The notes under the pieces: generated by a model
What the model saw: the letters and a program-made list of their open reading frames with translations, nothing else
The model's database searches: none
Told to the model about the DNA's origin: nothing
Source of the DNA: Methylobacterium sp. SyP6R
GTDB taxonomy: Bacteria > Pseudomonadota > Alphaproteobacteria > Rhizobiales > Beijerinckiaceae
Direction of reading: 5' to 3'
DNA: 64,000 bases
NCBI RefSeq assembly: GCF_019216885.1
Contig: NZ_JAAQRC020000001.1
Span: forward strand, 5,645,501-5,709,500
Shown: positions 1 to 64,000 of the stretch, in pieces
Layout of the letters: every line of letters begins with the position of its first letter
Numbering within the stretch: position 1 is the stretch's first letter
Position numbers and translations under genes: made by a program

Positions 1-777
1 GAGATCGTGGGCGTAGACGTCGACCTCGTTGGAGGGCGGCACCGCCACGATCGTCTTGAACTTCCGCGGCAGGTAGGTCTTGCCGTAGACCGGCTCGACC
101 TCGCCCGCATCCTCGCCCCCGACCACGCGCTCGCCGTCGAGCCAGATCTCGCGCCAGGCACTCGTCTTCGGCAGCAGGCTGTCGGAGATGTCCTTGGCCA
201 GCTTATAGGCCGCCTCGTGGGCGCCCTTCTGGGCCGGGTTCGTCGCCGCCATCACGTTGCGGTTGACGTCGCCGCAGGCCGCGATCGTGTCGAGCAGCGC
301 CGAATCGATCGCCGCCATCGTGCGCTTCAAGTTCGACTTGATGACGCCGTGATACTGGAAGGTCTGGCGCGTCGTCGCCCGGAGCGTCCCGTTGGCATAG
401 GTGCGGGCGATCTCGTCGAGGATCAGCCACTGCTTCGGCGTCACGACGCCGCCGGCGATGCGCAGGCGGATCATGAAGGAATAGGCCTTGTCGAGCTTCT
501 TCCTGGTCCGCTCGGCGCGAAGGTCGCGGTCGTCCTGCAGGTACATCCCGTGGAACTTCACGAGCTGCCCGTCATCGTCCGAGATCGCACCCGTCGCGTT
601 CTTCAGCAGCCCCTCGGCGAGGGTGCCGCGCAGGTATCCGCTGGCGATCTTGATGTGCTCGTTGGCCGACAGCTTGGCGGCGCGCGCCGCTTCCGCCTCG
701 GTGATCGGACGCTCGGTCGGCGGCGTCTCGTAGACGCGCTCGGCGGGGGAGAGGTCGGCGGTCTTGTGGTCGGCCAT
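1..777 (-). CDS. cysI: Sulfite reductase hemoprotein beta subunit (5' part)
   Basis: This is the siroheme/4Fe-4S subunit of assimilatory sulfite reductase, which takes sulfite to sulfide. Only the first 259 codons are present; the gene leaves the window at the left edge, so the cysteine cluster cannot be seen. The visible half carries CysI signatures: KAYSFMIR about a third of the way in and, near the edge, [12 protein letters not shown] and [11 protein letters not shown]. The ATG at 775-777 follows an unremarkable leader and opens a polar N-terminus. It lies downstream of cysJ on the same strand, separated by about 380 bp that contain a MITE-like repeat. The assignment is firm from motifs; cotranscription with cysJ is an inference. 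Confidence 0.95.
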
Positions 778-935
778 GGGGTGTGTCCGTTCGGTCGCCG
801 GGTATGGCGCATCATCTACCAGCGTCCCAGGCGCCTGACAGCACCGAACGAGACGCAGGAACCCCTCTCGGACGTGAGTAGGGGCGGGGTTGAGGGTGTG
901 ACGCCTCGAAACTGGTTGCCGGACTTGGCTCCCTT

Positions 936-1136
936 CTCCTCTCCCCGCGGGCGGGGAGAGGGCCGCGCCCTCGTTCAGAGGGCGCGGCAAGCAGCGAACC
1001 GCAGGTTCGCCGCGAGGGTGAGGGAGTGTTTCCGGAAGAGCCGCATCCGGCACCTCCCCCTCACCTTCGGCTGCCGCCTCGCTGTCGACCCGACAAGGGG
1101 TCGACAGCCCTCTCCCCGCCCGCGGGGAGAGGGGAG
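936..1136. repeat. MITE-like element with about 27-bp terminal inverted repeats
   Basis: The two ends, 936-962 and 1108-1136, are inverted copies of a sequence built on CTCTCCCCGCGGGCGGGGAG, differing by a 2-nt length change. Each end is itself palindromic. Inside, near the right end, lies a perfect hairpin GCTGTCGACCC / GGGTCGACAGC. The element has no coding capacity. It fills most of the cysJ-cysI intergenic gap, so the transcript reading from cysJ into cysI would contain a large fold here. The repeat ends are of a kind common between genes in GC-rich alphaproteobacteria; the mobile origin is inferred. Confidence 0.65.
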
Positions 1137-1159
1137 ATGCGCACCCGGCGATCCGGATC

Positions 1160-2932
1160 CTAGTACACGTCCTGCTGGTAGCGGTGGCTGCGCTCCAGGC
1201 CGGCCACCGCCGCTTCCGCGGCCGCGGCATCCAGGCCCTTCACGTCGGCGAAGGCACGCACCAAAGCCGCCCGCACGTCCTTGGCCATCGCCTTGGCATC
1301 GCCGCAGACATAGAAGTGGGCGCCGCCGTCGAGCCAGGACACCAGCTCGCGCCGCTGCTCCCAGATCCGGTCCTGGACGTAGATTTTTTCTGGCTGGTCG
1401 CGGGAGAAGGCGACGTCGATGCGGGCGAGCGACCCGTCCTCCAGGGCTTCCTGCCATTCGAGCTGGTACAGGAAGTCGTGGGTGAAGTGGCGGTCGCCGA
1501 AGAACAGCCAGTTGCGGCCCGGCGCTTCGGTGGCGCGGCGCTCCTGCACGAAGGCGCGGAACGGGGCCACCCCGGTGCCGGGACCGACCATGACGATGTC
1601 GGTGGCCGGGTTCGCGGGCAGTCGGAAATGCTTGTTCGGCTTCACCCGCACCCGGAGCTTGGCGCCGGTGCGGATCCGGTCCGCGACGTGGACCGAGGCG
1701 ACGCCTTTGCGCGCCCGGTCGTGGGTGGTGTAGCGCACCGCCGCGATGGTCAGGTGGGCCTCGTCGCCGACCTCGGCCCGCGAGGAGGCGATCGAGTAGG
1801 CCCGCGGCGGCAGCGGCCGGGTGATGTCGGTGAGATGTTGCGCCGACAGCTTGGCCGGATAGGTCTCGATCAGGTCGATGAGGTGCCGGCCCTCGATCCA
1901 GGCCCGAACCTCGTTCGACTCGATCAGGCGGCGGGCCTCCTCGTGGCCGGTGGCCTTGACGAAGCGCTCGACCGTGGCGGCCGACAGGGTGGTGATGTCG
2001 CGATCAGCGAGCAGGGCCTGGCGCAGCACCGAATCGCCCTCGAGCCCGGCGGCCTTCAGGATCTGGTCGACCAGCGCCGGATCGTTCTCCGGATAGAGTT
2101 CCAGGGAATCGCCGGGCTGGTAGGCCGGGGCGGCCTCCTCGAAGGCGAGCGCGAGGTGGATCGTCTCCTTGTCGGAGCGCGACGAGTTGAGGTTGACGTG
2201 CTCGATCACCTCGACGGTGACCGGCTCGCGGCTGACCTCGGCCTCCTCGTCGGCGCCGGTGCCGCGGGCGAAGTCGACCGCCACGACGTTGCCGGCGGGC
2301 TCAGGAGGCGCGAGCGCCTTGAGGGCGTCCTTGATCCAGGCGGCGGCCGGCTTGTCGAAGTCAAGGTCGCAATCGACCCGCGGCAGCACGCGCTTGGCGC
2401 CCAGCGCCTCGAAGCGATCGTCGAGGCGCTTCCCGATGGCGCAGAATTCGGCATAGGACGTGTCGCCCAGCGCCAGCACGCCGAACTCGACCCCGTCGAG
2501 GCGCGGCGCGCCCTCGCCCATGATCTCGCCATAGGCGCGCACGGCCCGGGCCGGGGGCTCGCCTTCGCCCCAGGTGGCGGCGATGACGACGAGGCGCTTC
2601 TCCTTGCCCAAGGAGGCCACGTCGAGGTCGGCGAAGTCGACGACCTTCGGCTTGAAGCCGTTCTTGCGGGCGAGCTTGGACACGTCGCCGGCCAGCTTCT
2701 CCGAGTTGCCGGATTCGCTGGCGAACACGATCGTCAGCGGTTCGGCGGCCCGCGGCGGCGCGGCCGGAGCGGGCGCCTCGGCGGCGGCACCGCCGGCGGC
2801 GTCGAGGCCGGCGAGGAAGCCGGCCAGCCACGCGCGCTGCAGCGCGGTGGTGGAGCCGAGGGCGGCATCGAGATGGGCCCGCTCGGCGTCGCCGAAGGGA
2901 GCCGTGCGGGGGAGAAGCGCGGAGCGAGACAT
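1160..2932 (-). CDS. cysJ: Sulfite reductase flavoprotein alpha subunit (CysJ-type diflavin reductase)
   Basis: This 590-residue protein moves electrons from NADPH through FAD and FMN to the CysI hemoprotein. The order is N-terminal extension, flavodoxin domain ([13 protein letters not shown] near residue 68, then [10 protein letters not shown] and LALGDTSY), a connecting/FAD domain (RAYSIASS), and an NADPH domain ([25 protein letters not shown]), ending in the CysJ-typical tail RYQQDVY. I chose the ATG at 2932; a TTG at 2968 would add 12 residues of poor quality and overlap a TTGACT that could be a -35 element. It is followed by cysI on the same strand and preceded by the Lrp-type gene. Length and tail fit CysJ, although cytochrome P450 reductase-like paralogues share this fold. 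Confidence 0.93.
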
Positions 2933-3040
2933 GCCCGCACAGATGTGCCCGCACCGCGCCAGAGTCAACCGAAATGTTCTTTTTGAAGAACGCGCCCGCG
3001 GGAGATCATCGTTATCGTCCGTACGGCAGAAAAGAGAAGA

Positions 3041-3532
3041 TTATTTCCCACCCGCCGCGACCGGCTGGACGAAGGGAGCCGTCGGCAGGGGCAGGGCGGT
3101 GGTGCTCTTCACCTTTTCCATGGCGAAGCGCGACGTGACGTTCTTCAGCGGCAGCACCGCGATCAGGCGCTTGTAGAAGGCGTCGTAGGCCTGCATGTCG
3201 GCCACCACGACGCGGAGCATGTAATCCACGTCGCCGGCCATGCGGTAGAATTCCAGCACCTCGGGCATGCCCGAGACGGTGGCGGCGAATCGCTCCAGCC
3301 ACTCGCGGGAATGGTCGCTGGTCTCGATCGAGACGAAGACCGTCAATCCCAGGCCCAATTTGACCGGGTCCAGCACCGCCACCCGGCGGTCGATCACCCC
3401 GTCGGCTTCGAGGCGCTGGATGCGCTTCCAGCAGGGCGTCTGCGACAGGCCGACGCGCTCCCCGATCTGGGCGATCGACAGGGTGGCGTCGTTCTGGAGC
3501 AGGGCGAGGATCTTCAGGTCGATGGCATCCAC
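3041..3532 (-). CDS. Lrp/AsnC family regulator, DecR/YbaO-like
   Basis: This 163-residue one-component regulator has an N-terminal winged helix (MDAIDLKILALLQ, then LSQTPCWKRIQRLE) and a C-terminal RAM/ligand-binding domain (MPEVLEFYRMAGDVDYMLRV). From memory these blocks match enterobacterial DecR (YbaO), a cysteine-responsive Lrp paralogue that controls cysteine desulfidation, better than Lrp itself. It lies between the cysJI genes (same strand, downstream) and the divergent cysH operon, so a role in sensing cysteine or a related thiol and tuning sulfate assimilation is likely. The family assignment is strong; the ligand and the target are inferred. Confidence 0.85.
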   Translation of the reverse strand: MDAIDLKILALLQNDATLSIAQIGERVGLSQTPCWKRIQRLEADGVIDRRVAVLDPVKLGLGLTVFVSIETSDHSREWLERFAATVSGMPEVLEFYRMAGDVDYMLRVVVADMQAYDAFYKRLIAVLPLKNVTSRFAMEKVKSTTALPLPTAPFVQPVAAGGK

Positions 3533-3682
3533 TGCGCGGCTCCGATTTTGGAGAAGATTCTTTCAAGGATGACCCTCGGGAAGGGAATGGATTTTCTTCC
3601 CGAAGGTTGGCTGGATCCTCAATAGCCCGAGATGCGGGCGCGGGGAGACCAAAAAACTCCGGGATCGCAGCCCAGCCATGCC

Positions 3683-3711
3683 TTGACAGTGTTCGGTATA
3701 GCGAACAGTTA
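3683..3711 (+). promoter_or_regulatory. Candidate cysH operon promoter with palindromic operator
   Basis: TTGACA at 3683-3688 is a perfect -35 hexamer. A 17-bp spacer places the weak -10 candidate CAGTTA at 3706-3711. Filling the spacer is the inverted repeat GTTCG-N6-CGAAC (3691-3706), a classic position for a repressor operator. It lies about 36 bp ahead of the cysH ATG and about 150 bp ahead of the divergent Lrp-type gene. The palindrome is seen directly; which regulator binds it is unknown, the adjacent Lrp-type protein being one candidate. Confidence 0.5.
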
Positions 3712-3746
3712 CCCCCTCGCACAAGCAGCCAATCCCCGGGCTCTCC

Positions 3747-4595
3747 ATGACCCTTCCCCTCGACCGCGCGGCGCTGGACGCCCTGGCGGAAGACCTGGCC
3801 TCGCGCCTGCGTCCCCTCGCCCTGCCGGAGCGCCTCGCGCTGATCGACGCGACGGTGGACGGCCGCCTCGTCTTCACCACGAGCTTCGGCCTGGAGGACC
3901 AGGCCCTCACCCACGCCCTCCGGATGGCGAAGTCGCGCGCCGAGATCGTGACGCTCGATACCGGCCGGCTCTTTCCCGAGACCTACGACACCTGGGCCGA
4001 GACCGAGGCGGCTTACGGTTTCCGCATCCGCGCCTACGCGCCGGAGCGCGAGGCGGAGGAGCGGTTCGTCGAGGAGTCGGGCATCAACGGCTTCCGCCAT
4101 TCGGTGGCGGCGCGCCAGGCCTGCTGCGGCTTCCGCAAGGTGGAGCCGCTCGGCCGGGCGCTGACCGGCGCCGCGGGCTGGCTCACCGGTTTGCGCGCCG
4201 GCCAGTCGGCCAACCGCGCCGAGACGCCGCTGGCGGAAGCCGACCATGCTCGCGGCCTGATCAAGCTCAACCCGATCGCCGACTGGACCCGCGAGGTCTT
4301 GGCCGAGCTGATCCACGAGAACTACGTGCCCTACAACGTGCTGCACGACCGCGGCTTCCCGTCGATCGGCTGCGCGCCCTGTACCCGCGCGGTGAAGGTC
4401 GGCGAGCCCGAGCGGGCCGGCCGCTGGTGGTGGGAGCAGGCGGGCAAGCAGGAATGCGGCTTGCACGTCTCGGGCGCCCCCGGCAGCGAGATCCGGCAAG
4501 GACAGGAGCCCGCCGCCTTCGAGCCGGCACAGTCCGCCACTAGACAATCGTCCGAATCGTCCTCGACCAAGACCAACCCGGAGCTGGCCGCATGA
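3747..4595 (+). CDS. cysH: Adenylylsulfate (APS) reductase, thioredoxin-dependent
   Basis: This 282-residue enzyme reduces activated sulfate to sulfite. The PP-loop region is near the N-terminus ([11 protein letters not shown]). The two cysteine pairs that bind a 4Fe-4S cluster are present (CC at 126-127 and C209/C212 in CAPC), as is the catalytic cysteine at 237 in the C-terminal ECGLH motif. The Fe-S cysteines mark it as the APS-using type rather than a PAPS reductase, and no APS kinase (CysC) domain is found anywhere in the operon, which agrees. It is the first gene of the cys operon; its stop overlaps the cysD start (ATGA at 4592-4595). Confidence 0.95.
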
Positions 4596-5527
4596 GCGCC
4601 GCCCTCAAAGTCCGTACCGACGGCCTCGACCGCCTGACCCACCTCCAGCGCCTGGAGGCCGAGAGCATCCACATCATGCGGGAGACGGTCGCCGAGACCG
4701 AGAACCCGGTGATGCTGTACTCGATCGGCAAGGATTCCTCGGTTTTGCTGCATCTGGCGCTCAAGGCGTTCGCGCCGGGCCGGTTGCCGTTCCCGCTGCT
4801 GCACGTCGACACGACCTGGAAGTTCCGCGAGATGATCGCCTTCCGCGATCGGCGCGCCGAGGAACTCGGCCTCGACCTCCTGGTCCACACCAACCCGGAC
4901 GGGCTCGCCCGCGGCATCGGGCCGGTGAGCCACGGCTCCGAGGTCCATACCGACGTGATGAAGACCCAGGCCCTGCGCCAGGCCCTCGACAAGCACAAGT
5001 TCGACGCGGCCTTCGGCGGCGCCCGGCGCGACGAGGAGGCCTCGCGGGCCAAGGAGCGCATCGTGAGCTTGCGCACCGCGCAGCACCGCTGGGATCCGAA
5101 GCGCCAGCGCGCCGAGCCCTGGCACCTCTACAACATGAAGAAGCAGCGCGGCGAGTCGTTGCGCGTCTTCCCGCTGTCGAACTGGACCGAGCTCGATATC
5201 TGGCTCTACATCGAGCAGGAGAACATCCCGATCGTGCCGCTCTATTACGCGGCCGAGCGCCCGGTGGTGAGCCGCGACGGGCAACTGATTATGGTGGACG
5301 ACGAGCGGCTGCCGCTGAACCCCGGCGAGACCCCGGAGATGCGTCTCGTGCGGTTCCGGACGCTCGGCTGCTACCCGCTGACCGGGGCGGTGGAGAGCGA
5401 CGCCGCGACCCTGCCGGAGATCATCGGCGAGACGCTGGCCGCCCGCACCTCCGAGCGGCAGGGCCGGGTGATCGACAAGGACGGCGCCGGCGCCATGGAG
5501 CGCAAGAAGCAGGAAGGCTACTTCTGA
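4592..5527 (+). CDS. cysD: Sulfate adenylyltransferase small subunit
   Basis: This 311-residue ATP sulfurylase catalytic subunit makes APS from sulfate and ATP, with GTP hydrolysis by CysN driving the reaction. The PP-loop SIGKDSS is at residues 44-50, followed by the family blocks [19 protein letters not shown] and the C-terminal [16 protein letters not shown]. Full length for the family. The start overlaps the cysH stop by 4 nt, and the stop overlaps the next start by 1 nt, so translation is probably coupled along cysH-cysD-cysN. Confidence 0.97.
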
Positions 5528-7944
5528 TGACCGTGCACCAATCCACCCGCGCCTTCGGCTACGAGGCGTTCCTCGCCGCCCACCAGCGCAAGGAAGTGCT
5601 GCGGTTCATCACCTGCGGTTCGGTCGACGACGGCAAGTCGACCCTGATCGGGCGCCTGCTGCACGACACCAAGCAGATCTTCGACGACCAGGTGAGCGCG
5701 CTGGAGCGCGATTCGCGCCGCCACGGCACGCGGGGTGGGGAGCTCGACCTCGCCCTCCTCGTCGACGGCCTCCAGGCCGAGCGCGAGCAGGGCATCACCA
5801 TCGACGTCGCCTACCGGTTCTTCTCGACCGAGCGGCGCTCCTTCATCGTCGCCGACACCCCCGGCCACGTCCAATACACCCGCAACATGGCGACCGGCGC
5901 CTCGACCGCCGAGGTTGCGGTGCTGCTGGTGGATGCCAGGAAGGGCTTGAGCCCGCAGACACGGCGCCACGCGCTGCTGGTCTCGATGCTGGGCATCCGC
6001 CGCGTCGTGCTGGCGGTCAACAAGATGGACCTGATCGGCTGGTCGGAAAGCCGGTTCGAGGCGATCCTGGCCGAGTTCCAGGCCTTCGCGAAGGACCTGC
6101 GCTTCACCGACGTCACCGGCATCCCGCTCTCGGCGGCGAACGGCGACAACGTCGTGCTGCCGGGCACCGCCGCGCCCTGGTACACCGGCGCGCCGCTGCT
6201 GCAATACCTCGAGGAGGTGCCGGCCCATGTCGAGGAGGAGGTCGCCCCGTTCCGCATGGCCGTGCAGTGGGTCAACCGGCCGAATTCCGACTTCCGCGGC
6301 TTCTCGGGGCTGATCGCGTCGGGCGCGGTCGCGGTCGGCGACAAGGTGGTGGTGGCGCCCGCCGGCACGCCGTCGACGATCGCCCGGATCTACACCTATG
6401 ACGGCGACCTGGAGCGGGCCATCGCCGGCCAGTCGGTGACCCTGGTGCTGGCCGACGAGGTCGATGCCTCGCGCGGCAGCGTCATCACCGCGGCGGCGCA
6501 ACCGCCGATCGTCAGCGACAAGCTGGAAGTCCGGCTGTTCTGGGCCAACGAGGCCGAACTGACGCCGGGCGCGACCTATCTCGCCAAGATCGGCACGGTG
6601 ACGGCGAATGCCGTGGTCGAGGCCGTGCGTGCGCGCATCGACACCGAGACCGGGCAGGGCGTGCCGGCCGGCTCCTTGAGCGCCAACGATATCGGCGACG
6701 TGACGCTCAGCCTCGACCGCAAGGTCGCGGTCGACGCCTATCGCCAGAACCGCGACACCGGCAGCCTGATCCTGATCGACCGGGCGACCACCGACACCGC
6801 GGCTTTGGGCCTCGTCCAGGCATCCCAGGCGGCTCCGCGGGGCGGGACCAAGGCCGAGGCTCCGAGGGCCGAGGCGAAGACCGAGGCCGCTCCGGCCGGT
6901 GGCCTGCTCGGCTCCCTGAAGCGGCTGTTCCGCGGCTCGTCCCTGGCGCTCGCCGCCGGCGCCTCGCTTCTGGCGCTCGCCGGGGCCCCCGCCCCGGCGC
7001 GGGCGCAGACGCTGCTCAACGTCTCCTACGACCCGACCCGGGAGCTGTACCGGGCGATCGACGCGGCCTTCGCCAAGGAGTGGAAGGCCAAGACCGGCGA
7101 GACCGTGACGGTGCGCGCCTCCCACGGCGGCTCCGGCGCCCAGGCCCGCTCCGTCATCGACGGGCTGCCGGCCGACGTGGTGACGCTGGCGCTCGCCAGC
7201 GACATCGACGCCATCGCCGCCCGCTCGAAGAAGCTGCCGGCCGACTGGCAGAAGCGGCTGCCGTTCAACTCGACGCCCTACACCTCGACCATCGTGTTCC
7301 TCGTCCGCAAGGGCAACCCGAAGGCGATCAAGGACTGGGACGACCTGGTGAAGCCGGGAATCCAGGTCATCACCCCCAATCCGAAGACCTCGGGCGGCGC
7401 GCGCTGGAACTATCTGGCGGCCTATGCCTATGCACTGGCCAAGAACAACAACGACGACGCCAAGGCGAAGGACTTCGTCACCGCCCTGTTCAAGAACGTG
7501 CCGGTGCTCGACACCGGTGCACGCGGCGCCACCACCACCTTCGTGCAGCGTGGCCTCGGCGACGTGCTGATCGCCTGGGAAAACGAGGCGTTCCTCGCCG
7601 ACGAGGAATTCGGCAAGGGCAAGTTCGACATCGTCGTGCCCTCGCTGTCGATCCTGGCCGAGCCGCCGGTGGCCCTGGTCGACGTGAACGTCGACCAGAA
7701 GGGCACCCGCCGCCAAGCGGAAGCCTATTTGCAGTTCCTCTACACGCCGGAAGCGCAAGCCATCATCGCCAAGAACTTCTACCGACCGCGCGACGAGTCG
7801 GCGGCCGCGAAGGAGGACCTGGCCCGCTTCCCAAAGCTGAAGCTCGTCACCATCGACGACACTTTCGGCGGCTGGGCCAAGGCCCAGAAGACCCATTTCG
7901 ACGATGGCGGCGTGTTCGACGCCATCCTGAAGTCCCGGCAATGA
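5527..7944 (+). CDS. cysN: CysN-Sbp fusion: ATP sulfurylase GTPase joined to a sulfate-binding protein
   Basis: One uninterrupted 805-codon frame. Residues 1 to about 430 are CysN, the GTPase subunit of ATP sulfurylase (G1 GSVDDGKST 31-39, DTPGH 110-114, NKMD 165-168, then EF-Tu-like beta barrels). Residues about 431-458 are an Ala/Glu/Lys/Pro linker. Residues 464-493 look like a complete Sec signal peptide (LKRLFRG, an Ala/Leu core, APARA before Q494). Residues 494-805 are a full-length periplasmic sulfate-binding protein of the Sbp/CysP family ([25 protein letters not shown]). No ATG or GTG exists at the junction; the codon where an Sbp start would sit is CTG (6916), and TTG at 6805 is the nearest other candidate. 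A CysN with an inward-facing N-terminus and an exported binding protein is odd: it could be a membrane-anchored fusion, be cut by signal peptidase, or have internal initiation. A sequencing error at the junction is also possible. Confidence 0.9.
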
Positions 7945-8810
7945 GCAACGCCGCGGCCCTGCCCGCGGGGCGGGGAGCGGCCCGCTTCCGGCGACCGAGC
8001 GCGCTGCCGGGTTTTCGCCTGACCTTCGGGATCACGCTCACCTATCTGACCCTGCTCGTCCTCCTGCCGCTGGCGGTGCTGCTCCTGCGCGCCGCCAGCG
8101 TCGGCCCCGCCGGCCTCTGGGCGCTGATCACCGATTCCCGCAACCTCGCGGCGCTCAAGACCTCGTTCGGCCTGTCGCTCGCGGCCGCCGCGATCGACGC
8201 GGTGTTCGGGCTCCTGATCGCCTGGGTGCTGACCCGCTACCGGTTCCCCGGAAGGCGGATCATCGACGCGCTGGTCGATCTGCCCTTCGCGCTGCCGACG
8301 GCCGTGGCGGGCATCGCGCTCGCCAGCCTCTACGCGCCGAACGGCTGGCTCGGCGAGCCGTTGATGGCTCTTGGCATCAAGGTCGCCTACACGCCGCTCG
8401 GCATCCTGGTGGCGCTCGTCTTCGTCGGCCTGCCGTTCTGCGTCCGCACGGTTCAGCCGCTGGTCGCCGAGATCGACAGGTCGAGCGAGGAGGCGGCCGC
8501 CATCCTCGGCGCCTCGCGCTTCCGCGCCCTCGTCACGGTGATCCTGCCGCCCCTGATCCCGGCGATGCTCACGGGCTTCGCGCTCGCCTTCGCCCGGGCG
8601 GTCGGGGAATACGGCTCGGTCATCTTCGTCGCCGGCAACCTTCCTTACGTCTCGGAGATCGCGCCCCTGCTGATCGTGATCAAGCTCGAGGAGTTCAACT
8701 ATTCCGGCGCCACGGCCATCGCCGCCGTGATGCTGCTGATGTCGTTCACCGCGCTTCTCGCCATCAACCTCTTGCAGGATTTCAGCCGCCGTAGGTTCGG
8801 GCATGTCTGA
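7941..8810 (+). CDS. cysT: Sulfate ABC transporter permease CysT
   Basis: This 289-residue inner-membrane subunit, with about six helices, forms half of the sulfate/thiosulfate channel. It carries the binding-protein-dependent permease loop for CysA contact ([25 protein letters not shown]). The ATG at 7941 overlaps the fusion stop by 4 nt (ATGA); an upstream extension in this frame would only read the binding-protein gene out of frame. Its direct position behind the Sbp domain and ahead of cysW and cysA is the standard transporter order. Confidence 0.95.
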
Positions 8811-9687
8811 GACCGCCGTCCCCTCCATCCGCTCCGTCTCCCGCGGCCCGCACGCGGCATTGACCGAGCCGCGCCCGGTCCGCATCGCGCTGACGCTGAC
8901 GGCGATCGGCTTCCTGGCCCTGTTCCTGCTGCTACCGCTCGCGGTGGTGTTCGTCGAGGCGCTGAGCAAGGGTCTGGGGCCCTACCTCGCCAGCTTCGCC
9001 GAGCCCGATGCCTTGGCGGCGATCCGCCTGACGCTCCTCGTCGCGGCGATCGCGGTGCCGCTCAACGTGGTCTTCGGGCTGTGCGCCTCCTGGGCCATCG
9101 CCAAGTTCGACTTCCGCGGCCGTAACCTCCTCATCACCCTGATCGACTTGCCGTTCTCGGTCTCGCCGGTGGTCGCCGGCCTGATCTACGTGCTGATCTT
9201 CGGGGCGCAGGGGCTGTTCGGACCGTTCCTGCAGCGCCACGGGATCGAGATCATCTTCGCGGTGCCGGGCATCGTGCTCGCCACGGTGTTCGTCACCTTC
9301 CCGTTCGTCGCCCGCGAACTGATCCCCTTGATGCAGGACCAGGGCACCACCGACGAGGAAGCCGCGTTGACCCTAGGCGCCAGCCCATGGCGGGTGTTTT
9401 GCACCGTGACCCTGCCCAACGTGCGCTGGGCGCTGCTCTACGGCGTGCTCCTGTGCAACGCCCGGGCGATGGGCGAGTTCGGGGCAGTCTCGGTCGTGTC
9501 GGGCCGCATCCGGGGGCTCACCAACACCATGCCGCTCCACGTCGAGATCCTGTACAACGAGTACAATTACGTGGCGGCGTTCGGCATCGCCTCGCTGCTG
9601 GCGCTCCTCGCGCTCGTCACCCTGGCGGGTAAATCTTTCCTGGAATGGCGCCACGCCGATGCGCTGGCCGGACGCGGAGCCCACTGA
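8803..9687 (+). CDS. cysW: Sulfate ABC transporter permease CysW
   Basis: This 294-residue partner permease of CysT has multiple membrane helices and the coupling motif [28 protein letters not shown]. It ends with the CysW-typical segment [23 protein letters not shown]. The start lies 8 nt inside cysT, which implies translational coupling. With CysT it passes sulfate from the binding protein to the cytoplasm, powered by CysA. Confidence 0.95.
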
Positions 9688-9688
9688 G

Positions 9689-10825
9689 ATGACGGCAGGA
9701 TTCGCTCCCACCGCCCTGTCCCTGCGCCGCGAGGCGTCCGCCCGCCCGGTCGAGGCGGCCTCCGCCGACCGCCTGCGCCAGGCCGGCACGTCGGTCCGGG
9801 TCGACGGCATCGTCAAGCGCTACGGCGGCCCTGGCCCGGCGGCGTTGGAGGGCGTCAGCCTGACGATCGAGCCGGGCGAGCTCCTGGCGCTGCTCGGCCC
9901 GTCCGGCTCCGGCAAGACGACGCTCCTGCGCGTCATCGCCGGCCTCGAGATCCCGGATGGCGGCCGGGTGTTCTTCGGCTCGCAGGACACCACCGACATC
10001 CCGGTGCAACGCCGCGGCGTCGGCTTCGTGTTCCAGCACTATGCCCTGTTCCGCCACCTGACGGTGTTCGAGAACATCGCCTACGGGTTGCGCTCGCGCC
10101 CTCGCGCCCACCGCCCGAAGGAGGACGAGATCCGCCGCCGGGTCGAGCGCCTGCTGGAGCTGGTGCAACTGCCCGACCTCGCCAAGCGCTTTCCGGGCCA
10201 GCTTTCCGGCGGCCAGCGCCAGCGGGTGGCGCTCGCCCGCGCGCTCGCGGTCGAGCCGTCGGTGCTGCTCCTCGACGAGCCGTTCGGGGCGCTGGACGCC
10301 CAGGTGCGCAAGGACCTGCGGCGCTGGCTGCGGGAGATCCACCGCGAGACCGGCCAGACCACGATCTTCGTCACCCACGACCAGGACGAGGCTTTGGAAC
10401 TCGCCGACCGGATCGCGATCCTCAACAAGGGCCGCATCGAGCAGGTCGGTGCGCCGCACGAGGTGCAGGACCACCCGGCCTCGCGCTTCGTGATGTCCTT
10501 CGTCGGCGAGACCGCCCGCCTGGCCGCGGAGGTCGCGGGTGGGGAGGTCCGGGTCGCCGGCCGCACCGTGATCGCGGCGCAGGCCGGCTGGCCGCAGGGG
10601 CCGGTCGATCTCTGCCTGCGTCCTTGGGACCTCACGGTCGGGCAGGGCCCCGGCACGCTGCCCGGCACCGTGCGCGAGTGGCGCCGCACCGGGCGGGGCA
10701 CCGTGGCGGAAATCCTGCTCGACGGCGCCGAGGCCCCGGTCGAGGTGAAGGTGACGGATGTCTACGAGCCGGGCGACCGGGTGGCCCTGGCGGTGGGCGC
10801 GGCGCGGGTTTTCCCGCGGGGATGA
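9689..10825 (+). CDS. cysA: Sulfate ABC transporter ATPase CysA
   Basis: This 378-residue ATPase drives sulfate import. Walker A is GPSGSGKTT, the signature [15 protein letters not shown] and Walker [13 protein letters not shown], with the switch histidine in [10 protein letters not shown]-terminal TOBE-like regulatory domain of about 110 residues follows. I chose the ATG at 9689, one base after the cysW stop, with GGAG about 9 bases upstream; a start at 9659 would sit inside cysW. A 35-residue leader before the first strand is longer than in E. coli CysA. It is the last gene of the operon. Confidence 0.95.
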
Positions 10826-10929
10826 TACCCGACGGTCTCGTCGATCTGGAGCTTGGCCGAGATCGACGGTAGTACGGCCGAGATACGAGATTATGCTCAA
10901 GAGCCTGTCTATGCGCCGCAGGCATGTCA

Positions 10930-10966
10930 TCCCACCCACGATCTCAGGACGAGATCGTCGGTGGGA
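10930..10966. repeat. Short palindrome of the ACCTCAGGATGAGGT family
   Basis: The sequence TCCCACC...GGTGGGA folds into a near-perfect hairpin whose inner arms are ACGATCTC and GAGATCGT. It is a diverged member of the palindromic family also found at 47796-47834 and, as long composites, at 49656-49806 and 61419-61577. It sits downstream of cysA. Confidence 0.6.
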
Positions 10967-10989
10967 AATAAAATTCGATTGCTGTAATA

Positions 10990-11056
10990 TCAACGGCCCA
11001 AGATGCTGACGCATCGATTCGATCTCGGGCAGGCCCGAGATCGACCGGGCCGTTGA
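10990..11056. repeat. Nested inverted repeat between cysA and the cNMP-binding gene
   Basis: The outer arms TCAACGGCCC (10990-10999) and GGGCCGTTGA (11047-11056) enclose an inner perfect 12-bp stem TCGATCTCGGGC / GCCCGAGATCGA (11019-11030 and 11033-11044) with a 2-nt loop. A smaller hairpin, GTCGATCT / AGATCGAC, lies at 10840-10867 just after cysA. The gap 10826-11182 holds these structures and no gene. It separates convergent transcripts, so a terminator role is plausible, but there is no clear U-tract. Confidence 0.6.
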
Positions 11057-11182
11057 CCCATCTCGAATTTTCGACACCAAGCCCAGAAGTCCGGGACCTC
11101 GGGCTCGGCGAGAATTCGAGAAGCGAACCAAAGTTCGTTTCAACGACCGTTGGTATAAGGCCCGGGCTGGCCTTGGGGCCTA

Positions 11183-11824
11183 TCAGATCACCTCCGTACC
11201 CGCCGGCACGCGGGTCGGCCTGTCCTGCGCCGCCTGAAACAGGCGTTCGCTCGTCAGCTTCAGGAAGTAGAAGCCGAATTCGGGGTTCTGGTAATAGAGC
11301 TGCTTCACGTCCGTGTAGGCGACCCCGAGGACGATGCCGGGCTCGGTGCAGACCAGGGTACCGGTGCGCAGGTTGCCGGGCGAGAGCATGCCGAGCTCGC
11401 CCACGATCGCGCCGGGCCGGATCTCCAGGCCGAGTTCCTCGATGCGGAACCGGCCGCCCTCGATCAGGAACATCTCGTCGGCCGGGTCGCCCTTGCGAAA
11501 CAACACCTCGCCGGCGGCGATGCGCCGGGACTCGCCGAAGGGACGGAGCCAGTCGAGGGAGAGGTCGCCCTCGGCCGCCCGCTCGACGTCCCGCACCAGA
11601 CGGACCATCTGGTAGAGCCGCCAGAGGTTGAACGGAATCTGGATCGCCTCGGTGAGCACCACCGGCATGCTGCCGGTGAGGAGCCCATAGGTGATCACCG
11701 CCACGCTGGCGAGGATCGACACGACCCGCAGCGGGATCATGGTGCTCATCGCGGTCGACGCGATGGTGAGCGCCGTCCCGAGATAGCCGATCGCCTCGAC
11801 CCAGTTCTCCGCGATCCAGGTCAC
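11183..11824 (-). CDS. Membrane protein with C-terminal cyclic-nucleotide-binding domain
   Basis: 213 residues. The N-terminal part has two or three hydrophobic helices (about 11-65) resembling small YgjV-like inner-membrane modules. From about 95 to 190 it has a cNMP-binding jelly roll (GEVLFRKGDPADEMFLIEGG, then IRPGAIVGELGMLSPGNLRTGTLVC). There is no DNA-binding domain, so it is not a Crp-type regulator. GTG start. It follows the M15-type peptidase gene on the same strand with an 11-nt gap, which suggests an operon and perhaps envelope sensing. The ligand is not predictable: the canonical RxA nucleotide contact appears as NLRTGTL. Confidence 0.8.
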   Translation of the reverse strand: MTWIAENWVEAIGYLGTALTIASTAMSTMIPLRVVSILASVAVITYGLLTGSMPVVLTEAIQIPFNLWRLYQMVRLVRDVERAAEGDLSLDWLRPFGESRRIAAGEVLFRKGDPADEMFLIEGGRFRIEELGLEIRPGAIVGELGMLSPGNLRTGTLVCTEPGIVLGVAYTDVKQLYYQNPEFGFYFLKLTSERLFQAAQDRPTRVPAGTEVI

Positions 11825-11835
11825 GGCCCCTTCGC

Positions 11836-13365
11836 TCAGCGCCGCCCGACAGCCGACCCGCTGAAGCGGCCGGTACCGGGCGCGTCATCGGTCGTGCCGG
11901 TCTTGAACCGGGTCGCCACCGCGCCGGCGGGCGCGGCGACGAGACCGGCGGGCGGTGTGCCGAGCTTCGGCCGCTGGACGATGCGGATCGCCGCCGCCTC
12001 GGCGGCCGGCGCGGCGGCCGCGGCGCTGAACAGGGCGTTCAGCTGCGCCTTCTGCCCGGTGGCGGCCGACACGGGGGTCGTCCGGGCGTGAGGCGGGAGA
12101 ATGGCGCCCAACGCCGCCGGATCGGCGGTTGCCGAGGCGATCTGGATCGAGGCCGGACGGGCGGGGGGAAGCGGCACGGCGAGCGGCGGCGGGCTGGCGA
12201 CCAGCGCCTCGGCCAGGGCGGCGAATTCCGACGGGCGCCGCGGCGGCAGCGGGGTGGTGGACAAGGCGGGTTTGGCCGGCACGTCCGAAGCCGGCGCGGC
12301 CGTACCGACCTCCGGCTCGGAATTGGCGGCGGGCGCGGACTCGGCCGGCACCGGCTCCGGCAGGGCGGCTTGCCGAGGCGCGGCCTGCGGCAGGAGGGGC
12401 GCGGGGGCAGCGGGCGCCGCGTAGGCGAGGGCGTCGCGCGCATCCTCCGGCTGGGCGCTCGCCAGCGCCACCGGGCGGACGCGGCCCGCGCGGGCCGACA
12501 GCACCACGGGGGCGGGCGGCGGGGCGGCGGGCTTCGATCCGCCGAACAGCATGGCGAAGAACTGGCCGACGACATTCGGGCTGTCCTCCTCGTCCGCCGC
12601 CGCGATCGCCTGGCTCACGCCCATCACGCTGCCGCCGCGGGCCAGGATTTCGGCCTTGGCGACCTCGTAGCCCGGCATCGGCCGGCCGTCTGCGGGCAGG
12701 TGGACGGTGCGCCCGTCGGGAAACAGCCGGGCGAGCTGGTCGTGGCTCATCCGCGGCCAGGACCGCACCGAGCCGACGTCGAGATGGACGAAGGGGCTGT
12801 TGGCGTGCGGGTACCAGCCGACGCCGCCGCGCTGCATCCGCATGCCGATCGCCCGGATCTGGTCGATCGAGACGTCGGCGAGGTAGAAATCCATCGCCTT
12901 GCCGAGCATGTGCTGGCTGTGCTCGGCCACCGCCCGGGAGCGGCGGCGCAAGGCCGCGTTGGTCTTGGGCGAGCGATAGGCCGAGACGACGTGGATCGCA
13001 TCCTGCGAGCCGACGGCCCGGTGGGCCTCCCACACCACGTCGAACAGGCGCGGGTCCATCCTGGTCGGCTCGTCGAGGCGCCAGTCGCGCAGGAGCCAGT
13101 TCAGCTGCTCGAGGGCGGCCCGGTCGTAGCGCCCGTCACGCTTGAACGTGATCGAGGCACTCTCCTTGGTATGCTCGTGGAAGATCGAGATCGTGCGGGT
13201 GTCGCCGTTGGCGACCGCGTCCTGGGTGCCGCTGGTCGAGCCGAGGATCGCCGTCAGGCAGGCGATCAGCGCCAGCGCGCCGCGACGACAGGGGCGGGGT
13301 CGGCGGGACTGGGCTTCCAGGGCCGGGTCGACCGCCCCGCTTCCGGCACGCTTGAGCGCTCGCAC
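11836..13365 (-). CDS. DUF882/peptidase M15-type murein hydrolase with Ala/Pro-rich tail
   Basis: 509 residues. A signal-type hydrophobic stretch is at about 29-50. The catalytic core (about 60-215) has the zinc-peptidase pattern of the M15/YcbK(MepK)-like family: SAYRSPKTN, HSQHMLGKAMDFYL and FVHLDVGSVRSWPR supply His, Asp and His. The remaining roughly 290 residues are low-complexity Ala/Pro-rich and probably span the periplasm or bind the wall. It likely cuts peptide cross-links in murein. The GTG start at 13365 follows GAGG; a nearby ATG is out of frame. First gene of a pair with the cNMP-binding membrane protein. Confidence 0.85.
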   Translation of the reverse strand: MRALKRAGSGAVDPALEAQSRRPRPCRRGALALIACLTAILGSTSGTQDAVANGDTRTISIFHEHTKESASITFKRDGRYDRAALEQLNWLLRDWRLDEPTRMDPRLFDVVWEAHRAVGSQDAIHVVSAYRSPKTNAALRRRSRAVAEHSQHMLGKAMDFYLADVSIDQIRAIGMRMQRGGVGWYPHANSPFVHLDVGSVRSWPRMSHDQLARLFPDGRTVHLPADGRPMPGYEVAKAEILARGGSVMGVSQAIAAADEEDSPNVVGQFFAMLFGGSKPAAPPPAPVVLSARAGRVRPVALASAQPEDARDALAYAAPAAPAPLLPQAAPRQAALPEPVPAESAPAANSEPEVGTAAPASDVPAKPALSTTPLPPRRPSEFAALAEALVASPPPLAVPLPPARPASIQIASATADPAALGAILPPHARTTPVSAATGQKAQLNALFSAAAAAPAAEAAAIRIVQRPKLGTPPAGLVAAPAGAVATRFKTGTTDDAPGTGRFSGSAVGRR

Positions 13366-13820
13366 GATCCCTCATCCTCGCTCGGGCCGCGTGGCCGCCA
13401 TGGTGAACGCAAGGTTGCCGAAAACCGTCAACAAACGGTTACCGGGTCCTCGCGACAGGATGGGCCGCAGGGCTAAGCCTCAACCGTGGCGAAAATCGGC
13501 CCGGTTTCACGATCCCGTGTGCGTGGAGATGGGCCGCGAAGAACCGCCAGGTATGGATGGTACGCGTATCGTCCCGGGAAATGCAGACGGTGACGCGTCC
13601 AGTCGATCGTCATGCATGCCACGGGTATCGAGAGGAGAGGTGAGTTTCCAGGGTGGGACGAGTCGCGGTTATTCGGCATCGTACGATATTTTTTGGCATC
13701 GCAAAATAAAATTCAGCGGTTTTTTCGCGCTTGCGAGATCGCGCATCGCGTGATCTGGTCCGGCTCATCCCGGGGCGGGCCGATGTTCCGGGCCGGCGAG
13801 GCCTATCGAGGGACGGGGAC
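13366..13820. other. Divergent intergenic region, AT-rich core
   Basis: 455 bp between the divergent M15-type and depolymerase genes. The stretch around 13682-13725 is strikingly AT-rich for this genome (runs of T and A around a CGCAAAATAAAATTC core), which fits a promoter region. A GGACGGGGAC ribosome-binding sequence precedes the depolymerase start. I see no convincing small gene or RNA here. Confidence 0.4.
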
Positions 13821-14897
13821 ATGGGCGACGTGAGCCAGCAGGCCGAGCGGCTGTCGGGATACGCGGTCGAGGAACGCCGGAACTCGATTTCCGGCCTGTC
13901 CTCCGGGGCGTTCATGACGGTCCAGCTGCACCTCGCTCATTCGCGCAAGTTCATCGGTGCCGGCATCATCGCGGGCGGGCCCTATCGTTGCGCCGAGTCG
14001 TTCCGGGGCGGGGCGGTGCTGGCGGCCGATGCCTACACGCTGGGGGCGCTCGCCATCGGGATGAATCCGCTCATCCCCGCGATGGCACCGGACGTGGACG
14101 ACCTCGTCGCGCTGACCCGGAGCACCGAGAGCGCCGGCGGCATCGATCCGCTCGATCGTCTCGCCGGCCAGCGGCTCTACATCTTCAGCGGCCGGTCCGA
14201 CTGCGTCGTCTATCCCGACGTCGTCCGGCGCACCCGCGACTTCTACGAGGCGATCGGGGTCAGGCCGCAGGACATCCAGTACGACGGCGACGTCGATGCC
14301 GGCCACGCGATCATCACCGACAACCTCGAGGATTCGCCGCTTCCGGTGAACCGCCCGCCCTACATCAACAACGGCCGGTTCATGCAGTCGCACCGGATCC
14401 TCCGGCACATCTACGGCGATCTAAAGCCGCCGGCGGAGCATCCGACCGGGCGGCTGATCCGTTTCGACCAGAGCGAATTCTTCGATGGCGAGCGGCGCGC
14501 GAGCATGAGCGCGTTCGGCTACGCCTACGTGCCCTCCGCGGTCCTCGCGGGTGGGAAGGCCGCCGGGGTCCATATCGCGCTGCATGGCTGCAAGCAGGGC
14601 TACAACTACGTCAACTACATCCGCGGCCTGCCCGACCTCGCCAACCAGCCACCCTACGGCAATCGCTACGTCACCACCACGGGCTACAACCACATCGCCG
14701 AGAGCAACGATATCATCGTCCTCTACCCGCAAGCCGAGGGCAGCGACGGCGGCGTGATGCAGAACCCCGACGGCTGCTGGGACTGGTGGGGCTACAGCTC
14801 CCACGACCCGCACGCGCCCGACTACTATTCGAAGAACGCGATCCAGATCAGGGCCATCGACCGCATGCTCGATCGCCTCACCGGCCAGGACATTTGA
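13821..14897 (+). CDS. PHB depolymerase-like serine esterase
   Basis: This 358-residue alpha/beta hydrolase is of the poly(3-hydroxybutyrate) depolymerase family. The nucleophile box GLSSG at 25-29 (Ser27) is followed by FMTVQLHLAHS. Further family blocks are DAGHAI, HGCKQGYNYVNY and NPDGCWDWWGY. No signal peptide is visible from the chosen ATG, which has GGGACGGGG upstream, so an intracellular role on PHB granules is possible, although many relatives are secreted. It is followed 13 nt later by a phasin-like gene, supporting granule metabolism. PhaC is encoded separately at 36-38 kb. Confidence 0.8.
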   Translation: MGDVSQQAERLSGYAVEERRNSISGLSSGAFMTVQLHLAHSRKFIGAGIIAGGPYRCAESFRGGAVLAADAYTLGALAIGMNPLIPAMAPDVDDLVALTRSTESAGGIDPLDRLAGQRLYIFSGRSDCVVYPDVVRRTRDFYEAIGVRPQDIQYDGDVDAGHAIITDNLEDSPLPVNRPPYINNGRFMQSHRILRHIYGDLKPPAEHPTGRLIRFDQSEFFDGERRASMSAFGYAYVPSAVLAGGKAAGVHIALHGCKQGYNYVNYIRGLPDLANQPPYGNRYVTTTGYNHIAESNDIIVLYPQAEGSDGGVMQNPDGCWDWWGYSSHDPHAPDYYSKNAIQIRAIDRMLDRLTGQDI

Positions 14898-14910
14898 GGA
14901 TTTTCTCGCG

Positions 14911-15450
14911 ATGACGTCTCAGGCCACGCCCCCGGGTTCTTCGTATCCTCCGCCCATCGCCGCCCTGCCGCTCACCGCCTTCGTGCGGACGGCCCTGAAC
15001 GCGGCCGACCAGCTCCCGGCGAGGGCCGCCGCCGCCGCGCCGCCCGGCGCGGACGCGCCGCTGCGGCGCAGCGCGGCCGTCAGCGGGATCGCGGCGCTCT
15101 GCGCCACCAACGCGGTCGGGACGGCGGAACTCCTGTCGGTGCGTCCGACCCCGGACGTCATCGACGACCTGTTCGCGATGCAGGCGGCCTTCGCGCGTCA
15201 GCTCTGGAGCATCGACCTGGAATGGCGCACCGGGCTGATGCGCATCGCCGAGGGGACGCTGGCCCTGCGCAGCGCCAACACCGTGTCGAAGATCATGGAG
15301 CAGGATCTCAACCTCATCGGCCGGTGCGGCGACCTGATGACGGTCTACGCCACCAAGACCGCCGCGCTGATCGAGAATACGAGCGTCGGCTATTCGTTCT
15401 GGCTGAGCAAGAAGGTCAAGGAGATGCAGGCTTCGAAGGTCGCTTCGTAA
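14911..15450 (+). CDS. Phasin-like helical protein
   Basis: 179 residues: an Ala/Pro-rich N-terminal 65, then a long amphipathic helical part (DDLFAMQAAFARQLWSIDLEW through TVYATKTAALIENTSVGYSF). Composition and layout fit the phasins that coat PHB granules, and the gene lies immediately behind a PHB depolymerase-like gene, probably in one transcript. No diagnostic motif can be named, so the phasin call rests mainly on context and helical character. An alternative is an unrelated granule or stress protein. Confidence 0.5.
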   Translation: MTSQATPPGSSYPPPIAALPLTAFVRTALNAADQLPARAAAAAPPGADAPLRRSAAVSGIAALCATNAVGTAELLSVRPTPDVIDDLFAMQAAFARQLWSIDLEWRTGLMRIAEGTLALRSANTVSKIMEQDLNLIGRCGDLMTVYATKTAALIENTSVGYSFWLSKKVKEMQASKVAS

Positions 15451-15559
15451 GGGCTGCTCGTTTTACGCAAATCTTCCAGGGAAACGAATTCCGCGCAGGG
15501 CTGTCCGGGGAAGTCAGGGAGCACGTGCCGTTCTCCTTCGGTGCCCGGTCGCGGCCGGT

Positions 15560-15960
15560 CTTGGGGAGAGCCGAGCTCCGGCCTCGGCCCAGGTCTGGGG
15601 CTCGAACAAGCCCTGCCGCGGCAGGTCGAGGAAGCGCAGGATCGGCACCCGCGGACAGGGGCGGCACGGCGTCCTCGCTGCGGCCCAGGAAGCGGCGGAT
15701 CACCCGCCCGCGCGGCGCGTGAGCGAAGCCGGTTTCCGCATCGCGAAGCGATCGATCGACAACCGTATGAGCCAGCGGAACGGGAATTCGATCTGCCAGC
15801 GTGTCTCGTGGAGGGCGGCGATCTCCGTGGCGGGACGGGTCGGATCGCTGGTCAGCAGCGTCAGGCGTGCCCCGCCCTCGTGGCGGCGCAGTCTCATCCG
15901 ATGGCCCCCGAAGACAGGTCCTGCGCTTCCGGCATCAAGTCCCCGGCCTCGCCCCGCGAA
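15560..15960 (-). pseudogene. Decayed IS4-type transposase, interrupted by a palindromic repeat
   Basis: Read on the minus strand, a short frame (15897 to about 15760) contains LTLLTSDPTRPATEIAALHE then TRWQIEFPFRWL, the C-terminal DDE region of IS4-family transposases. The expected continuation appears after a break as IRRFLGRSEDAV (about 15702-15667), and then in another frame as ILRFLDLPRQGLFEP. Between the two halves sits a 38-bp repeat core (15721-15758) also found at 39747. No intact frame or clear terminal repeats remain, so it is an inactive fragment between the phasin-like gene and xfp. Confidence 0.7.
15721..15758. repeat. Palindromic repeat core, copy 1 (inside IS4 remnant)
   Basis: The 38-bp sequence starting GAGCGAAGCCGGTTTCC and ending GCGATCGATCG is identical to 39747-39784. 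In the other copy the flanks complete a 10-bp stem CCGGTTTCCG / CGGAAACCGG; here the right arm is mutated (CGACAACCGT). It interrupts the transposase remnant between FRWLI and IRRFLG. Confidence 0.8.
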
Positions 15961-15975
15961 GCCAGGGGCAGCACG

Positions 15976-18543
15976 TCAGCGTTGTGCCTCGGGGACGATG
16001 GTCCAGCCGTCCACGGTCTCGCCCGGGCCGGAGCAACCATCCCCCTGCATGATATCCCCCTCGAACCGGCGCGGGTCGGGCTGCGCCGAACCGTGCCGCT
16101 CGGCCCAGGCCCAGTTGCGGATCTCCGGCAGATCGTCGCCGGTCCGGCAGACATGGGCGCGGTGGGCGGCGAGCGCGTCCCGCAGGGCCTGCTCGGCATG
16201 GTCGCCCCGGGTCCCGAGGCGCCGCGGGACGGTGCGCAACGCGGCTTGTGCGAGGTGGTAGCGGTCGAGCCGATTCAGTACGCACATGTCGAACGGCGTC
16301 GTGGTGGTGCCCTCCTCGATAAAGCCGTGGACGTGGAAGCTGTCGTGGTTGCGGCGCCGGTAGGTCAGCCGGTGGATGAGCCACGGATAGCCGTGATAGG
16401 CGAAGATCACCGGCCGGTCGCGGGTGAACAGGCTGTCGAAGGTGGCCTCGTCCAGCCCGTGCGGATGCATCTCGGGAGAGGCCAGCGTCATCAGGTCGAC
16501 GACGTTGACGACGCGCAGGCGCAGGTCCGGCACGTGCCGGCGCAGCCACTCGACCGCCGCCAGGGTCTCCTGGGTCGGCACGTCGCCGGCGCAGGCCATC
16601 ACCACGTCGGGCTCGACCTCGCCCTCGTTCGAGGCCCACCCCCAGATGCCGGCACCCGCCGCGCAATGCGCGGCCGCCTCGTCGAGGGTGAGCCATTGCA
16701 GGGCGGGCTGCTTGCCGGCCACCACCACGTTGATGCGGTCGTGGGTGCGCAGGCAATGGTCCATGACGCACAGCAGCGTATTGGCGTCCGGCGGCAGGTA
16801 GATGCGGGCGGTGTCGCCGCGCTTGTTGGCCAGGAAGTCGATGAAGCCCGGATCCTGATGGCTGAACCCGTTATGGTCCTGGCGCCAGACATGGGACGAC
16901 AGCAGGATGTTGAGCGAGGGCACCGGCCGCCGCCAGGGCAGGGCGCGGGAGCCCTTGAGCCACTTGGCGTGCTGGTTCACCATCGAATCGACCACGTGGA
17001 CGAAGGCCTCGTAGGTCGCGAACAGGCCGTGGCGGCCGGTCAGCACGTAGCCCTCGAGCCAGCCCTCGCAGAGATGCTCGCTCAGGACTTCCATCACGCG
17101 GCCGTCCGGCCCGAGATGGTCGTCGCCCGGCAGGACCGGGCCCTGCCAGGCGCGGTCCGTCACCGAAAACACCGCGTCGAGGCGGTTCGATGCGGTCTCG
17201 TCGGGCCCCATGATGCGGAAGTTGCGGGCCTCCCGGTTCAACACCAGGGTCTCGCGCAGGTAGTGGCCGAGTGCCCGCGTCGCCTCGCCCGTCACGCGGC
17301 CCGGCGCCGGCACCGCGACCGCCAGCGGCGCCAGGTCCGGCAGGCGCAGGGGCCGGGAGCCATGCGCATTGGCGTGCGGGTTGGCCGAGAGGCGCCGGGG
17401 CCCCTGCGGCGGCAGGGCCGCGAGGGCGGGGACCGGCGCGCCGTCCTCGGTGAACAGCTCCTCCGGGCGGTAAGAGCGCATCCAGCCCTCCAGGATCGCG
17501 AGATGCGCCGGGTTCTCGCGCACCGACGCGACCGGGACCTGGTGCGCCCGCCAGGTGCCCTCGACCGGCCGGCCGTCGACGATCCGCGGTCCGGTCCAGC
17601 CCTTCGGGCTGCGCAGCACGATCATCGGCCAGCGGGGGCGCCCGGTCGCGCCGCGCCGCGCCCGCTCGCGGATCGCCGCGATGGCGTCGAAGGCCGAATC
17701 GAGGGCTGCGGCCATGGCCTGGTGCATCGGGCCGGGCTCATGGCCCTCGACGAAGACCGGGGCGTAGCCGTAGCCGACGAGCAGGCTCTCCAGTTCGTCC
17801 CGATCCAGGCGGGCGAGCAGCGTCGGGTTGGCGATCTTGTAGCCGTTGAGGTGCAGGATCGGCAGCACCGTGCCGTCGCGCAGGGGATCGAGGAACTTGT
17901 TCGAGTGCCACGAGGCGGCGAGCGGTCCGGTCTCCGCCTCGCCGTCGCCGACCACGCAGGCGACGGTCAGGCCCGGATTGTCGAGGGCGGCGCCGAAGGC
18001 GTGGGCGAGCGCGTAGCCGAGTTCCCCGCCCTCGTGGATCGAGCCCGGCAGTTCCGGCGAGGCGTGGCTGGGGATGCCGCCCGGGAACGAGAATTGCCGG
18101 AACAGGCGCGCCATCCCGTCGGCGTCGCGCGCCACCTCCGGGTAGATCTCGCCATAGGTCCCTTCGAGCCACGCATTCGCGACGAGGCCGGGGGCGCCGT
18201 GGCCCGGCCCCCAGACGGCGATCATGTCGAGGTCGCGCTCCCGAATCGCCCGGTTGAGGTGCGCGTAGACGAAGGTCAGCCCCGGCGTGGTGCCCCAATG
18301 CCCGAGGAGGCGCGGCTTGACGTCCTGGGGGGCCAGCGGCCGGCGCAGCAGCGGGTTGTCCATCAGGTAGATCTGCCCGACCGACAGGTAGTTGGCGGCG
18401 CGCCAATACGCATCGATCTCGCGCAGGCCCTGCGGCCCGAGCGGTCCGGGCACGAAGGCGGGTCCGGATTCCTGGACAGGTCCGGGCTCGCGGCCGCCCT
18501 CGCCAGGCGGCATCGCGCCCGCTGCCGTGCCGGTCTCCCGCAT
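15976..18543 (-). CDS. xfp: Xylulose-5-phosphate/fructose-6-phosphate phosphoketolase
   Basis: This 855-residue thiamine-diphosphate enzyme splits xylulose 5-phosphate (and often fructose 6-phosphate) into acetyl phosphate and an aldose phosphate. Family blocks seen in order are [43 protein letters not shown], the ThDP motif [20 protein letters not shown], and C-terminal [18 protein letters not shown] and [11 protein letters not shown]. The ATG at 18543 follows GGGAG. A poorly conserved leader of about 35 residues makes it slightly long for the family. It is divergent from a usp gene, with an FNR/FixK-type box midway between, so low-oxygen control is likely. Acetate kinase or phosphotransacetylase is not in the window. 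Confidence 0.95.
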
Positions 18544-18610
18544 GTCCGTCTCCCGCTGCTGCAAATCCTGAGATTTCAGGCGAGCCTGCCGGCGGAAGGC
18601 GACGCCCGCG

Positions 18611-18624
18611 TTGAGATGCATCAA
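18611..18624. promoter_or_regulatory. FNR/FixK box between xfp and usp
   Basis: TTGAGATGCATCAA matches the TTGA-N6-TCAA consensus of FNR/FixK regulators exactly. Its centre lies about 75 nt from both divergent start codons (xfp 18543, usp 18694), so it may control both genes. Confidence 0.75.
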
Positions 18625-18693
18625 GGCCCCGGGCGGGGCCGCGTGGGAGGCTGATCCCGGTCGAGCCGTCCTGTCTCGGCACGGGAGACGGTC

Positions 18694-19509
18694 ATGAAGC
18701 TCTCCTCCATCCTGGTCTCGGTCGATCTCGGGGCCGCCTGCGCGGACCGGATCCAGCTCGCCGCCGGCCTCGCCGCCCGGTGCGAGGCGCGTCTCGTCGG
18801 CGTCGCCGCCTGCCCGGTTCCCCTCGTCGTGCCGGCCCGCGACGGGATGGCGGCCGAACGCCTCGCCGACGCCGAGGAGAAGCGGGCGCACGAGCGGCTG
18901 GCCGCCGCCAAGGCACTGTTCGAGCGCGAGGCCGGCGCTGCTGCCAAGCGCGGCTGGCGCTGGAACCTGGCCCCGCCGCTTGCCACCCTCGCCGAGCAGG
19001 CCCGCATCGCCGACCTGGTGATCGTCGGCCGGCAAGGCCCCGCCGACGGCGATCCGAGCCCGATGGGCGTCTCGCCGGGACCGCTGCTGATGGAGGTCGG
19101 CCGCCCGGTCCTGCTGGTGCCGCCCGGCCTCGAACGGCTCGTACCCCGGCGGGTGGTCGTCGCCTGGAAGGACACCCGAGAGGCCCGCCGCGCCGTCCAC
19201 GACGCCTTGCCGCTCCTCGTCGGCGCCGAGCGGACTGCCGTCGTGGCCGTCGGGCCGGATGCCCATCACGGCGGCGCCGAGGCGACGGCCCAGTACCTGT
19301 CCGGGCACGGCGTCGCGGCGACCACCCACCTGCTGCCGAGCCCGGCCTTGAGCGCCGCGGACGAGGTGCTGCGCTTCTGCGAGCGCGAGGGCGCGGACCT
19401 GCTGGTGACCGGCGCCTACGGCCATTCGCGCCTGCGCGAATGGGCATTCGGCGGCGTCACCCGCGACATCCTGCGCACCACGCCCCTCTGCTGCCTGATG
19501 AGCCACTGA
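18694..19509 (+). CDS. Universal stress protein (tandem UspA domains)
   Basis: 271 residues with two UspA-like halves: the N-terminal half begins [12 protein letters not shown], the second ends [21 protein letters not shown] and CCLMSH. The last motif resembles the UspA ATP-binding G-2x-G-9x-G pattern, but the usual G(S/T) is changed to GGV, so nucleotide binding is uncertain. The gene is divergent from xfp with a shared FNR/FixK box, and overlaps the following cytochrome gene by one nucleotide. It is closely similar to the proteins at 21352 and 51932; the three form one paralogue group. Confidence 0.9.
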
Positions 19510-19835
19510 TGCGCGCCCGCCTTCCCCTCGCGGCCGCGGCCGTCGCGCTCGCGCTCCTCTCCGGAACCGCCCGGGCCTGGGACCGGCAGGTCGCGCAGGG
19601 CGGGACGCTCGCCCGCGCCCATTGTGCCCGATGCCACGCCGTCGGGCGCTCCGGCGACAGTCCCCTGGCCGCCGCGCCGCCCTTCCGCGACCTCCACACC
19701 CGCTACCCGGTCGAGGACCTGGCCGAGTCCCTGGCCGAGGGCATCCGCACCGGCCATCCGAGCATGCCCGAATTCCGGTTCGATCCGGACCAGGCGCAAT
19801 CCCTCATCGCCTACCTCAAGTCCCTCGAACGCTGA
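19509..19835 (+). CDS. Small secreted c-type cytochrome
   Basis: 108 residues with a signal peptide (residues 1 to about 23, ending TARA before WDRQV) and one heme-binding CARCH. A likely axial Met lies in HPSMPEF, and the C-terminal helix LIAYLKSLE closes a class I fold. Start and stop of the upstream usp overlap (TGATG at 19507-19511), so it belongs to the usp transcript and presumably to the low-oxygen response. It may donate electrons to a terminal oxidase; the partner is unknown. Confidence 0.88.
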
Positions 19836-19876
19836 GCGGACGATGCGCTGGCCTGCCACCGCATCGTCCGCTCAGC
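19831..19876. terminator. 17-bp perfect hairpin after cytochrome gene
   Basis: The arms GCTGAGCGGACGATGCG (19831-19847) and its exact complement (19860-19876) enclose a 12-nt loop. The left arm includes the stop codon of the cytochrome gene. No U-run follows, so it may act as a factor-assisted terminator or an mRNA stabiliser before the next usp gene. Confidence 0.65.
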
Positions 19877-19952
19877 CCGTCGTTCCGTCGCAGATTTTCT
19901 CCGCAAGACCGGCGACCACGTCTGCGACGTCCGTCTAGGAGGATCCTTCCCG

Positions 19953-20813
19953 ATGTTCCTGCGCTGCCTCCTCGTCCCGACCGCGCCCGGCCTCGATCCG
20001 ACCCGCCGGCTCGATGCCGCCCTGCGCCTCGGCCGGCGCCTCCATGCCCATATCGGCGTCGCCTTCATCGCCCCTGGACCGGAGCTCGTGCTTGCCGAAC
20101 TGGCCGGGACGGCGCCCGTCAGCAGCGCCACCATCGCGGCGATCAAGGAGGGCATGCGCGCCGCCGCCGCCGAGGGAAGGGCGGCGCTCCAGGCCTGGTG
20201 CGCGCGGGAAAGCGTGCCGTTCATGCCCGCGGTGGAACGGTTGGATGCCACCTTCGCCACCTGGACCGAGTTGTCCGGCGACGTCGAGCGCGTCCTGACG
20301 CTGGCCGGCCGGGTCAATGATCTCGTCCTCGTCGACCGGCCCGATCCGGCCCGGCCCTTCACCGGCCGCGCCCTCGACACCGCCCTGTTCTCGGTCGGCC
20401 GTCCCGCCCTGATGATCGGCGAGACCGTTCCCCACGACCTCCTCGACCACGTGGTGATCGCCTGGAACGGCAGCCTGGAAGTCACGCGCCTCATCGGCCA
20501 GTCGATCGCGCTGCTGCACGCGGCGGGACGGGTGACCGTGCTCCAGGCGCGGACGGAGCGCGCCGAGGAGGCAAAGGCCGCGGACCTGTGCGCCTACCTG
20601 CGCTGGCACGGCATCGTGGCCGAGGCCCGCACCGTGACTGTCGGGGAGGGAATGTCGGTCGGCGCCGCCATCCTGGACGCGGCCGAGCGATGGGGCGCCT
20701 CGCTGCTCGCGCTCGGCGCCTATACCCACAGCCGGGTGCGCGAGTTCCTGCTCGGCGGCGTCACCCGGCACGTGATCGAGACCGCCCGCATGCCGGTGCT
20801 GATGGCCCATTGA
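19953..20813 (+). CDS. Universal stress protein (tandem, divergent subtype)
   Basis: 286 residues with two UspA-like halves. The first is atypical (CLLVPTAPGLDPTRRLDAAL), while the second keeps VVIAWNGSLEVTR and the C-terminal GAYTHSRVREFLLGGVTRHV. It differs from the other three tandem Usps of the window and ends in LMAH. A ribosome-binding AGGAGGATC lies just before the ATG. It is 117 nt after the cytochrome gene, separated by a strong hairpin, so it may be a read-through gene of the same low-oxygen transcript. Confidence 0.88.
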   Translation: MFLRCLLVPTAPGLDPTRRLDAALRLGRRLHAHIGVAFIAPGPELVLAELAGTAPVSSATIAAIKEGMRAAAAEGRAALQAWCARESVPFMPAVERLDATFATWTELSGDVERVLTLAGRVNDLVLVDRPDPARPFTGRALDTALFSVGRPALMIGETVPHDLLDHVVIAWNGSLEVTRLIGQSIALLHAAGRVTVLQARTERAEEAKAADLCAYLRWHGIVAEARTVTVGEGMSVGAAILDAAERWGASLLALGAYTHSRVREFLLGGVTRHVIETARMPVLMAH

Positions 20814-20840
20814 GGACGGCGGAGATCGCAAGGATCGCTC

Positions 20841-20861
20841 GCCGGGACCGGTGGTCCCGGC
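20841..20861. terminator. Hairpin between convergent genes
   Basis: GCCGGGACC-GGT-GGTCCCGGC is a perfect 9-bp stem with a 3-nt loop. It lies exactly between the usp stop (20813) and the stop of the convergent host-attachment gene (20862), consistent with a bidirectional transcription end. Confidence 0.6.
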
Positions 20862-21311
20862 TCATCCGGCGCAGAGGTGCTCCTGGATCTCGCTCACCGT
20901 CAGCTTGGTCAGATCCTGGTCGATCTCCGCCATGGCGACGCGCCGGAGCCGCTCGGGCAGGGCGAGGCGCAAGGCGGCGAGGAAGCGCGGCGGCGCGACG
21001 ACGACCAGGGTCGGGATCGGGTCGGCGACGCGGTCCAGGGCCGCCGCGACCTCCCCGGCGAAACGCTGCTCGGCCTGGTCGTGCCAGTCCGTCTGCGCGA
21101 TGGCACTGCGGCGTTCCTCGACCCGGACGCGGGGCGGCCGGTCGGTGCCCTGCTCGTGGGTCGGCGGGTTGGGCGGCGCTTCCATCACCTGCCGGATCTG
21201 GAGATCCGGGTTGAGGGGATGGCCCGCATTGCGCAGCACCAGGGCCTTGCGGCCGTCGGCGAAGAGGACGCAGCCGTGATGCGGGATCATCAGGGGAGGC
21301 TTCGCGGTCAT
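20862..21311 (-). CDS. Host attachment family protein
   Basis: This 149-residue cytosolic-type protein belongs to the family annotated as required for attachment to host cells. The signature C-terminal part is visible: TLVVVAPPRFLAALRLALPERLRR followed by VAMAEIDQDLTKLTVSEIQEHL. The N-terminus carries CVLFADGRKALVLRNAG. The biochemical role of the family is not established; relatives often sit with stress genes. It is the last gene of a BON-Usp-host attachment run behind an FNR/FixK box. Confidence 0.82.
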   Translation of the reverse strand: MTAKPPLMIPHHGCVLFADGRKALVLRNAGHPLNPDLQIRQVMEAPPNPPTHEQGTDRPPRVRVEERRSAIAQTDWHDQAEQRFAGEVAAALDRVADPIPTLVVVAPPRFLAALRLALPERLRRVAMAEIDQDLTKLTVSEIQEHLCAG

Positions 21312-21351
21312 GAGGTCGCTCCCACCTCGAAGGGTCGTCCCGTCCTTGGGA

Positions 21352-22167
21352 TCAATGGCTCAGCAGGCAACAGACCGGGCTGCCGGCGAGCAGGTCCCGG
21401 GTGACGCCGCCGAAGGCCCATTCGCGCAGGCGTGAATGGCCGTAGGCGCCGGCGACGACGAGGTCGGCGGCATGCTCGGCGGCGGCGTCTGTGAGCGCCT
21501 CGGCGGTCGTGGCGCCGATCGCATCCGGCGTCACGGCCTGCGTCGCGACGCCGTGGGCCCCCAGGAGGCCGACGAGATCCCCCGGATCGGCCGGCCCGAT
21601 TCCGTCGTCGATCGATGCGACCACGACCCGGGAGGCCCGGGTCAGGAACGGCATCGCGTCCCGCACCGCCCGGCGCGCCTCGCGGGTGTTCTTCCAGCCG
21701 ATCAGGACGCGATCGGCGTCGAGCCGGTCGATGCCCGGCGGCACGACCAGGACCGGTCCCCCGAGCTGCATCGCGAGATCGCCCGGGTCGATCGCGAACG
21801 AGGCCGCATCCTCTCTCCGGCCGACCACCACGAGATCGGCTGCGGCGGCCTGCGCGACCAGGAAGGGCAGCGGCGGGCCGAGATCGGAGCGCCACGATGC
21901 GCGCCGGCGGTCGCCTATCCCTTCCGTCTCGGCCTCGAAGATCGCGTGCGCCCGCGCCAGGTCGTTCAGGACCATCTCGCTCGCGGCCGGCAGGGTGTAG
22001 GTGCCCCCGAGCGTCGGGCCGACCGGCGGAACCCCGAAGGACGGCTCGTCCGCCGCCACGCCGATCAGGCCGGCGCCGAACCGATCGGCGAGACGACTCC
22101 CCAGGCGCAGGCGCTCGCGCGAAGCAGGCCTGAGATCGACCGTCACCAGGATGCTGGCGAATGTCAT
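21352..22167 (-). CDS. Universal stress protein (tandem UspA domains)
   Basis: 271 residues, a close paralogue of the proteins at 18694 and 51932: ASILVTVDLRPASRERLRLGSRLADRF at the N-terminus, [21 protein letters not shown] opening the second half, and [21 protein letters not shown] then CCLLSH at the end. The ATG at 22167 lies 57 nt after the BON gene stop, and the host-attachment gene follows 40 nt later. Probably a survival protein during oxygen limitation; the molecular activity is unknown. Confidence 0.9.
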   Translation of the reverse strand: MTFASILVTVDLRPASRERLRLGSRLADRFGAGLIGVAADEPSFGVPPVGPTLGGTYTLPAASEMVLNDLARAHAIFEAETEGIGDRRRASWRSDLGPPLPFLVAQAAAADLVVVGRREDAASFAIDPGDLAMQLGGPVLVVPPGIDRLDADRVLIGWKNTREARRAVRDAMPFLTRASRVVVASIDDGIGPADPGDLVGLLGAHGVATQAVTPDAIGATTAEALTDAAAEHAADLVVAGAYGHSRLREWAFGGVTRDLLAGSPVCCLLSH

Positions 22168-22223
22168 GAGGGCGGCTCCCGTGTCGGCGCGCGGGACGGG
22201 CGGGGCCCGCCCCGCGTCGCGGT

Positions 22224-22871
22224 TCAGGCGACGGTGAGACGGTCGACGACGGCGCGGACGCCGGGAGCGGACCAGGCCGCGTTCTCGGCCAGCTTGAGCT
22301 CGTGCCAGGCATGCACCTTGCCCTCGAGCGTCACCTGCGCGTCCTTGACGGTCACCCGGATCGCGTCCGCCTCGACCTCGGCGCTGCGCTTGAGCGCCGC
22401 CTCGATCTTCCTGCGCACGTCGGCCGCATCGGCGCGCGGGGTCACGTCGATCATGTTGACGATACCGGCGACGCCCGTCAGCCGCTTCAGGGCGGCGCGC
22501 GCCTCCTCCTTCTGGTATTGCCACTCGACCTCTCCGGTCAGCGTCACCCAGCCGTCCTGCACCTTCACCTGCACGGCGTTCTTCGGCACGGTCACGGCCC
22601 AGTCGAGCATCTGCACCGCCCGATGGGCCAGATCCTCGTCGCGCGGCGGCCTGTCGCCGGCGAAGCGGACCTTGATCTCCTCGACGACGCCGCGCACGCC
22701 GCGGACCTTCCGGGTGGCCTTCTCGGCGGCGACGCGCTCGGTGTAGCTCGCGACGTGCCCGGTGAGCGTGACGATGCCGTCCTCGACCGCGACGCCGATC
22801 CCGGCGGCGTCGATGCTCGGATCGAAATCGAGTTCGTCGATGACGTTCTGGCGGATCGTCCTGTCACTCAT
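22224..22871 (-). CDS. Triple BON-domain protein
   Basis: 215 residues with three BON repeats, each with the ending GxVTLTGxV: DGIVTLTGHVASYTERVAAEKA, DGWVTLTGEVEWQYQKEEA, and DAQVTLEGKVHAWHELKLAE. No signal peptide is visible, unlike OsmY, so it is probably cytoplasmic. BON domains are thought to bind phospholipid or other hydrophobic ligands. It heads the BON-usp-host attachment operon; an FNR/FixK box lies about 180 bp upstream. Confidence 0.88.
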   Translation of the reverse strand: MSDRTIRQNVIDELDFDPSIDAAGIGVAVEDGIVTLTGHVASYTERVAAEKATRKVRGVRGVVEEIKVRFAGDRPPRDEDLAHRAVQMLDWAVTVPKNAVQVKVQDGWVTLTGEVEWQYQKEEARAALKRLTGVAGIVNMIDVTPRADAADVRRKIEAALKRSAEVEADAIRVTVKDAQVTLEGKVHAWHELKLAENAAWSAPGVRAVVDRLTVA

Positions 22872-22934
22872 GAGTGCCTCCTTGATCTCGCGCCGGATCC
22901 GACCGAGGCCCGGTCCGGATCACGACTGAGCTCT

Positions 22935-22980
22935 GCATCATTCGCCGAGTTGTTCGCCGATCCGGCGGATGAATCGATGC
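22935..22980. repeat. 46-nt intergenic hairpin repeat, copy 1
   Basis: The element runs GCATCATTCGCCGA...ATGAATCGATGC and folds back on itself. A second copy with the same length and the first 14 bases identical lies at 42274-42319, and a shorter related copy is at 28318-28360. It sits in the upstream region of the BON operon. Confidence 0.65.
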
Positions 22981-23021
22981 AAAACCGAAATGCCGAGCAA
23001 AATTGCACCAGGCAACTCTGC

Positions 23022-23531
23022 TTAGACCCGGCAGGCGGTCGGACATTGATCCAGCGCAAGGGGGGCGGGGCCCGGGCCGCCTTTCGCCATCGGGCAGGCC
23101 CGGGTGCCGCCATGGCCGCCACGGCAGGCGGCCACGGTCCCGATCATCGCACCGGCCTCGAAGAGCCGGTCGAACCGGGGAACGTCCGCGAAGGCGCGCG
23201 GGATCGGCGCCGTCCCGGCGATCAGGACGAAGGGGATGCCGCGCCGCCGCAGTGCGCAGGCGAGCGGGAAGCCCGAGCCCCGGTTCAGGTCCGTGCTGAC
23301 CACGGCACAATCGGGCGGCGCCGCGTCCAGGCTCGCGAGAGCGTCGGCGCAGGTGCCGTAGGGGCCGCTGACCGTGCAGCCGGCATCGGCCAGTACGTCC
23401 TCGAGCCACAGGCCCGGCAGGGCCTGCGGCTCGGCCACCAGCACGACCGGCGCGAATGGCGTCGTCTTCATCTCCCGACCCTGCATCTCTTGACCCTGCA
23501 TCTCTTGACCCTGCATCTCTTGACCCTGCAT
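23022..23531 (-). CDS. Receiver-like (CheY-fold) protein with repetitive N-terminus
   Basis: 169 residues from the ATG at 23531, which has GGAGGAG seven bases upstream. Residues 1-20 consist of repeats of EMQGQ encoded by a 15-bp tandem repeat. From about residue 21 (MKTTPFAPVVLVAEPQALPG) a receiver-type fold follows: LEDVLADAGCTVSGPYG, APPDCAVVSTDLNRGSGFPL and GIPFVLIAGT. The usual phosphoacceptor Asp is represented by STDLN, and the LIAGT strand fits the family. A frame extension to TTG 23636 would start inside an FNR/FixK box and is rejected. The gene therefore seems controlled by that box. The C-terminal 20 residues overlap another FNR/FixK box. Confidence 0.7.
   Translation of the reverse strand: MQGQEMQGQEMQGQEMQGREMKTTPFAPVVLVAEPQALPGLWLEDVLADAGCTVSGPYGTCADALASLDAAPPDCAVVSTDLNRGSGFPLACALRRRGIPFVLIAGTAPIPRAFADVPRFDRLFEAGAMIGTVAACRGGHGGTRACPMAKGGPGPAPLALDQCPTACRV
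23046..23059. promoter_or_regulatory. FNR/FixK box upstream of BON-usp operon
   Basis: TTGATCCAGCGCAA, an FNR/FixK-type site (TTGAT half, GCGCAA half), is identical to those at 23623 and 24521 (and 53579). It lies inside the 3' end of the receiver-like gene and about 180 nt ahead of the BON start. Confidence 0.65.
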
Positions 23532-23535
23532 CTCC
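23481..23535. repeat. 15-bp tandem repeat at a translation start
   Basis: Three exact units of CTGCATCTCTTGACC (plus strand) and a partial fourth, with a degenerate half unit at 23467-23480. On the minus strand each unit reads as EMQGQ and supplies one in-frame ATG, so five possible start codons stand in series. Unit number could change by slippage without breaking the frame. Confidence 0.85.
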
Positions 23536-23622
23536 TGGCTCCTCCCCGCCCGGCTCGTTTCGAGCGTTTGCACCCGGGCCCTCGCATCGGGGCTCAGGAT
23601 GGAAGGATGAGGGGGGCCCGCG

Positions 23623-23636
23623 TTGCGCTGGATCAA
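23623..23636. promoter_or_regulatory. FNR/FixK box ahead of receiver-like gene
   Basis: TTGATCCAGCGCAA on the minus strand, centred about 98 nt before the ATG at 23531. It lies in the 117-nt gap after the ion-channel gene, which argues for a separate promoter for the receiver-like gene. Confidence 0.7.
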
Positions 23637-23648
23637 GGGCGGCGCGGT

Positions 23649-24182
23649 TCAAGGCTTCGTCGATGGCGGAAAGGCGGGCTCGCGGCCCGGCGTCGTCTCC
23701 GTGCCGCGTCCGAGCCGCGCGCCCTTGCGCCGGAGCGCCGCGGACCGGGGTCGCTTGCCGTGCAGCGGCCAGTAGCGCTCCATCGCCAGGTAGGTGAACG
23801 AGGCGGACCAGCCAATCAGCAGAAGGCCGTTCAGCGCCTCGACCCCGGTCAGGAGCCGGGCATGGCCGAGGGGAACGTGGTCGCCGTAGCCGAGCGAGGT
23901 ATAGGCGACGACGGACACGAACAGGCAATCCTCGAAGCTCTCGACCGGCACGCCCGAGAACGCGCCGAGCCCGAGCCGCAGGACCAGCAGCCAGTAGGCC
24001 CCTGCATAGACCCAGACCGCCACCGTGTGCCCGACGAAGGCCGCGAGCACGACGACGATGATCCGGGTGCGGGGCGGCACCGGCAGTTCCGCGAGATGCT
24101 CCGAGGTCAGCCGCAGGGTCTCGTAGAGCACCAGGATGGTGACGGCCACGAGGGCGACGCTGGTGGACAGCACGACGAGCAT
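23649..24182 (-). CDS. Small two-helix potassium-channel-type membrane protein
   Basis: 177 residues. It has hydrophobic helices at about 5-22, 40-70 and 110-135. Between the last two is a pore-like loop with the filter motif TSLGYGD, close to the TVGYGD of K+ channels, followed by HVPLGHARLLTG. The C-terminus is basic and cytoplasmic. The ATG at 24182 is preceded by AGCAGGG. It probably forms a tetrameric cation channel. It follows a tiny membrane protein gene by 77 nt, both likely read from the FNR/FixK box at 24521. Confidence 0.82.
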   Translation of the reverse strand: MLVVLSTSVALVAVTILVLYETLRLTSEHLAELPVPPRTRIIVVVLAAFVGHTVAVWVYAGAYWLLVLRLGLGAFSGVPVESFEDCLFVSVVAYTSLGYGDHVPLGHARLLTGVEALNGLLLIGWSASFTYLAMERYWPLHGKRPRSAALRRKGARLGRGTETTPGREPAFPPSTKP

Positions 24183-24259
24183 GGTTCGGCCCTGCTGCGG
24201 AACGGCGCGCCTCGTCGTCGATGGAGCGGATGCGTCGGCCCGGTGCCGCGCGCCCGGTG

Positions 24260-24466
24260 TCAGAGAGCGAGCTGGAGCAGTGCCGTCACGACGAGCGATG
24301 CGGCGACGGCGGCGGCCAGCGCCGACGCGCTTCCGATCGTCCGGTACCGGGAAATGTCCGCGATGCGCGTCTCGGCACCGCTCGCGGCCATCGGCCTGGC
24401 GCCGCCCCCCGGCAAGGTCTTCGTGCGCAGGCCGGCCCCGATCGTGCCGTGCAAGGCCATCGTCAT
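24260..24466 (-). CDS. Small single-helix membrane protein
   Basis: 68 residues: a basic, Gly-rich N-terminal 40 and a C-terminal hydrophobic segment (SASALAAAVAASLVVTALL). I do not recognise the family. The ATG at 24466 has an FNR/FixK box centred 62 nt upstream, and the ion-channel gene follows on the same strand. The box and position make a real gene likely; the function is unknown. Confidence 0.6.
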   Translation of the reverse strand: MTMALHGTIGAGLRTKTLPGGGARPMAASGAETRIADISRYRTIGSASALAAAVAASLVVTALLQLAL

Positions 24467-24520
24467 CGTCGTCTCCCCGTGCTGGACACGCCCACGATGA
24501 CGAGATCCCCGACGGGGGCG

Positions 24521-24534
24521 TTGATCCAGCGCAA
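24521..24534. promoter_or_regulatory. FNR/FixK box ahead of small protein and channel genes
   Basis: TTGATCCAGCGCAA centred about 62 nt ahead of the ATG at 24466, a distance typical of class II-like FNR activation after allowing for a short leader. Identical to the sites at 23046, 23623 and 53579. Confidence 0.75.
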
Positions 24535-24720
24535 GGCGGACGGCGCGCCGGCCCCGATCCGACATTCGGCCGGGCGGAACGGTAGACGCGGCGATCACGC
24601 TGCATCGCGACCGCGACACTCGGCCTTGCCGCGGGAACCGGGTTTTTCATGAAACGATGACTGGACCCGTGGCCGCTGCCGACAGGGTCCCGGGAAGACG
24701 CATTCTCCTGCTGAGAAGAA

Positions 24721-24797
24721 TGGTCGGAGTGGCAGGATTTGAACCTGCGACCCCCACGTCCCGAACGTGGTGCGCTACCAGACTGCGCTACACTCCG
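24721..24797 (-). tRNA. tRNA-Pro (anticodon CGG), copy 1
   Basis: 77 nt on the minus strand. The acceptor arms CGGAGTG and CACTCCG pair, the discriminator is A, and CCA is encoded. The anticodon arm CCACG-TTCGGGA-CGTGG gives anticodon CGG, and the T arm contains GGTTCAAATC. It is identical to the copy 164 bp away. Confidence 0.95.
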
Positions 24798-24884
24798 ACG
24801 CGCCCGAAGGCACGGGTATCATAGTCTCAAACATCCTGCGGATGCTTGGTTGTCTCGGGAAGACACAGGCTCGGTGAAGAGCGC

Positions 24885-24961
24885 TGGTCGGAGTGGCAGG
24901 ATTTGAACCTGCGACCCCCACGTCCCGAACGTGGTGCGCTACCAGACTGCGCTACACTCCG
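24885..24961 (-). tRNA. tRNA-Pro (anticodon CGG), copy 2
   Basis: The sequence is identical over the full 77 nt to the preceding copy, including encoded CCA and anticodon CGG. An 87-bp spacer separates the two; they may be processed from one transcript. A duplicated CGG-reading tRNA-Pro suits a GC-rich genome rich in CCG codons. Confidence 0.95.
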
Positions 24962-25202
24962 AACGGCCGGCCGTGGCCGACGACCGGGCTTATAGCCAGG
25001 GCATCCCGGGTCCGCAAGGCCGTTCATGCGGGATGGCCGAGTTTCTTGAGCCGGCACGGCAGCCGGCCCGATCCGCGCCGCGACGGAGCCCGTCCGGTCC
25101 GGGACGCGGGCGGGCCTTGCGCGATCCGCTCGCGCCCCTCATTGTCCCGTGGTCAGGACGATCGACACCGGCGGGGTGGCGTATGGCGAGCCGGGTGGTG
25201 GC

Positions 25203-26876
25203 GTGAGCGACGACGATCAGGCCGGGAGACCGGAGCCGGGAGCCAGCCATTCCGCGGAAGCGCCGTCGCTGGCGCATCTCAAATCCGCGACGATCCGCGA
25301 GCCCGGGCTCGACGATCGCGGCAGCGTGTTCTTCGCGGCGATCGAGATGACACGGATGCCGATGATCCTGACCGATCCCCGGCAGCCCGACAACCCGATC
25401 GTGTTCGCCAACCGGGCGTTCCAGGATCTCGTCGGCTATCCGCAAGCCGAGCTGGTCGGCCGCAATTGCCGCTTCCTGCAAGGCCCCGAGACCAGCCGCG
25501 AGACCGTGGCCGAGCTGCGCCAGGCGGTCGAGGAGCGTCGGGCGATCGCGACCGAGATCCTGAACTATAAGCGCGACGGCTCGCCGTTCTGGAACGGCAT
25601 CTTCATCGGCCCGGTCTTCGACGAGGCCGGGGAGATCGTGTATTTCTTCGCCTCGCAGCTCGACGTGACCCGTCGGCGCGTCTCGGAGCAGGCCTTCCGC
25701 CAGGCCCAGAAGATGGAGGCGATCGGCCAGCTCACCGCCGGCCTCGCCCACGACTTCAACAACCTGCTGCAGGTGGTGACCGGCAACCTCGAACTGGCGC
25801 GCAACTCCGTCACCCACGAGCGGGCGCAGCGCCAGCTCGCCAACGCGGCCGGCGCGGCGGAGCGGGGGGCGAAGCTGACGAAGCAGCTCCTGTCCTTCGC
25901 CCGCAAGGCGCGGCTGGAGCCGCGCTCGCTCAACCTCAACGCCCTGGTCCTCGCCTTCGCGGAGGTGGCGGAGAGCACGCTCGGCAGCACCGTCTCGGTG
26001 CGCCTCGACCTGACGCCGCGGCTGCCGGCGGTCACCCTCGACCGCACCAACCTCGAGATGGCGCTGCTCAACGTGCTCATCAACGCCCGCGACGCGATGC
26101 CGAAGGGCGGCACGGTGACGATCTCGACCGGCACGGTCCATCTCAACGGGAACGGCAAGGCCCGCAACCTGCCGCCGGGCGACTACGTGGCGCTCAAGGT
26201 GCGCGACGAGGGGGAGGGGATGGCGCCCCACGTCGCCGAGCGGGCGACCGAGCCGTTCTTCTCCACCAAGGGCCCGGGCAAGGGCACCGGCCTCGGCCTC
26301 GCCATGGCGCACGGCTTCGTGCAGCAATCCCGCGGCCGGCTGGAGATCGAGAGCCGGCCACAGAGTGACGGCACCGGCGGCGGCACCGTCGTCACGATGC
26401 TGTTTCCCTCCGGGAGCGGCGCCGCCGTCGAGGAGGAGCCCGCCGAGCGCAAGGCGGTCTTGCGGCGCGGCGACGAAACGGTGCTGGTGGTCGAGGACAG
26501 CGACGACGTGCGGGCGCTCGCCCGCGAATATCTTGAGAGCCTGGGCTACCGGGTGCTCGCCGCCCGCGACGGCGAGGAAGCCTTGGGGATCCTGGAAGGG
26601 GAGGAGCGGATCGACCTCCTGTTCTCCGACATCGTGATGCCGGGCGGCGTCAACGGGCTGATCCTGGCCGAGCGGGCCGGGCGGATGCGGCCCGACCTGC
26701 CGGTGCTGCTGACCACCGGCTACAACGAGGACCTGGTGGCGGAGGGCCCCGCCACCCCGACCATGGACGTGCTCGGCAAGCCCTACCGCAAGGCCGAGCT
26801 CGCCGACCGGATCCGCGCCGCCCTCGACCGCGGCGCGAAGGCCATGCCGGCCCCGGGCGAGCCGCATCACGGCTGA
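25203..26876 (+). CDS. LOV-domain hybrid histidine kinase
   Basis: 557 residues. An N-terminal LOV/PAS domain carries the flavin-adduct motif GRNCRFLQG (Cys89), followed by NYKRDGSPFWNG and FFASQLDVT. The kinase has phosphoacceptor His183 in LAHDFNN and an HATPase domain (NVLINARDAMPKGG, KGTGLGLAM). A C-terminal receiver has Asp476 in FSDIVMPGG. It is probably a blue-light sensor that relays to its own receiver. I prefer the GTG at 25203, with GGTGG before it, over GTG 25149, which lacks a ribosome-binding site. No output gene is adjacent, so the target is unknown. Confidence 0.9.
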   Translation: MSDDDQAGRPEPGASHSAEAPSLAHLKSATIREPGLDDRGSVFFAAIEMTRMPMILTDPRQPDNPIVFANRAFQDLVGYPQAELVGRNCRFLQGPETSRETVAELRQAVEERRAIATEILNYKRDGSPFWNGIFIGPVFDEAGEIVYFFASQLDVTRRRVSEQAFRQAQKMEAIGQLTAGLAHDFNNLLQVVTGNLELARNSVTHERAQRQLANAAGAAERGAKLTKQLLSFARKARLEPRSLNLNALVLAFAEVAESTLGSTVSVRLDLTPRLPAVTLDRTNLEMALLNVLINARDAMPKGGTVTISTGTVHLNGNGKARNLPPGDYVALKVRDEGEGMAPHVAERATEPFFSTKGPGKGTGLGLAMAHGFVQQSRGRLEIESRPQSDGTGGGTVVTMLFPSGSGAAVEEEPAERKAVLRRGDETVLVVEDSDDVRALAREYLESLGYRVLAARDGEEALGILEGEERIDLLFSDIVMPGGVNGLILAERAGRMRPDLPVLLTTGYNEDLVAEGPATPTMDVLGKPYRKAELADRIRAALDRGAKAMPAPGEPHHG

Positions 26877-26963
26877 GGATTTCGCAGGGGCGGACCGTGT
26901 CGTCACCGCGCCGACATGGATGATGGGTCAGAACGGCCGCGCCCGTTCTCTCGCGAGGATCCC

Positions 26964-28316
26964 ATGCCCCGCATTTCGCTTCTCGCCGTCACGCTCCTGG
27001 TGTCGGGCGCGTCCGCCGCCCTGGCGCAGGCCCCGCAAGCCTTCCCGGCCACGCTCGCCGGCCACGCCGTGCTGCCGGCCGACAGCCTCGCGCCGCTGCC
27101 GGCGGATGCGCCGAAGGACCTCGCCACGCCGGGCAAGTTCACCACCGGCCGCCGGGTCGAGGCGGTCGGCACGGTCGAGGCACAGTCGATGGGTCGGACC
27201 ACCAGCATGAAGCTGCCCCTGCGCGGCCAGCCGCTCCAGGGCCATTCCGGCATCAAGCACATGGCGGACGGCACCTACTGGGTGCTGACCGATAACGGCT
27301 TCGGCACCAAGGCGAACTCGCCCGACGCGATGCTGTACCTGAACCATTACCGTATCGATTTCGACAAGGGCGGCGTCGAGCGCCTGGAGACGATCTACCT
27401 GCGCGATCCGGACAAGAAGGTCCCGTTCCGCATCGCCAACGAGGGAACGGACAGCCGCTACCTCACCGGCAGCGACTTCGACCCCGAGAGCTTCCAGTTC
27501 GTCGGCGACCATATCTGGATCGGCGACGAGTTCGGCCCGTTCCTGATCAAGGCCGACCGCAAGGGCCGGATCGAGGCGGTGTTCGACACCCTGGCCGGGG
27601 GCAAGCCGGTCCGCTCCCCCGACAACCCGGCGGTGACCACTCCGGCGGCGCCGGGCGGGCCGGTGGTCTTCAACGCCCGCCGCTCCAAGGGCTTCGAGGG
27701 CATGGCGGCCTCGCCCGACGGCAGCCGGCTCTACGCGCTCCTCGAAGGCCCGCTCTGGGACGCCGATGCCAAGGCGTTCGAGACGCATGACGGCCGCGCC
27801 GTGCTGCGGATCCTCGAATTCGACACCAGGGCCGAGACCTGGACCGGCCGATCCTGGCTCTACCCGCTGGAGCAGGCCGGCAACGCCATCGGCGACTTCA
27901 ACCTGATCGACGGTACGACCGGATTGATCATCGAGCGCGACGACGGCGAGGGCACTGCCGATAGGGCCTGCCCGGCGGGCCAGAAGGGCCCGGATTGCTT
28001 CTCGGTCCCGGCCAAGTTCAAGCGCGTCTACAAGATCGCGATGACCGACACCGACCAGGGCGGCCCGGTGCGCAAGATCGGCTTCATCGACCTGATGCGC
28101 ATCGCCGATCCGGACAGGAAGGCGCAAAAGCCGCTCACCGACGGCGCGCTCGCCTTCCCGTTCTGGACCATCGAGAACGTCGACAAGGTCGACGACACCC
28201 ACATCATCGTCGGCAACGACAACAACCTGCCGTTCTCGGCGAGCCGCGATCCGCACAAGGTGGACGACAACGAGTTCGTGCTCTTGGAGGTCGGGGAGTT
28301 CCTGAAGGCGAAATAG
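26964..28316 (+). CDS. Secreted esterase-like-activity-of-phytase family protein
   Basis: 450 residues with a clear Sec signal peptide (residues 1 to about 21, ASAALA before QAP). The body has a repeated beta-propeller-like layout with the family blocks HSGIKHMADGTYWVLTDNG, FVGDHIWIGDEFGPFLIKAD, KGFEGMAASPDGSRLYALLE and FNLIDGTTGLIIERDD. The family is often annotated as phytase-like esterase or alkaline phosphatase-like; the substrate is not predictable. The ATG at 26964 follows GAGG. Monocistronic by position. Confidence 0.8.
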   Translation: MPRISLLAVTLLVSGASAALAQAPQAFPATLAGHAVLPADSLAPLPADAPKDLATPGKFTTGRRVEAVGTVEAQSMGRTTSMKLPLRGQPLQGHSGIKHMADGTYWVLTDNGFGTKANSPDAMLYLNHYRIDFDKGGVERLETIYLRDPDKKVPFRIANEGTDSRYLTGSDFDPESFQFVGDHIWIGDEFGPFLIKADRKGRIEAVFDTLAGGKPVRSPDNPAVTTPAAPGGPVVFNARRSKGFEGMAASPDGSRLYALLEGPLWDADAKAFETHDGRAVLRILEFDTRAETWTGRSWLYPLEQAGNAIGDFNLIDGTTGLIIERDDGEGTADRACPAGQKGPDCFSVPAKFKRVYKIAMTDTDQGGPVRKIGFIDLMRIADPDRKAQKPLTDGALAFPFWTIENVDKVDDTHIIVGNDNNLPFSASRDPHKVDDNEFVLLEVGEFLKAK

Positions 28317-28317
28317 A

Positions 28318-28360
28318 GCATTTTCCGACGAAGTGGATGCCGGTTCGTCGCAGACAATGC
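28318..28360. repeat. Intergenic hairpin repeat, copy related to 42274
   Basis: GCATTTTCCGACGAAGTGG...CCGGTTCGTCG...AATGC folds on itself and shares its central CGAAGTGG and CCGGTTCG blocks with the 46-nt element at 42274. It begins 1-2 nt after the stop codon of the phytase-like gene, and may serve as its transcription end. Confidence 0.55.
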
Positions 28361-28447
28361 GGTAAAATCAGAAGCTTCGCGATTGCGGCGCGATCGTGAA
28401 GCTTTTTTCGTGATACGAAATCCGGGAAGGATCGTCCGGATCTCGTA

Positions 28448-29956
28448 TCAAAGAAGCGCCCGGGCCGCTTGCGCGACCTTGCGGATCGAGGTGTCGACCT
28501 CGCCGGCCGAGCCGGTGATCCGCTCCATGTTCCGGCGCACCGAGGCGACGCTCCGGGCGGCATCCTGCATGTTGGCCGACATGTCGCGCGTCACCGCGGC
28601 CTGCTGGGTGATGGCGCTCGATACCCCGACCGAGATCTCGCTGACATGGCCGATCGCCGCGACGATGCCCTCGAGCGCCGCGACCGCCTCCGAGGTCGCG
28701 CCCTGCACGGCGTCGATCTGCGTGCCGATCTCCTGCGTCGCCCTCGCCGACTGGCCGGCCAGCGCCTTGACCTCCGCGGCCACCACCGCGAAGCCGCGGC
28801 CGGCCGCGCCCGCTCGGGCCGCCTCGATGGTGGCGTTGAGCGCCAGCAGGTTGGTCTGGTCGGCGATCGAGGAGATCAGCGACACCGCCTCGCCGATCCG
28901 GTCGGCGGCCTTCGTCAGGCCCGCCACGATGCCGCCGGCATCCTGGGCCTTGCGCACCGCCGCGTCGGAGGCGGAGCGGGCATCCTCGGCGTGACGGCCG
29001 AGCTCGGCGATGGAGGCGGCGAACTCCTCGGTCCCGGCGGCCACCGCCTCGACGTTGCCGGAGGTCCGGGCCGTCTGATCGGCGGTGGCCCGGGCCTGGT
29101 CCGAGACCTCCGAGACTGCGACCGTGATCGCCGCGATGTCGGCTTCGATCGCCCTTTGGCCGGCGCTCCGGCGCTGGCGATCGACCACCTGCCGGGTGAT
29201 GTCGGTGGCGAACTTCACCACCGCGCAAGGCCGGCCGTCGAGATCGAGCACCGGGTTGTAGGCGCCGAAGATCCACACCTCCCGGCCGTCCTTGGCGATG
29301 CGATGGAACTCGCCGGCCTGGTGGCGGCCGGCGGCGAGCGCCTCCCAGAACGCCGCGTAGGCGGCGCCCGACCGCTCGGCCCCGGCGATGAACAGGCTGT
29401 GGTGACGGCCCACCACCTCGTCGCGGGTGTAGCCCATCACGTCGAGGAAGACGGCATTGGCCTCGGTGATCGTCCCGTCGAGGGTGAAGTGGATCACCGC
29501 CTGTGAGCGGTCGAGGGCCGCGATCTGGCCGGCCAGGGAGGCGTCGCGCTCCTTGCGAGCGGTGATGTCGGAGGCGAGCTTCACGATCCGCACCACGCGG
29601 CCGCGCCGGTCGAGCACCGGGTCGTAGGAGGCCTGGATCCAGATCGAGCGGCCGTCCTTGGCGATGCGGCGGAACTCCCGGGTCTCGAACCGGCCCTCGC
29701 GCAGGCCCTGCCAGAACGCGGCGTAGGCCGGGCCCTCCCGCTCGGCCGGCGGCACCAGCAGGCCGTGATGCCGGCCCCGCAACTCGGCCAGGGTGTAGCC
29801 GGTCAGGCCGAGAAAGCAGGCATTCGCGTCGAGGATCGTCCCGGAGGGGTCGAACTCGATCCGGCCCTGCGACCGGTCGACGGCCGCGAGCAGCGCCGCA
29901 TGGCGCGAGTGAAGGAAGGACACGGCGGGAGCCTCTGCGTCTCGTGAGACGGACAC
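28448..29956 (-). CDS. Soluble methyl-accepting chemotaxis protein with two PAS domains
   Basis: 502 residues without membrane helices. Two PAS domains (about 25-135 and 145-255) are strongly alike, each with a DITxR ending ([24 protein letters not shown]). The MCP signalling domain follows, with the conserved tip [23 protein letters not shown] and [21 protein letters not shown]. It is a cytoplasmic receptor, probably sensing redox or a small ligand through heme or flavin, though no cofactor residue can be named. It ends with [13 protein letters not shown] start. No other chemotaxis genes are nearby. Confidence 0.93.
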
Positions 29957-30436
29957 TGCGCCGAGGTCGTTACTGAACGATGAAGAAAAAATTCTTCCGG
30001 ATCATGATTTGCGCAAGAAAATAAGCCTATAACTTGTGGCTTACAAAACGTCGTTAAGGCGAATTTGCGTGTTATACTATAGGATGTTATCCGCCTGATC
30101 CGGTAGATTCGCATGGACCGCTGGGGCCGCCTTCGTTGATGGATGGCGCAGCGGGCGGTTCGGTGCAGCGGAGCCGTCCGTCGAGGCGGCGGCTATGCCC
30201 GGTGGCGAGTTGCCAGCATTTCCCAGGACGTGGGCCCGCATGGTCGCAGCCGCGACCGATGCAATTCCATTTGGCGCAATATTATCGCGAATAAAATTCC
30301 CGCCGGCAGGTTGGAGCGGCGAGGCCGCCATCCGGGCGGCGGCCCGATGCGGGGCAACTGGCTTAAGGCCGGGCGTCGGTCCCAGCCGGATCGCGTCGCG
30401 GGAAGGGCTCCCGCCCGATTGCGTCAGCCCTTCGCC
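29957..30436. other. Intergenic region, AT-rich part near the chemoreceptor
   Basis: 480 bp between the chemoreceptor start and the stop of the small Cys-rich gene. The first 130 bp are AT-rich for this genome and include GTGTTATACTATAGGATG around 30067-30085, which could contain a -10 element on either strand. No gene, tRNA or repeat is convincing in the remainder. Confidence 0.35.
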
Positions 30437-30676
30437 TCAGCCCTTGCGCTGGCCCTTCATGTAGCTGGTGATCGCCGCCTGGCAGTCCGGGGACAGCTTG
30501 GACTTGTTCTGGCGGAAGCAGGCCTGCACCTCCGGCCCGTCCGGCGAGAGATTGCCGCAATAGGTCAGGTAATCGCCGGTGCAGTGCTGCTTGAGCACCG
30601 CGCGGTCGGCCATGAGAGGCTGGGCCAGTGCGGCGCCGGTGGTCAGAACGAGGATCAGGGTGGAGCGCAGGAGCAC
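30437..30676 (-). CDS. Small secreted cysteine-rich repeat protein
   Basis: 79 residues: a signal peptide (residues 1-17, TTGAALA before QPL), then one unit of the cysteine-rich GLG1-like repeat with Cys in HCTGDYLTYCGNL, EVQACFRQ and LSPDCQAA. The GTG at 30676 has GGAG eight bases upstream, and a longer upstream reading is not credible. Such proteins are common in the Hyphomicrobiales periplasm; the function is unknown, with two disulfides likely. Confidence 0.75.
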   Translation of the reverse strand: MLLRSTLILVLTTGAALAQPLMADRAVLKQHCTGDYLTYCGNLSPDGPEVQACFRQNKSKLSPDCQAAITSYMKGQRKG

Positions 30677-31075
30677 GACGTCTCTCCGAAGGAGGGATGG
30701 GAGGGCGGGTCCGGAGCGGGGAGGCGAGATCCTGCCCGACCCGTCCCGCCACAATGGATGTCCCCGGCCGTGCGCGCTTTTAGCAGCCTGGGGGCCGCGG
30801 GCAAGCTTCCGCTGCGGAAACACCGAGATTTGTGGCTGAGCGAGAGCCGCTGCCGATGCCGGAGCACCGGGCCTCGACTGCCGCCCGACCGGATCGACCC
30901 GTCCGGAATCGGCACGCCTTTAAGACGAGGCGGCGCCGGGACTGGACGGGTCGATCGTCTTCTTGGGCGAAGACTATTTCCGGAAGATTTCTTCCGGACA
31001 CGGGCCTTGCGCCGTCACGCGGCGCAGGGCCGTCCGCAGCGGATGATCTCGTCGCGAGGGGTGATCGTTCGCCGC

Positions 31076-31441
31076 TCAGAGGCGGCTGAGGCGCACGCGG
31101 GCGACGCCCGACATGCCGATCGCCCGGGCCGAGGCCTGGGACAGGTCGATCACCCGGCCGCCGACATAGGGGCCGCGGTCGTTGATGCGCACCACGACCG
31201 AGCGGCCGTTCGTCGTGTTGGTGACCCGGACCCGGGTGCCGAAGGGGAGGCGGCGGTGAGCCGCCGTGAGGGCGTGCGTGTTGAAACGCTCGCCATTCGC
31301 AGTGCGCCGGCCCTGAAATCCGGGGCCGTACCAGGAGGCACGGCCGGACTGGGCTTCGGCGGGCGTGCTGGCTTGTATCGTCACTCCGACGGCGCCCGCT
31401 GCTGCGAGGCCGATGATCGCCAGCTTTGCCTTCGAAACCAT
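31076..31441 (-). CDS. RlpA-like septal ring lytic transglycosylase-type protein
   Basis: 121 residues with a signal peptide ([26 protein letters not shown]-type end) and a single double-psi beta-barrel domain. Diagnostic blocks are [33 protein letters not shown] and [19 protein letters not shown], ending VARVRLSR. RlpA cuts naked glycan strands in some bacteria; this short form lacks the SPOR domain of full RlpA, so it is a minimal member. The ATG at 31441 follows GGGAA. Confidence 0.88.
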
Positions 31442-31660
31442 TTCGCATTCCCGTTCTTGTTGCTTGACGCGGTGCAACATAAAACGGAACGAGGCGACAT
31501 TATGGAACAGTCAAAATAAAGATATTCTGGCGCATACTCGGGAATGGTGATTGGGTGGATTGTCGCGGTTTACATTGGTTAACTGTTTTCGCAAGGTGCA
31601 CCCGGAGCGGTCGGGGTCGTGCCCGCGCCACGGTGCGGCCAAGGTTGGCCGGGCGGGGCC

Positions 31661-32287
31661 TCACAGGGTGCGCGCCGCCTCCCGCAGGGCGATGCGGATC
31701 AGGTCGGCGAGGGTGCGGGCGCCGAGCTTGCGCCGCAGCTGCGTGCACGCATTGGCGATGGTCTTGTAGCTCAGGCCCAGTTCCTCGGCGATCGCGCCGT
31801 GCGAGCGGCCGGCGCCGAGGCGCGCCAGGATCTGCCGCTCGCGCGGGGTGAGGGGGGGCGCCGTCGGCGTCTCGCGCCGCAGGCGGTCGACCTCGGCGGC
31901 GAGCGACGGCGCGACGTAGGTGCCGCCGTCCCGCACCCGCTCGAAGGCGAGGTGCAGCTCCGACGAGGCGGTGTCCTTGAGCACGTAGCCGGCCGCCCCG
32001 CTCTCGAGGGCACGAGCGGCGATCTCCGGATCGTCGTGCATGCTGAAGACCAGGATGCGAGTGCCCGGCGCCACTGCCCGGATCCGCCGGATCAGCGCGA
32101 GTCCGCTCAAGGAGGCGCCCTGGAAGGTGAGGTCCGCCACCACGAGGTCGGGGCGGTGGCGCCGGAAGCGCCGGTAGCCGGCGGCGATGCCGGTGGCCTC
32201 GTGCACCGTCGCGACGCCGGCATCCTCCAGCACCCGGCGGCAGCCCTGCAGCACGATCGGGTGGTCGTCGACGACGAGCACGTCCAT
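31661..32287 (-). CDS. NarL/FixJ-type response regulator (LuxR HTH)
   Basis: 208 residues. The receiver (1-120) has the acidic pair VVDDHP and the phosphoacceptor in VVADLTF, with LVFSMHDD and YVLKD at the switch positions. The C-terminal LuxR-type HTH is LTPRERQILARLGAG through SYKTIANACTQLRRKLGA. The regulator is complete. No partner kinase is adjacent, so it is an orphan; the divergently located HWE and LOV kinases of the window are not obvious partners. Confidence 0.9.
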   Translation of the reverse strand: MDVLVVDDHPIVLQGCRRVLEDAGVATVHEATGIAAGYRRFRRHRPDLVVADLTFQGASLSGLALIRRIRAVAPGTRILVFSMHDDPEIAARALESGAAGYVLKDTASSELHLAFERVRDGGTYVAPSLAAEVDRLRRETPTAPPLTPRERQILARLGAGRSHGAIAEELGLSYKTIANACTQLRRKLGARTLADLIRIALREAARTL

Positions 32288-32324
32288 GGCGTCCTCACTC
32301 CGGTTGGGCCCGCGGCGCCGCCGC

Positions 32325-32388
32325 GGGCCGTCTTGCCTCAGGGCCGTCTTGCCTCAGGGCCGTCTTGCCTCAGGGCCGTCTTGCCTCG
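32325..32388. repeat. 16-bp tandem repeat, four units
   Basis: Four consecutive units of GGGCCGTCTTGCCTCA (the last ending in G) lie between the fumarylacetoacetate-hydrolase gene (upstream on the minus strand) and the response-regulator gene. It has no spacers, so it is not a CRISPR array. The repeat sits just before the regulator's start and could alter its leader. Confidence 0.9.
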
Positions 32389-32402
32389 AAGTCGTCTCGT
32401 CT

Positions 32403-33287
32403 TCAGTTGGTCGGCTGTCCGGCCGAGACCTTGGCGGTCCAGTCGTCGAAGGCGACGATCGTCTGGCGCTGCTCGCCCAGGGACTCGATCCCCAAGGAGA
32501 CGACGTCGCCGGCCTTCAGGAAGCGGGCCGGCTTCATGCCCATGCCGACGCCGGGCGGCGTGCCGGTGGTGATGACGTCGCCGGGTTCGAGCAGCATGAA
32601 GTGCGACAGGTAGGAGACGATCTGCCGGCAGTCGAAGATCATCGTGCGGGTCGAGCCGGTCTGCATCCGCTCACCGTTCACATCGAGCCACATCCCGAGA
32701 TTCTGCACGTCGGCGATCTCGTCCGGGGTGACGAGCCAGGGGCCGAGGGGGCCGAAGGTCGGGCAGCCCTTGCCCTTGGTCCAGGTGCCGCCGCGCTCGA
32801 GCTGGAACTCGCGCTCGGACACGTCGTGGCAGACGCAGTAGCCCGCGACGTAGTCGAGCGCCTCGTTGGCGTGGACATAGGAGGCGCGCTTGCCGATCAC
32901 GATGGCGAGCTCGACCTCCCAGTCGGTCTTGGCCGAGCCCTTGGGCAGGATCACGTCGTCGGTCGGGCCGACGATGCAGGACGGCGCCTTGTTGAACAGG
33001 ATCGGCTCGGCGGGAATCGGCGAGCCGGTCTCGGCGGCGTGGTCGGCATAGTTGAGGCCGATGGCGATGAAGTTGCGCACGTTGCCGACGCAAGGCCCGA
33101 GCCGCGTGCCGGCCGGCACCTCGGGCAGGCTCGCCGGATCGATCGCCCGCAGGTTGGCCAGGGTGTCGGCGGCGAGATGGGGACCGGCGACGTCGCGGAT
33201 CACGCCCGACAGGTCGCGGATCGTGCCGTTCCGGTCGACGAGGCCCGGCTTCTCCGCCCCGCTCTCGCCCCAGCGCACAAGCTTCAT
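32403..33287 (-). CDS. Fumarylacetoacetate hydrolase family protein
   Basis: 294 residues with the FAH C-terminal fold: VRNFIAIGLNYADHAAETG, DWEVELAIVIGKRA, GYCVCHDVSEREFQ and the end ITTGTPPGVGMGMKP. It also has the typical N-terminal cap of about 70 residues. Members hydrolyse or decarboxylate beta-diketo acids in aromatic or sugar-acid degradation; annotation as ureidoglycolate lyase or 2-hydroxyhepta-diene-dioate isomerase is equally possible. Its substrate cannot be set from the sequence. The ATG at 33287 is preceded by a GAGAC leader; it is divergent from the FadL-like gene. Confidence 0.85.
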   Translation of the reverse strand: MKLVRWGESGAEKPGLVDRNGTIRDLSGVIRDVAGPHLAADTLANLRAIDPASLPEVPAGTRLGPCVGNVRNFIAIGLNYADHAAETGSPIPAEPILFNKAPSCIVGPTDDVILPKGSAKTDWEVELAIVIGKRASYVHANEALDYVAGYCVCHDVSEREFQLERGGTWTKGKGCPTFGPLGPWLVTPDEIADVQNLGMWLDVNGERMQTGSTRTMIFDCRQIVSYLSHFMLLEPGDVITTGTPPGVGMGMKPARFLKAGDVVSLGIESLGEQRQTIVAFDDWTAKVSAGQPTN

Positions 33288-33676
33288 TGGTCGTCTCCGA
33301 GAAAGGTCCTTGCGGGCCGGGACATTGGCGCCGGCGCCTTTCCGCCGCAAGCCGGCAGGCACGGCCCGAGGGCTTTGGGCCCGTTGCAGTTTCGTCACAT
33401 CTGTGGCGAAACCGTGCCGAAGGGGCGTTTGGCAACACTCGAAGCCCGTCTTGCCTATACATCGCCGACGACAGCCTACACTGTTTTGGTTGCTATCTTG
33501 CCGGGAGATGGCAGTCATTCCTGGTTCGATAGCAGGTATCGACAAGTCGTGCTGACGGAGCGGCAGCGCCGGTCCGGGATTGCCTGCCGGATGCCTGCCG
33601 TATCATCATCCCGCTCAAGCTGTGGGCGTCCGAAGAAGCCGCACGGCACGGAATCTATGGGTGTCGAGGTAACGTC
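33288..33676. other. Divergent promoter region between FAH and FadL-like genes
   Basis: 389 bp without a supported gene. The segment 33420-33560 is relatively AT-rich (around CACTGTTTTGGTTGCTATC) and probably contains the divergent promoters. I see no palindromic operator strong enough to call. Confidence 0.35.
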
Positions 33677-34975
33677 ATGACGGGTTCGAGGAGGGCGGCG
33701 CTGCTCGCCGGCGCATCGCTGATGCTGCTGGCGGGGGCCAACGGGGCGGCGCAGGCGGCGGCGTTCGGGCTGCGCGAGCAGAGCGCCCAGGCGATGGGGC
33801 TCGCCTTCGCGGGTGCGGCCTCCGGCTCCGGCGGCCTGTCGTCGATGTTCTGGAACCCGGCCGTCGTCACGATGAAGCCGGGCTGGAACTCGGACTTCAA
33901 CGCCACCCTGGTGGCACCCTCGGCCACCATCACGCCGACCACCGGCACCTTCCCGCCACTGATCGGGCTCGGCAGTTCGGGCGATATCGGCCAGGCCGCG
34001 GTGCTGCCCGCCACCTACTCGAACTATCAGCTCAACGACCGGCTGTTCATCGGCCTGTCCGGCGCCGCGCCGTTCGGCCTCATCACCAAGCCGAGCCCGG
34101 TCTGGGCCGGCCAGACCTACAGCCGGTCCTCGAAGATCTTTTCGCTGAACTTCAACCCGGTGATCGGCTACAAGGTCAACGACTGGCTGTCGGTCGCCGC
34201 CGGGCCGGTGCTCGAATACTTCAAGCTGACGCTCCGCCAGGCGACCGGCATCACCCCGAGCGCGAATACGGCGTTCATCAAGGGCGACGACTGGGGTTGG
34301 GGCTTCACGGCGGGTGTCGTGGCGCGGCTCTCCGAGGGCACCACGGTCGGTGTCGGCTACCGCTCCTCGATCAACCACCAGCTCGAGGGCTCGGCCTTCG
34401 GCATCGGCCGGATCCGCTCCTCGCTGAACACCCCCGAGAAGGTCTCGGTCGGCCTGACCCAGGCGATCACCCAGGACTTCCGCCTGAATTTCGGCTTCGA
34501 GTGGGACAACTGGACCCGGCTCGGCTCGCCGGCGATCGTCTCGCTGGCGCTCGGCCGGCCGGTGACGGCCCTGCCGCTGAACTACAAGAACGGCTTCTAC
34601 TACTCGGTCGGCGCCGAGTACGACTTCACGCCGCAATGGACCGGCCGCCTCGGCTTCGCCTACGAGCAGTCGCCGATCGACCTCTCGAACCGCTCGACCC
34701 GCTTGCCCGACGGCGACCGCTACTTTGCCTCGGTCGGCGCCAGCTACCGCTACAGCGAGAAGATCCAGTTCGACGTCTCCTACCAGCACCTGTTCTCGGT
34801 CGGCGGCCGCAACCGGATCGCCATCGTGCCGGGAGAGCCGCTCTACACCCCGCCGCTCGCCTTCCTGGCCACCTCGGATGCCAGCGCCGACATCGTTTCG
34901 GTCGGCCTGAAGTACCGCTGGGACAACCCGCCGGCCCCGGCGCCGATCCCGGTGCCGCTGGTGAGGAAGTACTGA
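33677..34975 (+). CDS. FadL/OmpP1-type outer-membrane hydrophobic-substrate porin
   Basis: 432 residues: a signal peptide (about 1-29, AAQA before AAF), then the FadL N-terminal hatch pattern (FGLREQSAQAMGLAFAG, SSMFWNPAV) and repeated amphipathic beta strands to a terminal aromatic-basic strand (LVRKY). FadL proteins let fatty acids, aromatics and similar molecules cross the outer membrane. It is divergent from the FAH gene, suggesting hydrophobic-compound degradation. The ATG at 33677 is the first in frame. Confidence 0.88.
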   Translation: MTGSRRAALLAGASLMLLAGANGAAQAAAFGLREQSAQAMGLAFAGAASGSGGLSSMFWNPAVVTMKPGWNSDFNATLVAPSATITPTTGTFPPLIGLGSSGDIGQAAVLPATYSNYQLNDRLFIGLSGAAPFGLITKPSPVWAGQTYSRSSKIFSLNFNPVIGYKVNDWLSVAAGPVLEYFKLTLRQATGITPSANTAFIKGDDWGWGFTAGVVARLSEGTTVGVGYRSSINHQLEGSAFGIGRIRSSLNTPEKVSVGLTQAITQDFRLNFGFEWDNWTRLGSPAIVSLALGRPVTALPLNYKNGFYYSVGAEYDFTPQWTGRLGFAYEQSPIDLSNRSTRLPDGDRYFASVGASYRYSEKIQFDVSYQHLFSVGGRNRIAIVPGEPLYTPPLAFLATSDASADIVSVGLKYRWDNPPAPAPIPVPLVRKY

Positions 34976-35036
34976 CGGGAGGGCGCCCTTCGAGGGGCAG
35001 TGGACGGCCCCTCTCGATGGCGTTTCCACACTGCAT

Positions 35037-35072
35037 GTCATTCCGGGGCCGCGCAACGGAGCCCGGAATGAC
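35037..35072. repeat. GTCATTCCGGG palindromic repeat
   Basis: The perfect arms GTCATTCCGGG and CCCGGAATGAC enclose a 14-nt loop. A related hairpin is at 41134-41174 and a degenerate one near 49852-49885. It is an intergenic repeat type frequent in alphaproteobacteria, here downstream of the FadL-like gene. Confidence 0.65.
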
Positions 35073-35135
35073 GTATCGGACGGATTTCCGACTGCTGAGC
35101 GGTTCAAGCGCGTCGTCAGAATCCGATGAGAGACC

Positions 35136-35405
35136 ATGACGACTCTCCCGCCGACCCCTATCCCCGACAATCGCAAGCTCGTCATCAACAAAACCGCCAA
35201 GCTGTTCGCGAACAATCTCGACCGAGCATCGACGGCGTGTTTCACGGTCGGCGCAGCAACGCCTGTGACCGGCTGGCTCTTCGGAGTGAGTAGACTGAAC
35301 CAGGTGCCATGGTGGTTTCTGGCAGTCATCGTCTCCTGTTGGCTCGGAGGCTCCGCGCTCCTACATTATCTGGCACGACGCGCTCTCAGAGGGCTCATCC
35401 CATGA
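35136..35405 (+). CDS. Small membrane protein of unknown function (cassette gene 1)
   Basis: 89 residues: a polar N-terminus (DNRKLVINKTAKLFANNLDR), a first hydrophobic stretch around 36-50 and a second at 57-75 (WWFLAVIVSCWLGGSALLHYLA). I do not recognise the family. Its codons are visibly less GC-rich than neighbouring genes (AAC, AAA and TTC used freely). The stop overlaps the next start (ATGA at 35402-35405), so the two genes are translated together. It may be an accessory or transferred cassette. Confidence 0.6.
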   Translation: MTTLPPTPIPDNRKLVINKTAKLFANNLDRASTACFTVGAATPVTGWLFGVSRLNQVPWWFLAVIVSCWLGGSALLHYLARRALRGLIP

Positions 35406-35554
35406 ACGAGTATGCGGTCCTCGCCCTGATCGTCCCCTTCGTCGCGGTCGGCGTCGCCTACGTCGCGGTCCGGGTCCAGGAGCGGCAGATAGCCCGTCTG
35501 AGACGGGACCTCGAGGCCGAAGCCGAGCAGGCGCGGCGCGCAGCTCTCGGCTAG
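35402..35554 (+). CDS. Very small membrane protein (cassette gene 2)
   Basis: 50 residues: one N-terminal membrane helix (YAVLALIVPFVAVGVAYVAV) and a charged coiled-coil-like tail (RQIARLRRDLEAEAEQARRAAL). The four-base start/stop overlap with gene 1 is the best evidence that it is real. No family is recognised; a small partner subunit of gene 1 is one guess. Confidence 0.55.
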   Translation: MNEYAVLALIVPFVAVGVAYVAVRVQERQIARLRRDLEAEAEQARRAALG

Positions 35555-35641
35555 GGCCGAAAGCCAGTCGTCCTGATGATGGGATGTTGGTCGCGACGCG
35601 ATTTAGACGACTCTGTGCCGACATCAACAATCGCGACAGCC

Positions 35642-35878
35642 ATGACCCACGAACTCTACCGCGTGATACGCCTGCTCGAACGGGAGCGCATTCACTACCG
35701 TCTTGATCGCCACCGCGACGACAGCATCATGGTTACGGCAACCTTGGTCGGCGAGCGGATCGAGATCGATGTGTTCGAGGACGGGCACATCGAATATTCT
35801 CGCTTCCGCGGAAGCGAGGATGTGGAGGATGACGTCGCCTTGCTCGAAGCGCTGGTTCGCGAGGAGGTCAAGGAGTGA
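35642..35878 (+). CDS. Small acidic protein of unknown function (cassette gene 3)
   Basis: 78 residues: an N-terminal helix MTHELYRVIRLLERERIHYRLD, then a predicted beta region DDSIMVTATLVGERIEIDVFEDGHIEYSRFRG and an acidic helix (EDVEDDVALLEALVREEVKE). I recall similar small proteins in Hyphomicrobiales accessory regions but cannot name a function. The 87-bp gap after gene 2 and shared strand suggest one transcript ending at the hairpin 35960-35990. An antitoxin or immunity role is speculative. Confidence 0.6.
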   Translation: MTHELYRVIRLLERERIHYRLDRHRDDSIMVTATLVGERIEIDVFEDGHIEYSRFRGSEDVEDDVALLEALVREEVKE

Positions 35879-35959
35879 TGGTCCTTCCGCTTTTTACTCT
35901 CGGTGGCCCTTCACGTGGCTGAGGTGATAGACTTCGGACCTTGAGCAACGCTTTAGAAG

Positions 35960-35990
35960 AGAGCCCCCGGGACCACTCCCCGGGGGCTCT
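35960..35990. terminator. Bidirectional hairpin terminator
   Basis: A perfect 12-bp stem, AGAGCCCCCGGG and CCCGGGGGCTCT, with a 7-nt loop, lies between the convergent cassette genes and phaC (stop at 35999). It is strong enough to end both transcripts; no long U-tract is present on either side. Confidence 0.75.
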
Positions 35991-35998
35991 GCGTCATC

Positions 35999-37837
35999 TC
36001 ACGCCTTCTCAAGCACGTAGGTCCCGGGCGCCTGGCCCAGGGACGGCAGCACCCCGCCGCCCGGCTGGCGCGCCGGCACCCGCTCGGAATTCTGGTATTC
36101 CAGCCACTGCAGCCAGTACGGCCACCACGAGCCCTTGTGCTCGGTCGCGGCCGCGATCCAGTCCTGGAGCGTGCCGTGGGCCGGCCCGCCGGTCCAGTAC
36201 CCGTATTTGGGCTTGGCCGGCGGGTTGACCACGCCGGCGATGTGGCCCGAACCCGCCAGCACGTAATCGACCGTGCCGCCGAAGGCGCGGCAGCCCTCGA
36301 AGACCGAGAGGGCGGGGGCGATGTGGTCCTCCCGCGTCGCGAGGTTGAAGACCGGGATCGTCACCTTGGCCAAGTCGAGGCGCACGTTGCCCAGCACCAT
36401 CTCGCCGCGCGACAGCTTGTTGTCGAGGTAGCAGTTGCGCAGGTAGAACGAGTGGTTGGCGGCCGGCATCCGGGTCGCGTCGGAATTCCAGTACAAGAGG
36501 TCGAAGGGCAGCGGCGCCTTGCCCTTCAGATAGTTGTTGACGACGTAGGGCCAGATCAGGTCGTTCGGCCGTAGCATGTTGAAGGCGTTGGCCATCTTGG
36601 CGCCTTCGAGGTAGCCGCGATCCTTCATGCCGGATTCGATCGAGCGGATCTGCGCCTCGTCGACGAAAACCTTGAGGTCGCCGGCATGGGTGAAGTCGAC
36701 CTGGGTGGTCAGGAAGGTGCTGCTGGCGATGCGGTCGTCGCCCACCGCCGCCATGTAGGCGAGGCTGACCGCCAGCAGCGTGCCGCCGACGCAGTAGCCC
36801 ACCGCCGAGACCTGGCGCTCGCCGGTCGCCTTCTCGATCGCCTCCAGGGCCGAGAAGATGCCCTCGCGCATGTAGCTCTCGAAGTCCTTCGAGGCGTGGC
36901 GCGCATCCGGGTTGACCCACGAGATCACGAACACCGTCAGACCCTGGCTCACCGCCCAGCCGATGTAGCTCTTGTCCTTGTTCAGATCGAGGATGTAGAA
37001 CTTGTTGATCCAGGGCGGCACGATCAGGAGCGGGCGCTTGAGCACCGTGTCGGTCTGCGGCGCGTACTGGATCAACTCGATCAGGTCGTTGCGAAAAACG
37101 ACCTCGCCGGGGGTGCTCGCCATGTTGACGCCGACCTTGAACTGGCCCTGGTCGGTCTGGCGCACGCGCAGTTCGCCGCCGCCAGCCTCCACGTCCTCGG
37201 CCAGCATCTTCATGCCGCGCACCAGGTTGGCGCCGTTCTCCCGGAAGGTTTCGCGGATCAGTTCCGGGTTGGTCGCCACGAAGTTCGACGGCGACATCGC
37301 GCCGGAGATCTGCCGGACGTAGAACTGCGCCTTGGCGCGGGTGTGGGCGTCGAGCCCCTCGGCCTCGTCGACCAGGATCTCGGCCCAGCGGGTGGTGATC
37401 AGATAGCCCTGCTTCAGGAAGTCGAAGACCGGGTTCGTCGTCCATTCGGGGGCGGCGAAGCGCTTGTCCTTCGGATCGGGCAGGGCGACGGGGGTGACCG
37501 TCTCGCCCTGCATCTTCTGCAGGGTCGAGCCCCACAGGGCCAGGAACTGCCCCCCGATCAGGCTCTGGGCCTCCATCGCCTTCTGAGGATCGGTGAACCA
37601 TTTCTCGGCCACGGTGCCGAGCGTGCGCACGACCTCGGTCACCGATTCGGCCAGAGCCGTGTTCGGCTTGCCCGCTTCGAGAGGCTTGGCGTAGGCGGCG
37701 AGCGCCCGGCTGAACTGCTCGGTCATCAGGCCCGCGTTGCGCGACAGGGCCTCCACATCCGCCCCCGGAATCTGCGCCCCCGGTATCTGCGCGCCCGGTC
37801 CCTGCGCACCCGACGCCGTACTCCTCTCAGATGTCAC
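35999..37837 (-). CDS. phaC: Class I poly(3-hydroxyalkanoate) synthase
   Basis: This 612-residue enzyme polymerises hydroxyacyl-CoA into PHA. After a PhaC N-terminal domain, the alpha/beta core has the lipase-like box GYCVGG with catalytic Cys349, then the acid in [10 protein letters not shown] and the base in GSGHIAG. Conserved blocks such as FVISWVNPD and WNSDATRMP are present. The length is that of class I. The GTG at 37837, seven bases after GGAGGAG, beats the longer frame beginning at 37978. The N-terminal 25 residues contain repeats of GAQIPG. No phaA, phaB or phaR is adjacent. Confidence 0.96.
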
Positions 37838-37983
37838 GCGCGTTCTCCTCCCTGATTGTCGGCGGTCCGCCGGAGCAAGCCGCCTTTCGGACAAAATATC
37901 GTCGCAAACCGCCGGTTCCGCCAGATGACCGGACCGGGTTTCCTCATCGCCACGGTGCCCTCGCGCAAGGTTCCCCAAACGTC

Positions 37984-38352
37984 ATGCCCGCGTTCCCCGC
38001 TCTTTCGCCCGCCTTCGCCCGCGCCGCAATGCTCCTGACCTGCCTCGCCACCGGCGGCTGCGTCCTCGACGGGGCCGGCGTGCGCGAGGCCGCCAAGTCG
38101 GCCGGGTTCGGCCCCAAGGAGGTCGCGGCCCCCGACTTCGTGACCCAGTCCCGCCGTGGGGGCGGAGACTTCCTGCCGGTCGGCGAATCGGCCCCGCCTC
38201 GCGAAACCCGCGCCAAGTCGGCCGCCGGGGTGAAGCAGCTCGAGGCCGATCTCGATGCCAGCCGCCAGCGCAACGAGGCGCGGGGCCGCGACGCCGCCAA
38301 GGTCGGCGGCGCGGTCAAGCCGCCGGCTCCGCCGCAAGTCCCCTCCAACTAA
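37984..38352 (+). CDS. Putative lipoprotein
   Basis: 122 residues: a lipoprotein signal with lipobox LATGGC (Cys at about residue 26), then a soluble part rich in Ala/Lys with SAGFGPKEVAAPDFVTQSRRGG and a coiled-coil-like VKQLEADLDASRQRNEARG. No family recognised. The start is the ATG at 37984; its ribosome-binding site is poor (AAGG about 15 bases upstream), so the exact start is uncertain. Likely anchored in the envelope. Confidence 0.65.
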   Translation: MPAFPALSPAFARAAMLLTCLATGGCVLDGAGVREAAKSAGFGPKEVAAPDFVTQSRRGGGDFLPVGESAPPRETRAKSAAGVKQLEADLDASRQRNEARGRDAAKVGGAVKPPAPPQVPSN

Positions 38353-38471
38353 GGTCCCGCCGGCCGAGTGACGCAAGTGCGGACCGGCGAACTTCCTCTT
38401 GCCCCAAAACCCCTCTAGACAGCCTATGTGACACGCGCGTCGCAGCGGCGGCGCCGATCCAGGACCCGGCC

Positions 38472-39692
38472 ATGACCGATTTTCACCGCATCAAGCGACT
38501 GCCCCCCTACGTCTTCGAGCAGGTCAACCGGATCAAGGCCGCCGCCCGCGCCAACGGCGCCGACATCATCGACCTCGGCATGGGCAATCCGGACCTGGAC
38601 GCGCCCCGCCACGTGATCGAGAAGCTGGTCGAGACCGCCGGCAAGCCGCGCACCGACCGCTACTCGGCCTCGAAGGGCATCGCCGGCCTGCGCCGCGCCC
38701 AGGCGAACTACTACCAGCGCCGCTTCGGCGTTTCGCTCAACCCCGACACGCAAGTCGTGGCCACACTCGGCTCCAAGGAGGGCTTCGCCAACATGGCGCA
38801 GGCCATCACGGCGCCGGGCGACGTGGTGCTGGTGCCCAACCCGAGCTACCCGATCCACGCCTTCGGCTTCCTGATGGCGGGCGGCGTGGTCCGCTCGGTC
38901 CCGGCCGAGCCGACCCCGGCCTTCTTCCCGGCGGCCGAGCGGGCGATGCAGCACTCGATCCCCAAGCCCGTGGCGATGGTGGTCTGCTATCCCTCGAACC
39001 CGACGGCCTACGTCGCTTCCCTCGACTTCTACCGCGACCTCGTCGCCTTCGCGAAGAAGCACGAGCTGATCCTGCTCTCCGACCTCGCCTATGCGGAGGT
39101 CTATTTCGACGATAAGAACCCGCCACCCTCGATCTTGCAGGTGCCGGGCGCGATCGACGTGGCGGTGGAGTTCACCTCCCTGTCGAAGACCTTCTCGATG
39201 GCCGGCTGGCGGATGGGCTTCGCGGTCGGCAACGAGCGGCTGCTCGCGGCGCTGACGCGGGTGAAGTCCTACCTCGATTACGGCGCCTTCACGCCGATCC
39301 AGGTCGCCGCCACCGCGGCCTTGAACGGCCCGGAGGACTGCATCCACGAGATGCGCGCCACCTATCGCCGCCGCCGCGATGCGATGGTCGATGCGTTCCA
39401 GAAGACGGGCTGGGACATCCCGGTGCCGTCGGCCTCGATGTTCGCCTGGGTGCCGATCCCGGAGCGCTTCAGGAGTCTCGGCAGCCTCGAATTCTCGAAG
39501 CTGCTCGTCGAGAAGGCCGACGTGGCGGTGGCGCCGGGCATCGGCTTCGGCGAGCACGGCGACGATTACGTGCGGATCGCGCTGGTCGAGAACGAGCAGC
39601 GCATCCGCCAGGCGGCCCGCAACATCCGCCGCTTCTTCGACAATGCCGACCGCACCCTGCACAACATCGTGCCGATGCAGAAGGTCGGCTGA
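38472..39692 (+). CDS. Class I/II aminotransferase, AlaC-like
   Basis: 406 residues, a PLP enzyme with the pyridoxal lysine Lys239 in SLSKTFSMAGWRMGF and the cofactor phosphate contacts in GSKEGFANM and PSYPIHAFG. VVCYPSNPTA and RIALVENEQRIRQA complete the pattern. It is closest to the alanine transaminase AlaC/LL-DAP-type subgroup (LPPYVFEQVNRIKAAAR at the start). It probably transfers amino groups between glutamate and pyruvate. Monocistronic, with a strong hairpin overlapping its stop codon. Confidence 0.9.
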   Translation: MTDFHRIKRLPPYVFEQVNRIKAAARANGADIIDLGMGNPDLDAPRHVIEKLVETAGKPRTDRYSASKGIAGLRRAQANYYQRRFGVSLNPDTQVVATLGSKEGFANMAQAITAPGDVVLVPNPSYPIHAFGFLMAGGVVRSVPAEPTPAFFPAAERAMQHSIPKPVAMVVCYPSNPTAYVASLDFYRDLVAFAKKHELILLSDLAYAEVYFDDKNPPPSILQVPGAIDVAVEFTSLSKTFSMAGWRMGFAVGNERLLAALTRVKSYLDYGAFTPIQVAATAALNGPEDCIHEMRATYRRRRDAMVDAFQKTGWDIPVPSASMFAWVPIPERFRSLGSLEFSKLLVEKADVAVAPGIGFGEHGDDYVRIALVENEQRIRQAARNIRRFFDNADRTLHNIVPMQKVG

Positions 39693-39728
39693 TACGCTGT
39701 CCGAAACGATCCGTTCGGACAGCGTATC
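39691..39728. terminator. 15-bp perfect hairpin overlapping the aminotransferase stop
   Basis: GATACGCTGTCCGAA (39691-39705) and its exact complement (39714-39728) form a stem with an 8-nt loop. The first two bases belong to the TGA stop. A short CCCC follows rather than a U-run. Confidence 0.7.
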
Positions 39729-39746
39729 CCCGCCGGCGCGGCGCCC

Positions 39747-39792
39747 GAGCGAAGCCGGTTTCCGCATCGCGAAGCGATCGATCGGAAACCGG
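39747..39792. repeat. Palindromic repeat core, copy 2
   Basis: The 38-bp core at 39747-39784 is identical to 15721-15758. Here the palindrome is complete: CCGGTTTCCG (39755-39764) pairs with CGGAAACCGG (39783-39792), around a loop containing CGC-GAA-GCG. It lies between the aminotransferase and a small lipoprotein gene. Confidence 0.8.
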
Positions 39793-39923
39793 ATCAGTCC
39801 GACACTTGTGGCCGGGGGGCGACAGGGGAGGCGCAATCGCGCCTCCGGCCGCCCTCCGGGTTGATCCGGGCCTCGGGCGGCGTCAGGGTGCGGCCAAGGT
39901 TTGGTTCCACCTCAGGGTCTCCG

Positions 39924-40139
39924 ATGCGTCGCTCGCTGAAGCTCGTCGTTCTCGCCGCCGCGGCCGCCCTGCCGGCCGCCTGCGCGCCGAACCCGATCAT
40001 CGCCCGCGACCCCGTCCCGGCCCCGAGCCCCGACGTCGCCTATCGCTGCTCCTCGACCCCGGCATTGCTCAACGGCTACTGGGCCGATTGCGAGCGGGTG
40101 CGGCGCGAGCGCGAGGTCGTGGTCCGCACCAAGGGCTGA
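39924..40139 (+). CDS. Small lipoprotein
   Basis: 71 residues: basic start (MRRSLK), hydrophobic core and lipobox LPAAC, then a short mature part with two Cys (YRCSSTPALLNGYWADCER) ending in basic residues. The likely product is a small outer- or inner-membrane lipoprotein of unknown function. The ATG at 39924 lies 11 bases after CAGGG. Its neighbours are other small envelope proteins on the same strand. Confidence 0.65.
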   Translation: MRRSLKLVVLAAAAALPAACAPNPIIARDPVPAPSPDVAYRCSSTPALLNGYWADCERVRREREVVVRTKG

Positions 40140-40223
40140 CGGTCGCTCCACCCCGGACACCACGCCGCGCCCTGGAACCGGGCGCCGCTCTCAGTGCGTT
40201 AACCGGCATCCTGTCACCGGAGG

Positions 40224-40604
40224 ATGCCCCGCGTGATCCGTCGTTTCATCCTGCCGCTCGCCGGCTTGGCCTGTGTCGCTCCAGCCTGCCTCTCGGGCCC
40301 GGCCCTTGCCCAGTCCCCCCTCGCGGTGCGGGTGCGCCCGCCTGCCGTCGCTCCGGACATCTACAGCCGCGCCGCCGCACCCGGCCCCACCGTGCTGCAG
40401 GTCTCGCCCGACGTGATCGTCGGCCCGCTGCCCGCGGGCCCGACCGGCCTGGTGGCGATCCGCGCCGTGCCGGTCGCCGCCGTGACCAATGGCGGCGCCT
40501 TCGGGCCGACCGGCTACGGCTACTACAATGACAGCCCGAGCGAGGGCCCGCTCAACCGCCCGCACCGCATGGCCGATTACATCCTCGGCAGCCGGGCCTA
40601 CTGA
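40224..40604 (+). CDS. Secreted protein of unknown function
   Basis: 126 residues with a signal peptide (GPALA before QSP at about residue 30) and a mature Pro/Val-rich part with PTVLQVSPDVIVGPLP and a C-terminal TGYGYYNDSPSEG / MADYILGSRAY. No known family recognised. It precedes another secreted small protein by 28 nt; both may be transcribed together. Confidence 0.6.
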   Translation: MPRVIRRFILPLAGLACVAPACLSGPALAQSPLAVRVRPPAVAPDIYSRAAAPGPTVLQVSPDVIVGPLPAGPTGLVAIRAVPVAAVTNGGAFGPTGYGYYNDSPSEGPLNRPHRMADYILGSRAY

Positions 40605-40632
40605 TCCTCACCCCCACGGAAGGAACGTCCCC

Positions 40633-41061
40633 ATGCGTGCACGCCTCCTCGCGGCGGGCCTGTTTGCCGGCCTCGCCACCGTCGCCGCAGCGCTGCCGGC
40701 CGCGGCCCAGAGCGTCGGCTACGTCACAGGCCTCCCGGGCAGGGATCCGGCCGGCGACGACGAGATCGGCTGGGGGCCGGCCTATCGGCCCGAGACCAGC
40801 TTCTCGCAGCCCGGCACCCCGCCGACCCCGGGGGACTTCGCCGGCGCGGCGTATCGCGCTCGCACCGGGCATGGGCCGTACGACGCGATCCAGGCCCCGA
40901 TGCGTCCGGTCCGCGCGTACCAGGACCCGGGCTACGGCTACGCGCCGGCGGGCTATTATGGCGAGCCCGGATATGCTCCGCGGGCGCGGAGCGTGCGGGT
41001 GAAGCACCGGCATCACGCCAAGACGAAGGTGCATCGGGCGTATCGGCAGGTGATGCGCTGA
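40633..41061 (+). CDS. Secreted Gly/Tyr/Pro-rich protein
   Basis: 142 residues: signal peptide (AAALPAAA before QSV at about 26), a mature region rich in Gly, Pro and Tyr (YQDPGYGYAPAGYYGEPGYAP), and a strongly basic His/Lys/Arg tail (RVKHRHHAKTKVHRAYRQ). Composition suggests an envelope or surface protein; no function known. The ATG at 40633 follows GGAACG. Confidence 0.6.
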   Translation: MRARLLAAGLFAGLATVAAALPAAAQSVGYVTGLPGRDPAGDDEIGWGPAYRPETSFSQPGTPPTPGDFAGAAYRARTGHGPYDAIQAPMRPVRAYQDPGYGYAPAGYYGEPGYAPRARSVRVKHRHHAKTKVHRAYRQVMR

Positions 41062-41133
41062 GGATCCCGATGACTGATCCTCGACGGAGCTGAAGTCCGT
41101 TCGTGTCGGGCGACCGACCGACAACCCTCCGTC

Positions 41134-41174
41134 GTCATCCCGGGTTCTCGCCGATCGGCGAGCCCCGGGATGAC
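41134..41174. repeat. GTCATCCCGGG palindromic repeat
   Basis: The outer arms GTCATCCCGGG and CCCGGGATGAC (exact complements) enclose an inner palindrome CTCGCCGATCGGCGAG. It is the same repeat class as 35037-35072. It lies between convergent genes and could terminate both. Confidence 0.7.
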
Positions 41175-41242
41175 CCTCGGAGTTTGGAACGCGCGTGGAC
41201 TGACGCTCGAGTTCGTCGATCCGATCTGCGAGTGACCGCCCG

Positions 41243-42259
41243 TCAGGCAAACCCTTCCAGCACGATCTTCCCCTTCGCCCGCCCGCTCTCCAGCAGTGCA
41301 TGCGCCCGGCGCAGGTTCGCGGCACCGATCGGCCCGAAATGCTCGGCCAAGGTGGTGCGCAGCCGCCCGGCCTCGACGAGGCGGGCCACCTCGTCGAGCA
41401 GGTCGCCTTGCGCCGCGATGTCGACGGTGCCGAACATCGGCCGGGTGAACATGAATTCCCAGTGCAGCGACAGGCTCTTGCGCTTGAGGAGCGACACGTC
41501 GAGCGTCGCCGGGTCGTCGATCAGCGCGAGCCGACCCTGCGGTGCCATCAGCTCGGCAATCGCCGGGAGGTGCGTGTCGGTATGGGTGGTCGAGAAGACG
41601 AACCCCGGGGCGCCGAGGCCGAGAGCGGCGATCTGAGCGGCGAGCGAGGCCCCGTGATCGACGACGTGGTGGGCACCGAGTTCGCGGCTCCACGCTGTCG
41701 TCTCCGGCCGCGAGGCGGTGGTGATGACGGTGAGGTCGGTGAGCTGGCGCGCGAGTTGGGTCGCGATCGAGCCGACGCCGCCGGCCCCGCCGACGATCAG
41801 CACGGCATGGGCCGCCCCCGGCACGGGTTTGCGAATGTCGAGACGGTCGAACAGCGTCTCCCAGGCGGTGATCGCGGTCAGCGGGAGGGCCGCGGCCTCG
41901 GCGAAGGAGAGCGAGGCGGGCTTGCGGCCGACGATGCGCTCGTCGACGAGGTGGAACTCGGCATTGGTGCCGGGGCGCTCCAGGGCGCCGGCATAGAACA
42001 CCTCATCGCCGGGGCGGAACCGCGTCGCCTCGGGACCGGCGGCCACGACGATGCCGGCGGCGTCCCAGCCCAGCACCTTCCAGCCGCCGGCCTCGGGCGC
42101 CGCGCGGCGGCGCACCTTGGTGTCGACGGGGTTCACCGAGACCGCCCGGACCTCGACGAGAAGGTCGCGGCCCGTGGGCTCGGGGCGGGGCAGGGTGATG
42201 TCCTGGAGGGCGGCTTCGTCCTCGATCGGCAGGGAGGTCTGGTAACCGACGGCGCGCAT
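41243..42259 (-). CDS. Zinc-type alcohol dehydrogenase family / quinone oxidoreductase
   Basis: This 338-residue medium-chain reductase has a GroES-like N-terminus (VRAVSVNPVDTKVRRR, GWDAAGIVVAAG) and a Rossmann domain with IVGGAGGVGSIATQLARQL. The zinc ligands of true alcohol dehydrogenases are not apparent, so it is likely an NADPH:quinone or enone reductase. The ATG at 42259 follows GAGGAG at the right distance; a start 8 codons earlier is less good. Divergent from an HxlR regulator, a common pairing for oxidant- or quinone-responsive reductases. Confidence 0.88.
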   Translation of the reverse strand: MRAVGYQTSLPIEDEAALQDITLPRPEPTGRDLLVEVRAVSVNPVDTKVRRRAAPEAGGWKVLGWDAAGIVVAAGPEATRFRPGDEVFYAGALERPGTNAEFHLVDERIVGRKPASLSFAEAAALPLTAITAWETLFDRLDIRKPVPGAAHAVLIVGGAGGVGSIATQLARQLTDLTVITTASRPETTAWSRELGAHHVVDHGASLAAQIAALGLGAPGFVFSTTHTDTHLPAIAELMAPQGRLALIDDPATLDVSLLKRKSLSLHWEFMFTRPMFGTVDIAAQGDLLDEVARLVEAGRLRTTLAEHFGPIGAANLRRAHALLESGRAKGKIVLEGFA

Positions 42260-42273
42260 GGGCGGGCTCCTCT

Positions 42274-42319
42274 GCATCATTCGCCGAAGTGGTCACCGGT
42301 TCGGCGAAATGAATGATGC
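42274..42319. repeat. 46-nt intergenic hairpin repeat, copy 2
   Basis: Same length as 22935-22980 with the first 14 bases identical, and its own arms GCATCATTC.. / ..GAATGATGC pair well. It lies in the upstream region of the quinone reductase gene, within the divergent promoter region shared with the HxlR gene. Confidence 0.7.
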
Positions 42320-42447
42320 AACACAAGAATCCGAGCAGGCCCGCGCGAGCGGGACGGCTCGGAGATGACGGAAGCCGAGATGACCGCTACCGTCATGATG
42401 CGCAAGAACGCACATGAAGCGCCCATAGTGTCGAAAAGGATACCGTC

Positions 42448-42837
42448 ATGGCCCGCACCCGGCACCGCAGCCTGGATTGCAGCCCGGGCTGCGCCGTCGA
42501 GGCGACGCTGCAACTCATCGACGGCAAGTGGAAGGGCGTGATCCTCTACCACCTCCTGGCCGAGGCGCCGGCGCCGGAGGACTCGCTCCGGTTCAACGCG
42601 TTGCGCCGGCGGATGCCGAACGTGACCCAGCGCATGCTGACCAACCAGCTGCGCGAGCTCGAGGCGGATGGGTTCGTGCACCGCACGGTCTATGCCGAAG
42701 TGCCGCCGCGGGTGGAGTATCGCCTGACGGCGCTCGGCCGCAGCCTCGAACCGGTGATCCGTGCACTCAAGGCCTGGGGCGACGTTCATGCCGCGGTGGC
42801 GCCCAAGATCGTGGCGCCTGAGGCGGATGCGGCCTGA
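42448..42837 (+). CDS. HxlR family transcriptional regulator
   Basis: 129-residue winged-helix regulator with the HxlR pattern: CSPGCAVEATLQLIDGKWKGVILYHL, then FNALRRRMPNVTQRMLTNQL and RTVYAEVPPRVEYRLTALG. Two cysteines near the N-terminus (CSPGC) could be redox-active. It is divergent from the quinone-reductase gene and probably controls it in response to quinone or aldehyde stress. The target is inferred from position. Confidence 0.9.
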   Translation: MARTRHRSLDCSPGCAVEATLQLIDGKWKGVILYHLLAEAPAPEDSLRFNALRRRMPNVTQRMLTNQLRELEADGFVHRTVYAEVPPRVEYRLTALGRSLEPVIRALKAWGDVHAAVAPKIVAPEADAA

Positions 42838-42841
42838 CGGA

Positions 42842-43051
42842 TCAGCGCGACAGGCTGCGGAAGGCGCAGACCCGGCCGCGATCCTCGTAGCCGGCCGGGC
42901 ATTGCGCCACGCAGGCACCGGCCGCGAATTTGAGGGGAGGGCGGCAATAGCTCTCTTCCTGCTGCGCCTGCACGGATGGTGGCGCCAGAAGCGCGACCAC
43001 GATCGTCACGGCGGCGGTCAGGATGATCCCGAGGGCAACGAGGCGCAGCAC
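42842..43051 (-). CDS. Small secreted cysteine-rich protein
   Basis: 69 residues: a hydrophobic leader (VALGIILTAAVTIVVALLAPP) with signal peptidase site SVQA before QQE, then a mature part with four Cys (YCRPPLKFAAGACVAQCPAGYEDRGRVC). GTG start at 43051 with AGGAG nine bases upstream. No family recognised. Longer frames to 43222 lack a ribosome-binding site. It is convergent with hxlR and divergent from the HWE kinase. Confidence 0.6.
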   Translation of the reverse strand: MLRLVALGIILTAAVTIVVALLAPPSVQAQQEESYCRPPLKFAAGACVAQCPAGYEDRGRVCAFRSLSR

Positions 43052-43323
43052 GGATCCGCACTCCTGCTGTGTGTGCACTGCACTGTACCATATGGGACCG
43101 GTTTCATGCACTGACAGGTCCGCGCGCGAGCGACGGGTCCGGAGGGGCTGGGGATGGCGCGGTGCGGCATCCTGGCTCCGCTTTCCTGCCTGCTTGACCC
43201 GCTCCGGCAGACATGGCCCCACTGCAGACAGGCTCCGGTCAGGGATCGATCCGGTCCCGCTGCCGACATCGACCCAAAGCAGGACCCCGCCTCTCGCGCA
43301 GGGAAAGGACAGGATACCAGACG

Positions 43324-44472
43324 ATGGCGGAACTCAGCCGTCCGGATCTCGATTACCGCCTGAAGCAGCAGAAGATCCTGTCCGAATTCGGCGTCGAGGC
43401 CCTGCGCGCCGACGATCTCGGCCGGCTGCTGCAACGCGCCACCGAACTCTGCGCGGACGGGATGTCGGCGCAGTTCTGCAAGGCGCTCGAATACAAGCCC
43501 GGCCGCGACACGCTCCTGGTCATCGCGGGCGTCGGCTGGGGGCCGAACGTCGTCGGCCACGCCACCGTCGGCGCCGATCTCGCCTCTCCGGCAGGCTACG
43601 CCCTCAAGACCGGGCAGCCGGTGATCTCGAACCACCTCGAGAACGAGCACCGCTTCCGCACCCCCCAGCTGATGGCCGATCACGGCGTGCGCCGGGCGCT
43701 CAACGTGCTGATCCGCAACCGCGAGGGCGATTTCGGGGTGCTGGAGGTCGACGACACCCGCGAGGGCCAGTTCGACGAGGCCGACATCGCCTTCATGCAG
43801 GGCTTCGCCAACCTGCTCGGCGGCGCCATCGAGCGCCAGCGCTCGGAAGCCCGCCTCCAGGCCGCCCTGGACCGGCAGGAACTGCTCACCCGGGAGATGA
43901 GCCACCGGGTCAAGAACAGCCTTGCCACCGTGGCCGGCCTGCTCTCGCTCCAGGCCCGGACCACCGAGGACCAGCAGGCGCGCGACGCCCTGGCGGATGC
44001 CCGCTCGCGGGTCGAGGCGGTGGCGCAGGTCCACGACCAGCTCTGGCGTCAGCCCGACCTCGCGGCGGTGGAACTGTCGGGCTTCCTCGGCTCCCTGTGC
44101 GGGAAGCTGCGGGAGAGCGCGCCCGGCCACGCCATCACCTGCGAGGCCCCCGCCATGCCGATCCCGGCCGACCTCGCGATCCCGCTGGGCCTGTTCGTCA
44201 ACGAACTGGTCACCAACGCGATCAAGTACGCCTATCCGGGCGGCCACGGCCCGGTGCGGGTCGCGGCCGTGCCCGAGGGCGAGGGCCGGGTCCGCCTCGG
44301 CGTTTCGGATGACGGCGTCGGCCTGCCGGACGGGTTCGACACGGGGGCCGCGCGCCGCAGCCTCGGCATGCGGGTGATCCATGGTCTTGCCCGCCAGCTC
44401 GGCGGCGAACTCACCGTCACGGGCAAGGGCGGCGCCTGTTTCGCCCTGACGGTGAATCTCGCGGTGCCGTAG
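43324..44472 (+). CDS. GAF-domain histidine kinase of the HisKA_2/HWE type
   Basis: 382 residues. A GAF domain (about 20-180; ELCADGMSAQFCKALEY, GVLEVDD) precedes a HisKA_2 dimerisation domain with His194 in REMSHRVKNSLATVAGLL and an HATPase with FVNELVTNAIKYAYP and GVSDDGVGLP. It is soluble and lacks membrane segments. Kinases of this group often act in the general stress response or light/redox sensing in alphaproteobacteria. The ATG at 43324 follows AGGACAGG, somewhat upstream. No cognate receiver is adjacent. Confidence 0.9.
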   Translation: MAELSRPDLDYRLKQQKILSEFGVEALRADDLGRLLQRATELCADGMSAQFCKALEYKPGRDTLLVIAGVGWGPNVVGHATVGADLASPAGYALKTGQPVISNHLENEHRFRTPQLMADHGVRRALNVLIRNREGDFGVLEVDDTREGQFDEADIAFMQGFANLLGGAIERQRSEARLQAALDRQELLTREMSHRVKNSLATVAGLLSLQARTTEDQQARDALADARSRVEAVAQVHDQLWRQPDLAAVELSGFLGSLCGKLRESAPGHAITCEAPAMPIPADLAIPLGLFVNELVTNAIKYAYPGGHGPVRVAAVPEGEGRVRLGVSDDGVGLPDGFDTGAARRSLGMRVIHGLARQLGGELTVTGKGGACFALTVNLAVP

Positions 44473-44666
44473 CCGGTCCCTGAGGATTTTTCAGAGCCGT
44501 CACGGCGAGCCGCTTCCCACGGCCGCGCGTCTTGCACTACGCTTGCGGCAGCGCTGCCGCTTCGCCACGCCAAAAGGCGGAGCGGCGCGACGGGGGCCGG
44601 AGAACCGGCCCCGCCTCGAACAAGCCCGGGCATCAGATCCGGGCAGATCCCGAAGGGCAGGAAACG

Positions 44667-46019
44667 ATGGGCGAGATTTCTCGCGGCGGCCCGAGCCGTC
44701 GCAGCCTCCTGGCATCCGGCGCCGCCGCGGCCGGTCTCGGGATGATCGGCGCAGGATCCCTGAACATTCGACCGGCCTTCGCGGCCGTGGACTGGAAGAA
44801 GCACGCCGGCACCACCCTCGAGGTCAACCTGATCAAGGGCCCGCGCGGCGACCTGCTCCACCGCAGCGCCGCCGAGTTCACGGCGCTCACCGGGATCAAG
44901 GTCTCCTCCGAGGTGATCCCCGAGCAGCAGCAGCGCCAGAAGATCGTCATCGAGCTGACCTCGGGCCGGCCGAGCTTCGACGTGGTGCATCTGAGCTACC
45001 ACGTGCAGAAGCGCCAGTTCGACAAGGCCGGCTGGCTCGCCGACCTCTCCGGGTTCATGAAGGACCCGAACCTGACCGAACCCTCCCTGAAGGAGGCCGA
45101 TTTCAGCAATGCGGGTCTGCAATATGCCAAGACCCCGAACGGCGAGATGCGCTCGCTGCCGCTCTCGGTCGATTACTTCATTCTGTACTGGAACAAGGAA
45201 CTGTTCCAGAAGAAGAACGTCGCTTATCCCGAAACCTTCGACGACATGATGCGGGCGGCCGAGACCCTGACCGACCCGAAGGCCGGCACCTACGGCTTCG
45301 TCGGCCGGGGCTTGCGCAACGCCAACATGGCCTTGTGGGGGGCATTCTTCCTCGCCTATGGCGGCCGCTTCCTCGACGACAAGGGCAACCTGCTGATCGA
45401 CGGCCCGGAGGCCGTGGAGGCGACCAAGCTCTACCAGCGCCTGCTGACCAAGACCGCGCCCCCCGGCGTCGTCGGTTTCAACTGGATGGAGTCGATGGCG
45501 GCCTTCACGCAAGGGCGGGCCGCGATGTGGCTCGACGGCGTCGGCTGGGCGCCGCCGCTCGAAGACCCGAACGCCTCCCGCGTCGTCGGCAAGGTCGGCT
45601 ACGCGGTGGTGCCGAAGGGACCGAAGGACCACGCCTCGGCGACCTACGGCGACGGCATCGGCGTTGCGGCGGCGAGTTCCAAGAAGGAGGCGGGCTACCT
45701 CTACTGCCAATGGGCGGTGTCGAAGCTGATGGGCGGGCGCCTGCTCCAGGCGGGCGGCGGCGTGCCGTTCCGCGATTCGATCCTCAGCGACGCGGAGGTC
45801 CAGCAGGGCGTGAAGATGCCGCGCGAGTGGCTCGATTCGGTGATCGGCTCGGCCAAGATCAGCAAGCTCGGCCTGCCGGTCGTGGTGCCGGTGGCGGAGT
45901 TCCGCGACATCGTCGGCTCCGCCGTCACCGCCACCCTGTCGGGGGCCGATCCGGCGGTCGAGCTGAAGAAGGCGGCCGAGCAGTACCGGCCGATCCTCGA
46001 GCGCAGCGAGAAGGCCTGA
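44667..46019 (+). CDS. Tat-exported sugar-type ABC substrate-binding protein
   Basis: 450 residues with a twin-arginine leader (PSRRSLLASGAAAAGLGM) and mature family 1 extracellular solute-binding body (EVNLIKGPRGDLLHRSAAEF, SGRPSFDVVHLSYHVQ, YGDGIGVAAASSKKEAGY). The target is probably a sugar, polyol or glycerol phosphate. Directly followed by two permease genes; its stop and the next start overlap (TGATG at 46017-46021). The ATG at 44667 follows AGGAAACG. No regulator is adjacent. Confidence 0.9.
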   Translation: MGEISRGGPSRRSLLASGAAAAGLGMIGAGSLNIRPAFAAVDWKKHAGTTLEVNLIKGPRGDLLHRSAAEFTALTGIKVSSEVIPEQQQRQKIVIELTSGRPSFDVVHLSYHVQKRQFDKAGWLADLSGFMKDPNLTEPSLKEADFSNAGLQYAKTPNGEMRSLPLSVDYFILYWNKELFQKKNVAYPETFDDMMRAAETLTDPKAGTYGFVGRGLRNANMALWGAFFLAYGGRFLDDKGNLLIDGPEAVEATKLYQRLLTKTAPPGVVGFNWMESMAAFTQGRAAMWLDGVGWAPPLEDPNASRVVGKVGYAVVPKGPKDHASATYGDGIGVAAASSKKEAGYLYCQWAVSKLMGGRLLQAGGGVPFRDSILSDAEVQQGVKMPREWLDSVIGSAKISKLGLPVVVPVAEFRDIVGSAVTATLSGADPAVELKKAAEQYRPILERSEKA

Positions 46020-46951
46020 TGGCGCGGGCCGGCCTCGCATCGCCAGCGGACGACCTGTCATCGGCCGACGAGGCCGTGCCCGCCCGCTGGCGCCCCCCGG
46101 GCTACTGGCCCTTCGTGGTGCCGGCCCTCGTCGTCGTCGTCGGGGTGATCGTCTTCCCCTGGGCCTTCACCCTGTGGATGAGCGTGCATGAATGGAAGGT
46201 CGGCGCGGCGCCGGCCTTCGTCGGCCTCTCCAACTACACGCGGCTGCCGACCGATCCGCGCTTCCTCGATGCGGTGTGGCAGACGCTGGTCTATACCGCG
46301 CTCTCGGTGGTGCTGCCGCTCATCCTCGGAACGCTGGCGGCCTGCGTGTTCCACGCCAAGTTCCCGTTGCGCGGCTTCCTGCGCGGCGTGTTCATCCTGC
46401 CGATGATGGCGACCCCCGTCGCCATCGCGCTGGTCTGGACCATGATGTTCCACCCCCAGCTCGGGGTGCTGAACTATCTCCTGTCGCTTGTCGGCATTCC
46501 CCCCCAGCTCTGGGTGTTCCATCCGGCGACCGTGATCCCGTCGCTGGTGCTGGTCGAGACCTGGCAATGGACGCCGCTCGTGATGCTGATCGTGCTCGGC
46601 GGCCTCGCGGCTTTGCCCACCGAGCCCTACGAGAGCGCGCAGATCGACGGCGCCTCGATCTGGCAGATGTTCCGCCACATCACCCTGCCGCTGGTCGCCC
46701 CGTTCCTGTTCGTCGCCGCGATGATCCGGATGATCGACGCGGTGAAGAGCTTCGACATCATCTTCGCCATTACCCAAGGCGGACCAGGCACCGCCTCGGA
46801 GACGATCAACATCTATCTCTACAGTGTCGCCTTCGCCTATTACGACGTGGGCTACGGCTCGGCGATCGCCGTGGTGTTCTTCCTCCTCATCATCGCGCTC
46901 GCCGCCGCCCTGCTGGTGGTCCGCAAGCGCACGCAAGGGGCGGTGGCATGA
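46019..46951 (+). CDS. ABC sugar permease, MalF-type
   Basis: 310 residues, six helices, with the EAA coupling loop (YESAQIDGASIWQMFRHITLPLVAP). The N-terminal 25 residues are a charged cytoplasmic tail. Start overlaps the binding-protein stop by one base; the end overlaps the second permease by 4 nt. It forms the membrane channel with its partner. Confidence 0.93.
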   Translation: MARAGLASPADDLSSADEAVPARWRPPGYWPFVVPALVVVVGVIVFPWAFTLWMSVHEWKVGAAPAFVGLSNYTRLPTDPRFLDAVWQTLVYTALSVVLPLILGTLAACVFHAKFPLRGFLRGVFILPMMATPVAIALVWTMMFHPQLGVLNYLLSLVGIPPQLWVFHPATVIPSLVLVETWQWTPLVMLIVLGGLAALPTEPYESAQIDGASIWQMFRHITLPLVAPFLFVAAMIRMIDAVKSFDIIFAITQGGPGTASETINIYLYSVAFAYYDVGYGSAIAVVFFLLIIALAAALLVVRKRTQGAVA

Positions 46952-47772
46952 ACTGGCGCTGGCTCCTCAAGCAGGCCGCCCTGCTCTTCGCCGTCCTGGT
47001 CATCGTCTCGCCGGTGATCCTGTTCTTCGTCTGGATGCTGTCGCTCTCGGTCAAGTACGAGATCGACAACGCCGCCTATCCACCGGTGCTGATCCCCGAG
47101 CGCTTCGCCTGGAAGAACTACACCGACGTCCTCGAATCGAACCGGTTCTCGACCTATTTCGTCAACAGCCTGCTGGTCACCGGTACGGCGACCTTGCTCG
47201 CGCTCCTCGTCGGGGTGCCGGCGGGCTACGGCATCGCCCGGATGAAGGCCGCCAAGGCCGCAGTCGTGATCCTGGTCGCCCGCATCACCCCGGGCCTGTC
47301 CTACCTGATCCCGCTCTTCCTGCTGTTCCAGTGGCTCGGGCTCCTCGGCACCCTCTGGCCGCAGATCATCATCCACCTCGTCGTCACGGTGCCGATCGTG
47401 ATCTGGATCATGATCGGGTATTTCGAGACGACGCCGCTGGAACTGGAGGAGGCGGCGGTGATCGACGGCGCCAGCCGCTGGCAGGTCTTTCGCTACGTCG
47501 CGCTGCCGATCGCCAAGCCCGGCATCGCCGTGGCGATGATCCTGGCGGTGATCTTCTCCTGGAACAACTTCGTCTTCGGCATCGTGCTCGCCGGGCGCGA
47601 GACCCGCACCCTGCCGGTCGCGGTCTACAACATGATCTCGTTCGACCAGCTGAGCTGGGGGCCGCTCGCGGCGGCGGCGCTGATCGTGACGCTGCCGGTG
47701 CTGGTGCTGACGGTCTTCGCCCAGCGCCAGATCGTCGCCGGGCTGACGGCCGGGGCGGTGAAGGGCGGGTGA
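46948..47772 (+). CDS. ABC sugar permease, MalG-type
   Basis: 274 residues, six helices, with the EAA coupling loop (LELEEAAVIDGASRWQVFRYVALPIAKPG). It is the second half of the importer. No ATPase gene follows: the next 200 bp are non-coding and then comes an acyl-CoA synthetase gene with its own promoter. A shared ATPase encoded elsewhere must energise the system. Confidence 0.93.
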   Translation: MNWRWLLKQAALLFAVLVIVSPVILFFVWMLSLSVKYEIDNAAYPPVLIPERFAWKNYTDVLESNRFSTYFVNSLLVTGTATLLALLVGVPAGYGIARMKAAKAAVVILVARITPGLSYLIPLFLLFQWLGLLGTLWPQIIIHLVVTVPIVIWIMIGYFETTPLELEEAAVIDGASRWQVFRYVALPIAKPGIAVAMILAVIFSWNNFVFGIVLAGRETRTLPVAVYNMISFDQLSWGPLAAAALIVTLPVLVLTVFAQRQIVAGLTAGAVKGG

Positions 47773-47795
47773 GGGGGATCATTCATCCTCCATCC

Positions 47796-47834
47796 GTCCC
47801 ACCCGCGACCTCAGGATGAGGTCGCGGATGGGAC
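47796..47834. repeat. Short palindrome of the ACCTCAGGATGAGGT family
   Basis: GTCCCACCCGCGACCTC...GAGGTCGCGGATGGGAC folds nearly perfectly around AGGAT. It belongs with 10930-10966 and forms the outer part of the composites at 49656 and 61419. It lies after the ABC permease gene. Confidence 0.7.
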
Positions 47835-47900
47835 GCGGACATGGTCATGATTGCACGCGCCCCCCTGCTATCCCGGTCGCGCATCCCGCCCCCACCCGTG

Positions 47901-47933
47901 TTGACACCCAAAAACGAATGAACGATCGTTTCA
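47901..47933 (+). promoter_or_regulatory. Candidate promoter with TetR-type operator ahead of acyl-CoA synthetase
   Basis: TTGACA at 47901-47906 is a perfect -35. The 10-bp palindrome AACGATCGTT (47921-47930) covers the expected -10 position (about 47924-47929) and is flanked by TG and TCA, resembling operators of TetR-type repressors that sense acyl-CoA. It lies 52 bp ahead of the start codon. No regulator gene is adjacent, so the binding protein is unknown. Confidence 0.5.
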
Positions 47934-47984
47934 ATCGAAGGACCGCCGAACGGTCCACGTAACGATCACGGGTGGAACACGCCG

Positions 47985-49598
47985 ATGCTGCAGCGCGCGG
48001 ACACCTATGCCGATTTGGTGAAGAATTTCCGCTGGCGGATCCCGGCCCGCTACAACATCGGCACAGACGTCTGCGACCGGCACGCCCCGGGCAACCCGCT
48101 CGCGCTGATCCATCTCGACCACGACGGCGCCGTGCAGCGTTACGGCTTCGACGACCTGCGCCGGCTGTCGAACCGCTTCGCCAACGTGCTCGCCGCGCAC
48201 GGCCTCGCCCCCGGAGACCGGATCGGCGTGCTGCTGCCGCAATCGCCCGAGACGGCGATTGCCCACATCACCGGCTTCCGGGCCGGGCTGATCACCATCC
48301 CGCTCTTCGTGCTGTTCGGGCCGGACGCGCTCGCCTACCGCCTCGGCAACAGCGGCGCCAAGGCGGTGGTGACCGATCGGGCCGGGGCCGTGCTGCTGGC
48401 GGGCTTGCGCGACGCGCTCCCCGACCTGGAGCGGGTCTACTGCATCGACGGAGCGGAGGACGGTGCGGAGGACTTCCATGCGCTGTGCGCCCGGGCCTCC
48501 GACGCCTTCACCCCTGTCGACACCGCGGCCGACGACCCGGCGGTCATCATCTACACCTCGGGCACCACCGGCGACCCGAAGGGGGCGCTCCACGCCCATC
48601 GGGTGCTGCTGGGCCATTTGCCGGGGGTCGAGATGCCCCAGCGCTTCCTGCCGCAGCCGGGCGACCGGTTCTGGACCCCGGCGGACTGGGCCTGGATCGG
48701 CGGCCTCCTCGACGTGCTGCTGCCGGCCCTGCATCACGGCGTCCCGGTCGTCTCCCATCGGGCAAAAAAGTTCGATCCGGAGGCGGCGTTCCGGCTGATG
48801 GCCGGTCAGGAGGTCCGCAACGTCTTCCTGCCGCCCACCGCCATGAAGATGATGCGCCAGACCCGCGCGACGCCCTATCCGGGCCTGAACCTCCGCTCGG
48901 TCGGCAGCGGCGGCGAGAGCCTGGGGGCGGAGATGCTGGCCTGGGGCGAGACGGTGCTCGGCGTGCCGATCAACGAGTTCTACGGCCAGACCGAGTGCAA
49001 CCTCGTCGTCTCCTCCTGCGCCGACCTGTTTCCGGCCCGGCCCGGCGCCATGGGCAAGCCGGTCCCGGGCCACGATGTCCGCATCATCGACGGGGAGGGG
49101 GGCGAGGTGCCGGACGGCACGACCGGCCACATCGCGGTGCGTCGGCCCGACCCGGTGATGTTCCTCGGCTACTGGCAGAACCCGGAGGCCACGGCGAAGA
49201 AATTCGTCGGCGACTGGCTGATCACCGGCGATCTCGGCCGGCGCGACCCGGACGGCTTCCTGTGGTTCGTCGGCCGCGACGACGACGTCATCACCTCGTC
49301 CGGCTACCGGATCGGGCCGGGCGAGATCGAGGATTGCCTGCTTCGCCACCCCGCCGTCGCGCTGTGCGGCGTCGTCGGCGTGCCGGACCCGGTCCGGACC
49401 GAGGCGGTGAAGGCCTTCATCGTGCTCAAGGACGGCGTCGCGGGCACGCCGGACTTAGGACGCGAGATCCAGGATTTCGTCCGCACCCGTCTCGCCGCCC
49501 ACGAATACCCGCGCCACGTCGCCTTCGTGGAGGAACTGCCGATGACCGCGACGGGCAAGATCATCCGGCGAGCGCTCAGGGAGCGGGGAGGGGCGTGA
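47985..49598 (+). CDS. Acyl-CoA synthetase, acetyl-/medium-chain AMP-forming type
   Basis: This 537-residue AMP-binding enzyme activates a carboxylic acid to its CoA thioester. The P-loop is IIYTSGTTGDPKG, followed by FYGQTECN, the hinge GDLGRRDPDGFLWFVGRDDDVITSSGYRIGP, and the catalytic Lys in TATGKIIRRALRER. The N-terminus and the linker pattern FRWRIPARYNIGTDVCDRH resemble acetyl-/propionyl-/medium-chain acyl-CoA synthetases. The substrate is not decided by sequence. It has its own promoter. Confidence 0.9.
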   Translation: MLQRADTYADLVKNFRWRIPARYNIGTDVCDRHAPGNPLALIHLDHDGAVQRYGFDDLRRLSNRFANVLAAHGLAPGDRIGVLLPQSPETAIAHITGFRAGLITIPLFVLFGPDALAYRLGNSGAKAVVTDRAGAVLLAGLRDALPDLERVYCIDGAEDGAEDFHALCARASDAFTPVDTAADDPAVIIYTSGTTGDPKGALHAHRVLLGHLPGVEMPQRFLPQPGDRFWTPADWAWIGGLLDVLLPALHHGVPVVSHRAKKFDPEAAFRLMAGQEVRNVFLPPTAMKMMRQTRATPYPGLNLRSVGSGGESLGAEMLAWGETVLGVPINEFYGQTECNLVVSSCADLFPARPGAMGKPVPGHDVRIIDGEGGEVPDGTTGHIAVRRPDPVMFLGYWQNPEATAKKFVGDWLITGDLGRRDPDGFLWFVGRDDDVITSSGYRIGPGEIEDCLLRHPAVALCGVVGVPDPVRTEAVKAFIVLKDGVAGTPDLGREIQDFVRTRLAAHEYPRHVAFVEELPMTATGKIIRRALRERGGA

Positions 49599-49655
49599 CG
49601 ATCGTCCCGGCCTCATGATCGCTCCATATCGGAGGCTAACAAGAGAATTCTGCCC

Positions 49656-49806
49656 CCCATCCGCGACCTCATCCTGAGGCGTTAGCCGATTGAAAATCGG
49701 CTGACCTCGAAGGAGGGCTCCAGGAATCGCTGAGACCTCTGGAGCCCTCCTTCGAGGTCAGTCCATCTGCGATGGAATGACACCTCAGGATGAGGTCGCG
49801 GGTGGG
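49656..49806. repeat. Composite inverted repeat (nested palindromes)
   Basis: The outer arms CCCATCCGCGACCTCATCC-TGAGG (49656-49679) and their near-complement (49783-49806) enclose inner perfect 21-bp arms at 49703-49723 and 49739-49759 (GACCTCGAAGG...CTCCAG). A small GCCGATTGAAAATCGGC hairpin lies between. It fills most of the gap between the acyl-CoA synthetase and the LivK-type gene. A related, more decayed composite is at 61419-61577. Confidence 0.85.
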
Positions 49807-49950
49807 TTCGAGGGCCTGAATCGAGCAATCAGGCTCTCAGACACACGCCGCCATCCTGGATTTCGCTGCGCGGCCCCGGGATGACGACGGAGATTCATGG
49901 AGCATCCGGCGACCAACGACCGGATGCGGCGACACCACCGGGAGGACACC

Positions 49951-51174
49951 ATGCCGATACGCCATCTCCGCCGACCGTTTCGCATCCTGGCGCTCGCCGC
50001 CGCCTCCCTCCTCACCCTCGCCCAGGCCCAGGCCGCCTCGACCCGCGTCACCCTGGGCGTGCTGAACGACCGCGCCGGGCCCTATTCCGACCTCGCCGGC
50101 GAGGGCTCGGTGGTGGCGGCCGAGATGGCGGCGTCCGACTTCAAGGCGCAGAACCCGGACTTCGACATCCGGGTCCTGTCGGCCGACCACCAGAACAAGC
50201 CGGATGTCGGCGCCGGCATCGTGCGCCAGTGGATCGACCGCGACGACCTCGACGTGGTGCTCGACGTGCCGTTCTCCTCCGTGGCGCTCGCCGTGCACCA
50301 GATCGTGCGCGAGAAGAACCGGCTGATGATCAATTCGGGCGCCGGCGCCTCGGAGATCACCGGCGCGCTCTGCTCGCCCAACACCATCCACTGGACCTAC
50401 GACACCTGGGCGCTCGCCAACGGCACCGGCGGCGCGATGGTGCGCTCGGGCGGCGATACCTGGTTCTTCATCACCGCCGACTACGCCTTCGGCAAGGCGC
50501 TGGAGCGCGACGTGTCGGAGGTGGTGGAGCGCAACGGCGGCAAGGTGCTGGGCTCGGTCCGCCATCCGGTCGCGGCCAACGACTTTTCCTCGTTCCTGAT
50601 CCAGGCGCAGGGCTCGAAGGCCAAGGTGGTCGGGCTGGCCAATGCCGGCAGCGACACGATCAACACCATCAAGCAGGGCGCCGAGTTCGGCGTCGCGGAG
50701 GGCGGGCAGCGCCTCGCCGGCCTGCTTGTCTTCCTGAGCGACGTGCATTCCCTGGGCCTCAAGGTGGCCCAGGGCCTGGTGCTGACGGAGGCCTTCTACT
50801 GGGACCTCGACGACGGCACCCGTGCCTGGTCGCGCCGCTTCGCCGAGCGCCACAAGGGCCGCATGCCGACCATGGTCCAGGCCGGCGTGTATTCGGGCAT
50901 GATGCACTACCTCAAGGCCGTGAAGGCGACCGGCAGCAAGGACCCCGCCACGGTGACCGCCGAGATGCGGAGGGCGCCCGCGGAGGACCCGCTGTTCGGC
51001 CGCTCCGAGGTGCGGGCCGACGGGCGGGTGACCCATCCGATGTACCTGTTCGAGGTGAAGAAGCCCTCGGAGTCGAAGGGCCCCTGGGACTATTACCGCC
51101 TGGTCTCGACCATCCCCGCCGACCAGGCCTTCCGGCCGCTCAAGAGCGGCCACTGCCCGCTGGTGACACCATGA
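49951..51174 (+). CDS. LivK-type ABC substrate-binding protein
   Basis: 407 residues with a signal peptide (LLTLAQAQA before AST at about residue 29) and a periplasmic binding protein type 1 fold as in branched-chain amino-acid receptors: LGVLNDRAGPYSDLAGEGSV, LSADHQNKPDVGAGIVRQWID, AGASEITGALCSPNT, FFITADYAFGKALE. Ligand unknown: amino acid, amide or aromatic. The ATG at 49951 follows GGAGGACACC. No permease or ATPase is adjacent; instead a glutathione transferase overlaps its end by 4 nt, an unusual pairing. Confidence 0.88.
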   Translation: MPIRHLRRPFRILALAAASLLTLAQAQAASTRVTLGVLNDRAGPYSDLAGEGSVVAAEMAASDFKAQNPDFDIRVLSADHQNKPDVGAGIVRQWIDRDDLDVVLDVPFSSVALAVHQIVREKNRLMINSGAGASEITGALCSPNTIHWTYDTWALANGTGGAMVRSGGDTWFFITADYAFGKALERDVSEVVERNGGKVLGSVRHPVAANDFSSFLIQAQGSKAKVVGLANAGSDTINTIKQGAEFGVAEGGQRLAGLLVFLSDVHSLGLKVAQGLVLTEAFYWDLDDGTRAWSRRFAERHKGRMPTMVQAGVYSGMMHYLKAVKATGSKDPATVTAEMRRAPAEDPLFGRSEVRADGRVTHPMYLFEVKKPSESKGPWDYYRLVSTIPADQAFRPLKSGHCPLVTP

Positions 51175-51833
51175 AGCTGCATCATTGCGTCGGCGCCCGC
51201 TCGTTCCGGCCGCTCTGGGCCCTGGAGGCGCTGGATCTGCCCTACGAACTGGCGATGCTGCCGTTCCCGCCGCGGGTCCGTGCCAAGGAGTACTTCGCCC
51301 TCAACCCCCTCGGGACGATCCCGCTCTTCGAGGACGGCGAGACGCGGATGACCGAATCGGCGGCGATCTGCGAGTACCTCGCGGCGCGCCACGGCGCCGG
51401 GGGGCTCGGCGTGGGCTCCGACGAGGCGGAATACGGCCGCTACCTCAACGCGCTGCATTTCGGCGAGGCGACCCTGACCTTCCCGCAGACCCTGGTTCTG
51501 CGCTACGGCCGGTTCGAGCCGCCCGAGCGGCGCAATCCCGGCCTCGTCGAGGACTATTCCCGCTGGTTCCTGTCGCGGCTCAAGGGCTTCGGCGTGGGTC
51601 TGGGCGATCGCCGCTTCGTCTGCGCCGGCCGCTTCACCGCCGCCGACATCAGCATCGGCTACGCCCTGATGCTGGCCGAGTTCGCCGGGCTCGCCGACGA
51701 GCTGCCGGACTTCGCTCGCGCCTACTGGGCCGGGCTGAAGGAGGAGCCGTCCTATGCTCGGGCGCTGGCGGCCGAGCGGGCGGCGGCGGAGGCGCAGGGC
51801 GTGTCGCCGGTGCCCTCGCCGCTGGGCGGCTGA
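51171..51833 (+). CDS. Glutathione S-transferase family protein
   Basis: 220 residues: a thioredoxin-like N-terminal domain (MKLHHCVGARSFRPLWALEAL, NPLGTIPLFEDGETRMTESAAIC with the cis-Pro) and an all-helical C-terminal domain (FTAADISIGYALMLAEF). It conjugates glutathione or isomerises a substrate. Starts within the stop of the binding-protein gene (ATGA at 51171-51174). The combination suggests joint uptake and modification of one xenobiotic or aromatic acid; this is an inference. Confidence 0.9.
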   Translation: MKLHHCVGARSFRPLWALEALDLPYELAMLPFPPRVRAKEYFALNPLGTIPLFEDGETRMTESAAICEYLAARHGAGGLGVGSDEAEYGRYLNALHFGEATLTFPQTLVLRYGRFEPPERRNPGLVEDYSRWFLSRLKGFGVGLGDRRFVCAGRFTAADISIGYALMLAEFAGLADELPDFARAYWAGLKEEPSYARALAAERAAAEAQGVSPVPSPLGG

Positions 51834-51854
51834 CGTCCGCCGGCCCGTGCGGTT

Positions 51855-51868
51855 TTGATCCAGCACAA
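51855..51868. promoter_or_regulatory. FNR/FixK box upstream of usp
   Basis: TTGATCCAGCACAA, one base different from the perfect sites elsewhere, centred about 70 nt ahead of the usp ATG at 51932. Confidence 0.7.
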
Positions 51869-51931
51869 GGCCGGGCCGGCGGCGATCGAAATAGTCTTCC
51901 CGACGATCACGCCGCGATCCCGGGTTCTCAG

Positions 51932-52744
51932 ATGTCCATCGCCAGCATCATGGTCTCTCTCGACCTCGGACGGAGCGCGGGCGACCGCGTCCGTCTCGCG
52001 GCCGATCTCGCCGGCCGGTTCGAGGCCGGCCTCATCGGCATCGCCGCCCGGACCATCGACACGCCGGCGCCGGTCGGCGACATCCTGGAGGCGCAGGACG
52101 CCTATGCCGAGGAGCGGGCCGCCCTGGTCGACGACCTGGCGGAGGCCCGGACAATCTTCGCGCGGAGTTCCGGCTCGGCGCTCCGCACCGAATGGCGGCA
52201 GATCGAGGCCGGGCCCGAGGCTTTCCTGGTCCGGCAGGCGCGGGGAGCGGACCTCGTGGTGGTCGGGCGCGACCCGCGCGGGGACGGCGCTGGCGCGCTC
52301 GGGGCCGCGCCCGGTCCCGTGCTGATGGAGGTCGGCCGCCCGGTCCTGGTCGTGCCGCCGGGGATCGATCGCCTCGCGGCCGCCCGCATCGTCGTCGCCT
52401 GGAAGGACGCCCCCGAGGCGCGCCGCGCGGTGACGGCCGCCCTGCCGTTCATCACCCGCGCCGATCAGGTCTTCGTCGTCGGCGTCGGTCGCGAGGCCTC
52501 CCACGAGGGCGCCGGGGAGGTGGCGGACCTCCTGGCCCGCCACGGCGCGCACGTCACCGCGCATGCGCTCGAAGCGCCCAACCGGACCGTTGCCGGCGAG
52601 ATCCTGCACTTTTCCGAGCGTCACGACGCGGATCTCGTGGTGATGGGCGGCTACGGGCATGCGCGGCTGCGCGAATGGCTCCTGGGCGGCGTGACCCGGG
52701 ACATCCTCCAGGATGCGCCGCTCTGCTGTCTGATGTGCCACTGA
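51932..52744 (+). CDS. Universal stress protein (tandem UspA domains)
   Basis: 270 residues, paralogous to the proteins at 18694 and 21352 ([75 protein letters not shown]). An FNR/FixK box is upstream and the Fe-S FNR gene is convergent with only a 3-bp gap between stops. Thus the gene is both neighbour and likely target of the regulator. Confidence 0.9.
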   Translation: MSIASIMVSLDLGRSAGDRVRLAADLAGRFEAGLIGIAARTIDTPAPVGDILEAQDAYAEERAALVDDLAEARTIFARSSGSALRTEWRQIEAGPEAFLVRQARGADLVVVGRDPRGDGAGALGAAPGPVLMEVGRPVLVVPPGIDRLAAARIVVAWKDAPEARRAVTAALPFITRADQVFVVGVGREASHEGAGEVADLLARHGAHVTAHALEAPNRTVAGEILHFSERHDADLVVMGGYGHARLREWLLGGVTRDILQDAPLCCLMCH

Positions 52745-52747
52745 CGC

Positions 52748-53500
52748 TCAGATCGCCGCGAGCCGTGCCAACCGCTCCACGTCCAGGAGGCGCACGCCGC
52801 CCGGAACGATCAGGACGAGGTGCTGGCGGTCGAGGCGGGTCAGCATCCGGCTGACCGTCTCGATGGTCAGCCCGAGATGGTCGGCCATGTCCTGGCGGCC
52901 CATCGGCAGCTCGACCGTGACGGAGCTTCGCCCCGACCGGGCGTAGCGGTCCCGCAGGCCGAGGAGGAAGGCGATCACCTTCTCCTCGGCGGTGCGGCGC
53001 CCGAGGAGGAGCATCTGGTCCTGTGCCAGCCGCAGCGCGGTGCCGGCCCGCTCGTGCACGCTCATGAGCAAGTGGGGCTTGGCTTCCAGCAGGGCCGCGA
53101 AGTCCTCTCGTCCGAAGCGGCAGGCCACGACCGGGCCGAGAGCCTCGGCGGAGACGGAGTGGCGCTCCTCGAGGGCGAGGCCGAGGAAGTCGCCCGGCAG
53201 CGAGAAGCCCGTGATGTGGCGCCGGCCGTCGGGCAGCAGGCGGGTGAGGCGCAAGGCGCCCTCGATCACGGTGTAGACCGCGTCGCCCGGCTCCGCCTGG
53301 CGAAACAAGGCCTGGCCCTTGTCGAGGGCGAGGTGCTGGCTCAGCGCCTCGAACTCCGCCAGTTCGGGCGGGGCGAGGACCGAGCAGACGCCGAGCGGGC
53401 GCGCCGCGCAATCGGCGCAAGGAAGCGCCGGTCGCCCGCGGTGACAGGGCTGCATGGACCACTCGATCGATCTCTCGCCCGAACCCGTATCGACCAGCAT
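52748..53500 (-). CDS. FNR-type oxygen-sensing transcription regulator (4Fe-4S)
   Basis: 250 residues. Cysteines C28, C31 and C39 (spacing C-x2-C-x7-C, in PCADCAARPLGVC) with C127 in a later strand are the expected 4Fe-4S ligands of FnrL/FnrN-type proteins; C19 is extra. The cNMP-like domain (LALDKGQALFRQAEPGD) and HTH MGRQDMADHLGLTIETVSRMLTRL follow, with the E-x2-SR recognition helix that reads TTGAT half sites. The ATG at 53500 is preceded by GGGGAC. Two FNR boxes upstream (53579, 53642) suggest autoregulation. Confidence 0.92.
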   Translation of the reverse strand: MLVDTGSGERSIEWSMQPCHRGRPALPCADCAARPLGVCSVLAPPELAEFEALSQHLALDKGQALFRQAEPGDAVYTVIEGALRLTRLLPDGRRHITGFSLPGDFLGLALEERHSVSAEALGPVVACRFGREDFAALLEAKPHLLMSVHERAGTALRLAQDQMLLLGRRTAEEKVIAFLLGLRDRYARSGRSSVTVELPMGRQDMADHLGLTIETVSRMLTRLDRQHLVLIVPGGVRLLDVERLARLAAI

Positions 53501-53578
53501 GTCGTGTCCCCGCCCCCGCGGGCCGCGTGACGTCCGGCCCCCATGTCCCGAAGGTCCGGGAGCGCTGGCGGCCGTGCA

Positions 53579-53592
53579 TTGATCCAGCGCAA
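53579..53592. promoter_or_regulatory. FNR/FixK box, fnr-like gene upstream region
   Basis: TTGATCCAGCGCAA, identical to 23046, 23623 and 24521, centred about 86 nt before the FNR-type start at 53500. It fits auto-control. Confidence 0.7.
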
Positions 53593-53641
53593 TCGTCGTC
53601 TCGCCGGCCAGGTTCGCGCCGGCCGGGCCGCGCCGGAGGCT

Positions 53642-53655
53642 TTGAGGTGGATCAA
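53642..53655. promoter_or_regulatory. FNR/FixK box between fnr-like and CBS genes
   Basis: TTGAGGTGGATCAA matches TTGA-N6-TCAA exactly. Its centre is about 220 nt before the CBS gene and 149 nt before the FNR-type gene, so either or both may be controlled. The rest of 53501-53870 holds no gene. Confidence 0.65.
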
Positions 53656-53870
53656 GGCCGCCCCGCCGGCCGCCGGTAAACGGGACGGGCCGCTGCATCG
53701 GATCGGCCGATCGGGATGCGGTCTGCGGACGTGCCGTCCGGGCGCGAGGGGAGGCCGGGACGGACAAACCCGATGCAGCGTGCGGGCCGGGCTCCTCTCG
53801 CGAGGGTGCCCGGCCTTTTTTGCCGTCCGGGGGCGTCGACGACCGCCCCGAATCCGCGTGAGGTCGCCCC

Positions 53871-54290
53871 ATGCCCAACCGAACCCTCCTCGACGTCCTC
53901 GCCGGCCGTCCCGTGCGCGGCGTGAGCGGGAGCTTCACCGTCGCGAGCGTGTGCCACCGCCTGCGGGACTACGGCATCGGCGCCCTCGTGGTGATGAAGG
54001 CCAGGCGGCTCGTCGGCATCATCACCGAGCGGGACATCGCCGTCCGCGTCGTCGCGGGCCACCGCGACCCGATGCTGACCCTCGTGCGGGAGGTGATGAC
54101 GCCCGATCCACAGACGATCGACGCCGAGGCGCGCCTCGCGGAGGCGCACCGCCTCATGATCGCCGGCGGGTTCCGGCACCTGCCGGTGATGCGCGGCGAC
54201 GACGTGGTCGGGGTGATCTCGTTGCGCGACATCCCGGCGGTCGGGTCCCCCTCGGCGCGCGAGGCCGCCGAGGTTCCGGCGTTGGGGTGA
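53871..54290 (+). CDS. Two-CBS-domain protein
   Basis: 139 residues made of a CBS pair: FTVASVCHRLRDYGIGALVVM...GIITERDIAVRVV and TIDAEARLAEAHRLMIAGGFRHLPVM...GVISLRDI. Such free-standing CBS pairs bind adenine nucleotides or NAD and tune partner enzymes or redox state. It lies between the Fe-S FNR gene and a receiver gene, with FNR boxes on both sides. The partner is unknown. Confidence 0.9.
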   Translation: MPNRTLLDVLAGRPVRGVSGSFTVASVCHRLRDYGIGALVVMKARRLVGIITERDIAVRVVAGHRDPMLTLVREVMTPDPQTIDAEARLAEAHRLMIAGGFRHLPVMRGDDVVGVISLRDIPAVGSPSAREAAEVPALG

Positions 54291-54301
54291 ACTGCCGGCG
54301 C

Positions 54302-54315
54302 TTGAGACAGATCAA
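54302..54315. promoter_or_regulatory. FNR/FixK box ahead of receiver gene
   Basis: TTGAGACAGATCAA, an exact TTGA-N6-TCAA site, 12 bp after the CBS gene stop and centred about 73 nt before the ATG at 54382. The CBS and receiver genes therefore seem to have separate promoters. Confidence 0.75.
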
Positions 54316-54381
54316 CGACCCGGCGGAGTGGCCCGGCTTATCGTCCGGGTGGTCGGAATCCAGGGCGCTCCAAGGGCGGTC

Positions 54382-54795
54382 ATGCCAGCACAATCGGCCA
54401 TGCCGGACAAGTCGGTCGTTCCCGTCCCGAGAGGACCGCTCCTCGTCGTCGACGACGACGAGGCCGTCCGGCGCTCGCTCAAATTCGCCCTCGAGCTCGA
54501 AGGGTACGAGGTGCGCCTCTACGCGGACGCCGCGCACCTGCTCGGGGAGACCGGATTGCCCGGAGCGGGCTGCCTGGTCGTCGACTATCACATGCCGGGC
54601 ATGGATGGCGTCGCGCTCGTCGTCCGGCTGCGGGAGCGCCGCGTCGGCCTGCCCGCCATCCTGGTCACCGGCCGGCTCACGGAGGAACTGCGGCAGCGGG
54701 CGGTGCGGGCCGGCTTCCGACAGGTGGTGGAGAAGCCCTTCGAGGACGGGTCGCTGCTCGCCGGCATCCACGCCGCCCTCGCGGCTTCGCCCTGA
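54382..54795 (+). CDS. Single-domain response regulator
   Basis: 137 residues: a receiver domain alone, with VVDDDEAVRRSLKFALELEGYEV, phosphoacceptor in CLVVDYHMPGMDG, VTGRLT and VEKPF. FixJ receiver domains look similar, but no HTH is present. I prefer the ATG at 54382, with AAGGGCGG in front, to the earlier GTG 54328. It sits directly before the FixK-like gene and after an FNR box; it may accept phosphate from an oxygen-sensing kinase encoded elsewhere. Confidence 0.88.
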   Translation: MPAQSAMPDKSVVPVPRGPLLVVDDDEAVRRSLKFALELEGYEVRLYADAAHLLGETGLPGAGCLVVDYHMPGMDGVALVVRLRERRVGLPAILVTGRLTEELRQRAVRAGFRQVVEKPFEDGSLLAGIHAALAASP

Positions 54796-54920
54796 GGCAC
54801 GAGGCCGTAGGGAAGCCTGTCGCCTCAGGGAAACCCCTTAAGCGCTGTACCGGAATTTCGCGCAACGCCCCCGTGCCGTAGCCATGGCCTCGTCACACGC
54901 GATTCGGACGAGGGACCCCC

Positions 54921-55592
54921 ATGCAGCTCGCGCTCGCCAACGCCGGCCTCGGCCCCGTGCTCGATGCCGCATCCGTCCTCCGGAGCCGGCAGGACGGCGC
55001 GGAGGCGGGGGCGCGCCGCCGCTGCGAGGCCGAGGAGGAGATCTACGCCGAGGGCGACCGCGTCGTGCATTTCTACAAGGTCGTGTCCGGCGCGGTGCGG
55101 ACCTACCGGCTCCTGAGCGACGGGCGCCGCCAGATCGACGGGTTCCATCTCCCGGGCGACATCTTCGGCCTCGAGGCCGGCGCCGAACGGCGGACCGGTG
55201 CCGACGCGGTCATCGACACCACGCTCGCCGCCTTTCGCCGCAGCGACCGCGATGCCCTGACCGGTGCGGCCGGGGCGCTCGCCCAGGAGGTGGTGGCGGC
55301 GATGCTGCGGGCGCTGGAGCGGGCGCAGGACCATATGATGCTGCTCGGCCGCAAGTCGGCGCGCGAGCGCGTCGCGAGCTTCCTTCTCGGGCTCGCGGAG
55401 CGGGCCGGGACGGACGGCGCGATCGCGCTGCCGATGTCGCGGACCGACATCGCCGACCATCTTGGCCTGACGATCGAGAGCGTGTCGCGCACCCTGACCC
55501 AGCTGGAGCGGGACGGCATCATCGCGCTGCCGGCTCATCGCCGCACCGTCCTGCTCCAGGACAAGGCGGCGCTCCGCCGCCTGAATGCGTGA
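54921..55592 (+). CDS. FixK/Crp-type transcription regulator without Fe-S cysteines
   Basis: 223 residues: a cNMP-like N-terminal domain (EEEIYAEGDRVVHFYKVVSGAVRTYRLLSDGRRQID) and HTH MSRTDIADHLGLTIESVSRTLTQLERDGII, whose ESVSR recognition helix is nearly identical to that of the Fe-S FNR 1.4 kb away. The oxygen-sensing N-terminal cysteines are absent; only one Cys (about 35) is present. This is the FixK layout, and it probably reads the same TTGA-N6-TCAA boxes. No clear box precedes it. Confidence 0.9.
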   Translation: MQLALANAGLGPVLDAASVLRSRQDGAEAGARRRCEAEEEIYAEGDRVVHFYKVVSGAVRTYRLLSDGRRQIDGFHLPGDIFGLEAGAERRTGADAVIDTTLAAFRRSDRDALTGAAGALAQEVVAAMLRALERAQDHMMLLGRKSARERVASFLLGLAERAGTDGAIALPMSRTDIADHLGLTIESVSRTLTQLERDGIIALPAHRRTVLLQDKAALRRLNA

Positions 55593-55606
55593 GCCGCCCC
55601 TGACGA

Positions 55607-55762
55607 TCAGCGGGGCCGCGGCAGGGCGAGTCGGACGACGCTCGAACAGGCGATCAGTACCAGCACGCTCATCAGGCAGAGCCAGCCCAGGGTGCGGCCC
55701 GGATCGCCCTTGGCCAGGCACAGGGCGGCAAAGACGGGCAGGAGAGCGGCGGTCCACAGCAT
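55607..55762 (-). CDS. Small two-helix membrane protein under an FNR/FixK box
   Basis: 51 residues, two hydrophobic helices (WTAALLPVFAALCLA and WLCLMSVLVLIACSSVVRLAL). The ATG at 55762 has GAGGAAG upstream and an FNR/FixK-type box 64 nt upstream. No family is recognised. It is convergent with the FixK-like gene. Short, but the ribosome-binding site and box support it. Confidence 0.6.
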   Translation of the reverse strand: MLWTAALLPVFAALCLAKGDPGRTLGWLCLMSVLVLIACSSVVRLALPRPR

Positions 55763-55819
55763 GGGTCTGGCTTCCTCGGGAGGGACACCTTGTCCTGCAC
55801 CCGGCCCGGCCGGCCATCC

Positions 55820-55833
55820 TTGCGCTGCCTCAA
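55820..55833. promoter_or_regulatory. FNR/FixK box ahead of small membrane protein
   Basis: On the minus strand this reads TTGAGGCAGCGCAA, with TTGA and GCAA halves six bases apart. It is centred about 64 nt ahead of the ATG at 55762, within the gap after the cytochrome gene. Confidence 0.6.
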
Positions 55834-55869
55834 TGCGCGCAAGCTGGGCGCCGGCCCGCCTCGCGCCCG

Positions 55870-56358
55870 TCAGCGCGTCGAGGCGGAGGCCGCCGACTGC
55901 GATTGCAGGTAGGCAATGACATCCGCACGGTCCAGGGGATCGGGCAGCCCGCCGAAATGCATGCGCGTTCCGGGCGCAACCCTTGTCGGATCGGCGAGCC
56001 ACCGGTCCATCGCCTCCGGTGTCCAGATGCCGCCCAGGGCGCTGAGCGCCGCCGTGTAGCCGTAGCGCGGGCTTGTGCTCGCGACGGGCTTGTTCATCAC
56101 GCCGAAGAGGTTGGGGCCGTCGCGGTCGCCCGCGCCAGGGCCGATGGTGTGGCAGGCGGCGCATTGCCCGAACAGGCGGCTGCCCCGGCGCGGATCGGCG
56201 GCGCGCAACGCCGCATCGAGACCGGGACGATCGCCGAGCGCGCGCCGCCGCGCCGCGCCGTCGTCATCCGTGCAAGCCGAGACCAAGAGCGCGCAGCACA
56301 GGAGCAGGCCGCGTCCGGCCCGCGTCCGGCGTGATGCGGTGCGATTTCGGACCATCAT
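55870..56358 (-). CDS. Cytochrome c lipoprotein
   Basis: 162 residues: a lipoprotein signal (LLLCCALLVSAC, Cys at about residue 29), a heme motif CAACH in GSRLFGQCAACHTIGPGAGD, and a likely axial Met in GTRMHFGGLPD. Class I mitochondrial-like cytochrome c fold (NLFGVMNKPVAS). The ATG pair at 56358/56355 leaves the precise start open. It is probably a membrane-anchored electron carrier; its place next to FixK-like and FNR genes hints at respiration under low oxygen. Confidence 0.88.
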   Translation of the reverse strand: MMVRNRTASRRTRAGRGLLLCCALLVSACTDDDGAARRRALGDRPGLDAALRAADPRRGSRLFGQCAACHTIGPGAGDRDGPNLFGVMNKPVASTSPRYGYTAALSALGGIWTPEAMDRWLADPTRVAPGTRMHFGGLPDPLDRADVIAYLQSQSAASASTR

Positions 56359-56631
56359 CCATCCCGCTCTTCGCCGGAGGTCACGGCCGGCGCCGCACGC
56401 CCATGCCACCTCACCCAGCCGGCCGCTCCGACCTTGCCCTCACGCCGAGGGCTGCCCTGCCCCGTCCCGCTCCGATAGGGCCTCGCTGCGTGCTCTCGCA
56501 CGAACCAAGCACGTTGTCGCTCCTGGTCCGAGACGGCGGCCGCGCGAGGGCGGCCTACGCGCCTTGACGGGTCGGCCGCCGTCCTGGACGAGCGAAGGAC
56601 GGCCTAACGCAGCGACACGCGGATAGACACG

Positions 56632-57621
56632 ATGCCCGACGACACCCTTCTCCCGACCCGGCGGACGATCCTCGGCGGCACCGCGGCCTTGAGTACCGCG
56701 GCCTTGAGTACCGCGGCCCTGACAGCGCTCCTCCCCGCCGGGGGCGCCGCGGCGCAGGCGCCGGCCCCCGCCGCACGGCGTTCACGGCTGATCCTGCTCG
56801 GGACGGCCGGTGGGCCGACGCCGAAGCCGAACCGGGCCGCGCCGGCCCAGGCCATCGTGGTCGACGGCCACACCTACCTGGTCGATGCCGGCAACGGGAC
56901 CGGCCGGCAGATGGTGCTGGCGAAGCTGAAGCTCGGATCGCTCGATTCGGTGTTCCTCACCCACCAGCATTCGGACCACAACGCCGATTACGGCAACGTG
57001 CTCCTGCTCGCCTGGGCGACCGACCTCGCCCACCGGGTGAACACCTACGGGCCGCCCCCGCTCGTCCGGATGACGCGCCAGTTCCTCGACCTCAACGACT
57101 ACGACATCAAGACCCGCATGGCCGACGAGGGCCGGCCCCCCCTCGCCGACCTGATCGTGCCGCACGAGATCACCGGACCCGGAGAGGTGATGCGCGACGA
57201 GCGCGTCGGCGTCACGGCCGCCCTGGTCCAGCACCCGCCGGTCGAGCCGGCCTTCGCCTTCCGCTTCGATTGTCCCGACCGGTCGATCGTGATCTCGGGC
57301 GACACCCGCTATTCGCCGAACCTGATCGCGCTCGCCAAGGGCGCCGACATCCTCGTCCACGAGGTCATGTACCTGCCCGAGCTCGACAAGCTGATCGCCA
57401 CCGAGCCCAACGCCAAGACGTTGCGCGAGCACCTGATCGCGAGCCACACCACCGCCGAGGAGGTCGGGCGCGTGGCGACCGAGGCCGGCGTGAAGACGCT
57501 GGTCCTCTCGCATTTCGTGCCGGGCGGCTACCCGTTCATCAAGGACGAGGTCTGGCTCGACGCGGTGCGGCCGCACTTCAAGGGCGAGATCGTCGTCGGA
57601 CGCGACCTGATGGAACTCTGA
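56632..57621 (+). CDS. Tat-exported metallo-beta-lactamase-fold hydrolase
   Basis: 329 residues: a twin-arginine leader (LPTRRTILGG, AAGG core) with a repeated LSTAALSTAAL stretch, then an MBL fold with HxHxDH motif in FLTHQHSDHNAD, the later His in HPPVEPAFAFRFD and Asp in SGDTRYSPN, and a final His (LSHFVPGG). This pattern matches the RNase Z / arylsulfatase-like secreted branch. Substrate unknown: an ester, sulfate or lactone. The ATG is preceded by GACACG and no clear ribosome-binding site. Confidence 0.88.
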   Translation: MPDDTLLPTRRTILGGTAALSTAALSTAALTALLPAGGAAAQAPAPAARRSRLILLGTAGGPTPKPNRAAPAQAIVVDGHTYLVDAGNGTGRQMVLAKLKLGSLDSVFLTHQHSDHNADYGNVLLLAWATDLAHRVNTYGPPPLVRMTRQFLDLNDYDIKTRMADEGRPPLADLIVPHEITGPGEVMRDERVGVTAALVQHPPVEPAFAFRFDCPDRSIVISGDTRYSPNLIALAKGADILVHEVMYLPELDKLIATEPNAKTLREHLIASHTTAEEVGRVATEAGVKTLVLSHFVPGGYPFIKDEVWLDAVRPHFKGEIVVGRDLMEL

Positions 57622-57722
57622 GGGCGTGGTCGACGCGGAAGGCCGGCTTCACCCCCTCCATCGTCGTGAAGCCGCGCAGCGGAACCGGGACGACGACGCA
57701 GGGAGGCGATCGGAGCGGGCCC

Positions 57723-59225
57723 TCACGCCGGCTCAAGTCCCTCCAGCACGTCTCGAAGCACCCCCGGCATCATCTCCGGCAGGTCCTCCGAGATCAGGCC
57801 GGGCCCGTGCCGGCGTGCCGCCGCCGCGTGCAGCCAGACCGCGGCGCACGCCGCGTCGAAGGGCGTCATGCCCTGGGCGAGCAGGCCGCCGATGAAGCCG
57901 CACAGCACGTCGCCGCTGCCGGCAGTGCCGAGCCAGGGCGTGCCGTTCGGGTTGATGGCGGCGCGGCCGTCGGGGGCGGCGATCACCGTGTCGGGTCCCT
58001 TCAGCACCACGACGGCGCCGAGGGCCGATGCGGCGGCGCGGGCACGCACGAGCTTCGAGCCCTTCAGCGGTACCGCCGCCACGCCCTTGAACAGGCGGGC
58101 GAACTCGCCCTCGTGCGGGGTCGCGACGGCTTGGGCGTCGCCCGCCGCGATCATCTCCGCCAGGTCGTCGGCCTTGGCCGAGAAGCTCGTCAGGGCGTCG
58201 GCGTCGAGGACGAGGCCGCGGCCGGATTCCGCGGCGACCCGCACGAGGTCGCGGGTCGGGGCGCCGGTGCCGAGGCCCGGGCCGGCGACGATCGCGTTCA
58301 GGCGCTCGTCGGTCAACGTGTCGTCGAGGTCGTCGGCGCTGTCGCAAGGCTTCAGCATGATCGCCGTGAGCTGGGCGGCGTTCTCCGGAAGAGCCGGCGT
58401 CGGCGACAGCACGGTGACGAGGCCGGCGCCGATCCGCAGGGCGCCGCGGGCGGCGAGCCGCGCCGCGCCGGTCCGGTGGGCCGGGCCCGAGAGAACCACG
58501 GCGTGGCCGCGGGTATATTTGTGGCTGTCCTCCGCGAGGCGCGGGAAGGCGGCGCCCCAGAGGTCCGGCCCGTTGACGTGGGCCTGGGGGCCGATCTCCG
58601 CCACGATGGCGTCCGGGATACCGATATCGGCGACCGTCACCGGGCCGCACAGGCGCCGGCCGGGCAGGAGCAGGTGGCCGGGTTTGCGCCGCAAGAAGGT
58701 CACCGTCTCGGTTGCCGTCACCACGGCGCCGCCGGCGGTTCCGGTATCGCCGTCGAGGCCCGAGGGCACGTCGACCGCCAGCACCGGCACGCCCGCCCCG
58801 TTGAGCCTTTCGACAAGGGACGCCGCCGCGCCGTCGAGCGGCCGCGACAGGCCGGCGCCGAACAGCGCGTCGACAACCAGGGCGTAGCCCGTGGGCGCGG
58901 CCTCGGCGGCATCGGCGACCCGGCCCGTCCACTCGGCGGCCGCCGCGGCGGCGTCGCCCTTCAGCGCGTCGCGGTTCCCGAGCAGGGCGACCTCCACCTC
59001 GCGGCCCGCCTCGGCCAGCACCCTGGCGGCCACGAACCCGTCGCCGCCGTTGTTGCCCGGTCCGCACAGGACCAGGATGCGGCCCTCGCCGGTCAGTGCC
59101 CGGGCGCGCTCCGCCACAGCCGCGCCGGCTCGGTGCATCAGGGTCAGGCCCGGGGTGCCGGCGCGGATCGCCGCGTCGTCGGCGCGGCGCATCTCGGCGG
59201 TGGTGATGAGCTCGGTCCCGGCCAT
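57723..59225 (-). CDS. nnr: Bifunctional NAD(P)H-hydrate repair enzyme
   Basis: 500 residues. The N-terminal YjeF/epimerase half (GRILVLCGPGNNGGDGFVAARVLAEAG, DALFGAGLSRPL) racemises damaged NAD(P)H hydrate, and the C-terminal carbohydrate-kinase-like half dehydrates it with ADP (VVLKGPDTVIAAPDGRAAINPNG, LGTAGSGDVLCGFIGGLLAQG with the catalytic Asp). Full length for the fused form. The ATG at 59225 is preceded by TCTGACGC. It is divergent from glnB. A metabolic repair enzyme in the cytosol. Confidence 0.95.
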   Translation of the reverse strand: MAGTELITTAEMRRADDAAIRAGTPGLTLMHRAGAAVAERARALTGEGRILVLCGPGNNGGDGFVAARVLAEAGREVEVALLGNRDALKGDAAAAAAEWTGRVADAAEAAPTGYALVVDALFGAGLSRPLDGAAASLVERLNGAGVPVLAVDVPSGLDGDTGTAGGAVVTATETVTFLRRKPGHLLLPGRRLCGPVTVADIGIPDAIVAEIGPQAHVNGPDLWGAAFPRLAEDSHKYTRGHAVVLSGPAHRTGAARLAARGALRIGAGLVTVLSPTPALPENAAQLTAIMLKPCDSADDLDDTLTDERLNAIVAGPGLGTGAPTRDLVRVAAESGRGLVLDADALTSFSAKADDLAEMIAAGDAQAVATPHEGEFARLFKGVAAVPLKGSKLVRARAAASALGAVVVLKGPDTVIAAPDGRAAINPNGTPWLGTAGSGDVLCGFIGGLLAQGMTPFDAACAAVWLHAAAARRHGPGLISEDLPEMMPGVLRDVLEGLEPA

Positions 59226-59294
59226 CGCGTCAGACTCCCAGAGGCGCCCGGGCGCGACAGCTTTGCTGCGGCGCCAGGCGCTAGAACGGCGGAT

Positions 59295-59328
59295 TGCGCA
59301 ACAAACGCGCAGCGATTGCTTATATATT
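59295..59328 (+). promoter_or_regulatory. NtrC-like site and -10 region ahead of glnB
   Basis: TGCGC-N7-GCGCA (59295-59311) is a 17-bp dyad resembling the NtrC consensus (TGCACC-N5-GGTGCA). Eleven bases further, TATATT (59323-59328) makes a good -10. It lies about 100 bp ahead of the glnB ATG. Binding by NtrC is inferred from similarity, gene identity and position. Confidence 0.55.
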
Positions 59329-59388
59329 AGGCATTACCGGTCCGGTCCGGGGAAATCCCCCGTGGTTTTCGGCGCGGCGCGATGCTAG

Positions 59389-59766
<378 letters not shown>

Positions 59767-59898
59767 CGAAGGCGCGACCTGACGCCCCGTCTCCATCACC
59801 TGCCGCCTCCATCTGCGACGACGAAAACCGCGGCCTGACATCCAGGACCGCGGCTTTGTGGCGGCCCAGCCGCCGCTCTAGGAAGGGGTCAAACGAGA

Positions 59899-61311
59899 AT
59901 GTCTAAGACCGCGACGGACGTCCTCAAGGAAATCAAGGAAAACGACGTCAAGTACGTCGATTTCCGCTTCACCGATCCGCGGGGCAAGTGGCAGCACGTC
60001 ACCTTCGACGTGTCGCTGGTCGACGAGGACATCTTCGCCGAGGGCACGATGTTCGACGGCTCGTCGATCGCCGGCTGGAAGGCGATCAACGAATCCGACA
60101 TGCTGCTGATGCCGGACCCGGCGACCGCCTGCATGGATCCGTTCTTCTCGGCCTCGACCATGTCGATCGTCTGCGACGTGCTCGAGCCCTCGACCGGCGA
60201 GCCCTATAGCCGCGACCCGCGCGGCATCGCCAAGAAGGCCGAGGCCTTCGTGAAGGCCAGCGGCATCGGCGACACCATCTTCGTCGGCCCCGAGGCCGAG
60301 TTCTTCGTCTTCGACGACGTCCGCTTCTCCGCCGACCCGTACCATACCGGCTTCAAGCTGGACTCCGTCGAACTGCCGATCAACGGCCAGACCGAGTACG
60401 AGGGCGGCAACCTCGGCCACCGCGTCCAGGTCAAGGGCGGCTACTTCCCGGTCCCGCCGCAGGATTCGGCCCAGGACATGCGCGGCGAGATGCTGGCCGC
60501 CATGCAATCGATGGGCGTCAAGGTCGAGAAGCACCATCACGAGGTCGCCTCGGCCCAGCACGAGCTGGGCATGAAGTTCGACACGCTGACCCTGATGGCC
60601 GACCACCTGCAGATCTACAAGTACTGCATCCACAACGTCGCCCAGAGCTACGGCAAGACCGCGACCTTCATGCCGAAGCCGGTCTACGGCGACAACGGCT
60701 CGGGCATGCACGTCCACCAGTCGATCTGGAAGGAAGGCAAGCCGGTCTTCGCCGGCAACAAGTACGCCGACCTCTCCCAGGAATGTCTGTGGTACATCGG
60801 CGGCATCATCAAGCACGCCAAGGCGCTCAACGCCTTCACCAACCCGTCGACCAACTCCTACAAGCGCCTGGTCCCGGGCTACGAGGCGCCGGTGCTGCTG
60901 GCCTACTCGGCCCGCAACCGCTCGGCCTCGTGCCGGATTCCGTGGACGACCTCGCCGAAGGCCAAGCGCGTCGAGGTCCGCTTCCCCGACCCGATGGCGA
61001 ACCCCTACCTCGCCTTCGCGGCCCTGCTGATGGCCGGCCTCGACGGCATCGTGAACAAGATCGATCCCGGTCCGGCCATGGACAAGGACCTCTACGACCT
61101 GCCCCCGGCGGAGCTCAAGGAGATCCCGACCGTGTGCGGCAGCTTGCGTGAGGCGCTCAACAGCCTCGACGCCGACCGCGAGTTCCTCAAGGCCGGCGGC
61201 GTCTTCAACGACGACTTCATCGACTCGTTCATCGAGCTGAAGATGACCGAGGTGATGCGCTACGAGATGACCCCGCACCCGATCGAGTTCGTGAACTACT
61301 ACTCGCTCTGA
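59899..61311 (+). CDS. glnA: Glutamine synthetase type I
   Basis: 470 residues, the ammonia-assimilating enzyme. Conserved blocks are [45 protein letters not shown], the ATP loop [10 protein letters not shown], and NRSASCRIP; the adenylylation site is Tyr399 in [10 protein letters not shown]. Thus it can be regulated by GlnE as well as by PII-dependent transcription. ATG is eight bases after GAAGGGG. It is followed by a Rho-independent terminator. Confidence 0.99.
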
Positions 61312-61338
61312 GCCGGGTTCGGTTTTGACGTTGGGGAG

Positions 61339-61366
61339 GGGGCCGGAGCGATCCGGCCCCTTCTTC
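61339..61366 (+). terminator. Rho-independent terminator of glnA
   Basis: GGGGCCGGA (61339-61347), a 4-nt loop GCGA, its complement TCCGGCCCC (61352-61360) and a pyrimidine run TTCTTC. It is 28 bp after the glnA stop. Confidence 0.88.
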
Positions 61367-61418
61367 ATGTCCGGCCATTGCCCACGACGGCGGCCTGTAG
61401 CCTGCTGGCCATAGGCTG

Positions 61419-61577
61419 TCCCATCCTCCACCTCATCCTGAGGTGTCGGCGATCGGAGATCGCGCACGATCGCAGGTCGACCGACCTCGAAGGCGGGCTT
61501 TAGAAGCCTCTGCGATCCCTGGAGCCCTCCTTCGAGGCTCACTCCGTTCGCACCTCAGGACGAGGTCGCAGGTGGGA
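61419..61577. repeat. Composite inverted repeat, second copy (decayed)
   Basis: The outer arms CCCATCC...ACCTCATCCTGAGG and CCTCAGGACGAGGTCGCAGGTGGGA bound the element, with an inner pair around GACCTCGAAGG and CTGGAGCCCTCCTTCGAGG. The order matches the element at 49656-49806 but several arms are mismatched. It lies between glnA and the flavin oxidase gene. Confidence 0.7.
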
Positions 61578-61671
61578 AGGAGCGGAGCCGCACGTGAGCG
61601 GTGCTGTCTGATGTACGGCATTCCCGGCGAACCGGCTTCCACGGCGTAACGGGGAGGCCGGCTGCCGCCGC

Positions 61672-63225
61672 TCATGCCGGCGGCGTGAGCGGGACGCTCT
61701 GCGGGAACTTGAACACGTTGTCCGGATCGTATTGGCGCTTCACCGCGCAGAGCTTGTCGACGTTCTGGCCGTAATAGGCCTTGAGCCAGTTCGGCAGGTC
61801 GCGGCTCGGGAAGTTGACGTAGGATTGCGGCCGCACGAAGGGCTGCATCGCCGCGAAGTATTCGGTCAGCCAGGCCAGCTGCCGCGCGACGGTGTCGGGC
61901 GTGTCGAGCGGACTCCACGACGCCTCCATCTCCAGGATGAAGTCGGAATCGCGGTGGACGTAGGCCGTGTCGGTGGGCCCGACCTCCTTCACCTTGCCGC
62001 CGGCCGCGAACAGGATGCCCATGTTCTGCTGCAGCAGCGAGCCGCCGGGCCACTTCTCCATCCACGTCATCATCGTGTCGATGGCGTCGCCGCGGAGCCG
62101 GCCGGCGACGTAGCTCGACCGGATGTCGTAGAGGCCGCCGGGATCGTCGGTGACGAGGTAGTCCCGCGCGCTCCAGTAGTTCATGCCGTTGATCTCGGCG
62201 ACGATCGGCCTCGACCGCGAGAGGGGGCGGTCCATCAGCGCCCTCAGCTGGTCCGGCGGGCCGAAGAACTGGCCGAGGGTCTGAACCCCCAGCCTGCCGC
62301 GCTCCACCTTGCCGCCGGTCGTCGGCACGAGCTTGCTGCGGGTCGAGATCAAGTGAGGATTGTCGAGCTGGATGTCCTGCAGGTCCAGCATCAGCTCGAT
62401 CTGGTGCCTGGCCGGCCAAACGATGTTGAACACCGTCACGTCGTAGACCGGATGCGGCTCGTAGGTGAACGAGGTGTGCACGGCGAAGTTGCCGCCGCCG
62501 CCGCCCCGGGCGGCCCAGAACAGGAGCGCGTCGTCGCCGGTGGCGGCGATGGTCCGGTGCAGCTTGCCGTCCGCCGTCACCGCGTCGGTCGCCCGCAGGG
62601 CGTCGCAGGTCAGGCCGTTGCGCGTCGCCGAGAAGCCCCAGCCGCCGCCGAGCGTGAGCCCGCTGATGCCCACGGTCGGGCAGCGGCCGGAGGGGACGGC
62701 GAGGCCGGTGGCGCGGAAGGCGTCGGCCATGTCCTGGTTGCTGGCGCCCGCTCCGATCGTCACGAGGCCGGTCTTTATGTCGAAGTCGATCCTGGCCATC
62801 GGCTTCACGTCGATGAGCAGGCCGGGCGTGGTCGAGAAGCCGGCGTAGTTGTGCCCGCCGCAGCGTACCGCGAAGGGCTTGTTCTCCTGGCGCGCCCAGT
62901 CGATGCAGGCGCGGACGTCGTGATCGTCGACGCAGAGGGCGACCGCCGCCGGGGCGATGTCGGCCCAGCGGCTGTTGTTCGGCCAGGCGGCGACGAGGAA
63001 GCCCGGCTCGCCCGGGCGGATCAGCCGCCCGTGCAGGTCGCGCGCCAGGGCGTCGAGCCCGCGCGGCTGCGGTCCAGGCTGCGGTCCGTCCAGGGCCATC
63101 GCTCCGGGAATCCGGCTGCCGAGGGCGGCGCCTGCCAGGACGGCGCCCGACTGGAACAGCCGGCGCCGGCTCATGCGGGGAGAGGGCAGGGTGGAGACCA
63201 TCCTGGTCGTCGAAATCTCTGTCAT
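61672..63225 (-). CDS. Tat-exported berberine-bridge-type flavin oxidase
   Basis: 517 residues: a twin-arginine leader (RMSRRRLFQSGAVLAGAALG), then an FAD-binding PCMH fold (AVALCVDDHDVRACIDWARQ, VRCGGHNYAGFSTTPG, GISGLTLGGGWGFSATRNGLTCD) and the C-terminal BBE segment (YYGQNVDKLCAVKRQYDPDNVFKFPQSVP). His125 and Cys182 stand at the two positions where FAD is attached in bicovalent members of the family. It therefore likely oxidises a sugar, alcohol or other alkane-type substrate in the periplasm. The first ATG (63225) was used; the second in-frame ATG at codon 9 is possible. Confidence 0.9.
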   Translation of the reverse strand: MTEISTTRMVSTLPSPRMSRRRLFQSGAVLAGAALGSRIPGAMALDGPQPGPQPRGLDALARDLHGRLIRPGEPGFLVAAWPNNSRWADIAPAAVALCVDDHDVRACIDWARQENKPFAVRCGGHNYAGFSTTPGLLIDVKPMARIDFDIKTGLVTIGAGASNQDMADAFRATGLAVPSGRCPTVGISGLTLGGGWGFSATRNGLTCDALRATDAVTADGKLHRTIAATGDDALLFWAARGGGGGNFAVHTSFTYEPHPVYDVTVFNIVWPARHQIELMLDLQDIQLDNPHLISTRSKLVPTTGGKVERGRLGVQTLGQFFGPPDQLRALMDRPLSRSRPIVAEINGMNYWSARDYLVTDDPGGLYDIRSSYVAGRLRGDAIDTMMTWMEKWPGGSLLQQNMGILFAAGGKVKEVGPTDTAYVHRDSDFILEMEASWSPLDTPDTVARQLAWLTEYFAAMQPFVRPQSYVNFPSRDLPNWLKAYYGQNVDKLCAVKRQYDPDNVFKFPQSVPLTPPA

Positions 63226-63617
63226 GGCGTCCGATCGATCCCGGCCGATTCGGCCTGCCCGATCAGCCGATGCGCGCGATACGTCGTCAACATGATGTGA
63301 GTGAGAAAATATTGTCCATATGCTGACGTTGACATTGGCGATCGATTTCGGTGCGCTGTCTCGACCGATTCGCTCGCCGCCTCGTCATGCCGCGACCTGA
63401 GGCCCATCTTCGGTGATTGGCTTTTCCGATGCAGCGAGATATCGATCCGGCACGGGCCGAAGCCCGGCTCGGCGCGGATACCGACGCTCCTCGGTGAAGC
63501 AATCGGGGACCGCCGAACCCCGGCGTTGCCCTGCAGCCGCACTCATCCCATATTTCATGCTCGCGGCTGCGGCTTGCCCGCCGGGGAGCCGTCGCGTCAC
63601 GCCGCCTGGATCGACTG
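63226..63617. other. Intergenic region, flavin oxidase / rnr
   Basis: 392 bp. Part around 63296-63330 is AT-rich (GTGAGTGAGAAAATATTGTCC) and could contain the promoter for the flavin oxidase. I see no gene; short frames here lack a ribosome-binding site and coding character. Confidence 0.35.
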
Positions 63618-64000
63618 TTGGCCAAGAGAATTCATCCCAAGGGCACTCACCCGAAACCGGCGCACGCCGTCCTGCCGACCCGCGAGGCCGTGCTCGCCTT
63701 CATCGAGGAGTCGCCGCAGAAGGTCGGCAAGCGCGAGATCGCCCAGGCCTTCGGCATCAAGGGCTCCGACAAGATCGAGCTGAAGCGCCTCATCAAGGAG
63801 ATGCAGGAGGACGGCGCGATCGAGAAGGACCGGGCCGGCCTGCGCAAGGCCGGACGCCTGCCGCCGGTCGTCGTCGCCGACATCGACAGCCGCCGCGACC
63901 GCGACGGCGAACTGGTCGCCCGCCCGGCGCAATGGGATCCGGAAGCGGGGCCCGCGCCCCTGATCACCGTGCTCATGCCGCGCGGTGGGCGCCGCACCAA
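63618..64000 (+). CDS. rnr: Ribonuclease R, N-terminal part
   Basis: A 3'-to-5' exoribonuclease cut by the right edge; about 127 codons are present. The visible part is the N-terminal helix-turn-helix region: LPTREAVLAFIEESPQKVGK, REIAQAFGIKGSDKIELKRLIKEM, followed by LRKAGRLPPVVVADIDSR and the beginning of the first cold-shock domain (GELVARPAQWD). The frame has no ATG or GTG between an upstream stop at 63495 and the conserved core; TTG at 63618 (then AKRIHPKGTHPKPAHAVLP) is the best start, giving a family-like basic leader. CTG codons are alternatives. Confidence 0.85.
   Translation, partial: MAKRIHPKGTHPKPAHAVLPTREAVLAFIEESPQKVGKREIAQAFGIKGSDKIELKRLIKEMQEDGAIEKDRAGLRKAGRLPPVVVADIDSRRDRDGELVARPAQWDPEAGPAPLITVLMPRGGRRT

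Follow-up and report, generated by a model that had tools for sequence, protein, structure and literature searches.

The window analysed here, a 64,000-nucleotide stretch of the Methylobacterium sp. SyP6R genome, contains a compact operon in the order cysH-cysD-[cysN::sbp]-permease-cysW-cysA, with all genes on the forward strand (Table 1). At its center, positions 5527-7944 form a single ATG-started open reading frame of 805 codons with no internal stop. The frame encodes CysN, the GTPase subunit of ATP sulfurylase, followed by the sulfate-binding protein Sbp. Its overlap with cysD is a single base, and that with the permease gene, whose ATG lies at 7941, is four bases. Upstream, on the reverse strand, are an Lrp/AsnC regulator gene and a gene for a cysJ-like flavoprotein (609 bits, under the profile cut-off of 668). 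A preliminary description of this DNA, made from the letters alone, had given the operon order as cysH-cysD-X-cysT-cysW-cysA. The profiles agree with this order, the cysT slot being occupied by a BPD_transp_1 permease. Third-position GC is high throughout the fused gene (CysN, 0.94; junction, 0.92; Sbp, 0.93).

Table 1. Parts of the fused cysN::sbp gene and neighboring genes of the operon
Feature	Position	Strand	Evidence
cysH	3747-4595	+	NF002537 over cut-off
cysD, directly upstream of the fused gene	4592-5527	+	NF009214, 540 bits (cut-off, 413)
CysN part, ATP sulfurylase GTPase subunit (residues 1-432)	5527-6822	+	NF003478, TIGR02034, 1zun_B, GTPase motifs
Linker (residues 433-458)	6823-6900	+	Alignment of nine fused Methylobacterium genomes; unstructured in model
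CysN-type tail, putative basic n-region of the signal peptide (residues 459-470)	6901-6936	+	Nonfused CysN ends alike
Predicted signal peptide, hydrophobic core and c-region ending in A-R-A (residues 471-493)	6937-7005	+	Motif, hydropathy
Mature sulfate-binding protein part (residues 494-805)	7006-7941	+	NF008022, TIGR00971, 5um2, 1sbp
Stop codon of the fused gene	7942-7944	+	
BPD_transp_1 permease, cysT position	7941-8810	+	PF00528
cysW	8803-9687	+	TIGR02140 over cut-off
cysA	9659-10825	+	TIGR00968 over cut-off

Both halves of the 805-residue protein were identified by NCBIfam profiles. The CysN profile NF003478 covers residues 6 to 436 with 610 bits (cut-off, 590), and the second CysN profile, TIGR02034, scores 587 bits (cut-off, 336). 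The sulfate Sbp profile NF008022 covers residues 482 to 802 with 508 bits (cut-off, 288), and TIGR00971 scores 480 bits (cut-off, 156) in the same protein; the Pfam domains agree with this assignment. Using phmmer, we matched the CysN half to the ATP sulfurylase GTPase 1zun_B (E = 6e-139) and the Sbp half to the sulfate-binding proteins 5um2 (E = 1.5e-135) and 1sbp (E = 1.2e-134). These three structures were again the top Foldseek matches of an AlphaFold model of the fusion, which is a weak model (mean pLDDT, 65.8; pTM, 0.45) with low confidence in most of residues 1 to 127 and in residues 434 to 500. None of the 14 GTPase-motif positions checked varies among the 25 fusions compared. Of seven positions that we take, with the numbering of 1sbp, to be sulfate ligands, six are kept in all 25 fusions and the seventh in 23. 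The frame and the profiles bear out the preliminary description, in which one open frame of 805 codons was said to cover both proteins, and confirm that the CysN::Sbp fusion in the window is real.

The same domain order, CysN and then Sbp, was found in relatives. In a protein search that scored 8,000 candidates, fusions were counted among the 120 matches listed, and among these, 24 other full-length fusion clusters rank at the top, with 58 to 95% identity over the whole alignment. Nine clusters are 83 to 95% identical, six of them named Methylobacterium; the named carriers are M. platani, M. variabile, M. crusticola, M. oryzihabitans, and strains 174MFSha1.1 and 4-46. A further 15 clusters, at 59 to 69% identity, are taken to be mostly metagenomic. 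Searches with fused queries covered 727 different genomes (G000 to G726), with full-length matches ranking first. The fusion is present in at least 11 of them, namely, in at least 9 of 52 genomes of the window's genus (G000, G012, G015, G020, G024, G036, G165, G278, and G286) and in at least 2 of 48 of genus g56 (G251 and G356), which, from protein names, is probably Microvirga. The query P0012, searched against genome contigs, gave no fusion among the 80 best loci, and its best segments matched CysN only. A sequencing or assembly error that removed a stop and a start, one of the explanations offered in the preliminary description, is for practical purposes excluded because the same frame recurs in 24 further clusters and in 10 further genomes. 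Relatives do not all have separate genes, and fused and separate-gene relatives exist side by side. In those with separate genes in the same order (L049, L056, and L163 to L170), about 0.7 to 8 kb lies between cysN and sbp.

We determined whether other copies accompany the fused gene. It is the sole sulfate Sbp over the cut-off in all 11 fused genomes and the sole CysN over the cut-off in the 10 that were profile searched, a set without G356, where a second CysN match shows 50% identity. That no other sbp or cysN is present had been remarked for the operon; in the window's genome, this holds genome-wide, as TIGR00971 and the CysN profile each give a single match over the cut-off. SulP-family matches occur in 9 of these 10 fused genomes but not in G251, so a second sulfate route is possible in those nine. 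Both halves of the fusion are probably needed by the cell. Across the nine fused Methylobacterium genomes, both halves are under purifying selection: the two parts of CysN gave dN/dS values of 0.13 and 0.30, and mature Sbp gave 0.14. Stronger conservation of the tail and signal than of the linker was not seen in this comparison (0.42 to 0.43 versus 0.43), and the c-region gave 0.34.

The junction (6823-7008) consists of the linker, a 12-residue tail, a hydrophobic stretch, and then PAPARA, followed by the Q with which mature Sbp would begin. When the nine fused Methylobacterium genomes were aligned, its length was found to vary in whole codons. Every one of the 25 fusions has a motif of the signal-peptidase type, A/V/L-x-A/S/G preceding Q or D. 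The segment before it, predicted to be a signal from this motif and its hydropathy, has 19-residue hydropathy values of 1.22 to 2.11 across the 25 fusions. The predicted Sbp signal peptide is not N-terminal, as about 460 residues precede it. In the window's genome, the 85 codons before mature Sbp hold neither ATG nor GTG, as had been stated before, and a single TTG at 6805.

The tail at the junction has counterparts in relatives. Nonfused CysN proteins of the Methylobacterium type have a similar C terminus, e.g., GGLLAGIKRLFGG. Of 79 distinct tails, 76 have a MinD-like pattern; the tails were collapsed from 106 sequences among which some genes had been entered twice, once as a protein and once as a locus. 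When hydrophobic moments were compared, 57 of these 76 tails beat their shuffles at an uncorrected P of <0.05, a count to be read with the fact that the tail pattern itself favors such spacing; 14 of the 76, of the RWVFGGI type, are not amphipathic (P = 0.33 to 0.40). Escherichia coli MinD has a C-terminal membrane-targeting helix, and two MinD-family proteins of the window's genome end in KRSLLGKLFPRRAA and KRSLFGKLFTRRAA. Like these, the CysN tail is a short, basic, and hydrophobic C-terminal segment of similar composition, but the proteins are not homologous and membrane binding by the CysN tail is putative. The fusion retains this tail, which runs straight into the hydrophobic core of the predicted Sbp signal peptide. 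If the signal takes its basic n-region from the CysN tail, this would explain the absent Sbp start codon. The window's genome has K-R-L-F in the tail where some fused tails have R-R-L-F, a difference that may bear on Tat export. The CysN proteins of some relatives end in DUF2061 (PF09834, "predicted membrane protein") or in other hydrophobic hairpins. Speaking against membrane tails as the rule, the 239 distinct C termini classified include 63 of the CysNC type, and an obvious membrane segment is lacking in a few other CysN proteins (e.g., L099, L121, and L151).

To follow the history of the fusion, we compared trees of the two halves. In CysN trees, fused and nonfused Methylobacterium proteins form one clade (support, 100/100), with values of 91/53 for the fused side and 100/97 for the split side. 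This clade is nested in one of 48 rows (100/97), 27 of them fused. A quick CysN tree implied at least six changes of state between fused and nonfused. Nonfused rows P0094, P0098, P0099, and P0113 are placed among the fused; P0113, judged by eye, may be a frameshifted fusion. Rows on long branches were left out, L058 in the tests of the Sbp half and of the CysN clade of all 27 and three rows in the later CysN tree and tests. The Sbp halves of the fusions are of two types. A clade of 24 of the 27, which excludes L024, P0024, and P0025, was not rejected (p-AU = 0.615), and the single clade of all 27 expected from one fusion event was rejected (p-AU = 0.0004). Since the Sbp halves are not one clade, either there was more than one fusion event or the Sbp half was exchanged. 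Topology tests of the CysN half also rejected a clade of all 27 fused sequences, a clade of the 17 fused sequences from outside Methylobacterium, and a clade of all fused together with the 17 split Methylobacterium sequences. A fused ancestor that was later split in most Methylobacterium species is favored because the nearest rows outside the genus are fused; with backbone bootstraps of 51 to 86 in the 48-row clade, we claim no direction of change.

The observed frame, domains, copy number, and motifs, joined with hydropathy and analogy to known precursors, suggest that the gene encodes a two-compartment precursor from which Sbp is exported and cleaved while CysN is kept inside; we give this reading a probability of about 0.6. 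CysN would be made first, as the N-terminal half. The internal signal peptide would then engage the Sec translocon, with the CysN side remaining cytoplasmic and the Sbp half crossing the membrane. Signal peptidase I would cut after residue 493, and the freed Sbp would serve CysTWA. The remaining 493-residue CysN, held at the inner membrane face, at least temporarily, by its basic helix and the signal remnant, would pair with CysD to give the predicted ATP sulfurylase activity, perhaps next to CysTWA. A less probable extension of this reading is that ATP sulfurylase is a membrane enzyme in this family, with CysN held at the inner membrane by a MinD-like tail, a DUF2061 or other hairpin, or a signal remnant; sulfate would then be activated on its exit from the CysTWA importer, and a CysN tail turned into the start of the Sbp signal would send both partners to one membrane in equal numbers. 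Receptors are commonly made in excess, so production of enzyme and receptor at a constant 1:1 ratio would be unusual and counts against the proposed precursor, as do the lack of extra conservation in the tail and signal and the 14 tails that are not amphipathic.

Among the alternatives weighed against this precursor is internal initiation, in which most Sbp would be made separately with its own signal peptide and the long product would be a side effect. We consider it improbable, as nothing would terminate CysN ahead of Sbp, and the 85 codons before mature Sbp yielded no usable start common to the nine Methylobacterium junctions. Three of these loci (L002, L005, and L023) have no ATG, GTG, or TTG there at all. 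The other six have scattered ones, of which the only recurring codon, a GTG at -5 in three genomes, comes too late and would leave no signal peptide. Anti-Shine-Dalgarno (anti-SD) scores are weak for the GTG at -43 and the TTG at -32 of L004 (-3.0 and -4.8), and the GTG at -22 of L022 scores -2.5. The preliminary description had proposed CTG or TTG starts at 6916 or 6805. Both codons are present, but the case for either is weak at best. The TTG at 6805 (position -69; anti-SD score, +0.4) occurs in one of the nine genomes. With initiation at the Leu codon at 6916, Sbp would have a neat signal peptide; this codon is CTG in seven genomes, TTG in one, and CTC in one, and it falls within the segment that matches the CysN tail of nonfused relatives. 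Its anti-SD score of -4.9 is ordinary, being reached by 23 to 25% of positions inside CysN. It also lies within the range of the true starts of this operon (cysH, -2.5; cysD, -5.8; cysN, -6.5; cysW, -3.3), and since these are no stronger, the score alone decides nothing. In favor of this reading is genus g56, where an in-frame ATG lies at -45 behind AAGGAGG in G251 (-11.7 kcal/mol) and at -38 behind a ribosome-site-like sequence in G356 (-7.4), at positions that resemble the starts of separate Sbp proteins of that genus. From the sequence, an internal ATG start in these two fusions is plausible. A junction Met is also found in 5 of the 15 fusions at 59 to 69% identity, and some lineages may thus make Sbp separately.

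Equally improbable is an uncut type II membrane protein that would be tied to the importer, its CysN half facing the cytoplasm and its Sbp half facing outward. The single conserved frame and a hydrophobic segment long enough for an anchor in several members would suit such a protein, but the small cleavage-site residues are kept in all 25 fusions, including those at 58 to 60% identity. A further reading accepts the processed precursor and differs from our preferred explanation in function alone. Here, operon neighbors were joined neutrally, uptake is not coupled to activation, and CysN is effectively soluble. We regard this as possible but rather unlikely. The patchiness of the trait, with close relatives lacking the fusion, and the nearness of the two genes within a single operon in relatives both speak for it; more than one origin or exchange, persistence down to 58% identity, and the recurrent membrane-type C termini on the CysN of relatives speak against it. 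Of the options in the preliminary description, cleavage into two proteins is the one that the sequence favors.

The precursor that we propose has partial parallels. In Bradyrhizobium and relatives, cytochromes b and c1 are made as one precursor, FbcH, which undergoes cleavage in vivo. In two genomes of the same taxonomic order (G384 and G459), cytochrome b, an internal signal peptide ending in A-K-A or A-R-A, and cytochrome c1 share one 706-residue frame. As proposed for CysN::Sbp, one frame gives two proteins, and ahead of the exported one lies an internal signal peptide whose end is of the A-x-A type. The families are unrelated, however, and the first half of FbcH is an integral membrane protein, whereas that of CysN::Sbp is a GTPase known as soluble. 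The window's genome has no FbcH-like gene, its cytochrome c1 being encoded in a 303-residue frame of its own. CysNC, the fusion of CysN to APS kinase, likewise places a second pathway function at the CysN C terminus, but its partner is a cytoplasmic enzyme rather than a periplasmic receptor reached via a signal peptide. CysN-DUF2061 proteins (e.g., P0115 from Microvirga sp. KLBC 81) share the membrane-type C terminus (PF09834) but have no receptor or cleavage motif and would keep their anchor. Fusions of substrate-binding domains to ABC permeases are known; these also join a binding protein to another part of its pathway, but to the transporter and not to the first cytoplasmic enzyme.

In the literature searched, whose reach excludes most subscription journals, we found no publication on a CysN-Sbp fusion, CysN with DUF2061, an internal-signal-peptide polyprotein, or FbcH with signal peptidase, and, among the titles listed, none on FbcH itself. 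A two-protein gene with an internal signal peptide is known; what is unusual is the pairing of a cytoplasmic enzyme with the periplasmic receptor of the same pathway, an arrangement that is sensible only with such a signal. Because fused and nonfused sister species occur in one genus, they offer a natural test of physical coupling between uptake and activation. The conserved CysN tail is a separate lead, as ATP sulfurylase, treated as soluble, may be membrane located here. Database entries seen for the fusion are named as sulfate adenylyltransferases, one of the names beginning with "Bifunctional," and under such names the receptor half is easily overlooked.

The fused genes of two genomes of a second genus (L024 in G251 and L162 in G356) contain an in-frame ATG preceded by a ribosome-site-like sequence, and these genes are possible intermediates between two genes and one. 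In G384 and G459, genomes of the same order, cytochrome b and c1 share a single open frame of 706 aa that contains an internal signal peptide (L227, L228). This layout matches that of FbcH, the cytochrome b/c1 precursor of Bradyrhizobium and relatives. In the window's own genome, cytochrome c1 is a separate 303-aa frame.

Non-fused Methylobacterium-type CysN (loci L007-L020 and L025-L039) closes with a conserved MinD-like tail, which follows a variable linker. In related bacteria, DUF2061 or a comparable hydrophobic domain was seen at the C-terminus of CysN, both in proteins from the protein search (P0094-P0097, P0101, P0102, P0104-P0112, P0114-P0117, P0119-P0121) and at loci L062-L069 and L163-L170. 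Most of these domain calls were taken from precomputed annotation (PF09834), that of P0115 alone was confirmed in this analysis, and the others were made by eye. The C-terminal part of P0092, a 474-aa Sbp relative, is duplicated in tandem, possibly through an assembly artefact.

CysH also scored 232/235 with the APS reductase model, just below the cut-off, and contains the CC and CxxC-type cysteines, a trait of APS reductases. The antisense frame, which spans the entire fused gene, was put down to high GC and not regarded as a gene.

Features located in the window
Feature	Position	Strand	Description
CysH	3747-4595	+	phosphoadenylyl-sulfate reductase model 243/154, over cut-off
Antisense open frame	5518-7941	-	807 aa
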